Source: Streptomyces sp. NBC_00448 (lineage in GTDB: Bacteria; Actinomycetota; Actinomycetes; Streptomycetales; Streptomycetaceae). Taken from it: a stretch of DNA of 64,000 bases. The stretch covers positions 8,611,501-8,675,500 of the forward strand of contig NZ_CP107913.1 of the NCBI RefSeq assembly GCF_036014115.1. Reading direction: 5' to 3'. Within the stretch, counting starts at the first letter, position 1, and each line of letters starts with the position of its first letter. The position numbers and the translations under genes were made by a program. The notes beneath the pieces are model-generated. The model made no database searches and had not been told where the DNA came from. It saw only the letters and a program-made list of their open reading frames with translations. Below are positions 1 to 64,000 of the stretch, piece by piece.

Positions 1-7233
<7,233 letters not shown>

Positions 7234-7255
7234 CGCGGCCAGTTCGGCGGTCATC

Positions 7256-10200
7256 GTGCCGCTGGTACGCCGTGATCGCCCCGAGGCGGTCGAAGTCCTC
7301 ACCGGCATGGGCTGGTTGTGGACCTCGGGCGTCGCCGTGGACTGGCGCAAGACCTTCACGAGTCCCGCGCCCCGCCACGTCCTGGACCTGCCCACCTACG
7401 CCTTCCAACGCCAGCACTACTGGCTGCACCCCCTGGAGTTCCTCGCCGAGTCCTGGCTCGCGGCCGAACTGGGCGGCAGGCCCGAGGCGATGGGGCTGAG
7501 CGCGGTCGAACACCCGCTGCTCGGCGCCGTCGTGGCCCTGCCGGAGACCGACGGGGCCGTCTTCACCGGCCGGCTCGCGCTCGACACGCAGGAGTGGGTC
7601 GCGGACCACGACGTCCTCGGGGCCGTCCTCCTGCCCGGCACCGCCTTCGTCGAACTCGCGATCCACGCGGGCGACCACTTCGGGTGCGACGTCGTGGAGG
7701 AGCTGACGCTCCAGGCGCCCCTGGTCATGCCCGACAGCGGCGGCGTCCTGCTCCGGGTCACCGTCGGCGGCGCGGACGGCTCCGGTGCCAGGTCGCTGAC
7801 CATCCACTCGCGTCCCGAAGGCGCCGACCAGCCCTGGACACCGCACGCCGAAGGACTCCTGCGCGTGGGTGTGGCGGCGCCCTCGTACGACTTCACCCAG
7901 TGGCCGCCGGCCGACGCCACGCCCATCGACGTCACCGGCGGCTACGAGCGCCTGCTGGACCGCGGGTACGGCTACGGCCCGGCCTTCCAGGGACTCACCT
8001 CCGCCTGGGAGCGCGGCGACGAACTGTTCGCCGAGGTCGAACTGCCCGACGCGGCACACCCCGACGCCGCCCGGTTCGGCCTGCACCCGGCCCTCTTCGA
8101 CGCGGCCATGCACGCGGCCCTGCTCCAGGAGGAGGAGACCGGCGAGGAGACGCTGCTGCCCTTCTCGTGGAACGGCGTCTCCCTCTTCGCGTCGGGTGCC
8201 ACCGGGCTGCGGATGCGGATGCGTGCCGAGGGCCAGGACAGCGTGTCCATGGAGATGGCCGACGCGTACGGCCAACCGGTCCTGTGCGTCCGGTCGTTGG
8301 TGTCCCGGGCGGTCTCGTCGGAGCAACTGGGCGCGGCCCGGGCGGCGGGCGCGGCGCAGAACCAGGCGCTGTTCCGGGTGGAGTGGACCGCGACTCCCGT
8401 CTCCCAGGCTCAGCCGGAGACGTCGGAGTGGGTACTGCTCACCGCGGACACGGACACGGAAGGCCCGGAGACGGCCGAACGGCTCGGCATGACCGGGCGA
8501 TTCGCGTACCGCGATGTCGCGGCGCTGCGGGCCGCGCTCGATGACGACGGAGCCGCCGTCCCCCCGGTCGCGCTTCTCGCCCTGCCGCCGGACGAGACCG
8601 CGGGTCCGGTCCCCGCCGCCGTACGGGCTCGCGCGGCGACCGTCATGGCGGCCGTGCAGGGCTGGCTCGACGACGACCGCTTCGCCGGCTCGCGGCTCGT
8701 GGTCGTGACCCGCGGCGCGGTCGCCACGGTCGACGGTGACGACATCGACCTGGCGCTCGCCCCCGTCTGGGGACTGGTGCGGGCCGCGCAGGCCGAACAG
8801 CCGGGCAGGTTCGTACTGGTGGACCTCGACGGCGACCACGCGCCGGAGCTGCTGCGTGCCGCCGTGGCCGCCGGCGAACCCGAGATCGCGCTGCGCGACG
8901 GCCAGGCGCGGGTGCCGAGGCTCGCCCGGGTCGCACCCGACGAGATCACCGGCGCGGTCACCGCCGCGGTCACCGACACCGACCCCGACCCCGACATGGT
9001 CACCGGCGCGGACACCCCGCGACTCGACCCCGAGCGGACGGTGCTGGTCACCGGCGGCACCGGCGGCCTCGGCGCCCTCGTGGCACGCCATCTGGTGGCG
9101 GCCCACGGCGCACGGCACCTCCTCCTGACCAGCCGCCGCGGCCTCCAGGCACCGGGCGCCGAGGACCTGCGGGCGGAACTCGTCGCGGCGGGCGCCTCTG
9201 TCACGGTCGCCGCGTGCGACGTGAGCGACCGGGACGCGCTGGCCGCCCTGCTCGCCGGAATCGACCCCGCGCATCCGCTGACCGCCGTCGTGCACGCCGC
9301 CGGTGTGGCCCACAACGGACTGGTGACGGCGCTGACGGACGAGCGGCTGGAAGCCGTTCTCGGGCCCAAGGCGGACGCCGCCCACCACCTGCACGAGCTG
9401 ACCGGCGACCTCGACCTGTCGGCGTTCGTGCTCTTCTCGTCCGCCGGCGGCCTGCTCTTCGCCGCCGGACAGAGCGCCTACGCCACCGCGAACGTCTTCC
9501 TCGACGCGCTGGCCGCACACCGCCGGGCCCACGGCCTGCCGGCGACCTCCCTCGTCTACGGCCTGTGGGGTGTCGAAGCGGGCCTCGGCGCCGCTCTGGG
9601 CGACGCCGACCTGCACCGTATGAAGCGGCAGGGCTTCCCTCCGCTGTCCGCGGAGGAAGGACTCGCGGCGCTCGACGTCGCCCTGCGCGGAGCCGGGCCA
9701 GAGAGCACGCCGCCGTCCTCCGCACCGGCTGTGCTGGTGCCGTTGCGCGTGGACACCGCGGCCCTGCGTGCCCGTGGCGAGGTCCCCGCGCTGCTGCGCG
9801 GGCTGGTCAGGAGCCGTCAGGTGTCCGGCTCCGGCGGACCGTCCCAGGGCACCGCCCTGGCCCAGCGGCTGGCCGGCCTGCCCGCGGACGAGCGCCGCGG
9901 CGTCCTGCTGGATCTGGTCCGCGACCGCGTGGCCGCTCTGCTCGGGCACGGGTCCTCCGACGCGATCGAGCCGGACCGCGCCTTCCAGGAACTCGGCTTC
10001 GACTCGCTCACGTCGGTCGAGCTGCGCAACGTCCTCAACACGGAGACCGGTCTGCGCCTGCCGGCCACCCTCGTCTTCGACTACCCGACCGCGGCCGACG
10101 TCGCACGGTACCTCGACGACGAGATCGCCGGAGCGGTGGCGAACGTGCCGGTGACCCCGCTGATGGTCACCCGTCAGGACGCCGAGCCGATCGCGATCGT

Positions 10201-13200
10201 CGCCATGACCTGCCGCTACCCGGGCGGCGTCTCCTCGCCCGAGGAGCTGTGGCGGCTGGTGGCCGACGAGGTGGACGCGATCGCGCCCTTCCCGACCGAC
10301 CGCGGCTGGGACCCGGACGTCTACGACCCCGAGCCCGGCAAGGCGGGGAAGTCGTATGCGTCGGAGGGCGGATTCCTTTACGACGCGGCCGACTTCGACG
10401 CCGACTTCTTCGGCATCAGCCCCAGCGAGGCGCTTTCCATGGACCCGCAGCAGCGGCTGCTGCTGGAGGCGTCCTGGGAGGTGTTCGAGCGGGCCGGGAT
10501 GGACCCCACCGCGCTGCGCGGCAGTTCGACCGGTGTCTTCGCCGGCCTGATGTACCACGACTACGGCCAGGGCAACGGCGGCGCCAGCACCAGCGGCGGA
10601 AGCCTCGTCTCGGGCCGGATCGCCTACACCTTCGGTCTGGAGGGGCCGGCGGTGACGGTGGACACGGCATGCTCCTCCTCACTGGTGGCGCTGCATCTGG
10701 CGGTGCAGGCGCTGCGTTCGGGCGAGTGCTCGCTCGCGCTGGCCGGCGGGGTCGCGGTGATGGCCACGCCGGAGATGCTGATCGAGTTCAGCCGCCAGCG
10801 CGGCCTTGCTCCCGACGGCCGTTCGAAGTCCTTCTCGGACGCGGCGGACGGCACCGGCTGGGGCGAGGGCCTCGGCCTGCTGCTGGTCGAACGGCTCTCC
10901 GACGCCCGCAGGAACGGGCACCCCGTCCTCGCGGTGGTGCGGGGCTCCGCCGTCAACCAGGACGGCGCCAGCAACGGCTTCTTCGCGCCGAACGGTCCGG
11001 CGCAGCAGCGGGTGATTCGTGCGGCGTTGGGTGCGGCGGGGTTGTCGGCGCCGGATGTGGATGTGGTGGAGGGGCATGGGACCGGGACGTCGTTGGGTGA
11101 TCCGATCGAGGCGCAGGCGGTGTTGGCGACGTATGGGCGTGGTCGCGCGGAGAACTCGCCTTTGTGGCTGGGCTCGTTGAAGTCGAATGTGGGTCATACG
11201 CAGGCGGCTGCGGGTGTCGGTGGTGTGATCAAGATGGTGGAGGCGTTGCGGCGGGGGGTGTTGCCGCGGTCGTTGCACGTGGGAACGGCGTCGGGTGAGG
11301 TGGATTGGGCGTCGGGTGCGGTGGAGTTGTTGGCGGAGGCTCGGGAGTGGCCGCCGGTGGGTCGTGCGCGCCGGGCGGGGGTGTCGTCCTTCGGGATCAG
11401 CGGGACGAACGCGCACGTGATCATCGAGCAGGCGCCAGAGGGGGAAGAGGCTCGAACGGTGTCGGCGGCGGTTGGACCGGCGCCGGTGGAGATTGCCGCG
11501 GAGTCCGAGTCTGAGTCGGGTTCGGGTTCGGGGTTGGTGGCGTGGGTGGTGTCGGGTCGTTCGGAGTCGGCGGTGGTGGGTCAGGCGGTTCGGTTGGGTG
11601 AGTGGGTGGGTGAGGTTGGCAGCGGTGTGTCGGTGGGGGATGTGGGGTGGTCGTTGGCGGGGCGTGCCGCGTGGGAACAGCGTGCGGTGGTGGTTGGGCA
11701 GGATCGTGCTGAACTGGTGCGGGGGTTGGAGGCGTTGGCGACCGGTGAGGCGTTGGCGACCGGTGAGGCGCGGGCGGCGGGTGTGTGTCGCGGGGCGGTG
11801 GGTTCGGGTCGTTCGGCGTTCGTGTTCACGGGGCAGGGTGCGCAGCGGTTGGGGATGGGTCGGGAGTTGTGCGGGGCGTTCCCGGTGTTCGCGGCGGCCT
11901 TCGACGAGGCGGTGGCGGAGTTGGACCGCCATCTCGGGTTCTCGTTGCGGGAGGTGCTGTGGGGTTCGGATGCGGCCCGGGTGAACGACACCGTCATTGC
12001 TCAGGCGGGGTTGTTCGCGTTCGAGGTGGCGTTGTTCCGGCTGGTCGAATCGTGGGGGGTGCGGCCGGACTTCGTGGTGGGGCATTCGATCGGTGAGGTG
12101 GCGGCTGCGTGTGTGGCGGGGGTGTGGTCGGTGGAGGACGCGGCGCGGGTGGTGGCGGCGCGGGGTCGGTTGATGCAGGGACTGCCGGCGGGTGGGGCGA
12201 TGGTGGCGATCGGGGCCTCGGAGGCAGCGATACGCGAGGAACTGTCGGAGGGCGTGTCCATTGCGGCGGTGAACGGTCCGTCGTCGGTGGTGGTGTCCGG
12301 GGTCGAGGACGCCGTGGCCGAGCTGGCGGAGGTGTTCGCGGGGCGGGGGTGCCGTACGAGTCGGCTGCGGGTGAGCCACGCGTTCCATTCGGCGTTGATG
12401 GAGCCGATGTTGGCGGAGTTCGGCGAGGTGCTGGACGGGGTGTCGTATGCGGCGCCGACGATTCCGGTGGTGTCGAACGTGACGGGCGTCCTCGCGCAAG
12501 CCGAGGACCTGTGCGCCCCCGACTACTGGGTGCGGCACGTTCGAGAGGCGGTGCGCTTCGCCGACGGCGTCAGCTGGCTGGCGAGTGAGGGGGTGTCGCG
12601 CTGGGTCGAGATCGGCCCGGACGCGGTGCTTTCCGGGATGCTCACCCCATGCCTCGAAACTGTCACCATAACTGACGAGACGCATGCGGCCAGTTCGGCG
12701 GTCATCGTCCCGCTGGTACGCCGCGATCGCCCCGAGGCGGTCGAAGTCCTCACCGGCATGGGCTGGTTGTGGACCTCGGGCGTCACCGTGGACTGGCGTA
12801 AGACCGTCACCGGCCTGGCGCCTCGCCACGTCGTGGACCTGCCCACCTACGCCTTCCAGCGGAAGCGCTACTGGCTGGACGCGTCACGCGGCGGAACGGA
12901 CGTGGGCGCGGTGGGACTTGAGGCCGTCGACCACCCGCTGCTCAGCGCCGTCCTGCCGTCGCCCGACGGTGACTCCGTCGTGCTGACCGGGCGCCTCTCG
13001 ACGGAAACCCACCGTTGGCTGGCCGACCACGACATCCTCGGGGCCGTCCTGCTGCCCGGTACCGCCTTCGTCGAACTCGCGTTGCGCGCAGGGCTGGAGG
13101 TGGGCTGCGGGGGCCTGCGGGAACTCGCCCTGCACGCCCCGCTGGTCCTCCCGGAGCGCGGCGGCGTAGCCGTCCAGGTGGTGGTGCGCGCGCCCGACGC

Positions 13201-16200
13201 CGCGGGTCTGCGGGCCCTCGCGATCCACGCGCGGCCGGAGGAGGACAGTGAAGAGGCCGTCTGGACCCTGCATGCCGAGGGCGTCCTCACCCCTGAGCAG
13301 GAGGCCCCGGCGTTCGACCTCGCCGCGTGGCCGCCGCCCGGTGCGGTGCCCGTCGAGGTGGCGCGTGCCTACGAGCGGCTGCTCGGCGCCGGCTACGTCT
13401 ACGGCCCGGCCTTCCAGGGGCTCAAGGCCGCCTGGCGGCGCGGCGACGACCTCTTCGCCGAAGTGGAGTTGCCGGAGGAGTCCCACGCCGACGCCCTCCG
13501 GTTCGGGCTGCACCCCGCCCTGCTCGACGCCGCCCTGCACGTCAATCTGGTCGCCGCGGGGGACACCGACGACGAGGATCGCACCGTGGTCCCGTTCGCC
13601 TGGAACGGCCTGGCGCTCCACGCGCGCGGGGCCACGGCGCTGCGGGTGCGGCTGACACCGCAGGAAGCCGGACGGACGGCCGATGGCGGTCCGGCCCCGG
13701 CCGGGATGTCCATCGTCGCCGCGACCGCCGACGGTCAGCCCGTGTTCAGCGTCTCCTCGCTCGTCGCCCGCGAGGTCTCCCCGGAACAGCTCGCGGCGGC
13801 ACGCCGTACGGAGCAGGTCCCGTACCACCTGAGCTGGGCCACGCTGCCCGCGCCCACGGGCACGGCCGACGCGCCGAGTTGGGCGGTCATCCGGCCCGCC
13901 GGAGCGGCCGAACCGGCGACTGCCCGGTCCGGAGCGGCCGAACCCCCCTCGTTCACCGGTCTTGAGGCGCTGGGCGCGGCGCTGGAAGCCGGACAGCCGC
14001 TCCCCGACGTGGTCGTCCTGCCGTACGCCACCCTTCTCGACGGCGCCGAAGGCACTGACGGCGCAGACGGCCCCGGCCTGACCGTCATCGCCCACCGTGC
14101 CCTTGAGGTCGTGCAGTCCTGGCTCGCGGACGAGCGTTTCGCGCCGTCCCGCCTGGTGCTGCTGACGGACGGGGCGATCCGCCTGCCGGAGGACGGCGAG
14201 CCCGAGTCCGAGGCCCGGCCCGAAACCGTGCCCGAAGCCGTACCCGAGGCCGAAGCCCTGTCCGAGGCCGTGCTGTCTGCATCGGCGGTGTGGGGCCTGG
14301 TCCGGGCGGCCCACAGCGAGAACCCGGGTCGCTTCGTCCTCGTGGATGTCGACGCCGCCACCGATCCGTGGACCGCGCTGCCCACCGCCCTCGCCACCGG
14401 CGAGGCGGAGATCGCGATACGGGACGGCGTCATGCGGACGCCTCGACTGGTCAGGTCGAGCGCCGTGCCCAGCGACGCCGAACCGGTCTGGGACGCGCAC
14501 GGGACCGTGCTGATCACCGGCGGCACCGGCGGCCTGGGCGCGCTGACGGCCCGTCACCTGGTGACGGCCCACGGGGTGCGACGGCTGCTCCTGGTCAGCC
14601 GCCGGGGTGCCGAGGCCCCCGGTGCCGCTGAACTGCGCGACGAGCTGGTCGAGTTGGGCGCGGGCGTGGTGATCGCCGCCTGCGACGTGGCGGACCGCGC
14701 GCAGATCGCGGCCGTCATCGACGGCATCCCCGCTGCGCATCCGCTCACCGGCGTGATCCACACCGCGGGCGTGCTGGACGACGGCGTCGTCTCCGCCCTC
14801 ACGCCCGAACGGCTCGACACCGTGCTGCTGCCGAAGGCCGTGGCCGCCTGGCACCTGCACGAGCTCACCCGCGATCTCGACCTGTCCGCGTTCGTGCTGT
14901 TCTCGTCGATGGCCGGCACGTTCGGCGGCATCGGCCAGGCCAACTACGCGGCGGCGAACGTCTTCCTCGACGCCCTGGCCCAACGGCGCAAGGCCGCCGG
15001 GCTGCCCGCGGTGTCCATGGCGTGGGGCCTGTGGGCGACCGGCATGGGCGGCCAGTTGACGCAGGTGGAGGTGCGGCGCCTCGGCCGGCAGGGCTTCCCG
15101 CCGCTGTCCGACGCCGAGGGCCTGGCCCTGTTCGACGAGGTCATGCGGTCGGACGCCGTCACGCGGTCCGGACAGGCGCTGACCGTGCTGCTCCGGCTGG
15201 ACCCCGCCGCCCTGCGCGCCCAGGCGGTGTCCTCCGGCTTCGTCCTGCCGGTGCTGCGCGACCTCGTGCGCGTGCCCGCCCGGCAGAGCGTGGTGAGCGC
15301 CGCCGCTTCCGGCCTGGCCGGAAGGGTGACGGGCCTGGCGCCCGCCGAGCGGCACGCGTTGGTGCTCACCCTCGTCCGGCAGCACGTCGCCGACGTGCTC
15401 GGGCACGCGTCCTCCGACGCGATCGAGCCGGACCGTGCCTTCAGCGACCTCGGCTTCGACTCGCTGGCCGCCGTCGAACTGCGCAACAGCCTCAACACGG
15501 CGACCGGAATCCACCTGCCGGCCACCCTGGTCTTCGACTACCCGAGCGCCGAGGCCGTCACGGCCCACCTCGTCGACGAACTGACCGGCGCTGCACAGGC
15601 GTTGGCGCCGGTGGCGTTCCGCACGCAGGTGGACGGTGACGACCCGATCGTGATCGTGGGGATGGCGTGCCGGTATCCGGGCGGTGTGGAGTCGCCGGAG
15701 GATCTGTGGCGGCTGGTGGCGGACGGGGTGGACGCGATCTCCGAGTTTCCGACCAACCGCGGTTGGAACACGGAACGCATCTTCGACCCGACGGGTGAGC
15801 GGCCGAACACCACCTACACTCGGCACGGTGGTTTTCTGCATGATGCGGGGGAGTTCGATCCGGCGTTCTTCGGGATCAGTCCGAATGAGGCGTTGGTGAT
15901 GGACCCGCAGCAGAGGTTGTTGTTGGAGGTTTCGTGGGAGGCGTTGGAGCGGTCGGGTATTGATCCGGCGTCGTTGCGTGGGAGCGCTACGGGTGTGTTC
16001 GCCGGGATGATGTACCACGACTACGCGAACAACAACAACACCGGTTCCATCGCCTCGGGTCGGATCTCCTACACCTTCGGCCTGGAAGGGCCCGCCATCA
16101 CCATCGACACGGCGTGCTCGTCGTCCTTGGTCGCCCTTCACTCCGCTGTGCAGGCGCTGCGCTCGGGCGAGTGCTCACTCGCGCTGGTCGGCGGTGTCGC

Positions 16201-19200
16201 CGTGATGGCGACCCCGGACGTCTTCATCGAGTTCAGCCGCCAGCGCGGCCTTGCTCCCGACGGCCGTTCGAAGTCCTTCTCGGAGGGGGCGGACGGCACT
16301 GGGTGGGGTGAGGGCGCGGGAATGCTGGTGGTGGAGCGGTTGTCGGATGCTCGGCGGGGTGGGCATTCGGTGTTGGCGGTGGTGCGGGGTTCTGCGGTGA
16401 ACCAGGACGGGGCGAGTAACGGTTTGACGGCGCCGAATGGTCCGGCGCAGCAGCGGGTGATTCGTGCGGCGTTGGGTGCGGCGGGGTTGTCGGCGCCGGA
16501 TGTGGATGTGGTGGAGGGGCATGGGACGGGGACGTCGTTGGGTGATCCGATCGAGGCGCAGGCGTTGTTGGCGACGTATGGGCGTGGTCGCGCGGAGAAC
16601 TCGCCTTTGTGGCTGGGCTCGTTGAAGTCGAACATCGGTCATACGCAGGCGGCTGCCGGTGTCGGTGGTGTGATCAAGATGGTGGAGGCGTTGCGGCGGG
16701 GGGTGTTGCCCCGGTCGTTGTATGCGGGCGCGGCGTCGAGTGAGGTGGACTGGGCCTCGGGTGCCGTGGAGTTGTTGGTGGAGTCGCGGGAGTGGCCGCG
16801 GGTGGGTCGTGTGCGGCGGGCGGGGGTGTCGTCGTTTGGGATCAGCGGGACCAACGCGCACGTGATCATCGAACAAGCCCCCGACGAGCCTGAGCCGGCA
16901 CCGGTGGTGAGCTCGGAATTGCCGCCGCTGGAGGGAGCGGTGGAGGCCGATGGGGCTGAGTCGGGTTCGGGTTCGGGGTTGGTGGCGTGGGTGGTGTCGG
17001 GTCGTTCGGAGTCGGCGGTGGTGGGTCAGGCGGGTCGGTTGGGTGAGTGGGTGGGTGGGGTTGGCAGTGGTGTGTCGGTGGGGGATGTGGGGTGGTCGTT
17101 GGCGGGGCGTGCCGCGTGGGAGCACCGTGCGGTGGTCGTCGGGCAGGACCGCGTCGAACTGGTGCGGGGGTTGGAGGCGTTGGCGGCCGGTGAGGCGCGG
17201 GCGGCGGGTGTGTGTCGCGGGGCGGTGGGTTCGGGTCGTTCGGCGTTCGTGTTCACGGGGCAGGGTGCGCAGCGGTTGGGGATGGGTCGGGAGTTGTGTG
17301 GGGCGTTTCCGGTGTTCGCGGCGGCCTTCGACGAGGTGGTGGCGGAGTTGGACCGTCATCTCGGGTTCTCGTTGCGGGAGGTGTTGTGGGGGTCTGACAC
17401 GGGCCGGGTGAATGACACGGTGGTGGCGCAGGCGGGGTTGTTCGCGTTCGAGGTGGCGTTGTTCCGGTTGGTGGAGTCGTGGGGGGTGCGGCCGGACTTC
17501 GTGGTGGGGCATTCGATCGGTGAGGTGGCGGCTGCGTGTGTGGCGGGGGTGTGGTCGGTGGAGGATGCGGCGCGGGTGGTGGCGGCGCGGGGTCGGTTGA
17601 TGCAGGCACTGCCGGCGGGTGGGGCGATGGTGGCGATCGGGGCCTCGGAGGCCGAGGTGTGTGCGGAACTGCCGGAGGGCGTGTCCATTGCGGCGGTGAA
17701 CGGTCCGTCGTCGGTGGTGGTGTCCGGGGTCGAGGACGCCGTGGCCGAGCTGGCGGAGGTGTTCGCGGGGCGGGGGTGCCGTACGAGTCGGCTGCGGGTG
17801 AGCCACGCGTTCCATTCGGCGTTGATGGAGCCGATGTTGGCCGAGTTCGGGGAGGTACTAGCGGGGCTGTCGTATGCGGCGCCGCAGATTCCTGTCGTGT
17901 CGAACGTGACGGGTGCCCTCGCGCAAGCCGAGGACCTGTGCAGCCCGGAGTATTGGGTTCGCCACGTGCGGGAGGCGGTGCGCTTCGCCGACGGCGTCGG
18001 CTGGCTGGCGGGTGAGGGGGTGTCGCGCTGGGTCGAGATCGGCCCGGACACGGTGTTGTCCGGAATGCTCACCCCCTGCCTCGAATCCGCCACCGAAGCG
18101 GACAACGCAAACGCCGACGCAGCCACCAACACAGCTACCAGCGCGGCCAGTTCGACGGTCATCGTGCCGCTGGTGCGCCGTGATCGCCCCGAGGCGGCGG
18201 AACTCCTTACCGGGGTGGGCCGTTTGTGGACCTCGGGCATGGTCCTGGACTGGCGCAAGACCTTCACCGGCCCCGCGCCCCGCCACGCCCTGGACCTGCC
18301 CACCTACGCCTTCCAACGCCAGCACTACTGGCTGCTCCCGGAGGACCACGCCGACGTGGCCTCCGCGGGCCTGGACACCCCCGATCACGCCCTCCTGGGC
18401 GCGGCCGTCACGCTCGCGGAGTCCGAGGCCGTCCTCCTCACCGGCCGGCTCTCCGTGGCGACCCACCCGTGGCTCGCCGACCACCGCGTCGGCGGCGCGA
18501 TTCTCTTCCCCGGCACCGGCTTCGTCGAACTCGCCGTGCAGGCCGGCGACCAGGTCGGCTGCGACGTGCTGGACGAACTGGTCCTGCACGCTCCGCTGAT
18601 CCTCCCGGAGGAGGGCGGGGTCCAGGTGCAGGTGTCCGTCGGGGAGCCGGGGGAGTCCGGCCCGGGCGACGCCCGCAGGTCACTGACCGTCCACTCGCGG
18701 CCCGAGGGCGACGACCAGTCCTGGACGCTGCACGCCGAGGGGTTCCTGGGCACCGGCGCGGCGGCACCGTCGTACGACTTCACCCAGTGGCCGCCGGCCG
18801 ACGCCACGACCATCGACGTCGACGGCGCCTACGAGCGGCTGGCGGATTACGGCTACGGCTACGGTCCGGCCTTCCAGGGGCTCAAGGCCGCCTGGCGGTG
18901 CGGCGAGGACCTGTTCGCCGAAGTGGAGCTGCCCGAGGACGCGCACCAGGATGTCAGCCGGCTCGGAGTCGACCCCGCCCTGCTCGACGCCTCCCTGCAC
19001 ATCATGGCCTTCGCCGGAATCCGCGAGGACGACACGCTGGGCGCCACCGTGCTGCCGTTCTCCTGGAGCGGCCTCTCGGTCCACGCCGAGGGCGCGCGGG
19101 CGGTGCGGATACGGATCGCCGCGACGGGACCGCAGGCGGTGTCCGTCGAACTCGCCGACCCCACGGGCGCCCCGGTCGTCCACATCGAGTCGCTGATGCT

Positions 19201-21871
19201 GCGGGAGGCGTCGCCGGAGCAGTTCCGGGTGCCCGCCGCGGGGCGCAAGGAGCCGCTGCTGCGGATCGACTGGACGCCGGTCGCCCTGCCCGCCCGCGCG
19301 GTGCCCTCCGCGCTGATCGGCTCCTTCGCGGACCCGACCGGGTTCGGCGACGCCGCTTCCTACGCGGACCTCGCCGCGCTCACCGCCGCCGTCGAGGCCG
19401 GCACCGCCGTACCCGAGGTGGTCGCCGTACGGGCGGACGCGGTGGCCGCCGTGGACGGCCCGCCCGGGGAGGCGGACATGCCCGGCGCGGTGCGCGGGAC
19501 CGTCCACGGTGTCCTGGCACTGGTCCAGGAGTGGCTGGCGGAGGAACGGTACGCCGGGTCGCGGCTGGCGGTCGTGACCACCGGTGCGGCCGACGGCGCC
19601 GACGTCCGGCTGGAGCAGGCACCGGTGTGGGGTCTGGTGCGGGCGGCGCAGGCGGAGAACCCGGGCCGCTTCCTGCTCGTGGACGTCGACGGCACCCCCG
19701 GGTCGGAGCGGGCGCTCCCGGCCGCCGTCGCCGGGGACGAGCCGGAGACGGCGCTGCGCGGCGGTGAACTGCTGGCGCCGCGGCTGGTCAGGGCCGAGGA
19801 GGAACCGGCCGAGAGCGCACCGCCCGAGAGCGCACCGCGCGAGGGCGACTCGGGCGAGGCCGAACCGGGCGTGCTCGCCGGCGGCGGCACCGTACTGGTG
19901 ACCGGCGGCACCGGCGGTCTGGGCGGCCTGGTCGCACGGCACCTGGTGACCGCGCACGGCGTCCGGCACCTGCTGCTGGTCAGCCGCAGCGGGCCGGACG
20001 CCCCGGAGGCGGAGGAACTGCGGGAGGAACTGCGGCGGGCCGGCGCCGAGGTGACGATCGCCGCGTGCGACGTCTCGGACCGCTCGGCGCTCGCCGGTGT
20101 CCTCACCGCGATCCCCGACGGGCATCCGCTGCGGGCCGTGGTCCACGTCGCCGGTGTCGCGCACAACGGGCTGGTCTCCGCGCTGACCCCGGAGAACGTC
20201 GAGACGTCGCTGCGGCCCAAGGCCGACGCCGCCTGGCACCTGCACGAGCTGACCCGGGAGATGGACCTGGCGGCGTTCGTGATGTTCTCCTCCGCGGGCG
20301 GCCTGGTGCTGGCCGCGGGCCAGGCGGGCTACGCCGCGTCGAACGTGTTCCTCGACGCGCTGGCCCGGCACCGGCGCGCCCTGAACCTGCCGGCGTGCTC
20401 CCTCGCCTACGGCCTGTGGGACGTGGCGACCGGGCTGAGCCGGTGGCTGACCGACGCGGACCGGGAGCGCATGAAGCGCCAGGGCCTGCCCGCCCTGACC
20501 GAGGAGGAGGGCCTCGCGGCGTTCGACGCGGCGCTGACCACCGCGCACCCGACGCTGGTGCCGCTGCGGGTCAATCCGAGGGGGCTGCGCGGCTGGTCCG
20601 GCGAGCCGCCGGCGCTGCTGCGGGGGCTCGCGCCGAAGGCCAGGCGCCGTGCGGCGGGCGGCGGCGCCGACGCGGTCTCGCTGCGCCGGCAGCTGGCCGG
20701 CATGGCCGAGGCCGAGCAGAAGCGGGCCATCCAGGACGTCGTCCTGCGGTACTCGGCGATGGTGCTGGGCCACAGCGGGCCGGAGGCCGTGGAGCCCGAA
20801 CGGGACTTCCTGGAGTCCGGCTTCGACTCGCTCAGCGCCGTCGAGCTGCGCAACCACCTCAACGCCACGACGGGACTGCGGCTGCCGCCCATGGCCGTCT
20901 TCGACGCCAAGACGCCCGCCGAGCTGGCGTCCCGGCTGCACGAGGAGCTCGCCGGCCAGCTCGACGGGACGCTCGCCGGGCAACCCGCGGCGGCGCAGCA
21001 GCCGGAGCAGGTGCCCGGCCGCCGCCCCGACACGCTGTCGGAGCTGTTCCGCGGCGCGGTGCTGTCCGACAACGTCCCGCAGGGCTTCGACCTGCTGCGG
21101 GCGGTGGCCGCGCTGCGGCCGATGTTCTCCTCCGTGACGGAGCTGGAACACCCGCCCGTCGGGGTGCGGTTGGCCGACGGACCGGCCACGAACCGGCTGA
21201 TCTGCATCAGTTCGCCGATGGCGACGGCCGGCCCGCACCAGCACGCCCGGCTGGCGGCGCCCTTCCGCGGCCTGCGCTCGGTCAGTTCGCTGCCGACACC
21301 CGGCTTCGGACACGGCGAGAGCCTGCCGTCGTCCGTCCAGGCCGCGACCGCCGCGTTCGCGGCCGGCGCCGTCGAGACGGCGGCCGGCGAGCCGTTCGTG
21401 CTCCTCGGCTACTCCGGGGGCGGGGTGATCGCCCACGCGGTGGCGGTCCACCTGGAGCAGCACATGGGGGTCAGTCCCGCCGGCCTGGTGCTGATCGACA
21501 CCTACCAGGTGGACACCGGCGACGGCGACCAGCGCGACCTGATGCGGCAGTTGGTGATGGGGCTGGTGGCCAAGGACTCGGAGTACGAGATGTTCGACAG
21601 CACCGTGCTGTCGGCCATGAGCTGCTACTTCGACCTGGTCCCGCAGTTCACCGTCGGGGAGTTGCGGGCACCGGTGCTGTTCGTCGGGGCGGAGGAGTCG
21701 TTCCTGCCAGGCGCCGGCGACTCGGCCGGCCCCGACGACGACTGGCAGGCGAAGCCCTGGGACAGCCGCCAGGAGTACCGGACCGTCCCGGGCAACCACT
21801 TCAGCCTCATCGAGGGGAAGGCAGCGGACACCGCGCGGGTCGTCCAGGAGTGGCTGACCACCCTGGACTGA
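7256..21871 (+). CDS. Modular type I polyketide synthase, terminal modules with thioesterase
   Basis: The annotated GTG lies inside the conserved post-AT segment ([13 protein letters not shown]) and is not a believable start; this is the continuation of the upstream PKS. Domains by nucleotide: DH (7510-8110, [16 protein letters not shown]), KR (9037-9580, AHNG in place of LDD), ACP (9945-10110); KS (10187-11440), AT (11815-12650), DH (12930-13560), KR (14505-15050, LDD), ACP (15390-15560); KS (15640-16880), AT (17240-18060), DH (18378-19010, LDASLH), KR (19890-20430, AHNG), ACP (20760-20920, SGFDSL); thioesterase (21050-21860) with nucleophile Ser in GYSGGG, Asp in LIDTY and His in GNHFS. All ATs carry malonyl-type HAFH. 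No ER is present. The protein would finish the chain and release or cyclise it. With the preceding frame it forms one assembly line of at least four modules. Confidence 0.95.
11815..12650 (+). repeat. AT-coding repeat, copy 3 of 4
   Basis: Third copy. In this module the KS N-terminal half (10187-10988) keeps C-ending codons, and the switch to the shared repeat type occurs inside the KS near 10988. Confidence 0.8.
17240..18070 (+). repeat. AT-coding repeat, copy 4 of 4
   Basis: Fourth copy of the near-identical AT segment. Similarity to copies 2 and 3 continues leftwards through the KS C-terminal half from about 16330. Confidence 0.8.
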
Positions 21872-21875
21872 GCGG

Positions 21876-21929
21876 CGCCCGCCCCTGTGCGGGCGGCTCC
21901 GGGGGAGGCCGGCCCGGCCGGCCTCCCCC
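21876..21929 (+). terminator. Two tandem hairpins after the PKS
   Basis: A 7-bp stem (21876-21882 with 21889-21895) is followed by a 12-bp perfect stem (21901-21912 with 21918-21929, 5-base loop). No U-tract follows, which is normal for high-GC actinomycete terminators. An 11-base direct repeat (ACCGACGTGTC, twice at 21941-21962) lies between the hairpins and the next gene. Confidence 0.6.
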
Positions 21930-21973
21930 CACCGTCAGGAACCGACGTGTCACCGACGTGTCAAAGAGAGGCG

Positions 21974-22879
21974 ATGGACATCATGCACCCGGCCCCGAGC
22001 GCCCGAGGAACCCTGCCGTTCGGTCCCTACCGGACCTGGTACCGCGTCACCGGCGAGCTGGGCGCCGGCCGGCCGGCACTGGTCGCCGTGCACGGCGGTC
22101 CCGGCAGCACGCACGATTACCTGCTCAGGTTGGCCGGTTTCGCCGCGCACGGCTGGCCGGTCGTCCACTACGACCAGCTCGGCAACGGCGGTTCCACCCA
22201 TCTGCCGGACGCCGGCGCGGACTTCTGGACCGTCGAGCTGTTCCTCGACGAACTCGACAACCTGCTGCGCGGCCTGGGCGTGGCCGACGACTACATCCTG
22301 TTCGGGCAGTCCTGGGGCGGCCTGCTGTCCGCGAAGCACGCCTCGACCCGCCCCGCCGGGCTGCGCGGCCTCGTCATCGCCGACTCGCCCGCCTCCTACC
22401 CGCTGTGGATGCGGGAGATGAAGGTGCTGCGGTCCCAACTGCCGCCCGGCACCGACGAGGAACTCGCCCGTCACGAAGCGGCCGGAACCACTGACACCGA
22501 CGCGTACCACGCCGTCGCGCAGCCCTTCTACGAGCGGCACGTGTGCCGGCTCAAGCCCTGGCCCCGGGACTGGACCGCGTCGTTCTACGAGCTGTACAAC
22601 GACCCCACCGTGTACTACGCCATGAACGGCCCGAGCGAGTTCCACGTCGTCGGCACCCTGCGCGACTGGTCCGTGGAGGACGTCATCGCCGACATCGCCG
22701 TGCCGACGCTGCTGATCTCAGGCCGCCACGACGAGGCGACGCCGGCGACCGTGCAGCCCTACCAGGACCTGATCCCCGACGTGCGCTGGAAGATCCTGGA
22801 GGAATCCAGCCACCTGCCCCACCTGGAGGAGCCGGAGCGCTTCGACGAGATCCTGCTGGCCTTCCTCGCGGGGCTGTGA
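21974..22879 (+). CDS. Proline iminopeptidase-like alpha/beta hydrolase, probable VinJ-type amidohydrolase
   Basis: A 301-residue alpha/beta hydrolase with the HGGPG oxyanion-hole motif typical of proline iminopeptidases, nucleophile Ser in GQSWGG, Asp in SGRHDE and His in SSHLPHLEEP. The start is the ATG closely preceded by AAAGAGAGG; the ATG at 21983 gives better spacing, and an upstream GTG at 21887 would run through the terminator hairpins and is rejected. In macrolactam pathways such as vicenistatin, homologues of this family (VinJ) remove an aminoacyl cap from the amine end of the finished chain so that the thioesterase can close the lactam. Its position directly after the thioesterase module makes that role likely here. 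An ordinary peptidase is the alternative. Confidence 0.85.
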   Translation: MDIMHPAPSARGTLPFGPYRTWYRVTGELGAGRPALVAVHGGPGSTHDYLLRLAGFAAHGWPVVHYDQLGNGGSTHLPDAGADFWTVELFLDELDNLLRGLGVADDYILFGQSWGGLLSAKHASTRPAGLRGLVIADSPASYPLWMREMKVLRSQLPPGTDEELARHEAAGTTDTDAYHAVAQPFYERHVCRLKPWPRDWTASFYELYNDPTVYYAMNGPSEFHVVGTLRDWSVEDVIADIAVPTLLISGRHDEATPATVQPYQDLIPDVRWKILEESSHLPHLEEPERFDEILLAFLAGL

Positions 22880-22883
22880 CCGC

Positions 22884-23936
22884 TCACCTGTCGTCGAGCC
22901 AGCCCGCCCCGGGCTCCGGCTGGCCGTCGATCAGACCGCGCTGCGCGGCGATGACACCCGCCTGGAACCGGCTCGTGGCCTTCAGCTCCTCCGTCAGGTC
23001 GGAGATGTGCCGGCGGCAGGTGCGCACCGACATCCCGAGCCGGCGCGCCACCATCTCGTCCTTGTAGCCGTTCGCCATGAGCCGCAGGATCGACCGTTTC
23101 AGGTCGTCGGTGCGCGGCGCCGGCGACGCGGTGTTCGGCGCGAACGGAACCGACCGGCTCCAGAAGTAGTTGAAGAGCGAGCAGATGAAGGCCACCAGGT
23201 TCGGCTCCTTCACGACGACCGCCCCGCTCCCGCCGCCCCGGGCCGACTGCGCGGGCAGGAAGGCCACCTCCCGGTCGTAGACGACCATCCGGTCGACGAG
23301 TTCCTCCGTGGTGCGCACGTGCGCGCCGCGGGCGGTGATCTGCCGCACGTAGGCGATGGTGGTCAGATCACCGCGCGCCGTGTGCTGGTAGATCGTCCGC
23401 AGCTCGACCCCGCGTTCGAGGGCGGAGAGCATGGACGGCCCGGGCCGGTCCGACTCGGCGCCGTACCGGGGGCGGGCGGGCTGCACGTCCAGCACCTCGC
23501 TGCGGCACCGCCTGCGGTAGTGGTCGAGCATCGACTGGACGGTGTCGGCGTCGGACACGATGTCGAACGCCTCCACCTCGTTGCGCCGCCGGCGCGCCTC
23601 GAAGTACACGGGTACGAGCGACAGCAGTTGGCTGCGGATCTCGGCCGCCGCCCTCTGTATCCGGTGGACCTCCTCGTCCAGCGGCCCGACGAGATCGGCG
23701 GAGGCGACGTCCGGGTTCACCGGGACGAGCACGTCCGGCGCGCCCGGCATCGCCTGCAGGAGGCGGAGCCGGCGCAGGACCCGTTCGGCCCTGACGACCT
23801 CCTCCGACGGCAACTCCATCCGGTCGCCCAGCTCCTGGCGGGAGAACGTTCCGATCTGGATCGCTTCCCGGTAGGCCGCGGCGCTGACGTCGTCCAGTTC
23901 GAGGCAGTTCCGCTCATCAGATACCGGCTCCGACAT
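22884..23936 (-). CDS. LuxR-type helix-turn-helix regulator with N-terminal winged-helix-like region
   Basis: A 350-residue protein. The N-terminus (residues 17-60) looks like a TrmB/winged-helix segment (FSRQELGDRMELPSEEVVRA), the middle is a PLD-like or sensory region without a recognised motif, and the C-terminus (about 285-340) is a LuxR-type HTH (MVARRLGMSVRTCRRHISDL). Such proteins often sit in or beside actinomycete biosynthetic clusters. It converges on the hydrolase gene with a 4-base gap, so the two 3' ends may interfere. It follows the LAL gene on the same strand with about 244 bases between. No clear ribosome binding site precedes the ATG. The target is unknown; cluster control is inferred from position. 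Confidence 0.8.
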   Translation of the reverse strand: MSEPVSDERNCLELDDVSAAAYREAIQIGTFSRQELGDRMELPSEEVVRAERVLRRLRLLQAMPGAPDVLVPVNPDVASADLVGPLDEEVHRIQRAAAEIRSQLLSLVPVYFEARRRRNEVEAFDIVSDADTVQSMLDHYRRRCRSEVLDVQPARPRYGAESDRPGPSMLSALERGVELRTIYQHTARGDLTTIAYVRQITARGAHVRTTEELVDRMVVYDREVAFLPAQSARGGGSGAVVVKEPNLVAFICSLFNYFWSRSVPFAPNTASPAPRTDDLKRSILRLMANGYKDEMVARRLGMSVRTCRRHISDLTEELKATSRFQAGVIAAQRGLIDGQPEPGAGWLDDR

Positions 23937-24180
23937 CCTGACAGGACCCCCGTCCGTCGCATCTGGATATGCCGAGGGTCAACGTACTCCAGGTTGCTTT
24001 GCACGGCGGGTGTGCGAACGCCCACAGTTTCCGCCGCCGGCGCCGGCGACGAGGGTGGCCGGTGGGGCAGTCGGTGCGGCGGCGGGACGGGCAGCCGATG
24101 GGGCGGTCGGTGGGGCAAGCCGGTGGGGAGGCAGGACGGGGCGGCCGGTGGGGCGGCCGCCCTGCGCGTCGCCCGGTCGC
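23937..24180. repeat. G-rich intergenic region with repeated CGGTGGGG words
   Basis: No gene is seen. Between about 24057 and 24161 the word CGGTGGGG or a one-base variant recurs about five times at intervals of roughly 12 to 40 bases, ending in the 12-base palindrome GGGCGGCCGCCC near 24150. It lies downstream of the LAL stop and upstream of the second regulator, so it may hold the LAL terminator. Confidence 0.5.
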
Positions 24181-26841
24181 TCAGGCGCTCTCCATGGAGC
24201 CGAGCGGGAGGTCCACCGGCAGGTCCTGGCGGCGGCTGATGCTCAACTTGCGGTAGACGTGGGTCAGATGCTGCTCGACGGTGCTGACCGTGATGTACAG
24301 CTTCGAGGAGATCTCCCGGTTGGTGTAGCCGTGCGCGGCGAGCGCGGCCACCCGGCGCTCGGACTCGCTCAGCTTCGCGTCGCTCTCCTCGGCTCCCCGT
24401 CTCTGCCGCGGCACCGTGGGATAGCAGGGGTTCAACTGCGCGGCGAGCCCGGGCAGGATGACCTCGCGCAGCGTCTTCGCGCCGCACGCGTGCGCCAGGT
24501 TCCAGGCCCGCCGGGTGAGCATGCTCGCCCGGTTGGTCTCCCCGACCGCCTGGAGGTGCTGGCCGAGGTCGGCGAGCGCCCGGGCCAGTTCCACCCGGTC
24601 CCCCGACAGCCGCAGTTCGTCGATGGCCTCCTTCAGCAGCGCCTGCCGCTGCTCCGGCGGCCGGATCGCCGCGCGCAGCCGGAGCGAGATGCCCCGTACC
24701 CGCGGATGCCGGGCGTCCGGCAGGGACAACTGCTCCGCCACCAACTGCTCGGCCTGCTCGGGCTCCCCGAGCCGCACCAGCGCGTCCGCGGCCTCCGTCC
24801 GCCACGGCAGGGCCACCGGCCTGTCCAGTCCCCATGACCGCAACAGCCTGCCGACCTCCAGGAAGTCACGCAGCGCGGAGGCGTACTGGTTGGTCGCCAC
24901 GTAGTGCACGCCACGCGCGTACAGGTAGGAGGACAGGTACACGCTGTCGTCACGGGAGTTGGCGATGGGCAGGTCCAGCAGCCGTGCCACCGTGGCGTGT
25001 TGGCCCATCGCGGTCCGCGCCCTGATCAACAGGGCCGCCGGCGCCGCCACGAAGACGGTGCCGTTGCGGCCGGGCAGCGCCTCCCACGCGCGTAGAGCTT
25101 GCCGTTCGGCGCCGCGCAGATCACCGAGACGCAGCAGGACGTCGCCGTGGAGCGTGGCGAACACCGCGGTCCACGCGGGGGCGTTGCGGCAGGCGGCGTC
25201 GTCGGCGAAGGTCTGACACCACGGGGTGGCCCGCTCCGGGTGCTCGGACAGGATGAGCGTCTGGAGGGCCTGCACGATCGGCAGCAGCGTGGTCTCGGTC
25301 AGGACGGCGTCCTGCAGGAACCGTTCGCAGTCCGCCAGATCGCTCATGCCCCGGTCCCGCACCGCCCAGAAGGCCGCGTGGGGCAGGTTCGGATACGGAT
25401 CGTGCGCCGTGTCCGACTCCGGCCCGGGCGGGTTCATCCGCCGCAGGACCTCGTCGGTCTCGGCGATCCGCCCCTGCGCGCTGAGCGAGCGGACCAGAGC
25501 GGTCAGCCGGCCCTTGCTGAGCTGGCCCGCGCGCGCCAGCCGCAGCGGTTCGGTGAGGTGTTTCTCGGCCGCGGCCGGGTCGAACCGCCAGGTGATCGAG
25601 GACAGCCGGGTCTTGATCTCCGCCCGCGTTCCCTCGTCGGTGCAGGCGTCGTAGGCCAGGTGGAGCAGGTCGGCGGCCTGCCGCGGGTCGTCGGTGACCA
25701 TCAGCTGCTCGGCTCGCTCCCGCAGCACGTCGACCGCCCACAGGGTGTCCGGCCACGGCTCGTGGGCGTGGACGGAGGCGCGCAGGTGCTGGATGACCTT
25801 CGCGGCCGGCTCCTGCGCCTGGTAGGCGAGGCGGGCGCAACGCCGGTGCAGGCGGGCCCGCTTGGCCGGCTCCAGCGCGTCCAGTACGGCGGCCGCGGCG
25901 CCCGGGTGCCGGAAGCGGTGGCCGTCGAGGATGCCCGCCGCCCGCAGCGCGGTGTCGGCCTGCTCGACCGCGGAGACCGGGATGCCCAGCAGCAGCGCGG
26001 CCTGCTCCGGCGAGCCGCGGTCCTGGAGCAGCGCGAGGGCGACGCCCAGGTCGAAGGCCGCCGGGCCGCTGCGCAGCACGCACGTCAGCACGGCCTGGGA
26101 GAAGAGCCCGCCGCGCTCCGGCTCCAACTCCTCCGTGGTGGTGGCGGGCGGGGCGGTGGCGCGGGTCTCCTCCAGCAGGGCCCGCAGGAGAAGGGGGTTG
26201 CCGCCGCTGATGTGGTGCAGCGCCGCGGCGGACCCGGGGATGGCGGCGATCCGCGGGTAGCCGGCGACCGCCTCCGCGACGGCCGCCTCGCTCAACCGGC
26301 CCAGCCGGATGCGCCGGAAGTCGGGCCGGCGCAGCAACTCCGTGTCGAACGTGGGGTCCTGGGAGCTGAAGTGCAGCGACCGCGCCGCCACCAGTAAGAC
26401 CGGACCGGTGCGGGCGTGCCGGATGAGCGCCTGGAGGTACTGCAGCGACACGGCGTCCGCGTACTGGAGGTCGTCCACGCAGCAGACGACCGGCACCTTC
26501 TGGCTCAGTTCCTGGATCGCCGCGCAGAACTCGCGCATGGCCTCGGCGCGCGGCCGTCCGTCCGTGGCCTGCGGCACCTGGGCCAGCCGCGGGGTCGGCG
26601 CGTCGGCGAGCAGTTGCCGCAGTACTCCCGACGGGACGTCCGCCTCGCCCGGTGACCCGACCCCGTGCAGGAGGGCGGCGCCCTCGGCCACCGCTCGCTT
26701 TGCGAGGAAGTCGATTAAATCGCTCTTTCCGCAGCCTGAGGCGCCCTCGATAAACAGCAGACGGGCTTGCCCGGAGAGGAAATCGGCCAGTGTTGATTCG
26801 ATGATCTCAATGTCCATACGATGTTCCACGAGAGTCATCAT
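24181..26841 (-). CDS. LAL-family LuxR transcriptional activator with two TTA codons
   Basis: An 886-residue ATP-binding regulator of the large LuxR (LAL) type. It has a Walker A motif (GASGCGKSD) near the N-terminus, a Walker B-like VVCCVDDLQYAD about 80 residues later, a long helical TPR-like middle and a C-terminal LuxR HTH (LSESERRVAALAAHGYTNRE). The start is taken at the ATGATG pair preceded by GGGGGAAG; the frame is open for 28 more residues upstream. Two leucines, just after Walker A (codon at 26716-26718) and in GPVLLVAA (26395-26397), are encoded by TTA, read in Streptomyces only by the bldA tRNA. It is probably the pathway-specific activator of the PKS cluster, made late in development. 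Confidence 0.92.
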   Translation of the reverse strand: MMTLVEHRMDIEIIESTLADFLSGQARLLFIEGASGCGKSDLIDFLAKRAVAEGAALLHGVGSPGEADVPSGVLRQLLADAPTPRLAQVPQATDGRPRAEAMREFCAAIQELSQKVPVVCCVDDLQYADAVSLQYLQALIRHARTGPVLLVAARSLHFSSQDPTFDTELLRRPDFRRIRLGRLSEAAVAEAVAGYPRIAAIPGSAAALHHISGGNPLLLRALLEETRATAPPATTTEELEPERGGLFSQAVLTCVLRSGPAAFDLGVALALLQDRGSPEQAALLLGIPVSAVEQADTALRAAGILDGHRFRHPGAAAAVLDALEPAKRARLHRRCARLAYQAQEPAAKVIQHLRASVHAHEPWPDTLWAVDVLRERAEQLMVTDDPRQAADLLHLAYDACTDEGTRAEIKTRLSSITWRFDPAAAEKHLTEPLRLARAGQLSKGRLTALVRSLSAQGRIAETDEVLRRMNPPGPESDTAHDPYPNLPHAAFWAVRDRGMSDLADCERFLQDAVLTETTLLPIVQALQTLILSEHPERATPWCQTFADDAACRNAPAWTAVFATLHGDVLLRLGDLRGAERQALRAWEALPGRNGTVFVAAPAALLIRARTAMGQHATVARLLDLPIANSRDDSVYLSSYLYARGVHYVATNQYASALRDFLEVGRLLRSWGLDRPVALPWRTEAADALVRLGEPEQAEQLVAEQLSLPDARHPRVRGISLRLRAAIRPPEQRQALLKEAIDELRLSGDRVELARALADLGQHLQAVGETNRASMLTRRAWNLAHACGAKTLREVILPGLAAQLNPCYPTVPRQRRGAEESDAKLSESERRVAALAAHGYTNREISSKLYITVSTVEQHLTHVYRKLSISRRQDLPVDLPLGSMESA

Positions 26842-26887
26842 CTTCCCCCGAATTGGCGACTCGATGCAACGTGCGATCAACGGCGTA

Positions 26888-26893
26888 AGTCTA
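26888..26893 (-). promoter_or_regulatory. Candidate -10 element for the LAL gene
   Basis: On the minus strand TAGACT matches the TAGRRT -10 consensus of HrdB-type promoters, about 45 bases upstream of the LAL start. The -35 region, about 17 bases further up, is weak, as expected for a promoter needing an activator. Confidence 0.4.
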
Positions 26894-26941
26894 GAGAGCG
26901 GGCAGTCGTTTCGCGCTGACCGCAAGTTGCACGGCAGTAAG

Positions 26942-27946
26942 TTCGCATGTAGGGGTGGCGCCCTCTCTACGGGCGCATAGGGGGTTGGATCAGGGGAGAT
27001 GTCCCTCCGCCGGCTAGCCGCGGGGGCACGTTCCGGTCCTGAAGTCCGCGGCAGTTCGTGGCGGACTCACAGGGCTCCTTCGGTCCGCGGGCCCCTATGA
27101 TCCACATTCGGCCGGTTCGCCGTCGGAGCGGGGGAGCCGGCACACCCTGAGCGGGGGCGTCGGCCCAGGCCGGACGCCCTGCGAACGCCGGTGGCCGAGC
27201 GGCCGCGCCCGCGCGGGCGGGCCGTTGATCGGCGGCCGAGGCGGCCGCTGCCGGGTTGCCCCGACGCGCCGGAATGGCCTGGCCGGAAAAATCTGGTTGA
27301 CAGTTGGATGACTTTCGCTTGTATACGGCCCCTACCGCGTCCGCGTGCGGGAGCGGGGTCCGCGCCGGGGCCTCCGGCGAATGCGGATACCCGCGATATT
27401 CCTCGGGAATGGCTATCGGAATCGGGTCGGAATGTTATGCGGTGGCGGGGAGAAGGGGGCTTCGGCTCGCCGCGTGTTCCTGGGCCGAACGCCCCTTGTC
27501 CGCCCTGTACGGGAACGGGAAAAGGTGCCGGACGACGGCCGGCCGGGGGACCGGAGCCCACCGCGGAGCGCCACGCGGAGAAATTCCGCCACCTCGGTTC
27601 GCCGGGCTCGGCGGTTTTTCCGACGACCCTCGCCCGACCCTGTTCCGGCGCCCGGAATTCCCCCCGGTCGCCCGATCGCCGGCCGCCCCCGGGGGTCCGC
27701 GCGCCGCCGTCCGAGGGGTGCGCGGAGGGGTCCGCGGGCCGCGCCGGCCCCTCGGGAGATCGGCTCGACGCCAGGTGGGCGGGGGCGCGGGCCGGTTCGC
27801 GGCGTGCGGTCGCGTCCCGGGCCACGCCCTCGCTCACCTCGGCTTTTCGTCCGGCAAAGCGGCTTCTTCACCAGCAGCCACATGCGTTCCTACGAATTGC
27901 GCGCAGTGTGTAATACATACGTCTGATCCAGAGCTACAGTTGGACC
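26942..27946. other. 1-kb region without a convincing gene
   Basis: Open frames exist on both strands, but their composition is low-complexity Arg/Gly/Pro/Ala, they overlap each other, and none has a recognisable domain or good ribosome binding site. The only strong signal is a promoter-like site at 27297-27326. The region separates the LAL gene from the TetR gene and probably marks the cluster's edge. Confidence 0.6.
27297..27326 (+). promoter_or_regulatory. Orphan sigma-70-like promoter
   Basis: TTGACA, a perfect -35, is followed by an A/T-rich spacer and TGTATA or GTATAC (17 or 18 base spacing). It reads rightwards, with the next accepted start 620 bases away at the TetR gene. It could drive a small RNA, an unrecognised short gene, or a long TetR leader. 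Confidence 0.4.
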
Positions 27947-28648
27947 ATGGGACATCGCGAGGAACTGCTCAAAGGCGCCAAGCACTGCCTGTATGAAAAG
28001 GGTTACGCCCGGACTACGGCACGTGACATTGTGGCGGCGTCCGGCACCAATCTTGCTTCCATCGGCTACCACTACGGGACAAAGGAAGTCCTGCTGCGCG
28101 CCGCCCTGATCAGGGCGATGAACGAGTGGGGCAGCGAGATGCTGCGCGCGCTTCCGGCCGAGGCCCCCGCGTCCGAGGACCCGCTGGAGCGCTTCGAGTC
28201 CACCTGGACGCGGATGATCGAACTGTTTCCGGACAACAGCCGCCTGTGGCGAGTGAGCTTCGAGGTCTTCGCACAGATCCCGCACGACGAGGAGCTCCGC
28301 AAGACGATCGCGGGGGCCCTGCCGGACGCCCACGAGGCGATCGCCGAGCTCTTCCAGGGCGTCGACAGCGCCGCGGACGAGAAGTCGGCGCAGCTGGTCG
28401 GCATGTTCCACCAGGCCCTGCTCACGGGCGTGCTGGCGCTGTGGCTCATCGATCCGGAGCAGGCCCCCACCGGTCGCGACCTCGCCGAGGCGCTGCGCAT
28501 CGTCGCCGGCGGCCCGGCCGCGTCCACGCAGGGGGCATCCGGCGCGGAGCCGTCCCGTGAGAAGTCCGAAACCGCCCAGGAACAGGAGGAGGGCACCCAC
28601 GAGGACAGCGCGGCACCCGGGGCCGGCGCGGAGCCCGTACAGCCCTGA
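27947..28648 (+). CDS. TetR/AcrR family transcriptional regulator
   Basis: A 233-residue regulator. Its N-terminal HTH (residues 5-50, with TARDIVAASGTNLASIGYHY) is typical of TetR proteins and is followed by a helical ligand domain. The last 40 residues are an acidic, Glu/Ser/Ala-rich tail that is probably disordered. The ATG at 27947 lacks a clear ribosome binding site. A short dyad, TGTA-A-TACA (27909-27917), lies 30 bases upstream and could be an autoregulatory operator. No divergent target gene is adjacent, so its regulon cannot be told. It converges on the DNA ligase gene. Confidence 0.88.
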   Translation: MGHREELLKGAKHCLYEKGYARTTARDIVAASGTNLASIGYHYGTKEVLLRAALIRAMNEWGSEMLRALPAEAPASEDPLERFESTWTRMIELFPDNSRLWRVSFEVFAQIPHDEELRKTIAGALPDAHEAIAELFQGVDSAADEKSAQLVGMFHQALLTGVLALWLIDPEQAPTGRDLAEALRIVAGGPAASTQGASGAEPSREKSETAQEQEEGTHEDSAAPGAGAEPVQP

Positions 28649-28672
28649 GCCCGCGCGGCTCGGGCCCGGCGC

Positions 28673-29749
28673 TCAGCCGGTCGGCCCGCCGCCGCCCAGC
28701 ACCTGCGCCAGGTCGTAGGAGACGGGCTCCTCCAGTTGCGCGTACGTGCAACTGTCCGGGGTCCGGTCCGGGCGCCAGCGGCGGAACTGGGCGGTGTGCC
28801 GGAAACGGTCGCCCTGCATGTGGTCGTAGGCCACCTCCAGGACGCGCTCCGGGCGCAACGGCACCCAGGAGAGGTCCTTCTTGCCCGTCCAGCGGCTGGG
28901 CCCGCCCGGCAGCCGGCCGGCGGACTGCGCCTCCTCGCTGGCCCACTCCTGCCAGGGGTGGCCCTCGACCGACTCCATCCGCAGCGGCGCCAGTTCCTCC
29001 ATGAGGGCCGCGCGCCGGGCCATCGGGAAGGACGCGCAGACCCCGACGTGCTGGAGCCGGCCGTCCGCGTCGTACAGGCCCAGCAGCAGCGAGCCGACCA
29101 CCGGCCCGCTCTTGTGCGGCCGCAGCCCCGCCACCACGCAGTCCGCGGTCCGCTCGTGCTTGACCTTGACCATGGACCGCGCCCCCGGCCGGTACGGCAG
29201 TTCGTGCGGCTTGGCGACCACGCCGTCCAGGCCCGCGCCCTCGAACTGCGCGAACCACTCCCGCGCGACGGCGAGGTCGTCGGTGGCGGGAGTGACGTGC
29301 ACGGGGGCCGCCGCGTCGCGCAGCGCGAGCAGCAGCGCCTCGCGCCGTTCGCGCTGGGGGGCCGCCACCAGCGAGGTGTCGTCCAGCGCCAGCAGGTCGA
29401 ACGCGACGAAGCTCGCCGGCGTGACCTCCGCCAGATGGCGCACCCGGGAGTCGGCGGGGTGGATGCGCTCCAGCAGCGCGTCGAAGTCCAGCCGGCCGTC
29501 CCGCGCGATCACGATCTCCCCGTCCAGCACGCAGCGTGCGGGCACCTGCTCGCGCAGCGCCTCGACCAGTTCGGGGAAGTAGCGGGTCAGCGGCTTGCCC
29601 GAGCGGCTGCCCAGCTCGACCTCGTCGCCGTCACGGAAGACGATCGCCCGGAAGCCGTCCCACTTCGGCTCGTACAGCATCCCCGGCGGGACGGCCGCCG
29701 CCGACTTCGCCAGCATCGGCCGCACCGGCGGCATCACGGGAAGGTCCAT
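28673..29749 (-). CDS. ATP-dependent DNA ligase (LigC/LigD-type)
   Basis: A 358-residue ligase. The nucleotidyltransferase core carries motif I lysine in EPKWDGFRA (about residue 29), GSRSGK, LDGEIV and the GVVAKP motif, and an OB-fold domain follows (ADCVVAGLRPH, GSLLLGLYD). The ATG at 29749 gives an N-terminus (MDLPVMPPVRPMLA) like that of the family; a start 74 residues upstream would overlap the divergent gene and is rejected. It lies back to back with a stand-alone LigD-type polymerase gene, 130 bases apart. In bacterial non-homologous end joining the ligase seals ends prepared by the polymerase and bridged by Ku; no ku gene is in this window. Confidence 0.92.
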   Translation of the reverse strand: MDLPVMPPVRPMLAKSAAAVPPGMLYEPKWDGFRAIVFRDGDEVELGSRSGKPLTRYFPELVEALREQVPARCVLDGEIVIARDGRLDFDALLERIHPADSRVRHLAEVTPASFVAFDLLALDDTSLVAAPQRERREALLLALRDAAAPVHVTPATDDLAVAREWFAQFEGAGLDGVVAKPHELPYRPGARSMVKVKHERTADCVVAGLRPHKSGPVVGSLLLGLYDADGRLQHVGVCASFPMARRAALMEELAPLRMESVEGHPWQEWASEEAQSAGRLPGGPSRWTGKKDLSWVPLRPERVLEVAYDHMQGDRFRHTAQFRRWRPDRTPDSCTYAQLEEPVSYDLAQVLGGGGPTG

Positions 29750-29879
29750 GCCGGGATTCTCCGCCGCACCGCGGCCGGGCGCCCGCCGAGTGACGATGAG
29801 GGGGAGACCCGGCCCGCGCGCGTGAGGCGGCTCCCGCGCCGACGGGCGATCCGCGGCGAGGCGGCCTAGCGTGAGGGGC

Positions 29880-30899
29880 ATGGCAGAGGCGCTGGAACTC
29901 ACGGTCGGCGAGCGCACGGTCCGCGTGTCCAACCCGAACAAGGTGTACTTCCCGGAGCGCGGCTTCACCAAGGCCGACGTCGTCCACTACTACCTGAGCG
30001 TCGGGGACGGCATCCTGCGCGTCCTGCGGGACCGGCCCACCACCCTGGAGCGCTACCCCGACGGCGTCGGCGGCGAGTCGTTCTTCCAGAAGCGCGCGCC
30101 CAAGAACCTGCCCGATTGGATTCCGACCGGCCGCATCTCCTTCCCCAGCGGGCGTCACGCCGACGAGATCTGCCCCACCGAGACCGCCGCCGTCGCCTGG
30201 GCGGCCAACCTCGGCTGCCTCACCTTCCACCCCTGGCCGGTGCGCCGCGACGACACCGAGCACCCCGACGAGCTGCGCATCGACCTCGACCCGCAGCCGG
30301 GCACCGACTACGCCGACGCGGTGCGCGCCGCCCACGAACTGCGCGACGTGCTCGACGGGCTGGGCCTGACCGGCTGGCCCAAGACCTCCGGCGGCCGGGG
30401 CCTGCACGTCTTCGTGCCGATCGCCCCCGAGTGGACCTTCGTCCAGGTCCGCCGCTCGGCCATCGCGATCGCCCGCGAACTGGAGCGGCGCGACCCGGCG
30501 CACGTCACCACCGCCTGGTGGAAGGAGGAGCGCGGCGCGAAGATCTTCGTCGACTACAACCAGACCGCCCGCGACCGCACCATCGCCAGCGCCTACTCGG
30601 TACGGCCCCGCCCGCAGGCCCCCGTCTCCGCACCGCTGCGCTGGGACGAGCTGGACAGCGCGGTGCCCGCCGACTTCGACCTCGCCACCATGCCGGGCCG
30701 GTACGCCGAGGTCGGCGACCTGCACGCCGACATGGAGGAGCACGCCTTCCGGCTCGACGCCGCCCTGGAGCTGGCCGCGCGCGACGAGGCCGAGCACGGG
30801 CTGGGCGACCTGCCCTATCCGCCGGACCACCCGAAGATGGCGGGCGAGCCGAAGCGGGTGCAGCCGAGCCGCGCGAAGAAGGAGAAGCAAGGAGAGTAA
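29880..30899 (+). CDS. LigD-type NHEJ polymerase (archaeo-eukaryotic primase-like PolDom)
   Basis: About 339 residues. The fold's metal-binding DxD is seen in RIDLDPQPG, with supporting motifs TSGGRGLHVFVPI and KIFVDYNQ. It would add or fill nucleotides at broken DNA ends with the neighbouring ligase. It is a polymerase domain alone: the ligase and phosphoesterase parts of fused LigD are absent, and the ligase is a separate divergent gene. The start could instead be the GTG at 29871, which has GAGG at better spacing; the ATG at 29880 has GAGGGG only one base away. The C-terminus is Lys-rich (RAKKEKQGE). Confidence 0.93.
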   Translation: MAEALELTVGERTVRVSNPNKVYFPERGFTKADVVHYYLSVGDGILRVLRDRPTTLERYPDGVGGESFFQKRAPKNLPDWIPTGRISFPSGRHADEICPTETAAVAWAANLGCLTFHPWPVRRDDTEHPDELRIDLDPQPGTDYADAVRAAHELRDVLDGLGLTGWPKTSGGRGLHVFVPIAPEWTFVQVRRSAIAIARELERRDPAHVTTAWWKEERGAKIFVDYNQTARDRTIASAYSVRPRPQAPVSAPLRWDELDSAVPADFDLATMPGRYAEVGDLHADMEEHAFRLDAALELAARDEAEHGLGDLPYPPDHPKMAGEPKRVQPSRAKKEKQGE

Positions 30900-30973
30900 G
30901 AAGAAGGGGACGCGGAAGGAAGCGTGGGCGCCGGAAGGCACCGACGCGGAGCGGCCGGGGGAGCGCGGTGGGG

Positions 30974-31009
30974 GTGACCCGGGCCCGGAGGCACCGGGAC
31001 CCGGGTCAC
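30974..31009. terminator. Bidirectional terminator hairpin
   Basis: A perfect 10-bp inverted repeat (GTGACCCGGG with CCCGGGTCAC) and 16-base loop lie between the converging polymerase and beta-galactosidase genes. Confidence 0.7.
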
Positions 31010-31025
31010 GTCATGGGGGCGGGCC

Positions 31026-32978
31026 TCAGTCGAAGGTCTCCACGAACTCCTGCGGCGGGCCCAGCTCCGGCCGGTCGCGCAGCTCGATCCGGTCGCCGAA
31101 GCGCTCCAGTTCGAGCACCGTCACGGTGTTGCCGCCCGCGGCCAGCAGCGGCGCGGGCACGTACAGCGTCAGTTGCGGACCGATCTCCCAATAGCGGCCC
31201 AGCAGCGTGCCGTTGACCCAGGCGAAGCCCTTGCCGAAGCCGGGGAAGGCGAGGAAGGTGTCGGCGGGCCGCGGCACGCTGAACGACGCGACGGCGAAGC
31301 CCGCGCCGCCCGAGGGCGGGGCCGCGTCCGGCGCGATCCGCACGTCGTCCGGCGACCATTCGTCCAGCGGGAGTTCGCACATCTCCCAGCCGTGCACCAG
31401 CCGCCGCTCGACGCGGACCCCGCCGAGGATGCCCTTGCCCTGGCCCAGCAGCGGGCCGTAGTTGATCCGGCCCTGGTTCTCCACCAGCAGTTCGAGCCGG
31501 ACCCGCTGCCCGGTGCCCTCGACGGCCAGCGAGCCGGTCTCCTGGTCGATCACGCCCAACGGCACCCCGTCGGCGAAGACCTGCGCCCGGTCGTGCAGTC
31601 CGGTCACCGTCAACTCGCAGCTGCCGTGCGGCAGTCGCGGCCACGCCCGGTACAGCACCAAGCCGGAGGGCTGCCCCAGCTCCTCGAAGCTCATCGGGTA
31701 CGGCGAGCGCACCGCCGTGGACATCGCGGCGAGCCCGCCGAGCAGACCCGCGCCCTGCCGCACCGGCAGGTCGCGCGGGGCGAGCAGTTCGGCCGGCGGC
31801 GGCAGCGGGCGATCCCGTACCTCGGACGCCGCGGCGCCGTCCTGCGTCCCGGCGGCCACCGCCCGCAGCCGCTCCCGCAGCGCGAAGAACTTCGCCCCGA
31901 CCGCGCCGTGTTCGGCGATCGGCGCGTCGGAGTCATAGCTGGTGACGGTCGGCTGGAAGCGGGTGCCGTCATGGTTGGCGCCCGCCCACAGGCCGAAGTT
32001 GGTGCCGCCGTGCGCCATGTAGAGGCTCACCGAGCCGCCCTCGTCCAGGATCTCGCCGAGCGCGCCCGCCGCGCTGTCGGCCGAGCGGACGTGGTGCGGG
32101 TCGCCCCAGTGGTCGAACCAGCCGTTCCAGAACTCGGCGCAGACGAACGGCTCGTCGGCCCGGCGCTCGCGCAGCAGCCGCGCCGCCTGCCCGGCCCGCG
32201 AGCCGAACGTCGCGGTGGTCAGCACCCCTGGCAGCGAACCGCCGTCCTGCATCAGCTCGGTCGGGCCGTCCGCCGTGCACAGCAACTCGCTGATCCCGCG
32301 ATCCACCAGCGCGTCCCGCAGCCACTCCAGATAGTCGGTGTCGTCGCCGTAGCTGCCGTACTCGTTCTCCACCTGCACGGCGACCACCGGCCCGTCGTAC
32401 GCCGCCTGCGCCGCCGCGATCTTCGGCACCACGACGTCGAACCAGCGCGCCACCTCGTCCAGGAACAGCCGCTGCGAGGTGCGCGGCCGCAGCCCGGGCA
32501 TGCCGGTCAGCCACGAGGGCAGCCCGCCGTTGTCCCACTCCGCGCAGATGTACGGGCCCGGGCGGACGATCACGTCCAGGCCGGCGTCCTGCGCGAGGTC
32601 GAGGAACCGTGCGAGGTCGCGCGGACCGTCGAAGCGGGGCGCCGACCGGCGCGGCTGGTGGAAGTTCCACGGAACGTACGTGTCCACGGTGTTGAGGCCC
32701 AGCGCGGCCAACCGGGCCAGCCGGTCCGCCCATTGAGCCGGGTGCACCCGGAAGTAGTGCAGCGACCCGGCGAGTATCCGGTGCGGCTCGCCGTCCCGCA
32801 GGAGTTCGCCCCGCGGGTAGGACAGGATCGGGGCGGGTGGCTGCGCCGGGCTCCCGACCGGGACCACGGCGGCCGTCGCGTCCCGCTGATCGGCAGTGTC
32901 CCGCTGATCGGCGTCCACGCCCACCGCCATCCCGCGGAATGATACCGATACCGTCCGGTCCACCGCCGACTTCGCCAT
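31026..32978 (-). CDS. Glycoside hydrolase family 35 beta-galactosidase
   Basis: A 650-residue GH35 enzyme. The (beta/alpha)8 domain starts near residue 55; the proton donor is Glu206 in VQVENEYGSYG and the nucleophile Glu282 in VCAEFWNGWFDHWG, and SLYMAHGGTNFGLWAG is also characteristic. A C-terminal jelly-roll region (about 420-650) follows. The ATG at 32978 is preceded by AGGGAG at good spacing. No signal peptide is seen, so it should be cytoplasmic and act on imported galactosides. The gene diverges from a LacI regulator and is close to a secreted GH101 enzyme that releases Gal-beta-1,3-GalNAc, which GH35 enzymes can split; this link is inferred. An unusual feature is the poorly conserved, Asp/Ala-rich first 50 residues. 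Confidence 0.93.
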   Translation of the reverse strand: MAKSAVDRTVSVSFRGMAVGVDADQRDTADQRDATAAVVPVGSPAQPPAPILSYPRGELLRDGEPHRILAGSLHYFRVHPAQWADRLARLAALGLNTVDTYVPWNFHQPRRSAPRFDGPRDLARFLDLAQDAGLDVIVRPGPYICAEWDNGGLPSWLTGMPGLRPRTSQRLFLDEVARWFDVVVPKIAAAQAAYDGPVVAVQVENEYGSYGDDTDYLEWLRDALVDRGISELLCTADGPTELMQDGGSLPGVLTTATFGSRAGQAARLLRERRADEPFVCAEFWNGWFDHWGDPHHVRSADSAAGALGEILDEGGSVSLYMAHGGTNFGLWAGANHDGTRFQPTVTSYDSDAPIAEHGAVGAKFFALRERLRAVAAGTQDGAAASEVRDRPLPPPAELLAPRDLPVRQGAGLLGGLAAMSTAVRSPYPMSFEELGQPSGLVLYRAWPRLPHGSCELTVTGLHDRAQVFADGVPLGVIDQETGSLAVEGTGQRVRLELLVENQGRINYGPLLGQGKGILGGVRVERRLVHGWEMCELPLDEWSPDDVRIAPDAAPPSGGAGFAVASFSVPRPADTFLAFPGFGKGFAWVNGTLLGRYWEIGPQLTLYVPAPLLAAGGNTVTVLELERFGDRIELRDRPELGPPQEFVETFD

Positions 32979-33041
32979 GCTCGCTCCCTAGTGACGTGCT
33001 CACGGGTGGAGCAACCTCGGGGGAACTGTTGCACAGGATGA

Positions 33042-33052
33042 TATCGATGCCA
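33042..33052. promoter_or_regulatory. Candidate LacI-family operator word, copy 1
   Basis: TATCGATGCCA, 10 bases from a CACAGG word start at 33032, lies in the divergent region between the GH35 and LacI genes. The same 11-base word, also preceded by CACAGG, occurs upstream of GH101. It overlaps a minus-strand TATCAT that could be a -10. Confidence 0.45.
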
Positions 33053-33209
33053 AGCCCGGCCCGTGCCGGGTGCCTGGCGGCCCCTGGGCGGCCCCTCTCC
33101 GGGGCCAGGGTGCCCTTCGCGGGCGGCGGCCACCCCCGAGGGGCGCTCGGCCGCACGGGAGGGTGGCGGATGGGACCGTTATCATCGAGGGGAGGAGCGG
33201 AAGGGGCCC

Positions 33210-34241
33210 ATGGAGAAGCAGAGCGGGCGCGAGAGCGTACGGCCGCCGGGGATGACGGACGTCGCGCGGGTCGCGGGAGTGTCCGCGCAGACGGTCTCCC
33301 GGGCGCTGGCCGGGCACCCTAACGTGCAGGAGAAGACCCGGGCGAAGGTGCTGGCCGCGGTGGAGCAGCTCGGCTACCGGCGGAACAACGCCGCCCGCAT
33401 GCTCTCCTCGGGCCGCAGCCGCACCATCGGCGTGGTCACCCTGCAGACCAGCTTCTACTCGCGTACCGCGCTCACCTCGGGGATCGAGCACGCCGCGCAG
33501 GCCGCCGGGTACGCGGTGAGCACCGCCACCACCGCGTCGCTGGACACCTCCGCGATCGAGGGTGCGCTGCAGCGGCTGGCCGACCAGCACGTGGAGGGCG
33601 TGATCCTCGCGGTGCCCCTCATCCATGTCTCGCGGCAGATCGAGCAGTTGACCGGTGCGGTGCCCACCATCACCATCGACGGCTCGCGCACCTCGGCGAC
33701 TGAGGTGGTCGCCGTCGACCAGTCGCTCGCCGCGCGGCTCGCGACGCGGCACCTGCTCGACCTGGGCCACGAGACGGTGTGGCACGTGTCCGGGCCCGGG
33801 CAGTGGCTGGACGCGGCGAGCCGCGCGGCCGGCTGGCGGGCCGAGCTGGAGGCCGCCGGGCGTACGGTCCCGCCGGAGCTGGCGGGGGACTGGTCGCCCG
33901 CGTCCGGCTACCGCAACGGCCTGATCCTGGGCCGCATCCCCGACGTCACCGCGGTGTTCGTGGCGAGCGACGAGATGGCGTTCGGCGTGATCAGGGCGCT
34001 GCACGAACTCGGGCGCGGGGTGCCGGACGACATCTCCGTGGTCGGGGTCGACGACATCGCGCTCGCCGAGTACTGCTCGCCCTCGCTGACCACGGTCGCG
34101 CAGCCGTTCGCTGAGATGGGGGCGCTCGCGGTGGCGCACCTGGTCCGCGCGATCGCCGAGCCGGGCGCCGCTCCCGAACCCGCTTCCGTGGAGCCCACGT
34201 TGGTGGTCCGCGCGAGCACTGCTCCCGTCAGGGTGCGCTGA
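33210..34241 (+). CDS. LacI-family transcriptional regulator
   Basis: A 343-residue regulator with LacI-type HTH (residues 15-57: MTDVARVAGVSAQTVSRAL, then the hinge helix AARMLSSGRS) and a periplasmic-binding-protein-like sensor domain (GVDDIALAEYCSPSLTTV is conserved). The ATG at 33210 follows GGAGGAGCGGAAGGGG; longer upstream frames are rejected. It sits between the divergent GH35 gene and the co-oriented GH101 gene, so it most likely represses both in the absence of a galactoside or GalNAc-containing sugar. A shared 11-base word upstream of both targets (33042 and 34479) is the candidate operator. Confidence 0.92.
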   Translation: MEKQSGRESVRPPGMTDVARVAGVSAQTVSRALAGHPNVQEKTRAKVLAAVEQLGYRRNNAARMLSSGRSRTIGVVTLQTSFYSRTALTSGIEHAAQAAGYAVSTATTASLDTSAIEGALQRLADQHVEGVILAVPLIHVSRQIEQLTGAVPTITIDGSRTSATEVVAVDQSLAARLATRHLLDLGHETVWHVSGPGQWLDAASRAAGWRAELEAAGRTVPPELAGDWSPASGYRNGLILGRIPDVTAVFVASDEMAFGVIRALHELGRGVPDDISVVGVDDIALAEYCSPSLTTVAQPFAEMGALAVAHLVRAIAEPGAAPEPASVEPTLVVRASTAPVRVR

Positions 34242-34269
34242 CCCTCCGGGGTGGTGGGTGCTGTCGGTT

Positions 34270-34405
34270 GAGGGACCACCCGCCGGTGGTGGGTCGGCCG
34301 CGCCGTTCCCCGCGCCCCTTTTGCCGACCTGAGTGCCCCGTCCTGCCCGTCGAGGGACCACCTACCGGTGGTGGGTTACGCGCGCCGTTCCCCGCGCCCC
34401 CTTTC
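34270..34405. repeat. Two-copy intergenic repeat with internal hairpins
   Basis: Two about 53-base copies (34270-34322 and 34352-34405), 82 bases apart, each hold a hairpin (ACCACC-N4-GGTGGT) followed by CGCGCCGTTCCCCGCGCCCC. Similar GTTCCCCGCGCCCC-bearing elements are, from memory, very common between Streptomyces genes. They lie just after the LacI stop and may act as terminators. Confidence 0.65.
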
Positions 34406-34478
34406 CGGCTGGACCGGGTGCTCATCGGGTGTGTGCGGCGATATCAGGCTTGCTCGCTTGGTTCACAGGCTCTGGTGT

Positions 34479-34489
34479 TATCGATGCCA
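34479..34489. promoter_or_regulatory. Candidate LacI-family operator word, copy 2
   Basis: TATCGATGCCA is repeated here, 58 bases upstream of the GH101 start, with CACAGG at 34464-34469. See copy 1 upstream of the GH35 gene. Confidence 0.45.
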
Positions 34490-34546
34490 TCGCGGCTACA
34501 GTCGGCACCACTTTCGGCTCTCTCCCAGCCCTAGGCGGTAGTTGGC

Positions 34547-37500
34547 ATGACCTCGAGCCCACCCCGTTCACCGCGTCGCAGACGTAGCCGGCGGCTTGCG
34601 ACCGCGGTCGCGTTCCTCGCCTCGCTGACGTTGCTGTCGGTCGGCGTGACCCCCGCGCTGGCGGCGGCGCCGGCCGCGCTGGCGGCCGCGGACCCCGGCA
34701 CACCCATCGACCCGGGCCAGTACAGCCTGGTCGGCGCCGACTCGCAGTCGCCGGCGTATCCGGCGCCGCCGGCGCTGGACGGCACCGCGCTCGCGGCGTT
34801 CGACGACGACACCGGCACGCAGTGGACCGTCGCCTACGACGTCGTGAACGGGGCCGGCGTCGCCAAGACGCCGATGCCGCACTGGCTCACCGTCGACGTG
34901 GGCGGGTCGTTCACCCTCACCGGCCTCGACTACTCCGTGAAGAAGCAGGACAACGGCCCGGTCAAGGACTTCAAGGTCTACGTCACCGACGACCCGGCCG
35001 TCGCGAAGGACCCGAAGGGCGACTGGGGCGCACCCGCCGCCACGGGGTCGTTCCACCAGCCCACCGCCGACACCGAGGTGCAGACGGTCGCGTTCGACAA
35101 GCCGGTCAAGGGCCGTTACGTCAGGTTCGAGGCGGACAGCGCGGTCAACGGCAGCGACAACGCGTCCGTCTCCGAGCTGCGGGTGCGCGCGACCGGCGAC
35201 ACCACGCCCGCGCCGGTGACGCCGCCGCCCCCGGCGCACCCCGCCACCCCGGTGACCCTGTCGCGCGGCGGGCTGAAGGTCCAGGTGGCCAAGGAGTTCC
35301 CGCAGGTCGTGTCGTACGTGATGGACGGCGGCACGCTCGGCGGGCAGCCGTCGGTGCTGGACACGTTCGACATCAACGGCAAGGCGCACACCGCGACCAC
35401 CGCGACGCGCGTCACGGGCGACACCGCGACGTACACCTCCACCTTCGCCGACCTGCCGAACGTCACCATCACCTCGGCGATCACCGTGACCGCGAAGAAG
35501 ACCGTGGTGTTCGAGGTGAAGAAGATCGCCGGCAGTGCGGCCCGCACCGTGGACGAGCTGTCGATCCCGGACCAGTCGCTGGTGTCGGTCGACACCTCCG
35601 ACCCGCACGCGAACCTGGCCCGTACCAGGATCTCCACCGACTCCACCACGACCGCCGACCAGTTCATCGCGGTCACCGGTGCCACCACGCCGGACGCGGC
35701 GTCGGTCGGCACCCCCTACGGCTTCGTCGCCGACTCCCGGCTGTCCGCAGGGCTGCTCACCGACGCCACCGACGACGCCGCGCAGGACAACAACGACAAC
35801 GGCAACACCCGGCTCCAGTCGCGGATCGTGGACGCGGGCGGCGGCGCCCGGCGCGCGGAGCTGTCGGTCGGCAACTACACCTACGCGGCCAAGGGCGCGA
35901 CCGACCCGCGGGTGGCGACGTACACGCTGCCGAAGACCACGGTGGTGCTGGCCGGGGACGCCAACGGCGACGGCCAGGTGACCTGGGAGGACGGCGCGAT
36001 CGCCTACCGGAACGCGATGACGCGCCCGCTGGGCGCGGACCGGGTCCCGGAACGCGTGGTGCAGCACATCCCGTTCAACTTCGCCAGCGAGGCGACCAAC
36101 CCGTTCCTGAAGACGCTCGACAACGTCAAGCGGATCTCGCTCGCCACCGACGACCTCGGCCAGTGGGTGCTGGAGAAGGGCTACGCCAACGAGGGCCACG
36201 ACTCCGGGCACCCGGACTACGGCGGCGACTACAACGTGCGGGCCGGCGGTTTGAGCGACCTCGACCAACTCGCCGCCCAGGGCGCGAAGTACAACGCCGA
36301 CCTGGCCGTGCACGTCAACGTCACCGAGGCGTACCCGCAGGCGAAGCACTTCAGCTCCGGCCTGGTCCAGGGCCAGGTCAACGGCTGGGACTGGCTCAAC
36401 CAGTCGTACCACATCGACCAGCGCACCGACCTGGGCAGCGGCGCGATCCTCGACCGCTTCAAGGAGCTGCGCAAGGAAGCGCCCGGCATCAAGACCGTCT
36501 ACATCGACGCCTACTACTCCAGCGGCTGGCTCGCCGACGAACTCGCCACCCAGTTGCACAAGATGGGCTTCGAGGTCGCCAGCGAGTGGGCGTACAAGTT
36601 CGAGGGCGAGTCGATCTGGTCGCACTGGGCCAGCGACAAGAACTACGGCGGCCCCACCAACAAGGGCATCAACTCCAACATCGTCCGCTTCATCGGCAAC
36701 ACCGACCGTGACGTGTGGAACGTCGACCCGCTGCTCGGCGGCTCCGACATCAAGGAGTTCGAGGGCTGGACCGGCCAGGACGACTGGAACGCCTTCTACA
36801 GCAACATCTTCACCGAGAACCTGCCCACCAAGTTCCTCCAGCACTACCAGGTGACCGGCTGGGACTTCGGGAAGTCCGCCCGGCTCACCGGCGGGGTCGG
36901 CGTCGCGATGACCGACGGGGTGCGGCAGATCACCATGGGCGGCGCCCTCGTCCTGAAGGGCGACAGCTACCTGCTGCCGTGGGGCGAGGCCAAGGGCGGC
37001 GACGGCACCTCCTCGCCGAGCGACGCCGACAAGATGTACGCCTTCAGCGCGTCGGGCGGCACCCACACCTTCGGGCTCACCGCGCAGTTCGCCCGCGACC
37101 GGCACTTCACCCTCTACCGGCTCACCGACACCGGCCGGGTCAAGGCCGCCGACATCACCCCGTCCGGTGGCCAGGTCACCCTGACCACCACCAAGAACCA
37201 GCCGTACGTCCTGGTGCCGACCGGCGGCAAGGCCCCGCACACGGACGTGGACTACGGCCAGGGCAGCGGCCTGTCCGACCCGGGCTTCAACGCGGGCGAC
37301 CTGACCGCCTGGCACCCGACCGGCGGCGCGGCCGTCGCGCGCACCACCAACGGCGACAACGTCGCCCGCCTCGGCACCGGCGCCGCGTCCGGCATCTCCC
37401 AGCAGGTCAAGGGACTGAAGGCCGGGAAGACCTACACGCTCAGCGCCGACGTCGAGATCGCCAAGGGGCAGCGGCGCGCCGTCACCCTCGGCGTCAGCGG

Positions 37501-39118
37501 CGGCAAGCAGCCCGCCGCGAACACCTTCGACACCACACCCGCGCCCAACGAGGTCGCGGCCGACGCCAAGGAGGGGACGTACGCCCAGCGCGCCTCGGTC
37601 ACCTTCACCGCACCGCCCGGCGGCCGGGTCACCGTCGCCATCGGCGCCGCCGCGGGCGACGCGGCGGTCACCCTGGACGACGTGCGGCTGATGGCCGACA
37701 GCACCGTCCCGCTGCCCAAGGCCGGCAGCAAGGCGGACGGCGGCACCCTCGTCGCGAGCGAGGACTTCGAGGGGAACCAGCCCGGCTGGGGCCCCTTCGT
37801 GAAGGGCGACGCGGGAGGCGTCACCGACCCGCGCACCAGCATCAGCGACCTGCACGCGCCCTACAGCCAGAAGACCTGGAAGAACACCTACGCCCCCTAC
37901 AACTCCGGCACCCTCAAGGGTCAGGCGGTGGACGACGTCATCGGCGGCGACCACTCGCTGAAGGCCCACGAGGAGAACACCGGACTGGTCTACCGCACCG
38001 TGCCGGCGACCGTGCCGTTCACCGCCGGGCACCAGTACCGGGTGTCGTTCAGGTACCAGACCAACGTGGACGGGCAGTGGGCCTGGGTGACGGGCGCCGA
38101 CACCGTCGGCGGCGGCAAGGTCACGTCGAAGGACGTCACCCGCGACACCCTCGACCCGGCGCTGGACACCGCCACCTACAGCAAGGACATCGTGGCCGGG
38201 TGCGGTGACACCTGGGTGGGCCTGCGCAAGCTCGGCGGGGCTTCCGGCACGGACTTCGTGCTGGACGACTTCACCGTCACCGACCTCGGCCCCTCGGCCA
38301 CCGGGCCGGCCTGCGCGAGCGTCACGGTGCCGCCCACCGCGGAGTTGAGCCCCGGGGTGCCGAGCGAGTACGCCACCACCTTCACCAACAGCGAGACCAC
38401 CGACGCCACCGGTGTGCGGATGACGCTCGACGGGCTGCCCGCCGGCTGGACCGCCGAAGTGGAGAAGCAGGGCGGCAACGCCTTCGCGGCCGTCAAGCCC
38501 GGCGCGAGCGCGACCACCACCTGGCTGATCACCGCGCCGGCCGGTGCGGCGGGCACCTCGGCGAGCTGGAAGGCCACCGCCTCCTACACCAACGGCGGCG
38601 CCACCAAGACCGTCGCCACCGACGCCAAGGCGACGGTCGCCTCCCGCGCGCTGCTCTCGCCCGGCTCCATGACCGCCACCGCCGACTCCGAGAACCTCTC
38701 CTCCGACCCGACCGAAGGCCCGGTCGCCAACGTGCTCGACGGCGACCCCGGCACCATCTGGCACACCGACTACACCAACTCGGAGGCGCCCTACCCGCAC
38801 TGGGTCACCCTGAAGCTGTCCGGACCCGCCGACGTCGACGGCTTCGGCTACCTCGACCGCCAGAGCGGCGGCCTCAACGGCCGGATCGGTGACTACGAGA
38901 TCGCGGTCTCCGACGACGGCACCACCTGGCAGACCGTCACCCACGGCACCCTCGTGGACTCCCCGCAGACGCAGCAGATCAACTTCACCCCGGTCAGGGC
39001 CTCCTACGTCCGCTTCACCGGGCTGAACGCGCTCAACGGCCTGCCGTTCGCGGCCGCCGCCGAGATGCGGGTCTACGGGTCGTACGCCAACCCGCCGGTG
39101 GGCTACCCGCCGCAGTAG
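34547..39118 (+). CDS. Secreted GH101 endo-alpha-N-acetylgalactosaminidase with CBM32-like modules
   Basis: A 1523-residue secreted enzyme. An Arg-rich, Tat-like signal (RRRRSRRLATAVAFLASL) ends near an ALA-AA cleavage site. An F5/8-type (CBM32-like) domain spans about 55-215, then a supersandwich region, and a TIM barrel (about 510-830) with probable nucleophile Asp654 (VYIDAYYSSGW) and acid/base Glu680 (ASEWAYKFEGE). Further beta-sandwich modules, a NEW3-like domain (about 1260-1360) and a second F5/8 domain (about 1370-1520) follow. A Ca-binding-like loop, GDANGDGQVTWED, lies near 470. The family releases the disaccharide Gal-beta-1,3-GalNAc from mucin-type O-glycans. It follows the LacI gene on the same strand, with repeats and a possible operator between. 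Confidence 0.92.
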   Translation: MTSSPPRSPRRRRSRRLATAVAFLASLTLLSVGVTPALAAAPAALAAADPGTPIDPGQYSLVGADSQSPAYPAPPALDGTALAAFDDDTGTQWTVAYDVVNGAGVAKTPMPHWLTVDVGGSFTLTGLDYSVKKQDNGPVKDFKVYVTDDPAVAKDPKGDWGAPAATGSFHQPTADTEVQTVAFDKPVKGRYVRFEADSAVNGSDNASVSELRVRATGDTTPAPVTPPPPAHPATPVTLSRGGLKVQVAKEFPQVVSYVMDGGTLGGQPSVLDTFDINGKAHTATTATRVTGDTATYTSTFADLPNVTITSAITVTAKKTVVFEVKKIAGSAARTVDELSIPDQSLVSVDTSDPHANLARTRISTDSTTTADQFIAVTGATTPDAASVGTPYGFVADSRLSAGLLTDATDDAAQDNNDNGNTRLQSRIVDAGGGARRAELSVGNYTYAAKGATDPRVATYTLPKTTVVLAGDANGDGQVTWEDGAIAYRNAMTRPLGADRVPERVVQHIPFNFASEATNPFLKTLDNVKRISLATDDLGQWVLEKGYANEGHDSGHPDYGGDYNVRAGGLSDLDQLAAQGAKYNADLAVHVNVTEAYPQAKHFSSGLVQGQVNGWDWLNQSYHIDQRTDLGSGAILDRFKELRKEAPGIKTVYIDAYYSSGWLADELATQLHKMGFEVASEWAYKFEGESIWSHWASDKNYGGPTNKGINSNIVRFIGNTDRDVWNVDPLLGGSDIKEFEGWTGQDDWNAFYSNIFTENLPTKFLQHYQVTGWDFGKSARLTGGVGVAMTDGVRQITMGGALVLKGDSYLLPWGEAKGGDGTSSPSDADKMYAFSASGGTHTFGLTAQFARDRHFTLYRLTDTGRVKAADITPSGGQVTLTTTKNQPYVLVPTGGKAPHTDVDYGQGSGLSDPGFNAGDLTAWHPTGGAAVARTTNGDNVARLGTGAASGISQQVKGLKAGKTYTLSADVEIAKGQRRAVTLGVSGGKQPAANTFDTTPAPNEVAADAKEGTYAQRASVTFTAPPGGRVTVAIGAAAGDAAVTLDDVRLMADSTVPLPKAGSKADGGTLVASEDFEGNQPGWGPFVKGDAGGVTDPRTSISDLHAPYSQKTWKNTYAPYNSGTLKGQAVDDVIGGDHSLKAHEENTGLVYRTVPATVPFTAGHQYRVSFRYQTNVDGQWAWVTGADTVGGGKVTSKDVTRDTLDPALDTATYSKDIVAGCGDTWVGLRKLGGASGTDFVLDDFTVTDLGPSATGPACASVTVPPTAELSPGVPSEYATTFTNSETTDATGVRMTLDGLPAGWTAEVEKQGGNAFAAVKPGASATTTWLITAPAGAAGTSASWKATASYTNGGATKTVATDAKATVASRALLSPGSMTATADSENLSSDPTEGPVANVLDGDPGTIWHTDYTNSEAPYPHWVTLKLSGPADVDGFGYLDRQSGGLNGRIGDYEIAVSDDGTTWQTVTHGTLVDSPQTQQINFTPVRASYVRFTGLNALNGLPFAAAAEMRVYGSYANPPVGYPPQ

Positions 39119-39134
39119 GGCGGACGCACGGAAA

Positions 39135-39172
39135 CCGGGGTGGCCGCTCTTCACGGAGAGCGGCCACCCCGG
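39135..39172. terminator. Strong bidirectional terminator
   Basis: A perfect 16-bp stem (CCGGGGTGGCCGCTCT with its complement) and 6-base loop separate GH101 from the converging MauE-like gene. Confidence 0.85.
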
Positions 39173-39230
39173 GCGCGGTTCCGGCAGCCGCGGTTCGCCC
39201 GGGGCGCGGGTCCCGCGAGGGCGGGCCGGG

Positions 39231-40115
39231 TCAGGCCATCCGCAGCGGCTTGTGCAGCCCGGACAGCTCCAGCAGGTCCACCGGCACGACCTCCTGGGTG
39301 CGGTCGTCGATCACCGACACCCGCACCGCGGGGCTCGGGTTCGCGTCCCTGGTCGCCTGGTCGTCCAGCGCGAACAGCACGTTCACCGGCCGCGCGCCGC
39401 CCGCGTCGTGGTGCACGCCGGCGAACCGCAGCACCCGCCAGCCCTCGTCGTCCCAGGAGTCCAGGAGCGCGGAACGGACGATCGGCGCCGACGCCTGCCA
39501 GGCGAGCGAGCGCTCCAGCAGTTCCACCGACGCCTCGACGGGCACCCAGCCGCGCGGGCCGGCCGGCAGCGGAGTGCCGAAGACCCGCAGCCGCAGCCGC
39601 CGCAGCGGCATCCACACCCGGTCCAGGTCGGTGGACAGGGCGAGCAGGCCCGCCGCGGCCACCGCGGCCACCAGCACCGACCAGCCCGGGTCCCGGGCCA
39701 GCCGCGACCACCAGGCGGTGCCCGCGAAGGCCGCGGCCACCCCGCCGGCCAGCACCGCGCCGGCCCGCAGGAACGAGCGCACGCCGATCGGACCCTCGTC
39801 ACGGGCGCTGCAACCGCAGGAGGACTGCGGCGCGGTCGCCTTCGCATAGCCGAGGTAGCCGGTGAAGCCCGCCCCGAGCAGCGCGGTGGCCGCGCCGGGC
39901 AGGAGCGTGCCGGGGGCGGCCAGCAGGCCCGCGGCCACCACGAGTTCGACGGCCCCCACCGCGCGCAGCGCGAACGCCGCCCGGTGGCCGTTGCCGAGCA
40001 CCCGCACGAGTACGGTGTTCGCCGCCACCTGCGCGGTGCGCCGGCCCAGCAGCTTGGCCGCGCCGCTCACCGCGAGCAGCACACCGCACACCAGGGGAGC
40101 GAGGTCGAGGATCAT
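39231..40115 (-). CDS. MauE/DoxX-like redox-associated membrane protein
   Basis: About 294 residues. The first 190 hold four to five hydrophobic segments resembling the MauE/DoxX family (MILDLAPLVCGVLLAVSGAAK), with a Cys pair in SSCGCSARD between helices; the remainder is a soluble region of unknown fold. MauE-type proteins are thought to support disulfide formation in Cys-rich exported partners, as in methylamine dehydrogenase. The ATG at 40115 has GAGGAG at good spacing and lies 11 bases after the upstream stop, so this is the last gene of a three-gene operon whose first product has 16 cysteines. That context argues for a disulfide role. No methylamine dehydrogenase subunits are nearby. 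Confidence 0.8.
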   Translation of the reverse strand: MILDLAPLVCGVLLAVSGAAKLLGRRTAQVAANTVLVRVLGNGHRAAFALRAVGAVELVVAAGLLAAPGTLLPGAATALLGAGFTGYLGYAKATAPQSSCGCSARDEGPIGVRSFLRAGAVLAGGVAAAFAGTAWWSRLARDPGWSVLVAAVAAAGLLALSTDLDRVWMPLRRLRLRVFGTPLPAGPRGWVPVEASVELLERSLAWQASAPIVRSALLDSWDDEGWRVLRFAGVHHDAGGARPVNVLFALDDQATRDANPSPAVRVSVIDDRTQEVVPVDLLELSGLHKPLRMA

Positions 40116-40126
40116 CGCGCCGCTCC

Positions 40127-40759
40127 TCAATGGCCGACCGTGACGCGGGCGATGTCCACCGAGTCGTCCGCGGGCCGCCAGGCGCCGAGCACCTGCGCCG
40201 ACTGCCCGATCCGCACCCGGGACAGGTCCGGTGTGAGCGACCCGCCGAGGTAGGACGCGGTGGTCGTCCGGGGCACGATCCGGCCCACCACGGCGTGGTT
40301 GCCGTCGCCGTGCGTGAGGTGCAGGCGGTCCTTGGCGATGCCCCGGATCGTGCAGAACAGGTTCACGATGTTCACCCACACCGCGTCGGCGGCGATGGTG
40401 CCGTCGGGCATGTCGACGCCCCGCGCGTACAGGCCGTCGCCGACCTCGATCGCGTCGGCGGTGGTGGTGTGCAGCTTCCAGACGCTGGTGGCGTTGGTGA
40501 GCTGGATCAGGTGCCGGTCGCCGTACGAGCCGGCGACTTCGAGCACGGTGCCCTTGATGGCGGTGATTCGTCCCTCGGCGAACGCCGACTTGGCGATCGC
40601 GGGGTCGAGGGAGGGGGACGGCGCGGCGAACGCGGCGTCCGCGTCGAGTCCACCGAGCGCGGAGGCGCCCACGATGGTGGCGCCGCCGAGCGCGGCGGTG
40701 GTCAGGAAGCGCCTGCGGTCGAACCCGGAACGGGCCCTGGGGTCCTGGCGGTTGCTCAT
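40127..40759 (-). CDS. Tat-exported protein of unknown function
   Basis: A 210-residue protein with a clear twin-arginine signal (FDRRRFLTTAALGGATIVG), then an Ala-rich cleavage region ending near DADAAFA. The mature part is beta-rich and contains two similar blocks (about RITAIKGTVLEVAG and HAVVGRIVPRT), perhaps OB-like folds of the DUF5666 type; I cannot name a family with confidence. The ATG has a good AGGAGG site. It lies 26 bases after the Cys-rich gene and 11 before the MauE-like gene. Because the Cys-rich protein has no signal of its own, this protein may carry it across the membrane; that is inference. Confidence 0.8.
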   Translation of the reverse strand: MSNRQDPRARSGFDRRRFLTTAALGGATIVGASALGGLDADAAFAAPSPSLDPAIAKSAFAEGRITAIKGTVLEVAGSYGDRHLIQLTNATSVWKLHTTTADAIEVGDGLYARGVDMPDGTIAADAVWVNIVNLFCTIRGIAKDRLHLTHGDGNHAVVGRIVPRTTTASYLGGSLTPDLSRVRIGQSAQVLGAWRPADDSVDIARVTVGH

Positions 40760-40785
40760 GTCGGTGCTCCTCCTGCCGGGTCGGG

Positions 40786-41208
40786 TCACTCGTAGATGTA
40801 GACCGGCAGCAGGCCGGAGCTGAGACTGCCGATCGCGGAGAAGGCCGCCGGGGTCAGGTCGATCACGCGGTTGGTGCGGCAGGCGCCGTTGCAGCAGGTG
40901 GCCTCGCCGCAGAAGCTGTGGGTGCTCGGGCCGCAGTCGGAGATCGTGACGCAGACCTGGGCGCCGGAGCACTGGTGCTTGACGTTCATCACCGAACCGC
41001 AGCCGCGCTGCGGAAGGCCCTCGCCGCACAGGTCGGGCCGGGTGATGTTGAAGCACGCCTGGCTGGCGTAGGGCCAGGCGGCCTGGTTGGAGCTGGACTG
41101 GCAGGTGCCGCAGGCGCCGGTGCCGGCGCTGCCGCAGGGGCCCCAGGAGCTGCCGCAGCAGAACCAGGAGGTCTCACCTGCCCAGAGGCTGGTCGATCCG
41201 CAAGCCAT
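40786..41208 (-). CDS. Small protein with 16 cysteines and an RlpA/barwin-like double-psi beta-barrel
   Basis: A 140-residue protein with cysteines at 3, 17, 18, 25, 33, 36, 52, 61, 70, 80, 86, 92, 100, 105, 106 and 110. The C-terminal half matches the double-psi beta-barrel of RlpA, expansin and barwin proteins: VCVTISDCGP corresponds to the usual DRGP motif with Cys replacing Arg, and RVIDLTPAAFSAIG follows. The N-terminus (MACGSTSLWAGETSWFCCG) is Gly/Cys-rich and not a signal peptide. The ATG is preceded by GAAGGGAA. The even Cys number suggests up to eight disulfides, so the protein is probably extracytoplasmic despite lacking a signal. It is the first gene of an operon with a Tat protein and a MauE-like protein. 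Cell-wall binding is a guess from the fold. Confidence 0.82.
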   Translation of the reverse strand: MACGSTSLWAGETSWFCCGSSWGPCGSAGTGACGTCQSSSNQAAWPYASQACFNITRPDLCGEGLPQRGCGSVMNVKHQCSGAQVCVTISDCGPSTHSFCGEATCCNGACRTNRVIDLTPAAFSAIGSLSSGLLPVYIYE

Positions 41209-41304
41209 GTCGGGTTCCCTTCGCTGATGTCGAAATGTCGAGATGTCCTGTGCATGACAACTCGGGATACGGGGTGGGGTTCGCGGGAGTTCGGGAGGAG
41301 TTCA

Positions 41305-41440
41305 GGGTGCGACGTACGGGGTGCGATGCGCGGGGTGTGACGTACGGGGTGCGATGCGCGGGGTGCGGCGTACGAGGTGCGACGTGCGAAACGCGGTCTG
41401 CGACGTACGGTCTGCGACGTGCCCGGGGTGTGGCGTGCCC
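41305..41440. repeat. Tandem repeat with 28-base period
   Basis: Units begin at 41311, 41339 and 41367, the first two almost identical (GACGTACGGGGTGCGATGCG and onward), built from a shorter GTRCG word. A pair of related 14-base units follows at 41397-41424. It lies upstream of the Cys-rich gene, in its divergent region with the AraC gene. Confidence 0.85.
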
Positions 41441-41567
41441 GCGGTGTCTCGTGGAGCCGCACGCGACGCGGCGCTGCGCGCGTGGGCCCCGGGATCGGGC
41501 GCCTCCGGCTGTGCCGGGTGGGGACGTTGGGGCTGCAGTGCGGTGGGGCACGGCCATGATGCGCGCT

Positions 41568-41603
41568 TCTACGCGCGTCCGCCAGAGGGCGGACGCGCGT
41601 AGA
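41568..41603. promoter_or_regulatory. Perfect 16-bp inverted repeat
   Basis: TCTACGCGCGTCCGCC, loop AGAG, then the exact complement. It stands about 85 bases upstream of the AraC start, in the divergent region. It may be a terminator-like barrier or an operator; no U-tract follows. Confidence 0.75.
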
Positions 41604-41687
41604 TGGTTTCCCGGTGCACCGACGGTGGCCGGAATCGTCATAACCCTGTCCTTGCCGCCATTCCCGGCCCACGCCCAGGATGGTGAC

Positions 41688-42761
41688 GTGACCAGCCGCC
41701 GCATCGTCTTCGCCGTCTACCCGGACTTCCAGATCCTGGATCTGACCGGGCCGCACGAGGTGTTCACGAGCGCCGGACGGATAGCCGCCGCGGCGGGCGG
41801 AGGGGCGGCGGACCCCCGCGTGGGTGACGGCGCGGACCGGACGGTGATCGAGGTCGTGGCCGCCGGGGCCGGCCCGGTCGCGTCGAGCGGCGGCCTCGCG
41901 GTGACCCCGACGCTGCCCGCCGCGCGAGCCGGCGGCCCGGTGGACACGCTCGTCGCGGTCGGCGGACCCGGTGTCCGACGAGCCTGCCGGGAAAGGGAGT
42001 TCGTCGAGTGGTTCGCGGCCACCGCGCGCACCGCCCGGCGTACCGCGTCCGTGTGCAGCGGCGCCTTCCTGCTCGCCGAGGCCGGGCTGCTCGACGGGCG
42101 CCGGGCCGTCACCCACTGGTCGGTCTGCGCCGAACTGGCCGAGCGCTACCCGGCCGTCACGGTCGACCCCGACCCGATCTTCGTCCGCGACGGCGACGTG
42201 TGGACGTCGGCCGGGGTCACCGCGGGCATCGACCTCGCGCTCGCCATGGTCGAGGCGGACCACGGCCCCGACGTGTCCAGGACGATCGCCCGTCACCTGG
42301 TGATGTTCGTGCAACGCCCGGGCGGGCAGGCCCAGTTCAGTACCCAGCTCGCGGCGCAGCGCCCGGACAGGTCGCCGCTGCGGGAGGTGCTCGACTGGAT
42401 CGCGGACCACCTCTGCGACGACCTCGCGGTGCCCGCGCTCGCCGCCCGCGCCGGGATGAGCGAGCGCAACTTCACCCGCGTCTTCCGCGCCGAGACCGGC
42501 CGCACCCCGGGGGCGTACGTCGAGGGCGCCCGGATCGAGGCCGCGCGCCGGCTGCTGGAGTCCACCGGCGCCACGCTCGACGGCGTGGCCCGCAGATGCG
42601 GATTCGGCACGGTCGAGACGCTGCACCGCAGCTTCAAGCGGCGGGTCCGGGTCACCCCGGGGGAGTACCGACGGCACTTCTCCGCGCCCGCGCCGGCGCT
42701 CACCCCCGTACTCGCCCCCGCGACCGCGGGCCCGGCCGCGGTCGCCGAACCGCCCCGGTAG
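41688..42761 (+). CDS. GlxA-type AraC regulator with DJ-1/PfpI domain
   Basis: A 357-residue protein. The N-terminal DJ-1/PfpI-like domain (about 1-190) retains a cysteine in the nucleophile elbow (VCSGAFLLAEAGLLDG). The C-terminal AraC domain (about 225-330) has two HTHs (LAARAGMSERNFTRVFRAET and DGVARRCGFGTVETLHRSF). The GTG at 41688 is chosen because it begins directly at the domain (VTSRRIVFAVYPDF); the frame is open upstream through the tandem repeats but has no matching homology. The next gene encodes a catalytic-type DJ-1/PfpI protein with 225 bases between, a common pairing in which the regulator controls its paralogue. Confidence 0.9.
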   Translation: MTSRRIVFAVYPDFQILDLTGPHEVFTSAGRIAAAAGGGAADPRVGDGADRTVIEVVAAGAGPVASSGGLAVTPTLPAARAGGPVDTLVAVGGPGVRRACREREFVEWFAATARTARRTASVCSGAFLLAEAGLLDGRRAVTHWSVCAELAERYPAVTVDPDPIFVRDGDVWTSAGVTAGIDLALAMVEADHGPDVSRTIARHLVMFVQRPGGQAQFSTQLAAQRPDRSPLREVLDWIADHLCDDLAVPALAARAGMSERNFTRVFRAETGRTPGAYVEGARIEAARRLLESTGATLDGVARRCGFGTVETLHRSFKRRVRVTPGEYRRHFSAPAPALTPVLAPATAGPAAVAEPPR

Positions 42762-42986
42762 CCGGCCGGATCGGTGCCCTGGGCGCCTTCCGGCCACTCG
42801 CCCGGGCTCGGCGTACCCACGGGACCCCTGACCCCCAACTGCCCCTTTTCTGCCCAGGAGTCGATGAACCGACCGCATATCAGGTCGACAAACCGACACG
42901 CCCGTACAGCGACACGTACCGGCCCTCAAGGGTCCGGAACGGCGTCGGACACGCCCGAAAACGATCACTCCCGAAAGGTTCCGCCC

Positions 42987-43607
42987 GTGCGAATCGTCGT
43001 TCCGGTCTTCGACGGCTTCACCTCGCTCGACGCCATCGGCCCCTACGAGTTGCTGCGGATGCTGCCCGGAGCGGAGGTGGTCTTCGCCGCGCGGTCCACC
43101 GCCCCGGTCACCGATGACGCCGGCTGGCTGACCGTGATCCCGTCCGCCACGCTCGACGCGACGGCGTCGGCCGACGTGCTGCTCGTGCCCGGCGGCCCCG
43201 GCGCGTCCCGCAACCTCGGCAACGAGGCGCTGCTGGAGTGGATTCGCCGCATCCACGCCACCACCCGGTGGACCACGTCGGTGTGCACCGGCTCGCTGCT
43301 GCTGGGCGCCGCCGGGCTGCTGGACGGGCTGACGGCCACCACGCACTGGAGCGCGGCCGGGAAACTGGCCTCCTTCGGCGCCACCTACACCGAGCAGCGG
43401 GTGGTGGAGCAGCCCGGGGGAATCATCACCTCGGCGGGCGTCTCCTCCGGGATCGACATGGCGCTGCGGCTCGCCGAACTCGCCGCGGGCCGGGTCGCCG
43501 CCGAGGCGTTCCAGCTCGCCATCGAGTACGACCCGCAGCCGCCGTTCGACTCCGGCGCGCTGTCCAAGGCGTCCCAGGAGGCGAAGGACTACCTCGCGGC
43601 GCGCTGA
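42987..43607 (+). CDS. DJ-1/PfpI family protein (isonitrile hydratase-like)
   Basis: A 206-residue DJ-1/PfpI protein beginning VRIVVPVFDGFTSLDAIGP. The nucleophile Cys lies in SVCTGSLLLGAAGLLDG, followed by TTHW, and ITSAGVSSGIDMALRL is typical of the InhA-like branch. The GTG start has GAAAGG eight bases upstream; a longer frame from 42774 is rejected as low-complexity. It may be an isonitrile hydratase or another cofactor-free hydrolase; the substrate cannot be told. It follows a GlxA-type regulator and overlaps the end of the converging Lrp gene by 19 bases. Confidence 0.88.
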   Translation: MRIVVPVFDGFTSLDAIGPYELLRMLPGAEVVFAARSTAPVTDDAGWLTVIPSATLDATASADVLLVPGGPGASRNLGNEALLEWIRRIHATTRWTTSVCTGSLLLGAAGLLDGLTATTHWSAAGKLASFGATYTEQRVVEQPGGIITSAGVSSGIDMALRLAELAAGRVAAEAFQLAIEYDPQPPFDSGALSKASQEAKDYLAAR

Positions 43608-44338
43608 GCCGCGGGCGCGTGGGACGCTGCCCCGCCGTGCCACCCGCCCTGCGGGCGCGGCGCCGATGGGGCACCGGGTGCGGGGGAGGCGGAGCGCGCG
43701 GCCGGAGCGGAGGCCGACGGGCCCGCGCCCTCGTCCGTAGCTGCGTTCGTACCTGCGTCCGTAGCCGGACCCTCGTCCGTACCCGGGTCCGGCTCCCGAT
43801 CGGCGTCGGACCCCGCCCCGTCCGCCTCCTGCCCCTCCGGCAGCCGCGGTTCGGCGGCCCGCAGCCGTTCGGCCGCCCGCTCCACCGTCTCCACCAGCGG
43901 CAGCACCCGCTCGGCCACGCGCTCCCGCAACGCGATCTCGGTGCGGGTCCTGACCACCCCCGGCAGCCGTATCAGCCGCTGGATGATGTCCTCCAGGTGC
44001 GCGTTGTCGCGGGCCACGACCCGGGCCAGCAGGTCGCCGCCGCCGGTGATCGAGAACGCCTCGATGATCTCGGCCACCACCGCCAACTCGGAGCCGATCT
44101 CGTCGAGATGGCCCTGCGCGACCTCGATCCGGACGAACGCCAGCACCGGGTGGCCGAGGGCCGCGGGCGAGACCCGCGGACCGGCGGTGGTGATCACGCC
44201 GTCGCGCTCCATGCGGTCCAGCCGCGCCTGGAGGGTGCCGCGGGCGACGCCGAGGATACGGGCGTACTCGCGGACGCTGGTACGCGGCTGCTGAAGGAGC
44301 AGCCGCAGGATACGGGCGTCCAGGGCGTCGACGGGCAT
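43589..44338 (-). CDS. Lrp/AsnC family transcriptional regulator with long disordered tail
   Basis: A 249-residue protein. Residues 1-55 form an Lrp winged helix (LDARILRLLLQQPRTSVREY) and 60-145 the ligand-binding RAM domain (GGGDLLARVVARDNAHLEDI). The last about 90 residues are Ala/Pro/Asp-rich and unlike the family, which usually ends near 150. The gene's 3' end overlaps the DJ-1/PfpI gene on the other strand by 19 bases. No amino-acid gene is adjacent, so the effector is unknown. Confidence 0.88.
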   Translation of the reverse strand: MPVDALDARILRLLLQQPRTSVREYARILGVARGTLQARLDRMERDGVITTAGPRVSPAALGHPVLAFVRIEVAQGHLDEIGSELAVVAEIIEAFSITGGGDLLARVVARDNAHLEDIIQRLIRLPGVVRTRTEIALRERVAERVLPLVETVERAAERLRAAEPRLPEGQEADGAGSDADREPDPGTDEGPATDAGTNAATDEGAGPSASAPAARSASPAPGAPSAPRPQGGWHGGAASHAPAAQRAAR

Positions 44339-44588
44339 GGGCCGGTGGTCCCCTCACGGCTGTGTTCTTGGCATATTCACCGTACCGACGGGTCGTCGGC
44401 CGACGATCATTTCGAGCCACCGCCATGGCCGACGGAAAAGTCGCGCCGGAAGGGAACCGGCGGACCACCGGCGGAATCTTCATATTCACGGGCACGAACC
44501 GGGCCGTGCGCATAGGCTCCGGCCACACCCGGGCGCGATCACGCGCGCCCGGCGATGTCGACGGTGACCGAGGGTGGGGGAGTTCGCG

Positions 44589-46388
44589 GTGTCTTGGGAT
44601 GGGCAGAACGGGGCCGGTGGCGGCGGTGGTTACGGTGCGCCGCCACCCGGCGGCGCGGGAGGCCCCGGTGGTCCGGGCGGTCCCGGCAACCCGCCGGGAA
44701 GCGGCTACGGCAGCCCCGGCGGCTACGGCGCGCCGCCACCCGTCCCGCCGGTCCCGCCGGCTCCGCCCACCGCCGGCGGCTACGGTGGCTACGGCGCCCC
44801 GGCGGGCGGCTTCGGCCCGCCCGGCAGTGGCCCCGGCGGATATCCGCCACCCCCGCCGCCCGCGCCCCCCGCCGCGCCCAAACCGCCCGCCGACGCGCTG
44901 CGAGCCGTCGCCGTGGGGCTGCTCAACCTCAGCGGCCTCGGCCTCGGTTACGCCTTCATGCGCCGCTGGCTGGGCCTGGCGATCTGCCTGATCGCCACCG
45001 CCGCGCTGGTGGTCGTCGCGCTGCCGGCCAAGCCGGACGGCGTCTCCGGCGGCGTCCTCGCCGGCTATCTGGCCTTCCTGGTGCTGGCCGCCGCACACGG
45101 CGCGTGGCGCGGCCTGCGCACCCGCCTGTCGTGGCCGCCGCTCGCACCGGTCGCGGTCCTGGTCGGCCTGGTGCTGCTGGCCGTGCCGGCCGGCGGCGTG
45201 GTCCTCTACGACAACGCACGGGACAACGCGACGCAGAAGATGCTGCTGGACCGCCTCGCCGCGGCCGACAGCAAGGTGACCGCCGCCAAGGGCAAGGACT
45301 TCTCGTCCGCCCAGCCCGCGTACAAGTCGGCCCTCGCCTCCTACGGCGACCTCAAGAAGCACCACTCCGGCTCCAAGGCCGCCAAGTTGGTGCCCGACCG
45401 GCTGCAGACGTTCTACTCGACGGTCGCCGCGCCGTTCGACCAGCAGCAGTACTGCGACGCCATACCCCCGCTGAAGTACCTGCGCACCGTGCCCGACTCG
45501 TTCGGCAAGGACGGCGTCGGCTCGCTGGCCACCTGGCCCGACGACAAGCTGGCGACGTCGCTGTACGAGTGCGGGGTCGCCGACCTGCAGAGCACCGACC
45601 AGTCCACCTCCTCCGGCGGCGACGAGAACGACCTGGGCGAACTGCTCACCACCTTCCCGCAGTCGCCGCAGGCCGCGAAGGTGGAACCGGCGGTCAGCTC
45701 CACCATCGACAAGGCGGCCAAGGCGATCGGCGGCAGCGACCCCTGCGGCGCCACCCAGAAGGTCACCGGCCTCGGCTCCTTCGCCACCACCCTCTCCGGC
45801 AAGGCGCACGGCAGCGCCGCGGCGGCCCTGGCCAAGGACTCCTCGCGTGCAGGGAGCCATGTGGAGTCGGGTACGTACGCGTGCGGCGTGCACCAGTACA
45901 AGTCCGGTGACTTCGACACGGCGCTCACCACGATGAACGACTTCACCGGCAAGTACCCGCACGACAAGAACAACGCGCTGGCCCACAAGTTCGCCATCGC
46001 CGCGGAGATCGCCAAGGAGGAGGCCCCGGCCGGCAAGCACGTGCCCACGATGGCCTCCGGCGGGAGCATCAAACTGATCGTCAGCAACGACAGCCCTGAC
46101 CCGGTGCAGATCCTCTACACCGGCAAGGTCACCGGCAGCTTCACCCTCAAGGCGTGCGGGAGTTGCCACGCCTACTCCAGTGAGGCCGGCGCGCAGGGCA
46201 GCGCCTGCCAGGCCAGCGGCAAGCACTACCCGGAGAAGACCATCTACCTGCCGACCGGCACCGTCTACTTCCTGCACAAGCCGTCGGGCGATTCGGGCGC
46301 CACCTCGCACGCGGACTCCGAGACGCTGCGTTCGGGCAGTTACTACACGGACTGCGCCTACACCGTGTCGTCCTACGGCGGTTTCTGA
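44589..46388 (+). CDS. Gly/Pro-rich membrane protein of unknown function
   Basis: About 599 residues. The first 95 are Gly/Pro/Tyr repeats (GGYGAPPP-type), then four hydrophobic segments (about 105-215: YAFMRRWLGLAICLIATAA and similar), then a large outward domain with paired cysteines and a TPR-like stretch (YKSGDFDTALTTMNDFTGKY). The C-terminal 90 residues look like a beta-sandwich with several Cys (LKACGSCHAY). The GTG at 44589 has GGGGGAG at good spacing; a GTG at 44574 is possible. Function is unknown; the layout suggests a surface or secretion-linked protein. It is monocistronic. Confidence 0.8.
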   Translation: MSWDGQNGAGGGGGYGAPPPGGAGGPGGPGGPGNPPGSGYGSPGGYGAPPPVPPVPPAPPTAGGYGGYGAPAGGFGPPGSGPGGYPPPPPPAPPAAPKPPADALRAVAVGLLNLSGLGLGYAFMRRWLGLAICLIATAALVVVALPAKPDGVSGGVLAGYLAFLVLAAAHGAWRGLRTRLSWPPLAPVAVLVGLVLLAVPAGGVVLYDNARDNATQKMLLDRLAAADSKVTAAKGKDFSSAQPAYKSALASYGDLKKHHSGSKAAKLVPDRLQTFYSTVAAPFDQQQYCDAIPPLKYLRTVPDSFGKDGVGSLATWPDDKLATSLYECGVADLQSTDQSTSSGGDENDLGELLTTFPQSPQAAKVEPAVSSTIDKAAKAIGGSDPCGATQKVTGLGSFATTLSGKAHGSAAAALAKDSSRAGSHVESGTYACGVHQYKSGDFDTALTTMNDFTGKYPHDKNNALAHKFAIAAEIAKEEAPAGKHVPTMASGGSIKLIVSNDSPDPVQILYTGKVTGSFTLKACGSCHAYSSEAGAQGSACQASGKHYPEKTIYLPTGTVYFLHKPSGDSGATSHADSETLRSGSYYTDCAYTVSSYGGF

Positions 46389-46541
46389 CCGTCCACGGAA
46401 CGGAATCCGACCCCCGGGGCGCCCGACGGCGTCGCCCCGGGGGTCCGTCGTGCCCCCACCGGGTGACCCGGGGGCGACGCCGACCGCCGCAGGTACTACT
46501 CTCAGCCGCCGTACAGGTGTCAGTCGGAAGAGGTACGGCAA

Positions 46542-47582
46542 GTGGCCGCACATGCATACATCGGGTCGTTCACGTCGGCGGGCGGGCACGGGCTCACCGC
46601 CGCCGAGGTCGACCCGGGCACGGGCGCGCTGACCGCGCTCGGCCACACCGCCGAGGTGCGGAACCCGTCCTTCCTCACCGCGTCCGCCGACGGGGGCACG
46701 CTCTACGCGGTCGGCGAGACCGACCCGGACGGCACGGCCGCCGCGTTCTCGCTGGCCGACCCGGCCGCCCCCAAGCTGCTGGGCGACCCCGTGCCGGTCC
46801 GCGGCGGCGCGCCGACGCACCTGGCGCTGCACCACGGCCACCTGGTGACCGCCAACTACGCGGCGCCCGGCAGCGTGAGCGTGCTGGGCGTCGAGGACGG
46901 CGGCGCGCTGGGCGCGGTCCGGTGCGTCCTGGCGCACGAGGGCGACGGGCCGAACCCGCAGCGCCAGGAGGCCCCGCACGCGCACGCGGTGCTGCCCGAC
47001 CCCAGCGGCCGCTGGCTGCTCAGCGTGGACCTCGGCACGGACTCGGTACGGGTCTGCGAGCTCGACCCGGCCACCGGCGAGCTGGAGGTCGAGCGGGAAC
47101 TCGGCCTGCGCTCCGGCATCGGCCCGCGCCACCTCACCTTCCACCCCGGCGGCGGCCACGCCTACGTGATGAACGAGCTCGACTCGGTCGTCACCGTCTG
47201 CCGTTGGGACGCCGACAAGGGCAGCCTCCGGCCGCTCGCCGAGACGCGGGTGCTGCCCGACGGCGTCAAGGGCGACAACTACCCCTCGGAGCTGGTGGTC
47301 TCGCCCGGCGGCCGGTTCGCCTGGGCCGCCAACCGCGGGCACGACAGCATCGCGGTGCTCGGCATCGACGAGACCGGCGAGCAGCTCGAACTCCTCGACA
47401 CCGTGAGCTGCGGCGGCGCCTGGCCGCGCCACCTCACCCTCGACCCGTCCGGCACCCGCCTGTACGCCGCCAACGAGCACTCCGGCGACGTGAGCTGGTT
47501 CGACGTCGACCCGGCCACCGGCATCCCGAAGCAGACGGGTTCGCTGGCACTGCCCGCGGTGTCCTGCGTGCTGTTCGTCTGA
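46542..47582 (+). CDS. 6-phosphogluconolactonase-like seven-bladed beta-propeller
   Basis: A 346-residue propeller of the lactonase family (PF10282 type). Repeating blade motifs include PSFLTASADGGTLYAVGE, PHAHAVLPDPSGRWLLSVD, GPRHLTFHPGG and YPSELVVSPGGRFAWAANR. The GTG start follows GAAGAGG. These proteins can hydrolyse 6-phosphogluconolactone in the pentose phosphate pathway, but many family members have other or unknown lactone substrates. No pentose-phosphate gene is nearby and no signal peptide is seen. Confidence 0.88.
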   Translation: MAAHAYIGSFTSAGGHGLTAAEVDPGTGALTALGHTAEVRNPSFLTASADGGTLYAVGETDPDGTAAAFSLADPAAPKLLGDPVPVRGGAPTHLALHHGHLVTANYAAPGSVSVLGVEDGGALGAVRCVLAHEGDGPNPQRQEAPHAHAVLPDPSGRWLLSVDLGTDSVRVCELDPATGELEVERELGLRSGIGPRHLTFHPGGGHAYVMNELDSVVTVCRWDADKGSLRPLAETRVLPDGVKGDNYPSELVVSPGGRFAWAANRGHDSIAVLGIDETGEQLELLDTVSCGGAWPRHLTLDPSGTRLYAANEHSGDVSWFDVDPATGIPKQTGSLALPAVSCVLFV

Positions 47583-47654
47583 CCGGCGGTCGGTCTGACC
47601 GGTGGTCGGTCCGTCCGCCGGTGCGCGAGCGCCCGCGCAGGTGCCTCCTGGAGC

Positions 47655-47696
47655 GGCGCGGGCGCCCCCTCGGCTGTCCGAGGAGGCGCCCGCGCC
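47655..47696. terminator. Strong bidirectional terminator
   Basis: A 19-position stem with one mismatch and a 4-base loop (CTGT) lies between the propeller gene and the converging CbiX-like gene. Confidence 0.85.
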
Positions 47697-47741
47697 GTTC
47701 GCCTCCCAGCGGCCCCGTGACGGGCGGCAGGGGAGCCCCTG

Positions 47742-48635
47742 TCACTGCTGCTGAGCGCCGCCCTGCTGCACCGGCTGGAGCGCGATGCCCAGCGCCGTCG
47801 CGTACTGCGTCACCACGAGCTTGCCGACCGCCGGGTACGGCCCGAGCGCGTCGGCGCCCGAGCAGCCCGCCTCCGCGGCCGCGGTGTGCAGGAGCTGCGG
47901 GGCGATCTCCGGGCCGATCAGGCACGGTGCGAGCGCCAGCGTGGAGGAGCCCGAGGACCGCAACTGCTCGGCGGTGCCCGCGATCGCGCCGTCCACGTCC
48001 AACGCGGCGGCCAGCACCGGCACCGCGAGCCGCGCGGCCAGCAGCAGCCCGGTGACGCCGGCGGCCTGCGCCGCCTCCTCGCCGCCCACCGTGGCCAGGA
48101 TGATGCCGTCGGCCGCCGTGGCGACCGTGAACAGCCGGGCGCGGTCGGCGCGGGCCAGGCCCGCCTCCGACAGCCGGACGTGCAGCGCCTCGGCGAGCAG
48201 CGGGTGCGGGCCGAGCACGTCGGTCAGCTCCACCTGCGCCTTGCTGTCCACCATCGCCTGCTTGATCCGGCGCAGCACGGCCGCCTCGGGGCCGGCCAGC
48301 AGCGGCACCACGACCGCCGAGGTGTCCTCTCCGGGCCGTTCGACCGCCACCTGGTCCAGCACGCCCCGCAGCGACGGGAACTCGTCCAGGTCGCCGTCCT
48401 CGCCGTCCACGAAGGCGATCCGGGGGTCGAGCCCGGACAGCTCGGAGCGCGCGATGCTCACGACCTCCTCGGCCAGGCTGAGCGCCGCTGCGGTCGGGGT
48501 GCCCGGCACGGCGAGGACCAGCACCGGCGAGCCCTCGGGCGCGCTGAGCGCCTCCGGGCGGCGGTGTCGTCCCGGCTGGCGCGGACGCGGCATTCGAACG
48601 GGGAGGCCGGAGGCGGGCCCTGTGGCATTGCTCAT
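47742..48635 (-). CDS. CbiX/sirohydrochlorin chelatase-like protein, probably lacking the metal-binding His
   Basis: A 297-residue protein with two CbiX-type halves. The conserved LGPHPLLAEAL is present, but the first-strand motif, normally containing HGS with the metal-binding His, reads LVLAVPGTPTA, and the second half has DGIILATVGG. It may therefore not insert metal into a tetrapyrrole. The N-terminal 35 residues are basic and Pro/Arg-rich (RMPRPRQPGRHRRP). No cobalamin or siroheme gene is nearby. Same strand as the kinase gene, 136 bases downstream of it. Confidence 0.78.
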   Translation of the reverse strand: MSNATGPASGLPVRMPRPRQPGRHRRPEALSAPEGSPVLVLAVPGTPTAAALSLAEEVVSIARSELSGLDPRIAFVDGEDGDLDEFPSLRGVLDQVAVERPGEDTSAVVVPLLAGPEAAVLRRIKQAMVDSKAQVELTDVLGPHPLLAEALHVRLSEAGLARADRARLFTVATAADGIILATVGGEEAAQAAGVTGLLLAARLAVPVLAAALDVDGAIAGTAEQLRSSGSSTLALAPCLIGPEIAPQLLHTAAAEAGCSGADALGPYPAVGKLVVTQYATALGIALQPVQQGGAQQQ

Positions 48636-48771
48636 GGCGACGCATGCTAACGCCTTGCGCCACCTGCTTGTTCGCCCGGGTGCGAAGGAGGTCAGACCTG
48701 TCCAGAAGTGTCCGTTTCACCGGTCACGTTCGGTCAGTGGGCGAGCCCGACCGGTACGGGCGGCGCCGGCC

Positions 48772-49830
48772 TCACGCGCCCGGGCGGTCCGTCACCGTGA
48801 GCAGCCCCGGGTCGAGCGGCAGGGTGAGGTGGCCGTGGTGGGTGGCGCCGGCGATCAGCACCGCGCCGTCCAGCGGGTCGCCCGCCGCCGGCACGAGCGT
48901 GGCGCCGGGCAGCAGTTCGGCCGCAAGTTCCCGCAGCGGCCCCAGCAGCGGCTCGCCCGTCCTGAACAGCCCGCCGGCCAGCGCCACGTCCACCGGGCCG
49001 GTGCCGGGTCGTACGGCGGCGGCCGACTCCAGGATGTGCCGCGCCGCCTGCCGCAGGATTCCGGCGGCCACCGGGTCGTCGCCCGCGTGGAGCGCCACCT
49101 GCGGCGCGAACGAGGCGAGCACCGCCGCCCGGTCCGGCCGCGGGTAGAGCCGGCCCGGCATCGCGTCCAGCGGCCCGAACTGCTTCTCGGCCGCGGCCAG
49201 CAGCGCCGGCGAGCCGCCGGCCCGCCCGTCGTGGGCGCGCATCGCCGCGTCCAGGCCGGCCCGGCCGATCCAGGCGCCGCCGCCGGCGTCGCCCAGCAGA
49301 TGGCCCCAGCCGTCCGCGCGGCGCCAACCGCCGTCGTCGGCCGAGGTGCCGAGCGCGATCATGCCGGTGCCCGCGGCCACGACCACGCCGGGGCGCAGGC
49401 CGAGCGCGCCCGCGTACGCCGTCACGGCGTCGCCGGCCAGCGCCAGGCGCCGTACCCCGAAGGCGTCGGCGAGGGCGTCCGGCAGGCGGTCCCGCAGGTC
49501 GTCGCCGAGGGTGGCCATCCCGGCCGCGCCGACGCAGGCGGCCGCGATCCGCCGCGCCCCGGCGGCGGCCATCAGCCCCTCGACGAGCGGCAGGACGCGC
49601 TCCAGCAGGCTCGCCGCGTCGATGCCGCGCGGCCCGGTGACGGCGGGGCGGTCGGCGGCGGCCACGGTCGCCACGGAGGTGTCCACGGTGACGGGCGTCC
49701 GCGCATGGTCCGCCGACCCCGTGGGGCCGGTGACCGCGTCGGCGGGCGCGAGGGCCACCCGCACGCCGGAGCCGCCGGAGTCGACGCCCAGCACCCAGGA
49801 GGGGCCGGTGTCGGAGGAGGAGTGCCGCAC
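48772..49830 (-). CDS. BadF/BadG/BcrA/BcrD-type kinase, probable N-acetylglucosamine kinase
   Basis: A 352-residue ASKHA-fold ATPase. The phosphate-1 loop is GVDSGGSGVRVAL (about residue 15), with GDAVTAYAGAL, phosphate-2 GTGMIALGTS and adenosine-type LAGGLFRTGEPL. Single-domain members of this family phosphorylate GlcNAc or related amino sugars. It begins with GTG three bases after the stop of the DUF2510-scramblase gene, so the two are probably translationally coupled. That pairing gives no obvious functional clue. Confidence 0.88.
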   Translation of the reverse strand: MRHSSSDTGPSWVLGVDSGGSGVRVALAPADAVTGPTGSADHARTPVTVDTSVATVAAADRPAVTGPRGIDAASLLERVLPLVEGLMAAAGARRIAAACVGAAGMATLGDDLRDRLPDALADAFGVRRLALAGDAVTAYAGALGLRPGVVVAAGTGMIALGTSADDGGWRRADGWGHLLGDAGGGAWIGRAGLDAAMRAHDGRAGGSPALLAAAEKQFGPLDAMPGRLYPRPDRAAVLASFAPQVALHAGDDPVAAGILRQAARHILESAAAVRPGTGPVDVALAGGLFRTGEPLLGPLRELAAELLPGATLVPAAGDPLDGAVLIAGATHHGHLTLPLDPGLLTVTDRPGA

Positions 49831-49833
49831 GCC

Positions 49834-50685
49834 TCAGCCGAGCCCGCGCGAGTCCTGCTTGAGCGCGGTGTCCACGGTGAGCGCGGACGCCACGACCATG
49901 CTCAGCAGCGGGTCGGCGAGCTGCCGGTGGATCTGCAGCACGTAGTTGTCGGCCGTGGTGAACATCGTCTTGGCCAGACCTTCCCAGGTCTTGGTGATCC
50001 GGCCGATCTCGGTGTCGGTGTGGTCCACGATGGCGAAGTTCCAGGCCCGCCAGTTCTCGGCCTTGATCGCGCCTATCTGCTGGCCGTTGTACATGAAGCC
50101 GAACTTGATCTTGCCGAAGGCGTTCTGCTGGACGATCTCGCCCAGCGGCTCGCCGTTGGCGCGGTGCACCAGCACCTTGGACTTGATGAACTTCGCCGGG
50201 CGGGTGAGCACCAGGTGCGGCTGGCCCTGGGCGTCCCGCACCTCCAGCTTGTGGGTGAGGAACTGGTCCACGCTGGAGACGAACCGCAGCACCTTCTTGG
50301 CGGTGCTCTGGCCGACCTCCACCACCGAGCCCAGGGTGCGGCCGTTCTGGTCGAAGACGGTGTACTCGTTGACCAGCTCGATCAGCTTGGCCTTCTGGTT
50401 CACCACGAGCACCGGCTCGGTGAACAGGGTGCCGCCGCCGTAGCCGGGCGACATCACACCGGCCTGGCCCTGGACCTGGTGCTGGATCTTCGCCGGGTCG
50501 GGCGCGCGGCTGACGTCCAGCTCCCAGGCGTTGCCGCCCTCCTGCTTGGGCGCGCCCTGCTGGCCCGGGACCTGGCCGGGGTTGGTGTGCTCGGTCCACT
50601 GGGCGCCGTCCCAGTACCGGAGCAGATTCGGAGTGCCCTGCGGGTCGGCGTACCAGCCGGCCGGGGTGTTGGAGTGCGTCGTCAC
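49834..50685 (-). CDS. DUF2510 and scramblase-like (LURP-one-related) protein
   Basis: A 283-residue protein. An N-terminal DUF2510 motif (PAGWYADPQG, LRYWDGAQWTEH) is followed by a Gln/Gly-rich linker and a tubby-like scramblase/LURP domain (about 85-270: VVNQKAKLIELVNEYTVFDQ, NYVLQIHRQLADPLLSMVV). DUF2510 is an actinobacterial module usually near a membrane. The role of bacterial scramblase-like domains is not established. It is the first gene of a two-gene unit with the sugar kinase. Confidence 0.88.
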   Translation of the reverse strand: MTTHSNTPAGWYADPQGTPNLLRYWDGAQWTEHTNPGQVPGQQGAPKQEGGNAWELDVSRAPDPAKIQHQVQGQAGVMSPGYGGGTLFTEPVLVVNQKAKLIELVNEYTVFDQNGRTLGSVVEVGQSTAKKVLRFVSSVDQFLTHKLEVRDAQGQPHLVLTRPAKFIKSKVLVHRANGEPLGEIVQQNAFGKIKFGFMYNGQQIGAIKAENWRAWNFAIVDHTDTEIGRITKTWEGLAKTMFTTADNYVLQIHRQLADPLLSMVVASALTVDTALKQDSRGLG

Positions 50686-50711
50686 CCGGGCAGACTACCG
50701 TGGGGCGCGGC

Positions 50712-51389
50712 TCAGGGCAGTTGCCAGTTCACCGGTTGGGCGCCCTGCTGCGCCAGCAGATCGTTGGCGCGGCTGAAGGGGCGCGACCCGAAGAAGCCCC
50801 GGTCCGCCGACATCGGCGACGGGTGCGCGGACTCGATCGCGGGCAGCTCGCCCAGCAGCGGCCGCGCGTTGCGCGCGTCGCGGCCCCACAGGATCGACAC
50901 CAGCGGCCGGCCGCGGCCGGCCAGCGCCCTGATCGCCTGCTCGGTCACCTGCTCCCACCCCTTGTCGCGGTGCGCGGCCGGGCGGCGCGGCGCCGTGGTC
51001 AGCGCCCTGTTGAGCAGCAGCACGCCCTGCTGCGTCCAGGGCGTCAGGTCGCCGTTGGACGGCCGGGGGGCGCCGATGTCGCCGTGCATCTCGCGGAAGA
51101 TGTTCTCCAGGCTGCCCGGCAGCGGCCGTACGTCCGGCGCCACCGAGAAGCTCAGGCCGACCGCGTGCCCCGGTGTCGGATACGGGTCCTGGCCGACGAT
51201 CAGCACCTTCACCTCGTCGAAGGGCTGCTGGAACGCGCGCAGCACGTTCGCCCCCGACGGCAGGTAGGTGCGGCCGGCGGCGATCTCGGCCCGGAGGAAG
51301 TCCCCCATCGCCGCGATCCGGTCCGCCACGGGTTCGAGCGCCTTCGCCCAGCCCGCCTCGACGATTTCGTGCAACGGTCGCGCAGTCAC
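50712..51389 (-). CDS. ung: Uracil-DNA glycosylase, family 1
   Basis: A 225-residue enzyme that removes uracil from DNA. The water-activating Asp is in GQDPYP (about residue 66), the uracil-binding Asn in LLLNRALT, and the minor-groove loop [14 protein letters not shown] contains the catalytic His. Length and motif order match Ung. It lies between the scramblase gene and a TetR gene on the same strand; there is no sign of shared regulation. Confidence 0.96.
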
Positions 51390-51446
51390 GGTCCGTCACT
51401 CTACTGGCTCAACAGCCGTGCCGCGTACCGGAGTCCGCGATCAAGG

Positions 51447-51484
51447 TCCCAGGTGCCGGGCCCGTTCCCAGGTGCCGGGCCCGG
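51447..51484. repeat. 19-base tandem duplication
   Basis: Two 19-base units, differing only in the last base (TCCCAGGTGCCGGGCCCGT), follow each other at 51447-51465 and 51466-51484, directly after the TetR stop. GGGCCC in each unit could fold. Confidence 0.8.
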
Positions 51485-51485
51485 G

Positions 51486-52139
51486 TCAGGAGCCCTCGAC
51501 GGCGCGGGCGGTCCCGGACCGGTCCTGCTGGTCGCGCGGGTCCTGCGGGCAAGGCGGCGAGCCCGCCTGCCAGTTCAGGCCGTACCGCTGGAACAGCTCC
51601 GCCCGCAGCCGGGCCACCGGCATCGGCGCCCCCGGCAGCAGCAGGGCCACGGTCGCGCCCATCAGCAGCGCCCGCAGCAGCCGGTACTCCTCCTGCGGCG
51701 CCTGTGCGCCCCACCGCGTCACCGCCAACTCCAGCAGCGCCGCCAGCCGCTGCTGCTCCGGGCACTGGATGAAGCCCTCGTCCGCGAGTATCTGGGCCAT
51801 GTGGATGCGCATCAGCTTGGTGTGCGTGACGGTCAGCCCGAGGATGGCGTCGATCGCCCGCGCCAGCACCTCGTCGCCTTCGGCCGGGGCCGGCTCCGCC
51901 TCCAGCGCCGCGGTCAGCTCCTGGTTCATCAACCGGTGCACCGCGGACTGCACCAGCGCGCGCTTGCCCGAGTAGTAGTACGACACCAGGCCGCGGGCGG
52001 AACCGGCCCGCCGCGTGATGTCGGCCAGCGTCGTGGCCTCGTAGCCGCGCTCCTCGACCAGTTCGACGGTCGCCTGCAGGAGGCGATCGATCGAACGCTG
52101 ACGCATCGCTTCATTGACCGATGCGCTACGAGGGGACAT
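51486..52139 (-). CDS. TetR family transcriptional regulator
   Basis: A 217-residue regulator. The HTH covers about 20-60 (TTLADITRRAGSARGLVSYYY, residues split at the turn), followed by an all-helical ligand domain. The ATG at 52139 has AGGAG seven bases upstream; a frame 35 residues longer runs through the operator and is rejected. A dyad directly upstream (52151-52184) overlaps a TATATT -10, so it is probably autorepressed. No adjacent transporter or enzyme points to a target; the HAD gene upstream lies on the same strand. Confidence 0.9.
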   Translation of the reverse strand: MSPRSASVNEAMRQRSIDRLLQATVELVEERGYEATTLADITRRAGSARGLVSYYYSGKRALVQSAVHRLMNQELTAALEAEPAPAEGDEVLARAIDAILGLTVTHTKLMRIHMAQILADEGFIQCPEQQRLAALLELAVTRWGAQAPQEEYRLLRALLMGATVALLLPGAPMPVARLRAELFQRYGLNWQAGSPPCPQDPRDQQDRSGTARAVEGS

Positions 52140-52150
52140 GATGAACTCCT

Positions 52151-52184
52151 GCGTTGACTGGCTGCGAGCCAATATACTCAACGC
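52151..52184 (-). promoter_or_regulatory. TetR promoter and nested inverted repeats
   Basis: An outer repeat GCGTTGA...TCAACGC (52151-52157, 52178-52184) encloses the perfect dyad TGGCT-GCG-AGCCA (52159-52171). On the minus strand TATATT between them is a good -10, so a bound repressor would block the gene's own promoter. Confidence 0.65.
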
Positions 52185-52278
52185 GGCTCGCCGGGCCAGA
52201 TGGATGGCGGGTGTACGGGGATCGGGCGCCGGCTCCGGCGACACGGGGGATCGCCGGAGCAGGCGCCCGATGTACTCC

Positions 52279-53082
52279 CTACGGCTCGTCCCGCTCCGGC
52301 TCCCGGTGAGCGCTTTCCGTACCGTCCGGCTCCGTACCGTCCGGCTCCGTACCGTCCGGCGGGTCCAGCACGGCGAGCAGCGCGTCGGGCCGGTCCGCGA
52401 CCGGCAGCGGGTCCACCAGCAGGAACCGGCAGCCCAGGGCCGCCGCGCCGCCGTCGGCCGCCGCGTTGTCCCCGACCATCACCGCTTCCCGCACCGCGTC
52501 GCCGGTGACGCCGAGCGCCTCCAGCGCCACCTGGAACAGCCGCGGGTCCGGCTTCTGCACCTCGTACTCGTAGCTGAGCACGAAGGCGTCGATGTCGTCC
52601 GCCACGCCGTGCACCCGGAAGATCGGGCGCAGGTCCCAGCCGATGTTGCTCACCACCGCCACCGGCACCCCGCGTTCGCGCAGGCCGGCCAGCACCTGAG
52701 CGGTGTCCGGATACGGCTGCCACGCCGCGGGGGTGCGGTGCCGTTCGTACAGCGCGTCGTGCACGTCCCACGGCAGCCCCGCCGCGCGGGACAGGGCCGT
52801 GTACGCCTCTCGGTGCAGCTCCGCGGTCAGGTCCCGCGCCTGCCACACCTCGACCAGGTCCGCCGGCACCACGGTGGGCGACTGCCCGCCGGGCTGCGCG
52901 CCGACCCGCTCCAACTCCTGTGCGTACTTGATGACTTCGTCGTCCGCGACCTCGATGCCCTCGGCCGCGAGCGCGCCCCTGAGCCATCGCTCGCAGGGCT
53001 CGATCCGGAACAGGGTGCCCGAGAAATCGAACATGACCGCCTTGATGGTGCCTCCCCGGTAGTGGTCGCTCGGCTCCAGCAT
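52279..53082 (-). CDS. HAD superfamily hydrolase with C-terminal PDGTE repeats
   Basis: A 267-residue HAD-like phosphohydrolase. Motif I is KAVMFDFSGTLF, in which the usual second Asp is Ser, which makes classical phosphatase chemistry less certain; motif II is VVSNIGWD, and motifs III-IV are VQKPDPRLF and VMVGDNAAAD. The tail holds three PDGTE repeats encoded by a 15-base tandem repeat (52317-52360). The substrate is unknown. Confidence 0.88.
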   Translation of the reverse strand: MLEPSDHYRGGTIKAVMFDFSGTLFRIEPCERWLRGALAAEGIEVADDEVIKYAQELERVGAQPGGQSPTVVPADLVEVWQARDLTAELHREAYTALSRAAGLPWDVHDALYERHRTPAAWQPYPDTAQVLAGLRERGVPVAVVSNIGWDLRPIFRVHGVADDIDAFVLSYEYEVQKPDPRLFQVALEALGVTGDAVREAVMVGDNAAADGGAAALGCRFLLVDPLPVADRPDALLAVLDPPDGTEPDGTEPDGTESAHREPERDEP

Positions 53083-53166
53083 TCCAGACGCGTTCCGGGG
53101 CGGTTCGGGTGCACGGTGTGTTTTCGGACGGCCGGGCCGGCGGGGCGGGTCGTCGCACCCGGCAGG

Positions 53167-54105
53167 TCAGGTCAGGGCGTGCAGGCCGGGGCCGAAGGTG
53201 ATGATCAGGGGGACGGCCGGGACCAGCAGCGACAGGACGGTCAGCCGCAGCCGGTGGGCGACGGGGAGCCGCGGGACCGGTGCCAGCAGGCGGTTGACGC
53301 GGCCGGGGAGTTCGGCGAGCGGCCCGGGGGAGGGGCCGAAGACCCCGCGCGGCTCGTTGAGTTCGACCAGCGCGAGGGCAGTGGTGAGGCGGCCGAAGCG
53401 GCGCGACGCGGTGTCGTCGGCGGCGAGTTCGATCAGGTGATGGACCTGGTCGCGGAAGGCGGCGAAGACCGGGACCTGGGGGAACCCGCCGGCGAGCGCG
53501 CCCGCGCAGTGCAGCAGGAGGTCGTGCCGGGCGCGGGCGTGGCCCTGCTCGTGGGCGATGACGGCGTCGAGTTGGCGTCCCTTGAGCCGGCCGAGCGCGG
53601 CCGTGGTGATCACCAGCCGCGGCTCCGCGCCGGACAGCCACCACGCGTCGGAACGGGGGTCCTCCAGCACCACCAGCCGCTCGCCGGGCGGCACGGACTC
53701 GCCGGGCAGCCGGGGCGCGCGCACCTGGAGTTCGGCCCGGCGGGAGCGCCGCCGGCCCCGGGCGGTGCGCACCTCGCGGGTGAGCATCGCCGCGGTCCAC
53801 ACGCCGCCGAGCGCGAGCAGGACCGCGAGCGCGCCGGCCCACCGGCCGTATCCGGGCAGCCCGTAGGCGTCCTCGACGCCGCGCGGCGCGAACGCGAAGA
53901 CGTGGCCGCGGACCGCCACCCAGGCGGCCGAGGCGGTGAGCGCCATCGCCGACACGCAGCACAGCAGCACCGCGGCGACCACGCACTGCCACACCCACAG
54001 GGCGAGTACCGGCTCGCGCTCGGGCCAGTCGGCACGTGCGAGCAGACGCGGCGCCGTCGCCGCCGCCAGTGCGCCGAGAACCAGCAGCACGAACGGGACC
54101 GTCAT
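53167..54105 (-). CDS. M56 (BlaR1-like) membrane metallopeptidase
   Basis: About 312 residues with four hydrophobic segments and a zinc motif in AVIAHEQGHARARHD (HExxH, near residue 187). The ELAADDTASR further on supplies the typical third zinc-ligand region. It resembles the protease part of BlaR1 without a penicillin-binding sensor. BlaR1-type peptidases normally cleave a BlaI/MecI repressor, but no blaI-like gene is adjacent or seen in the window. The start is the second ATG (MTVPFVLLVLG); the first would add ten residues. DUF5134 lies just upstream on the same strand. Confidence 0.88.
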   Translation of the reverse strand: MTVPFVLLVLGALAAATAPRLLARADWPEREPVLALWVWQCVVAAVLLCCVSAMALTASAAWVAVRGHVFAFAPRGVEDAYGLPGYGRWAGALAVLLALGGVWTAAMLTREVRTARGRRRSRRAELQVRAPRLPGESVPPGERLVVLEDPRSDAWWLSGAEPRLVITTAALGRLKGRQLDAVIAHEQGHARARHDLLLHCAGALAGGFPQVPVFAAFRDQVHHLIELAADDTASRRFGRLTTALALVELNEPRGVFGPSPGPLAELPGRVNRLLAPVPRLPVAHRLRLTVLSLLVPAVPLIITFGPGLHALT

Positions 54106-54213
54106 GCTGATCACCCTAGGAGTCGCCTTGCTCACAGGGACGTGGCAGCGCGCCGATGTGACGCACGACTCACCGGGTCCGTGCGGCCGTCCGGGCCGCG
54201 CGCGACGCGCGGC

Positions 54214-54858
54214 TCACATGACGAGCAGCATCACGACCATGCCCAACGCCATCGAGACCCGGCAGGCGACGGCCACCTCGGGGGCGTGCCGCAGTTGTAC
54301 CCGCCCGCGCGACGGCCCGCGTGGCGACGGCCCGGGTGAGGCTCCGCCCGATGGCACGGCGGCCGGTCCGGCGACCGTGACAGCGACCGTGGCGGCGCCG
54401 GGTATCAACCCGCCGGGCGCCGACACGGGCACGGGCGCGTACGCGAGCCGCACGCCCGTACGCAGCACGTAGACCGCGAAGTAGAGGAGGAACAGGCCGG
54501 TCACCGCGGAGCTGCCGGCCCCGCCCATCACCATGGTGTGCCCCGCTCCGGACGGCGCGGCCCGCGCCATGGCCACCGCCATGTAGACCATGGCGGCCGA
54601 GCAGACCACGTGGTGCACCCGGTGGCCCGAGGGGTGCCGGCCGGGGAGCACGGCGCGCAGCGCGGCCATCGCGTAGACGACGGCGAAGACGGGGGCGGCC
54701 CAGCGGTGCGGGTCGAGCACGGAGACCGGCACGGCCATCACCGCCATGCCGGCGCCCATCACCGCCTCGTCCTTGTTCTCGGCGCGCACCAGGCACGACA
54801 CGGCGGCGGCCGCGCTCAGCGCCACGAGGAGCCATGCGACCAGCAGCGGTTCGCGCAT
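54214..54858 (-). CDS. DUF5134 membrane protein
   Basis: A 214-residue protein with about six hydrophobic segments and several His in the membrane part (GHRVHHVVCSAAMVYMAVAM, SGAGHTM), matching the actinobacterial DUF5134 pattern. The ATG follows GGAGGGGG. The gap to the M56 gene is 108 bases, so they may form one unit. Histidines within helices suggest copper or haem binding, but this is a guess. Confidence 0.75.
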   Translation of the reverse strand: MREPLLVAWLLVALSAAAAVSCLVRAENKDEAVMGAGMAVMAVPVSVLDPHRWAAPVFAVVYAMAALRAVLPGRHPSGHRVHHVVCSAAMVYMAVAMARAAPSGAGHTMVMGGAGSSAVTGLFLLYFAVYVLRTGVRLAYAPVPVSAPGGLIPGAATVAVTVAGPAAVPSGGASPGPSPRGPSRGRVQLRHAPEVAVACRVSMALGMVVMLLVM

Positions 54859-55141
54859 CGGTGATCCCCCTCCCGTCCGCTCTGCTCCGAGCCGTGCCGA
54901 GCCGCCCCGACCGGCACGCCCCACCCCGGCACGGCCGCGGCCCGGTCCCGTCGGGTCCGCCTGTCCGTTCGGGTCCTACCCGGCCAGGCGGGCGCGCAGC
55001 CGAGCGCACGGGATCGCCCGGGGGAGTGCGCCGGATCGGCGCGCGCCCCCTCGGCGGGGGCGGCACCACGCGCGGGGGCGCCGCCTGCCGGCCGGTGCGC
55101 GGGCCTCGGCGACGGTGGCCGCCTTCGGTAGCCTGACCGGC

Positions 55142-55675
55142 ATGGACACCGCATCCCTCAGCTTCCGCCCCGCGACCCCCGCCGACGTGACCGCGCTCGT
55201 GGCCCTGGTCGAGTCCGCCTACCGCGGCGACAGCAGCCGCACCGGGTGGACCACCGAGGCGGACCTCATCGAGGGGCAGCGGACCGACCCGCAGGGCGTG
55301 CTGGACGTGGTGGAGAAGCCGGACGGCATGATGCTGGTGGTCGAGCGCGACGGTGAGCCGGTGGCCTGCTGCCAGCTCGAACACCGCGGCCTGCACGCCT
55401 ACTTCGGCATGTTCGCGGTCCGCCCCTCGCTCCAGGGCGCCGGCCTCGGCAAGGTGATCATCGCCGAGGCCGAGCGCGTCGCCGCGAAGGAGTGGGGCGT
55501 GTCCGAGATGCACATGACGGTGATCAGCGCCCGCGAGGAGCTGATCGCCTGGTACGAGCGCCGCGGCTACTCCCGCACCGGTGAGATGTCGCCCTTCCCC
55601 TACGGCCAGGAGCGGTTCGGCCGCCCCACCCGCGACGACCTGGAGTTCGAGCTGCTGACGAAGCGGCTCGGCTGA
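55142..55675 (+). CDS. GNAT family N-acetyltransferase
   Basis: A 177-residue acetyltransferase. The acetyl-CoA loop is VRPSLQGAGLGKVII (about 100-115) and the C-terminal strand AWYERRGYSRTGE is typical. It begins MDTASLSFRPATPADV. The acceptor substrate is unknown. It converges on the ABC transporter operon. Confidence 0.9.
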   Translation: MDTASLSFRPATPADVTALVALVESAYRGDSSRTGWTTEADLIEGQRTDPQGVLDVVEKPDGMMLVVERDGEPVACCQLEHRGLHAYFGMFAVRPSLQGAGLGKVIIAEAERVAAKEWGVSEMHMTVISAREELIAWYERRGYSRTGEMSPFPYGQERFGRPTRDDLEFELLTKRLG

Positions 55676-55715
55676 CCGCGGCCGCCTGCCGTACGGCCTC
55701 GGCTCGGCGCCGCGC

Positions 55716-56666
55716 TCACAGCCGCCCGGCCGCCGTGATGCGCCGCAGGAAGTCCTGGGTACGCCGCTCGCGGGGGGCGCCGAAGACCTCGGCGGGGGTG
55801 CCGCGCTCCAGGATCACACCGCCGTCGAGGAAGCACACCTGGTCGGCGACCTCGCGGGCGAAGGCCATCTCGTGGGTGGCGATCACCATCGTCATGCCCT
55901 CCTCCTTGAGATCGCGGACCACCGCGAGCACCTCGCCGACCAGTTCCGGGTCGAGCGCGGCGGTGATCTCGTCGAGGAGCAGCAGACGCGGCCGGGTCGC
56001 GACCGCGCGCAGCAGCGCGACCCGCTGCTGCTGGCCGCCGCTGAGCCGGTCCGGGTACTCGCGGGCGCGGTCGGCCAGGCCGAGCCGCTCCAGCAGTTCC
56101 CGGGCCCGGGCCTCGGCCTGCGGGCGCGGCTCCTTGTGCACGCGGCGGGGCGCGAGGGTGATGTTGTCCAGCACCGTCATGTGCGGGAAGAGGTTGTACG
56201 CCTGGAAGACGACGCCGATCCGGCGCCGTACGTCGTCGACGTCGGTGCGCGGGTCGGTGATGTCCTCGCCGTCCAGGAAGATCGCGCCGTCGTCGACGTC
56301 CTCCAGCAGGTTCGCGCAGCGCAGCAGCGTGGACTTGCCCGAGCCGGACGCGCCGATCAGCGCGGTGACGGTGTGCGCGGGCACGTCGAGCGCGATGTCG
56401 CGCAGCACCACGGTCTCGCCGTAGGTCTTGCGGACGGCCTCCAAGCGCAGCACGGGTTCGGCGCGCAGCGCGGGTTCAGCCCCGGGTGCGGGTGCGGCGG
56501 CCGGCCGTTCACCCGCGTCGCCGGGCCCGGCCCCGAGGCCCGTCGCCCCGATGTCCTTCGCCCCGCCGGGGCGCGCCCCGACGTCCTTCGGCCCGCCGGT
56601 CTTCGCCTTGCCGGACTCGGCCCCGCCGGCCTTCGGCCCGTCCGCCGGGCGGCCTTCCGCGCTCAT
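55716..56666 (-). CDS. Polar amino-acid ABC transporter ATP-binding protein with N-terminal extension
   Basis: A 316-residue ATPase. Walker A is GASGSGKST, Q-loop VFQAYNLFPHM, signature LSGGQQQRVALLRA, Walker B LLLLDEITAALDPEL and H-loop ATHEM; the signature sequences resemble GlnQ/GluA-type importers. About 70 residues before the usual start form a Gly/Ala/Pro-rich, repetitive extension (GGPKDVG, GGAKDIG). The long start is supported by an ATGA overlap with the permease stop and a GGGAGG site. Powers the permease encoded just upstream. Confidence 0.93.
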   Translation of the reverse strand: MSAEGRPADGPKAGGAESGKAKTGGPKDVGARPGGAKDIGATGLGAGPGDAGERPAAAPAPGAEPALRAEPVLRLEAVRKTYGETVVLRDIALDVPAHTVTALIGASGSGKSTLLRCANLLEDVDDGAIFLDGEDITDPRTDVDDVRRRIGVVFQAYNLFPHMTVLDNITLAPRRVHKEPRPQAEARARELLERLGLADRAREYPDRLSGGQQQRVALLRAVATRPRLLLLDEITAALDPELVGEVLAVVRDLKEEGMTMVIATHEMAFAREVADQVCFLDGGVILERGTPAEVFGAPRERRTQDFLRRITAAGRL

Positions 56667-57613
56667 ACCGCGCCTCCCTGCGACTGCCGCCGGTTCATCC
56701 GCGCGGCCACCCAGTCGGTGAAGCGCGTCATGGGGATGGTGATCGCCACGAAGATCAGGCCCGCGATGACGTAGGGCGTGTAGTTGAAGTCGCGGCTGGC
56801 GATGATCTGCGCGGCGTAGACCGCGTCCACCGCGCCGCCGATCGAGACCAGGCCGGTGTCCTTCTGCAGGGAGACCAGGTCGTTGAGGAGCGGGGGCACC
56901 ACCCGGCGGACGGCCTGCGGCAGCACGACGTAGCGCATCGCCTGGGCGTTGCTGAGGCCGAGCGAGCGGGCGGCGGCGCGCTGGCTGGGGTGCACGCTCT
57001 CGATGCCCGCGCGGAACACCTCGGCCACGTAGGCGGTGTAGGTCAGGCAGAGCGCGAACGCGCCGAGCAGCACGGGGTTGTTGGTCACCCCGGTCAGCCG
57101 CAGCGCGGGGATGCCGAAGACGCACAGCAGGATGCAGATGATCAGCGGCAGCCCGCGGAAGAAGTCCACGTAGGCCGTCGCCAGGGCGCGGACGGGGAAG
57201 AACACCGGGCCGCGCAGGGTGCGCAGCAGCGCCATCAGCAGCCCGGCGACCAGGACGACCGCGCCGCACACCGCCAGCAGCCGCAGGTTCAGCCACAGGC
57301 CGTGCAGGATCGGGTGGAGGGAGATCCGCGCGTAGTGGGCGTCGAAGAACGTCTGCCGGGTGCGGTCCCAGCCGGGCGAGTTGACGATCAGCGCGTACAG
57401 CACGGCGGCCGTCGCCAGGGTGCTGGCCGTGGCGACGGCGAACGCGCGGCGGGTGCGGGTGCGCCGGTAGCGCTCCCGCGCGACCCGCCGCGCCGAGGGG
57501 CGGTACTCGTCCGGGGCACTCGTCGTGCCGCCGCCAAGGTCCCGCGCCGCGGCCGGTGGCGCGGGAGCGGTGACGTCCCCGCCGCCGCGCTCCGGTCCGT
57601 CCTGGACGGTCAC
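56663..57613 (-). CDS. Polar amino-acid ABC transporter permease
   Basis: A 316-residue permease of the HisMQ/GlnP family with about five to six membrane segments, the N-terminal LWLNLRLLAVCGAVV typical of the family and the EAA loop (RSLGLSNAQAMRYVVLPQAV). The GTG start overlaps the binding-protein stop (GTGA), and its stop overlaps the ATPase start (ATGA), so all three genes are translationally coupled. A single permease suggests a homodimeric channel. Residues 1-35 are a soluble extension. Confidence 0.93.
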   Translation of the reverse strand: MTVQDGPERGGGDVTAPAPPAAARDLGGGTTSAPDEYRPSARRVARERYRRTRTRRAFAVATASTLATAAVLYALIVNSPGWDRTRQTFFDAHYARISLHPILHGLWLNLRLLAVCGAVVLVAGLLMALLRTLRGPVFFPVRALATAYVDFFRGLPLIICILLCVFGIPALRLTGVTNNPVLLGAFALCLTYTAYVAEVFRAGIESVHPSQRAAARSLGLSNAQAMRYVVLPQAVRRVVPPLLNDLVSLQKDTGLVSIGGAVDAVYAAQIIASRDFNYTPYVIAGLIFVAITIPMTRFTDWVAARMNRRQSQGGAV

Positions 57614-58515
57614 TTGAGCACCGGGGCGTTCACCGCGTCCGACAGCCACTTCTTCTCCAGCGCGGCGAGCGTGCCGTCCTTGCGCAGCGCCGTGACCGCC
57701 TGCGAGACGCACGGCGTGAGCTTGCTGCCCTTGTCCAGCACCATCCCGAACTGCTCCGGTGTGGTGCCCGTGGTGGAGAACTGCCCGATCACCTTGGCAT
57801 CGGGGACCTGGGCGCCGGTGACGTAGAAGGCGGTGGGAAGGTCGACCACGATGCCGTCCACCTGGCCGTTCTTGAGGGCGGCCACCGCGAGGTCGTTGCG
57901 CTGGAAGACCGCGGGCTGCTTGGTGGGCTTCACCAGGTCGTCGATGACGTCGAGGCTGGTGGTGCCGACCTGGGCGCCGAGCTTCGCGTTCTTCAGGTCG
58001 GCCAGCGAGCGCGCCCCGGCGATCTTCGAGCCCTTGGGCGCGACGACCGCCTGCCGCACGTCGTAGTAGCCGGGGGAGAAGTCCACCGTCTTGCGGCGTT
58101 CGGGGGTGATCGAGACCTGGTTGATGTCCACGTCGAAGTTCTTGGCACCCGGCGAGAAGGCGCTGTTGAACGGCACCTTCTGCCAGACCACCTGGTCGCC
58201 GGTGTAGCCGAGTTGCTTCGCCACCGCGTAGGCGACGGCGGACTCGTAGCCCTTGCCGTTGGACGGCTTGTCGTCGACGAACCAGGGGTCGTACGCCGGG
58301 TTGTCGGTGCCGACGGTGAACTTGCCCGCGGTGCGGGTGGCGAGCCCGCCGGGGCTGCACGCGCCGGCGGTGGTGCCGGAGGCGCTGCCGGACGGCGAGG
58401 ACGCCGCCGAGGAGTCACCGTCGTCCTGCGGGGAGCAGGCGGCCAGGGCCAGGGTGAGCAGGGCGGCCGCGGCGAGGGCCGCGCGATGACGGGACGGGAG
58501 GATCGCGGGACGCAT
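57610..58515 (-). CDS. Polar amino-acid ABC transporter substrate-binding lipoprotein
   Basis: A 301-residue binding protein of family 3. A lipoprotein signal (ALAAAALLTLALAACSPQ) gives lipid-modified Cys at the LAAC box, followed by a Ser/Gly-rich linker and the two-lobed domain (TVGTDNPAYDPWF, DVDINQVSITPERRKTVDFS). The ligand is probably a polar amino acid but cannot be told. First gene of the operon; a perfect dyad, GTCCGG-ATG-CCGGAC, lies 53 bases upstream. Confidence 0.92.
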   Translation of the reverse strand: MRPAILPSRHRAALAAAALLTLALAACSPQDDGDSSAASSPSGSASGTTAGACSPGGLATRTAGKFTVGTDNPAYDPWFVDDKPSNGKGYESAVAYAVAKQLGYTGDQVVWQKVPFNSAFSPGAKNFDVDINQVSITPERRKTVDFSPGYYDVRQAVVAPKGSKIAGARSLADLKNAKLGAQVGTTSLDVIDDLVKPTKQPAVFQRNDLAVAALKNGQVDGIVVDLPTAFYVTGAQVPDAKVIGQFSTTGTTPEQFGMVLDKGSKLTPCVSQAVTALRKDGTLAALEKKWLSDAVNAPVLK

Positions 58516-58567
58516 GGCGGGACCTTGGCACCCGGCGGGCCGATCTGTCCACGTCATTCGGCACTCC

Positions 58568-58582
58568 GTCCGGATGCCGGAC
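58568..58582 (-). promoter_or_regulatory. Candidate operator upstream of the ABC transporter operon
   Basis: A perfect dyad (GTCCGG-ATG-CCGGAC) lies between positions -53 and -67 from the binding-protein start. The responsible regulator is unknown. Confidence 0.4.
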
Positions 58583-58689
58583 CTTTGTGTCCGCGGTGTT
58601 TCCGGCCGTACGCGGTCGGTCGCGACGTCATCGCGCCAGGTGACGGCTGACGGCTTAGGGATCATGCCTTACGGCGTATGGCTGACGCC

Positions 58690-59391
58690 TTACGGCGCCG
58701 AGACCCCGTCCGCCGGTGTGCGGTCGCGGCCCAGCGCGGGCGGCAGGTCGGTGGCGGCGCCGTCCAGGCCCAGCGCGCGGGTCAGCGCCCAGTCCTGCGG
58801 GGTGTTGACGCTCCAGGCCATGACGGCGATCCCGGCCGCGTGGCAGCGGCTCACGACGTCGAGGGTGAGCTGGGTGAGGTCGAGGCTGACCAGGCGGGCG
58901 CCGACGGCCTGGGCACGCGGCACGATGTCCGGGCCGAGGTCGCTCGCGACGAGCACGGTGGCGACCTCGGGCAGCAGGGTGTGGATCTCGGCGAGGGCGT
59001 CGTCGTGGAAGGACAGCACGCTGACCCGGCCGGTCTCGTCGCGCTCGCGCAGCACCGAGGCGAGCACCCTTGCGGCGGCGGTGTCCTTGATCTCGGCCTG
59101 GATCGGGCACGTCACGCGGTCCAGGACCTCCTCGAAGACCGGTACGCCCTCGCCCTGCCCCGCGTCCAGGCGGCGGATCTCGGCGAGGGTGAGGTCGCTG
59201 ATCGGGCCGGTGCCGTCGGTGGTGCGGTCGACCGAGGCGTCGTGCATGACGACCAGGGCGCCGTCCTTGCTCAGGTGCAGGTCCAGTTCGACCTGGTCCA
59301 CGCCCTCGCGCTCCGCGCGGCGGAAGGACCGCAGGGTGTTCTCCGGCTCGACGCCCATGACCCCGCGATGGCCCACGGTGAGGAAGCTCAT
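58690..59391 (-). CDS. Glycerophosphodiester phosphodiesterase
   Basis: A 233-residue GDPD. Catalytic and metal motifs are present: GHRGVMGVEPENT (His), ELDLHLSKDGALVVMHD and IQAEIKD. It would hydrolyse glycerophosphodiesters to glycerol-3-phosphate and an alcohol. No signal peptide is seen, so it is cytoplasmic. Full length for the small bacterial type. It lies downstream of the ABC operon promoter region without overlap. Confidence 0.94.
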   Translation of the reverse strand: MSFLTVGHRGVMGVEPENTLRSFRRAEREGVDQVELDLHLSKDGALVVMHDASVDRTTDGTGPISDLTLAEIRRLDAGQGEGVPVFEEVLDRVTCPIQAEIKDTAAARVLASVLRERDETGRVSVLSFHDDALAEIHTLLPEVATVLVASDLGPDIVPRAQAVGARLVSLDLTQLTLDVVSRCHAAGIAVMAWSVNTPQDWALTRALGLDGAATDLPPALGRDRTPADGVSAP

Positions 59392-59595
59392 GAGGGCACC
59401 CTAGTGCCACCGTCCGGCCTGCCGTCTGACCGCCCCGGCGCCCCTGAGCGGCCTGCCCGACGCCGCCACGACGCCCGCCCCCCAGCCCGTCCCGGACGGC
59501 CCTCCCGGGTGCCGCCGCGGGGTCTCGGCCGGCCTTGCCGCGCCCGGGCACACCTCGGCGCCCATCGCAACTTTTAGCGCCCCATCCCGGAGTCG

Positions 59596-59614
59596 GGCCG
59601 TAAAAACTACGGCC
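59596..59614. promoter_or_regulatory. Inverted repeat and GGCCTT words upstream of the DUF6421 operon
   Basis: GGCCGTA-AAAAC-TACGGCC is a perfect dyad, 122 bases before the operon start. GGCCTT occurs three times just after (59611, 59621 and 59649, approximate). The rest of the 59392-59717 gap shows nothing else apart from the promoter. Confidence 0.5.
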
Positions 59615-59652
59615 TTCAGCGGCCTTGACCGCACAATCTCAAGGAAGTGGCC

Positions 59653-59682
59653 TTGAAGACGGGGCCCGGCCATGGCTACGCT
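59653..59682 (+). promoter_or_regulatory. Candidate promoter of the DUF6421 operon
   Basis: TTGAAG and TACGCT, 18 bases apart, lie 36 bases upstream of the ATG and its GGAGGAGGGG site. Confidence 0.5.
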
Positions 59683-59717
59683 GTTCGCACGACAGTTTCT
59701 TTTGTGGAGGAGGGGTC

Positions 59718-61115
59718 ATGGGCGAAGTTCTTTCGTCGAAGGTGGCGACCGGAGGCGGGATATCCGGCGAAGGCGTGCTCGGACACCCCCAGTGGCCCGT
59801 GCTGAAGCAGGCGGTCGAGGCGATCAGGCCCTGGCAGCGCAAGGACGGTTCGATCGACTTCGACGCCGAGGACGCGCCCACCCGCGACGACGCCGCCCGC
59901 ACGCTCGGCCGCGTCATCGACGCCCTCGAACAGCTCGCCCCGCTGCTGCCGCACGACGAGGCGTACCACCGCGCCCTGACCACCGACCTGCGCCACTGGG
60001 CCGACGGCGGCTTCGCCGTACCCGACTTCCTCGACTCGCTGCTGGCCTTCCAGCCCGCCGCCGACCGGCGCGACGGCCTCCAGCACCTGGTCGTCTTCCC
60101 GATGTACACCCAGAACGGCAACCCGGACCGCAACCTCGAAGCGGTCGTCTTCCGGGTGGTGTGGCCGGAGTGGCTCGCCGAGCTGGAGCGCACCCGCTAC
60201 GACAACCCGCAGTTCGTGCCGATCACCTTCGAGGACTTCACCCCGGGCTACGACACCAACTCCGCGGTGCTCTTCCCCGAGACCGTCGCCGTGCGCAAGG
60301 CGCCCGACCGCTGGACCTGGGGCGCGATCTTCTGCGACCGCGAGGCCGCCCGCTTCCGCGCGGTCACCTCCGCCGCCGTGGACACCCTCGGCCTCGACCT
60401 GCCCGAGGACGCCGCCCGCCTGGTCGACGACCAGGAGCTCGCCCAGCAGACCTACGTGCTGTGGGACATGATCCACGACCGCACCCACAGCCACGGCGAC
60501 CTGCCGTTCGACCCGTTCATGATCAAGCAGCGCGCCCCGTTCTGGATGTACGGCCTGGAGGAGCTGCGCTGCGACCTGACCACCTTCAAGGAGGCGGTCA
60601 CGCTCCAGGCCGAGGGCCACCCGATGGGCCTGGGCGTGCAGTACGCGATCCTCTTCGACCGGCTCTTCCGCTTCCCGGTCACCGGCGAGCGCGTGCGCAA
60701 CTACGACGGCCTCGGCGGCCAGCTGCTCTTCGCCTACCTGCACAAGCACGACGCCGTCCGCTGGACGGACAACACCCTGCACATCGACTGGGAGCGCGCG
60801 CCCCAGGTCACCACGCAACTGTGCGGCGAGATCGAGACGCTCTACCGCGACGGCATCGACCGGCCCAAGCTCGTGCACTGGCTGGCCGCCTACGACCTGG
60901 TCGCGACGTACCTCTCGCCGAACCCCGGCTCGGTCTGGGCCAAGGGCGCGGACGCCCTGGACCTGTCGCTCCCGCCGCGCAAGCTGGTGGACGACGTGCT
61001 GCCGGACGAGTTTCCGCTCAGCATGTTCTACGAGGCCCTTGCGAAGAAGCTCCGCGAGACGATTGCCTCAACCCGGGGCATCACCGGGAACAGCGCGCTG
61101 CGAGGTGCCGCGTGA
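59718..61115 (+). CDS. DUF6421 family protein
   Basis: A 465-residue protein that I recognise as the actinobacterial DUF6421 family, without known function. It shows a histidine-rich motif WDMIHDRTHSHGDLPFDPF (about residues 250-270), which could bind a metal, and well-conserved aromatic motifs (FEDFTPGYDTNS, MYGLEELRCDL). No signal peptide or membrane segment. A strong GGAGGAGGGG site precedes the ATG. It heads a block with an SDR oxidoreductase (23 bases downstream) and a PLP aldolase, suggesting one metabolic conversion; the HxxxHxH motif makes an enzymatic role plausible. Confidence 0.85.
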   Translation: MGEVLSSKVATGGGISGEGVLGHPQWPVLKQAVEAIRPWQRKDGSIDFDAEDAPTRDDAARTLGRVIDALEQLAPLLPHDEAYHRALTTDLRHWADGGFAVPDFLDSLLAFQPAADRRDGLQHLVVFPMYTQNGNPDRNLEAVVFRVVWPEWLAELERTRYDNPQFVPITFEDFTPGYDTNSAVLFPETVAVRKAPDRWTWGAIFCDREAARFRAVTSAAVDTLGLDLPEDAARLVDDQELAQQTYVLWDMIHDRTHSHGDLPFDPFMIKQRAPFWMYGLEELRCDLTTFKEAVTLQAEGHPMGLGVQYAILFDRLFRFPVTGERVRNYDGLGGQLLFAYLHKHDAVRWTDNTLHIDWERAPQVTTQLCGEIETLYRDGIDRPKLVHWLAAYDLVATYLSPNPGSVWAKGADALDLSLPPRKLVDDVLPDEFPLSMFYEALAKKLRETIASTRGITGNSALRGAA

Positions 61116-61138
61116 CCGGTGCAGGCGAGGAGGCGGAG

Positions 61139-61894
61139 ATGACGACCGACACGTACACAGGCGGGCTCGACGGCGCGGTGATCGCGGTCGCGGGCGCGGC
61201 AGGACCGGCCGGACGGGCCGTGCTCCAGCGGCTGGCCAGGGCCGGCAGCCATGTGGTCGCGGCCGACGCGGACCCCGAGCGGCTGGCGCAGGCGGTCGAC
61301 GCCGCGCGCTACGACGCGGGCGGCGCCGACATCACCGGCGAGGTGGTGGACCTGCTGGACCTGGAGGCCGCGCAGGACTGGGCCGGCCGGATCGAGAAGG
61401 ACCACGGCCGGGTCGACGGCCTGGTGCACCTGGTCGGCGGATGGCGCGGCTCCGCGTCCTTCCCGGAGACCGAACTCGCCGACTGGGACGTGCTGCACGA
61501 CCTGCTGGTACGCACCGTCCAGCGCACCACCCTCGCCTTCCACGACGGCCTGCTGCGCAGCCCCGGCGGCCGGTACGTCCTGATCAGCGCGGCCGGCGCC
61601 AGCGCGCCCACGGCCGGCAACGCGGCGTACGCCGCCGCCAAGGCCGCCGCCGAGGCGTGGACACTGGCCATGGGCGACTCGTTCCGCAAGCTCGGCGGTG
61701 ACGCCCCCAGCGCGGCGGCCACCGTACTGGTGATCAAGGCCCTGGTGCACGATGAGATGCGGGCCCAGCGCCCCAACGCCAAATTCGCCGGCTTCACCGA
61801 CGTGCGCGACCTCGCCGAGGCCATCGCGGACGTGTGGAACGCAAGCCCTCAGCAAGTGAACGGGACCCGACAGTGGCTGACGCCCCGACCGTGA
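61139..61894 (+). CDS. SDR family NAD(P)-dependent oxidoreductase
   Basis: A 251-residue short-chain dehydrogenase. The cofactor loop is AGAAGPAGRAV near the N-terminus, with VDLLDLEA after the third strand, active-site Ser in LISAAGA and Tyr/Lys in AAYAAAKAA. It interconverts a hydroxyl and a ketone; the substrate is unknown. Coupled with DUF6421 upstream (23-base gap), and its end overlaps the aldolase start by 22 bases, so the three are co-expressed. Confidence 0.92.
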   Translation: MTTDTYTGGLDGAVIAVAGAAGPAGRAVLQRLARAGSHVVAADADPERLAQAVDAARYDAGGADITGEVVDLLDLEAAQDWAGRIEKDHGRVDGLVHLVGGWRGSASFPETELADWDVLHDLLVRTVQRTTLAFHDGLLRSPGGRYVLISAAGASAPTAGNAAYAAAKAAAEAWTLAMGDSFRKLGGDAPSAAATVLVIKALVHDEMRAQRPNAKFAGFTDVRDLAEAIADVWNASPQQVNGTRQWLTPRP

Positions 61895-62985
61895 CCGAGT
61901 CCACCGACCCCACCTCCACCCGCGACACCGACGCCGTACGGCGCCACGACCCGGGCACCCGGGGCTTCGCCAGCGACAACTACGCCGGGGTGCACCCCGA
62001 AGTGCTGGCCGCCCTCGCCCTGGCCAACGGCGGCCACCAGGTGTCCTACGGCGCCGACGCGTACACCGACCACCTGCAGGAGCTCTTCCGCGGCCACTTC
62101 GGCCCGACCGCCGAGGTCTTCCCGGTCTTCAACGGCACCGGCGCCAACGTCACCTCCCTCCAGGCGGTCACCGAGCGCTGGGGTGCGGTGATCTGCGCGG
62201 AGTCCGCGCACATCAACGTCGACGAGTGCGGCGCGCCCGAGCGGGTCGGCGGCCTGAAGCTGCTCACCGTGCCCACCGAGGACGGCAAGCTCACCCCCGA
62301 GCTGATCGACCGGCAGGCGTACGGCTTCGACGACGAGCACCGCGCGCAGCCGCAGGTGGTGTCGATCACTCAGAGCACCGAGCTGGGCACCTGCTACACC
62401 CCGGAGGAGATCAAGGCGATCTGCGACCACGCCCACGCGCTGGGCATGGCCGTGCACATCGACGGCGCCCGGATCGCCAACGCCGCCGCGAGCCTGGGGC
62501 AGCCGCTGTCCCGCTTCACCACCGACGCGGGCGCGGACATCCTGTCGGTCGGCGGCACCAAGAACGGCCTGCTGCTCGGCGAGTGCGTGGTCGTGCTCAA
62601 CCCCGAGCGGGTCCGCGCGCTCAAGCACCTGCGCAAGCTGTCCATGCAGCTCGCGTCCAAGATGCGCTTCGTGTCCGTGCAGTTCGAGGCGCTGTTCGCC
62701 GGCGACCTGTGGCTGCGCAGCGCCTCGCACGCCAACGCGATGGCCCGCCGGCTGGAGCGCGCGGTGCGGGACATCGACGGGGTGACGGTCACCCAACGGG
62801 TCCAGGCCAACGCGGTGTTCGCGCTGCTGCCCCGCGAGGTCAGCGAGCGGCTGCAGAAGCGCTACCGCTTCTACTTCTGGGACGAGGCGACCGGCGAGGT
62901 GCGCTGGATGTGCTCCTTCGACACCACCGAGGAGGACGTGGACGGCTTCGCCGCCGCGATCGCCGAGGAGATGCGGGCCGGATAG
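61873..62985 (+). CDS. Low-specificity threonine aldolase-like PLP enzyme
   Basis: A 370-residue fold-type I PLP enzyme. The cofactor Lys is in SVGGTKNGLLLGE, with DNYAGVHPEVLAAL at the N-terminus and HIDGARIANAAASLG binding the pyridine. Family members cleave L-threonine or related beta-hydroxy amino acids to glycine and an aldehyde. The start may instead be the GTG at 61891, whose GTGA overlaps the SDR stop; the GTG at 61873 has a weak GGGA upstream. An SDR plus an aldolase suggests that a beta-hydroxy amino acid is oxidised or split. Confidence 0.9.
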   Translation: MADAPTVTESTDPTSTRDTDAVRRHDPGTRGFASDNYAGVHPEVLAALALANGGHQVSYGADAYTDHLQELFRGHFGPTAEVFPVFNGTGANVTSLQAVTERWGAVICAESAHINVDECGAPERVGGLKLLTVPTEDGKLTPELIDRQAYGFDDEHRAQPQVVSITQSTELGTCYTPEEIKAICDHAHALGMAVHIDGARIANAAASLGQPLSRFTTDAGADILSVGGTKNGLLLGECVVVLNPERVRALKHLRKLSMQLASKMRFVSVQFEALFAGDLWLRSASHANAMARRLERAVRDIDGVTVTQRVQANAVFALLPREVSERLQKRYRFYFWDEATGEVRWMCSFDTTEEDVDGFAAAIAEEMRAG

Positions 62986-63015
62986 TGCATGAATATGCGT
63001 AGCTTCGTAAAGTGA

Positions 63016-63045
63016 TTGATCGAGAGGTCGGTGGCTCCGTAGGCT
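63016..63045 (+). promoter_or_regulatory. Promoter of the transglutaminase-like gene, nearly leaderless
   Basis: TTGATC and TAGGCT, 18 bases apart. Initiation about seven bases after the -10 would fall at or just before the ATG at 63054, giving little or no leader; no ribosome binding site is seen. Confidence 0.6.
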
Positions 63046-63053
63046 CCTCCAGC

Positions 63054-63653
63054 ATGGAGCCCATCCCGGAAACCACCGACCTCTCCGCGTATCTCGGCGC
63101 CGACGAGGTGCTCGACCACGACCATCCGCAGGTCCGGCAGACCGCCGCGCTGCTGCGCTCCGGTGCATCCACGCCGTATGAGTATGCGAAGGCCGCGTAC
63201 GACTACGTGCGCGACGAGGTGCCGCACTCCTTCGACAGCGGCGACGACCGCGTCAGCTGGCGCGCCTCCGAGGTGCTGCGCACCCGCAACGGGATCTGCT
63301 ACGCCAAGTCCCACGCCCTGGCTGCCCTGTTGCGCGCCGAGGGCATCCCCGCGGGGCTGTGCTACCAGCGGCTCACCGAGGACGACGGCCGGCCGGTCGT
63401 GCACGGGCTCGTCGCACTGCTGCTGCCCGGCGGCGACCGCTGGGCCCGGCAGGACCCGCGCGGCAACAAACCCGGTGTCGACGCCCGCTTCTCCCTCGGC
63501 CAGGAGCGGCTGGCCTTCCCCGTGCGGCCCGAGAGCGGCGAGTACGACTACCCGACGGTGTACGCGGCCCCGCCCGCGGCGGTGCTCGCCGCGCTGCGGG
63601 AGTCCGCCGACCGTACGGAACTGGCGACACGGCTGCCGACCGCGCTGGAGTGA
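63054..63653 (+). CDS. Transglutaminase-like cysteine peptidase family protein
   Basis: A 199-residue protein with transglutaminase core. The Cys is in TRNGICYAKSHALAALLRA (about residue 83), the His in PVVHGLVALLL and the Asp in RQDPRGN, so the triad is complete. The early region EYAKAAYDYVRDEVPHSFD is also typical. No signal peptide is seen, so it acts in the cytoplasm; possible roles are peptidase or amide transfer. It follows the aldolase gene by 68 bases but has its own promoter-like site. Confidence 0.9.
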   Translation: MEPIPETTDLSAYLGADEVLDHDHPQVRQTAALLRSGASTPYEYAKAAYDYVRDEVPHSFDSGDDRVSWRASEVLRTRNGICYAKSHALAALLRAEGIPAGLCYQRLTEDDGRPVVHGLVALLLPGGDRWARQDPRGNKPGVDARFSLGQERLAFPVRPESGEYDYPTVYAAPPAAVLAALRESADRTELATRLPTALE

Positions 63654-63686
63654 GACCGGCGGTCCCGGACCCCGGCCGGTCCCCGC

Positions 63687-64000
63687 TCAGGCGGCCGTGG
63701 CCCGCTTCAGCAGCAGGTACATCTCGCAGCCCAGGCAGTAGGCGAACATCGCGTTGAGGAAGGCGGCGGCCAGCGCGCACGCGGTGGCCGCCAGGCCCAG
63801 CCACTGCGGCCCCACCAGGTAGCCGATGGTGCCGAGCACCGCGAAGAACAGCCCGACGGCCTGCGCGAAACGCGGCGGCGCCGCGTCCTCCGTCGCGGTC
63901 GGCGGCCCGAGCCGCGGCCGGAGCAGGGCCCGGAACACCCATCCGTAGGGCGACCTGGACGCGCCGGCCGCCGCGCCGACGGCGAAGACGACCGCCTGCG
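63687..64000 (-). CDS. DUF4395 family membrane protein, 5' partial
   Basis: The frame stays open to the end of the window, encoding at least 104 residues. It shows the family's SPYGWVFRALLRPRLGPP and PPRFAQAVGLFFAVLGTIGY, two further hydrophobic segments and a C-terminal YCLGCEMY with paired Cys. The apparent GTG start at 63938 is inside the conserved motif; the real start is beyond the edge. Members often neighbour thioredoxin or rhodanese genes, which would lie outside. Confidence 0.85.
   Translation of the reverse strand, partial: QAVVFAVGAAAGASRSPYGWVFRALLRPRLGPPTATEDAAPPRFAQAVGLFFAVLGTIGYLVGPQWLGLAATACALAAAFLNAMFAYCLGCEMYLLLKRATAA

Follow-up and report, generated by a model that had tools for sequence, protein, structure and literature searches.

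Three genes on one strand of the Streptomyces sp. NBC_00448 chromosome raise the question of how a Cys-rich protein without a signal peptide could leave the cell, and on which side of the membrane its cysteines would be oxidized. The window analysed is a stretch of 64 000 nucleotides. In it, a trio of genes encodes a 16-Cys double-psi-barrel protein, a protein with a Tat signal and a member of the MauE family. The original prediction was an export-and-oxidation system in which the first protein travels with the second and is cross-linked outside. The genes and a conserved motif upstream of them are as follows.

40786..41208, minus strand: gene 1, leaderless Cys-rich double-psi beta-barrel protein (140 aa, 16 Cys, 14 of them invariant in 76 sequences)
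40127..40759, minus strand: gene 2, putative Tat-signal carrier (210 aa, mature part weakly DUF5666-like), N-terminus MSNRQDPRARSGFDRRRFLTTAALGG
39231..40115, minus strand: gene 3, MauE-family membrane protein (294 aa) with five predicted TM helices and a soluble C-terminal alpha/beta domain (about 193–270)
41244..41260, minus strand: promoter- or operator-like motif TTGTCATGCACAGGACA, conserved, 5′ of gene 1, present as a single copy in the genome

The intergenic gaps of 26 bp (gene 1/gene 2) and 11 bp (gene 2/gene 3) are compatible with a single operon. The complete trio was found in the same order in 73 of 75 relatives (GTDB species genomes), and the two remaining loci stop at contig ends. 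With this conservation, a chance assembly or pseudo-operon was ruled out. The trio was also complete in 23 of the 24 loci found by other searches, whose species may overlap with those of the 75 relatives; the 24th carries a fused form. No flanking gene was widespread among 33 diverse loci, the largest cluster of flank frames being limited to 5 of them, and a fourth conserved gene was accordingly rejected. As judged from this synteny, the three genes are a real, self-contained conserved unit, as had been claimed. The six window neighbours scanned (33063–46385) were a LacI protein, a GH101 glycosidase, an AraC/DJ-1 protein, a DJ-1 protein, an AsnC protein and one protein without a family. None was DsbA-like, thioredoxin-like, a dehydrogenase, MauD, a protease or an ABC transporter/exporter. 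A phage origin was rejected as no phage match was found. A plasmid origin was also rejected: the sole plasmid match, an 11.85-Mb Nonomuraea gerenzanensis record named 'plasmid I', was read as a chromosome because of its size.

The gene 1 protein matched Pfam DPBB_1 (PF03330) with an E-value of 9.3e-7 and 29.5 bits, slightly above the cut-off of 28.8, and a DPBB_1 match at E ≤ 1 was obtained for all 24 relatives scanned. The NCBIfam expansin and rlpA models remained far under their cut-offs. The AlphaFold2 model, with a mean pLDDT of 80 and values below 50 in two short segments, matched the RlpA-like protein PA4485 with a Z score of 12.1 and an rmsd of 2.2 over 91 residues. Loosenin, kiwellins and expansins (Z about 8–9) and the Streptomyces papain inhibitor were further matches. 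According to this predicted model, gene 1 has the double-psi beta-barrel (DPBB) fold, in agreement with the RlpA/barwin fold first assigned to it. The closest fold matches are for the most part secreted proteins, which contain disulfides. Seven loci on viral contigs showed 35–38% identity to part of the barrel. One position of the fold deserves its own line.

40936..40938, minus strand: Asp91 codon of gene 1, invariant in 76 sequences and aligned with the Asp of the PA4485 RINDRGP motif

The equivalent Asp is catalytic in RlpA and expansins. Asp91 is replaced in the fused relatives described below. Gene 1 shares its fold and the Asp91 position with the RlpA, expansin, barwin and kiwellin barrels, but differs from them by its 14–16 Cys, its lack of a signal peptide and the constant company of genes for a putative carrier and a putative oxidase. 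The absence of a signal peptide, part of the original prediction, was verified in the family: the domain motif GE.[ST]WFCC begins 5–18 residues past the chosen start codon in 76/76 sequences, which leaves no room for a signal. The even number of Cys, also claimed, is true of the window protein but not of the whole family: 16 Cys were counted in 52 sequences, 15 in 15, 14 in 7 and 17 in 2.

Two readings of the Cys-rich protein can be weighed at this point. In the first, its Cys would bind a metal (Zn, Cu or Fe–S), gene 2 would export the pre-loaded metalloprotein and MauE would serve redox or metal handling. The Tat pathway typically carries cofactor proteins, and gene 1 contains CxxC and CC pairs, while the fused form carries CGC..CDRCLEC. 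We consider this reading improbable, since a MauE protein and a DPBB fold whose closest matches are mostly secreted point to disulfides, and the Pfam and NCBIfam profile searches gave no metal-protein family match for gene 1. In the second, the operon would be a RiPP-like cluster with gene 1 as a precursor peptide modified by MauE. Streptomyces mauE clusters whose 'precursors' contain at least 8 Cys, in three families, were presented as candidate RiPPs by decRiPPter (PMC7794033), and there too mauE adjoins the gene for a protein of at least 8 Cys. Compared by their description, those families differ from the operon in that the Cys-rich proteins are taken as RiPP precursors and that no Tat partner or barrel is mentioned in the portion considered. 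Gene 1 encodes one conserved folded domain of 140 aa that is not divided into leader and core parts, no protease or exporter is among the six window neighbours scanned, and no flank frame is widespread. This makes a RiPP origin very improbable.

The signal that gene 1 lacks is found on gene 2.

40622..40759, minus strand: Tat signal of gene 2, with RR at 15–16, an uncharged h-region and an AFA-type cleavage-like site at about 43–46 (end inferred)

The NCBIfam model TAT_signal_seq (TIGR01409) scored 16.7 bits on gene 2, which is exactly its cut-off. The gene-2 proteins compared numbered 75, the one from locus L029 being left out because it has no start codon. All 75 contain RR.[FLVIMA]L followed by an uncharged run of 17–33 residues, and 74 contain a cleavage-like A[FS][AGT]. 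The Tat signal originally read on the second gene was confirmed in this way. DUF5666 was under its cut-off on gene 2, with weak matches in 18 of 24 proteins. The search for a carrier homologue among solved structures returned weak, implausible matches only.

Gene 3 matched Pfam MauE (PF07291) with an E-value of 3.9e-13 and 50.3 bits (cut-off 27), and the match was obtained for all 23 operon gene-3 proteins scanned, so that the third gene is of the MauE type as proposed. A known fold was not assigned: the whole model gave no Foldseek match at E ≤ 0.001, and the profile search of PDB sequences gave none either.

39810..39818, minus strand: CGC codons of gene 3 (C100-G101-C102), the sole Cys positions conserved at ≥97% in 74 sequences

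CGC was conserved at 97–99%. In 71/71 operon MauE proteins, K and R residues lie in loop 1, in the CxC loop and C-terminal to TM5. From this charge pattern, by the positive-inside rule alone, we infer a cytoplasmic location for both the CGC loop and the soluble C-terminal domain of the operon MauE.

A second family joins the first two proteins in one chain, with a DRRR start, a gene-2-like domain and a gene-1-like barrel. In hhalign comparisons, the fused protein aligned with the gene-2 alignment (A2) from the RR motif onward (probability 90.9, E 1.1e-6) and with the gene-1 alignment (A1; probability 70.8, E 3.8e-5). In a different actinobacterial family, at least 189 of 200 genomes gave a match to it, counting any match at E ≤ 1e-6, some of which span one part only (e.g. 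G984, G961, G1062 and G1063). As 10–20 candidates were scored per genome (9 in one survey), the survey frequencies are lower bounds. MauE adjoins the fused gene at 30/30 and 18/18 loci in two sets, that is at 47/47 places, as L291 and L308 refer to a single site (G702). A stricter rule recovered MauE at 45 of the 48 loci. The union of both domains in one chain with an adjacent MauE supports a direct partnership and, together with the synteny, backs the one originally proposed between the Cys-rich and the Tat proteins.

The fused relatives differ in their N-termini. The uncharged run after RR is only 3–9 residues long in 29/30 of them, and in the 30th it has 18 residues and is Pro/Gly-rich. The 15-aa hydrophobicity scores overlap, reaching 1.39 in the fused proteins and starting at 1.29 in gene 2 (mean 1.58). 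With such short runs, these relatives probably have no full Tat signal and apparently are not exported; their barrel may have a cytoplasmic role. The same could be imagined for the operon: the gene-1 protein would stay in the cytoplasm, the Tat protein would act separately and the operon would serve co-regulation only. Gene 1 is indeed signal-less, the fused relatives look cytoplasmic, and S. coelicolor MelD2 is an intracellular paralogue of a Tat-linked pair (PMC2758597). The retention of the Tat signal in 75/75 gene-2 proteins and the sharing of one chain by both domains elsewhere speak against it, and we give this explanation a low probability.

The reading preferred here is an export-and-maturation unit in which MauE would oxidize the cargo at the inner face of the membrane before Tat export on the gene-2 carrier; we give it about an even chance. 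Gene 1 would provide the cargo, a compact leaderless Cys-rich barrel. The gene-2 protein would bind it in the cytoplasm as a dedicated carrier and contribute the Tat signal; both would then leave the cell folded, by hitchhiking. The five-helix MauE, with its CxC loop and C-terminal domain turned towards the cytoplasm, would withdraw electrons from the 14–16 Cys, and the 7–8 disulfides predicted to result before export would give a form accepted by Tat. Outside, the signal would be cleaved and the stable barrel would work on the cell wall or further out; its candidate roles are binding to the wall or to glycans and a lytic-transglycosylase/expansin-like activity through Asp91.

The order of events assumed originally was the reverse: the reduced Cys-rich protein would be exported with its Tat partner and an outward-facing MauE would then form the disulfides. 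The cell exterior is generally oxidizing, and the usual view is that periplasmic protein is what MauE and MauD act on. The orientation at the operon is a prediction, and outward MauE proteins seem to exist, as a CxC-out pattern was found in 28/28 DsbA-adjacent MauE of one set. For some Tat cargo, export does not require disulfides to be formed beforehand, according to a title cited in PMC6708511. Nevertheless, the 71 operon MauE proteins all have the opposite charge pattern, the fused relatives retain an adjacent MauE although they have no full Tat signal, no DsbA- or thioredoxin-like protein was seen among the six window neighbours, and no flank frame is widespread. Oxidation outside is thus disfavoured and we regard it as unlikely. 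The export-and-oxidation system of the original prediction is retained for its dedicated unit, its partnership and its MauE member, but not for the side of disulfide formation.

Parts of the proposed pathway have precedents. In Streptomyces, MelC2 hitchhikes on MelC1 via Tat (PMC2758597). The operon likewise pairs a signal-less protein with a signal-bearing partner, its export being predicted, but in the MelC case a copper enzyme is carried, without a membrane oxidase, and the proteins are unrelated. In the same source, the paralogous MelD1 of S. coelicolor lacks a Tat motif and the MelD2 that goes with it is intracellular, a situation resembling the one that the fused family suggests. Export of an scFv by E. 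coli Tat failed when CyDisCo was not there to form disulfides in the cytoplasm (PMC6708511). CyDisCo and the order proposed here have in common disulfides formed in the cytoplasm ahead of Tat; the former is artificial and uses soluble Erv1p and PDI, whereas a natural membrane MauE is proposed for the operon.

In mau clusters, MauE and MauD serve the maturation of the methylamine dehydrogenase (MADH) light chain, which is exported by Tat. The role of MauE is termed speculated in PMC7794033. In the mau clusters, as far as they are described in that source, and in the operon alike, a Cys-rich client goes with a membrane protein of the MauE family that carries a CxC loop. The putative client of the operon is however a signal-less DPBB barrel that would ride on a separate carrier, its MauE has an extra C-terminal domain and no MauD is present among the neighbours scanned. 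At the window locus, the MauD and dehydrogenase genes of a mau-type system were not seen among the six neighbours scanned, and no flank frame is widespread among the 33 loci.

Among the open-access matches listed (titles and abstract openings), none described the three-gene unit or a cytoplasm-facing MauE; with this open-licence scope and much noise among the matches, the absence is weak evidence. The initial statement that no such system is described holds for these matches, but in PMC7794033 mauE is already paired with precursors that contain at least 8 Cys. Hitchhiking is known, and so is MauE maturation; it is their combination that appears to be new. The Tat pathway takes folded proteins out of a reducing cytoplasm, and how disulfide-rich ones can use it is a persistent question, with practical consequences for the production of proteins. 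If the proposed module of cargo, carrier and membrane oxidase exists in nature, it would be both an answer and a tool. MauE has so far had no settled mechanism, and the predicted split of its family into inward and outward members is directly testable.

This split was followed across actinobacteria with a charge index T, devised after the operon charges had been seen and applied to groups that were not split blind. T ≥ 3 was obtained for 23/23 operon MauE, 44/45 MauE beside the fused gene and 28/29 beside Tat-signal Cys-rich genes, but for 0/28 in the DsbA-adjacent set, where the opposite pattern was found throughout. The latter set was not drawn at random: it comprised the 29 MauE loci that scored best in the window's family, 28 of which gave a CGCFG read; the 29th (L131) was dropped and, having a MauD-like neighbour, belongs to the other kind. 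The DsbA query was taken from L124, itself a member of the set.

Of 79 further MauE loci in actinobacteria, 29 have a Tat-signal Cys-rich gene next to them, compared with 1 of 60 controls drawn from 20 of the genomes. The rule for calling such neighbours was set on 24 phylum loci (8 positive), 30 window-family loci (0), 4 further loci (2) and 138 control pieces (0). Of the 79 loci, 25 had been seen previously (10 positive) and the 54 new ones gave 19 positives. By eye, the positives fall into about six sequence kinds (14, 10, 2, 1, 1 and 1) and are thus not 29 independent events. All 29 MauE are of the 'CxC-in' type. T ≥ 3 was also reached at 34 of 48 loci without a detected Tat-Cys neighbour, so that the charge pattern is not specific to Tat partners; loci that have such a neighbour and those that lack one show only a borderline difference in T (Mann–Whitney p 0.051, two MauE reads without CxC excluded). 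A large MauE class may form the cytoplasmic-face disulfide step of Tat, oxidizing Cys-rich cargo before export, with the DsbA-linked MauE facing the opposite way and acting outside; this wider proposal is tentative, at slightly less than an even chance. The window's operon would then be a version in three parts, with the signal, the cargo and the oxidase each on a protein of its own. Pfam searches on ten of the Tat-signal Cys-rich neighbours gave only TAT_signal, below cut-off, on one and LGFP on another. One group of these neighbours may resemble the MADH light chain. In other actinobacteria, MauE, MauD and a Tat-signal Cys-rich protein occur together.

The unit lies on the minus strand of the window, in a host genome consisting of one contig of 9.65 Mb, and the Cys-rich, Tat and MauE genes of the original prediction were all found there.

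Features of the three-gene unit and its upstream region
41208-40786, minus strand: gene 1, leaderless double-psi barrel protein, 140 aa, 16 Cys
40759-40127, minus strand: gene 2, carrier with a Tat signal, 210 aa
40115-39231, minus strand: gene 3, membrane protein of the MauE family, 294 aa
41244-41260: motif TTGTCATGCACAGGACA, pattern TTGTCATGCAC-N-GG-N-CA, upstream of gene 1 (36-52 bp before)

The intergenic gaps are 26 bp (gene 1/gene 2) and 11 bp (gene 2/gene 3). Relatives were gathered by scanning 84 980 species genomes for a sequence pattern. Four of the 79 loci (L080-L083) were short partial matches, leaving 75 full relatives in Streptomyces, Actinacidiphila, Kribbella, Micromonospora, Nonomuraea, Hamadaea and other genera. 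The synteny check proposed with the original prediction was thereby performed: gene 2 came after gene 1 in 75/75 relatives and the three families stood together in 73, the exceptions (L039 and L052) stopping at contig ends. Loci from other searches, possibly including the same species, contained all three genes in 23 of 24 cases and a one-chain (fused) form in the 24th. No flanking frame was common to more than 5 of 33 diverse loci. The unit is almost certainly real and self-contained. Its distribution is patchy: 20/35 genomes of the genus and, with 10-20 candidates scored per genome, at least 26/200 of the family (20 being the same genus members), at least 6/394 of the class (fused case counted) and at least 1/396 sampled from the phylum. 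Scraps of gene 1 were seen far from the operon in L080 (6001-6114, Actinacidiphila guanduensis, about 38 codons), beside a gene that we take to encode an ABC ATPase, and at G404:C13:104382-104468 (about 29 codons). The Nonomuraea gerenzanensis replicon NZ_LT559118.1 (11.85 Mb), labelled 'plasmid I' in PLSDB, is a chromosome, going by its size.

The 17-bp motif TTGTCATGCACAGGACA occurs once in the source genome, with no further copy there even when one mismatch was allowed; its 8-mer TTGTCATG was present in 32/76 upstream regions. It is perhaps an operon-specific promoter or operator. GC-rich tandem repeats of 14/28/35 bp (41305-41453) lie between gene 1 and the divergent gene, which encodes a regulator with DJ-1/PfpI and AraC-type domains (41235-42761, plus strand) and is followed by a DJ-1/PfpI protein gene (42774-43607, plus strand). 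A large, secreted-type GH101 endo-alpha-N-acetylgalactosaminidase with carbohydrate-binding domains (34547-39118, plus strand) is convergent with the operon. The other neighbours are a LacI regulator, an AsnC regulator and one family-less protein.

DPBB_1 was matched by all 24 gene 1 members scanned. The predicted model resembles the double-psi barrels of PA4485 (Z 12.1), kiwellins, loosenin, expansins and the Streptomyces papain inhibitor. Fourteen Cys, along with E12, D91, E102 and D117, show no variation across 76 sequences; D91 aligns with the RINDRGP Asp of PA4485. The even Cys count that had been predicted holds for the window's protein but not throughout the family (16 in 52 sequences, 15 in 15, 14 in seven and 17 in two). 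The barrel begins 5-18 residues past the start codon in 76/76 sequences, leaving no room for a signal peptide, as had been predicted. The expected Tat signal of gene 2 was confirmed in 75/75 proteins by RR.[FLVIMA]L followed by an uncharged run of 17-33 residues, with a cleavage-like site in 74. The mature part shows a weak DUF5666 likeness (18/24 members, best E 4e-4). Past residue 40, it contains no Cys in 61 proteins and one in 14.

A MauE family match was obtained for 23/23 gene 3 members. The two Cys of CGC are conserved at 97-99%, a level that no other Cys reaches. The model contains five TM helices (2-23, 43-66, 71-94, 112-129 and 143-160) and a C-terminal alpha/beta domain; a Foldseek search with the whole model matched no solved structure at E ≤ 0.001. 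With the CxC loop placed after TM3 and the alpha/beta domain after TM5, both would be on one side of the membrane. Positive charges gather in the TM1-TM2 loop, in the CxC loop and just past TM5, with few in the remaining loops, and the charge balance favours CxC inside in 71/71 operon MauE proteins. An index T was defined as K+R in loops 1 and 3 minus K+R in the N-terminus, loop 2 and loop 4; T was at least 3 in 23/23 operon MauE.

A fused protein of 312-349 aa (30 read), whose single chain combines a domain resembling gene 2 with a barrel resembling gene 1, was found in f89, another actinobacterial family. With hhalign, its alignment matched that of gene 2 from the RR motif onward (probability 90.9, E 1.1e-6) and that of gene 1 (probability 70.8, E 3.8e-5). 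In a two-protein, single-sequence hmmsearch of the fused protein, the gene 1 alignment gave E 4e-11 and the gene 2 alignment alone was not significant. Matches occurred in at least 189/200 f89 genomes, a few covering one part only, and in at least 21/246 class genomes, all 21 in f89; the window's own genome had none in that scan. Two genomes (G688 and G850) carried the fused form as well as the split operon. Asp91 is replaced in the fused relatives. MauE lay beside the fused gene at 30/30 and 18/18 loci (47 places altogether), with T ≥ 3 in 44/45 proteins read. The N-terminus reads DRRRxLAAAALG or DRRRLTAALLG. RR is followed by an uncharged stretch of 3-9 residues in 29/30 proteins and by a Pro/Gly-rich one in the 30th, which makes Tat export of the fused protein improbable; plain hydrophobicity scoring over 15 aa did not tell it apart from gene 2. 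The single chain supports the gene 1 and gene 2 domains belonging together. MauE kept beside a form that is probably not exported supports an enzyme serving a substrate met only inside the cell, and weakens export as the essence of the system everywhere. Cross-linking of the Cys-rich protein outside, as originally proposed, is disfavoured by this retention and by the charge balance.

In the proposed mechanism, the gene 1 protein would fold on its gene 2 carrier and receive its disulfides from the inward-facing CGC of gene 3; Tat would then export the oxidized pair. The gene 1 and gene 2 proteins are very probably partners, MauE is quite likely the oxidase of gene 1 and Tat export of the pair is likely here; that oxidation precedes export is slightly favoured. 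The proposed order fits Tat's demand for folded cargo: according to the available part of one review, E. coli Tat exported no scFv without cytoplasmic disulfide formation (PMC6708511). The need for prior disulfides is not absolute, since a title cited in that review concerns cargo that was exported in their absence.

Tat hitchhiking, the export of a signal-less protein in complex with a signal-bearing partner, has been described (PMC4273604; PMC2758597, both in the parts available), and MauE maturation, too, is of a known kind. In the accessible text of PMC2758597, Streptomyces MelC2 is exported on MelC1 by Tat; in S. coelicolor, MelD1 lacks a Tat motif and MelD2 stays inside the cell, and other species vary. 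These pairs offer a parallel to the proposed exported pair and the probably non-exported fused form. No description of the three-gene unit was present among the literature matches listed, in line with the originally claimed lack of a described system. That claim is tempered by the nearest described case, a set of three candidate RiPP families from Streptomyces in which mauE accompanies precursors containing 8 or more Cys (PMC7794033, in the part available); one of them might be this unit.

Two sets served for comparison. The phylum set was made up of every other MauE place detected in 197 phylum genomes (79 places); the family set came from the 29 loci of the window's family with the highest MauE scores, of which the 28 with CGCFG were used. 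The 29th, L131, which adjoins a MauD-like gene, was left out. An open frame counted as a Tat-Cys neighbour if it lay within about 3 kb of MauE, had a Tat-like signal and packed at least 6 Cys into 60 residues. Controls were 60 pieces of 6.5 kb from 20 of the same genomes. The distribution of T was nearly two-humped, with 1/128 proteins at 1-2. T was at least 3 in 28/29 MauE with a Tat-Cys neighbour and in 34/48 remaining phylum loci, and at most 0 in the other 14 of these 48 and in 28/28 of the family set. The difference in T with and without such a neighbour was borderline in the phylum set (p 0.051). A DsbA-like neighbour was found at 28/28 family-set loci and 5/14 other loci with T ≤ 0 versus 0/63 with T ≥ 1, and charges put the DsbA domain outside in 31/31 with an anchor found. 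MauD-like neighbours occurred at 35/63 loci with T ≥ 1 versus 4/14 with T ≤ 0 (p 0.08, not significant), and at 0/28 family-set loci and in 0/20 control regions. Among 35 anchored MauD-like proteins, charges lay mostly after the TM helix (domain inside) in 23, before it in eight and equally in four. Judged by these charges, MauE loci appear to show two largely self-consistent arrangements.

Tat-Cys neighbours were present at 29/79 MauE loci versus 1/60 control pieces (Fisher 1.3e-7, relatedness ignored), at 19/54 loci new to the rule, and at 29/63 loci with T ≥ 1 versus 0/14 with T ≤ 0 (p 6e-4). None was found at 30 loci of the window's family, mostly of the DsbA-linked kind. A MauE class acting at the inner face on Tat cargo would, if confirmed, represent a new kind of system. 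A MauD-like gene was also present at 27 of the 29 positives, which form about six sequence kinds, sorted by eye; ten neighbours scanned gave no informative Pfam family for the Cys-rich part. The MauE frame runs on into a MauD-like part in L189, L216 and L220. In L165 (2555-4136, another genus of the family), MauE, a MauD-like thioredoxin and a small Tat-signal Cys-rich protein follow one another in one operon. Tat-signal proteins adjoining MauE include one of 150 aa with 22 Cys and without a Pfam family (L236, 1887-2336) and two large ones, with 36 Cys and a long repetitive C-terminal part (L226, 3576-5765) and with 20 Cys and a long C-terminal part (L222, 1565-2887). In L163 (2844-4930), a short MauE (NCGCFG) lies directly upstream of the gene of a Cys-rich, presumably radical-SAM-like, enzyme.
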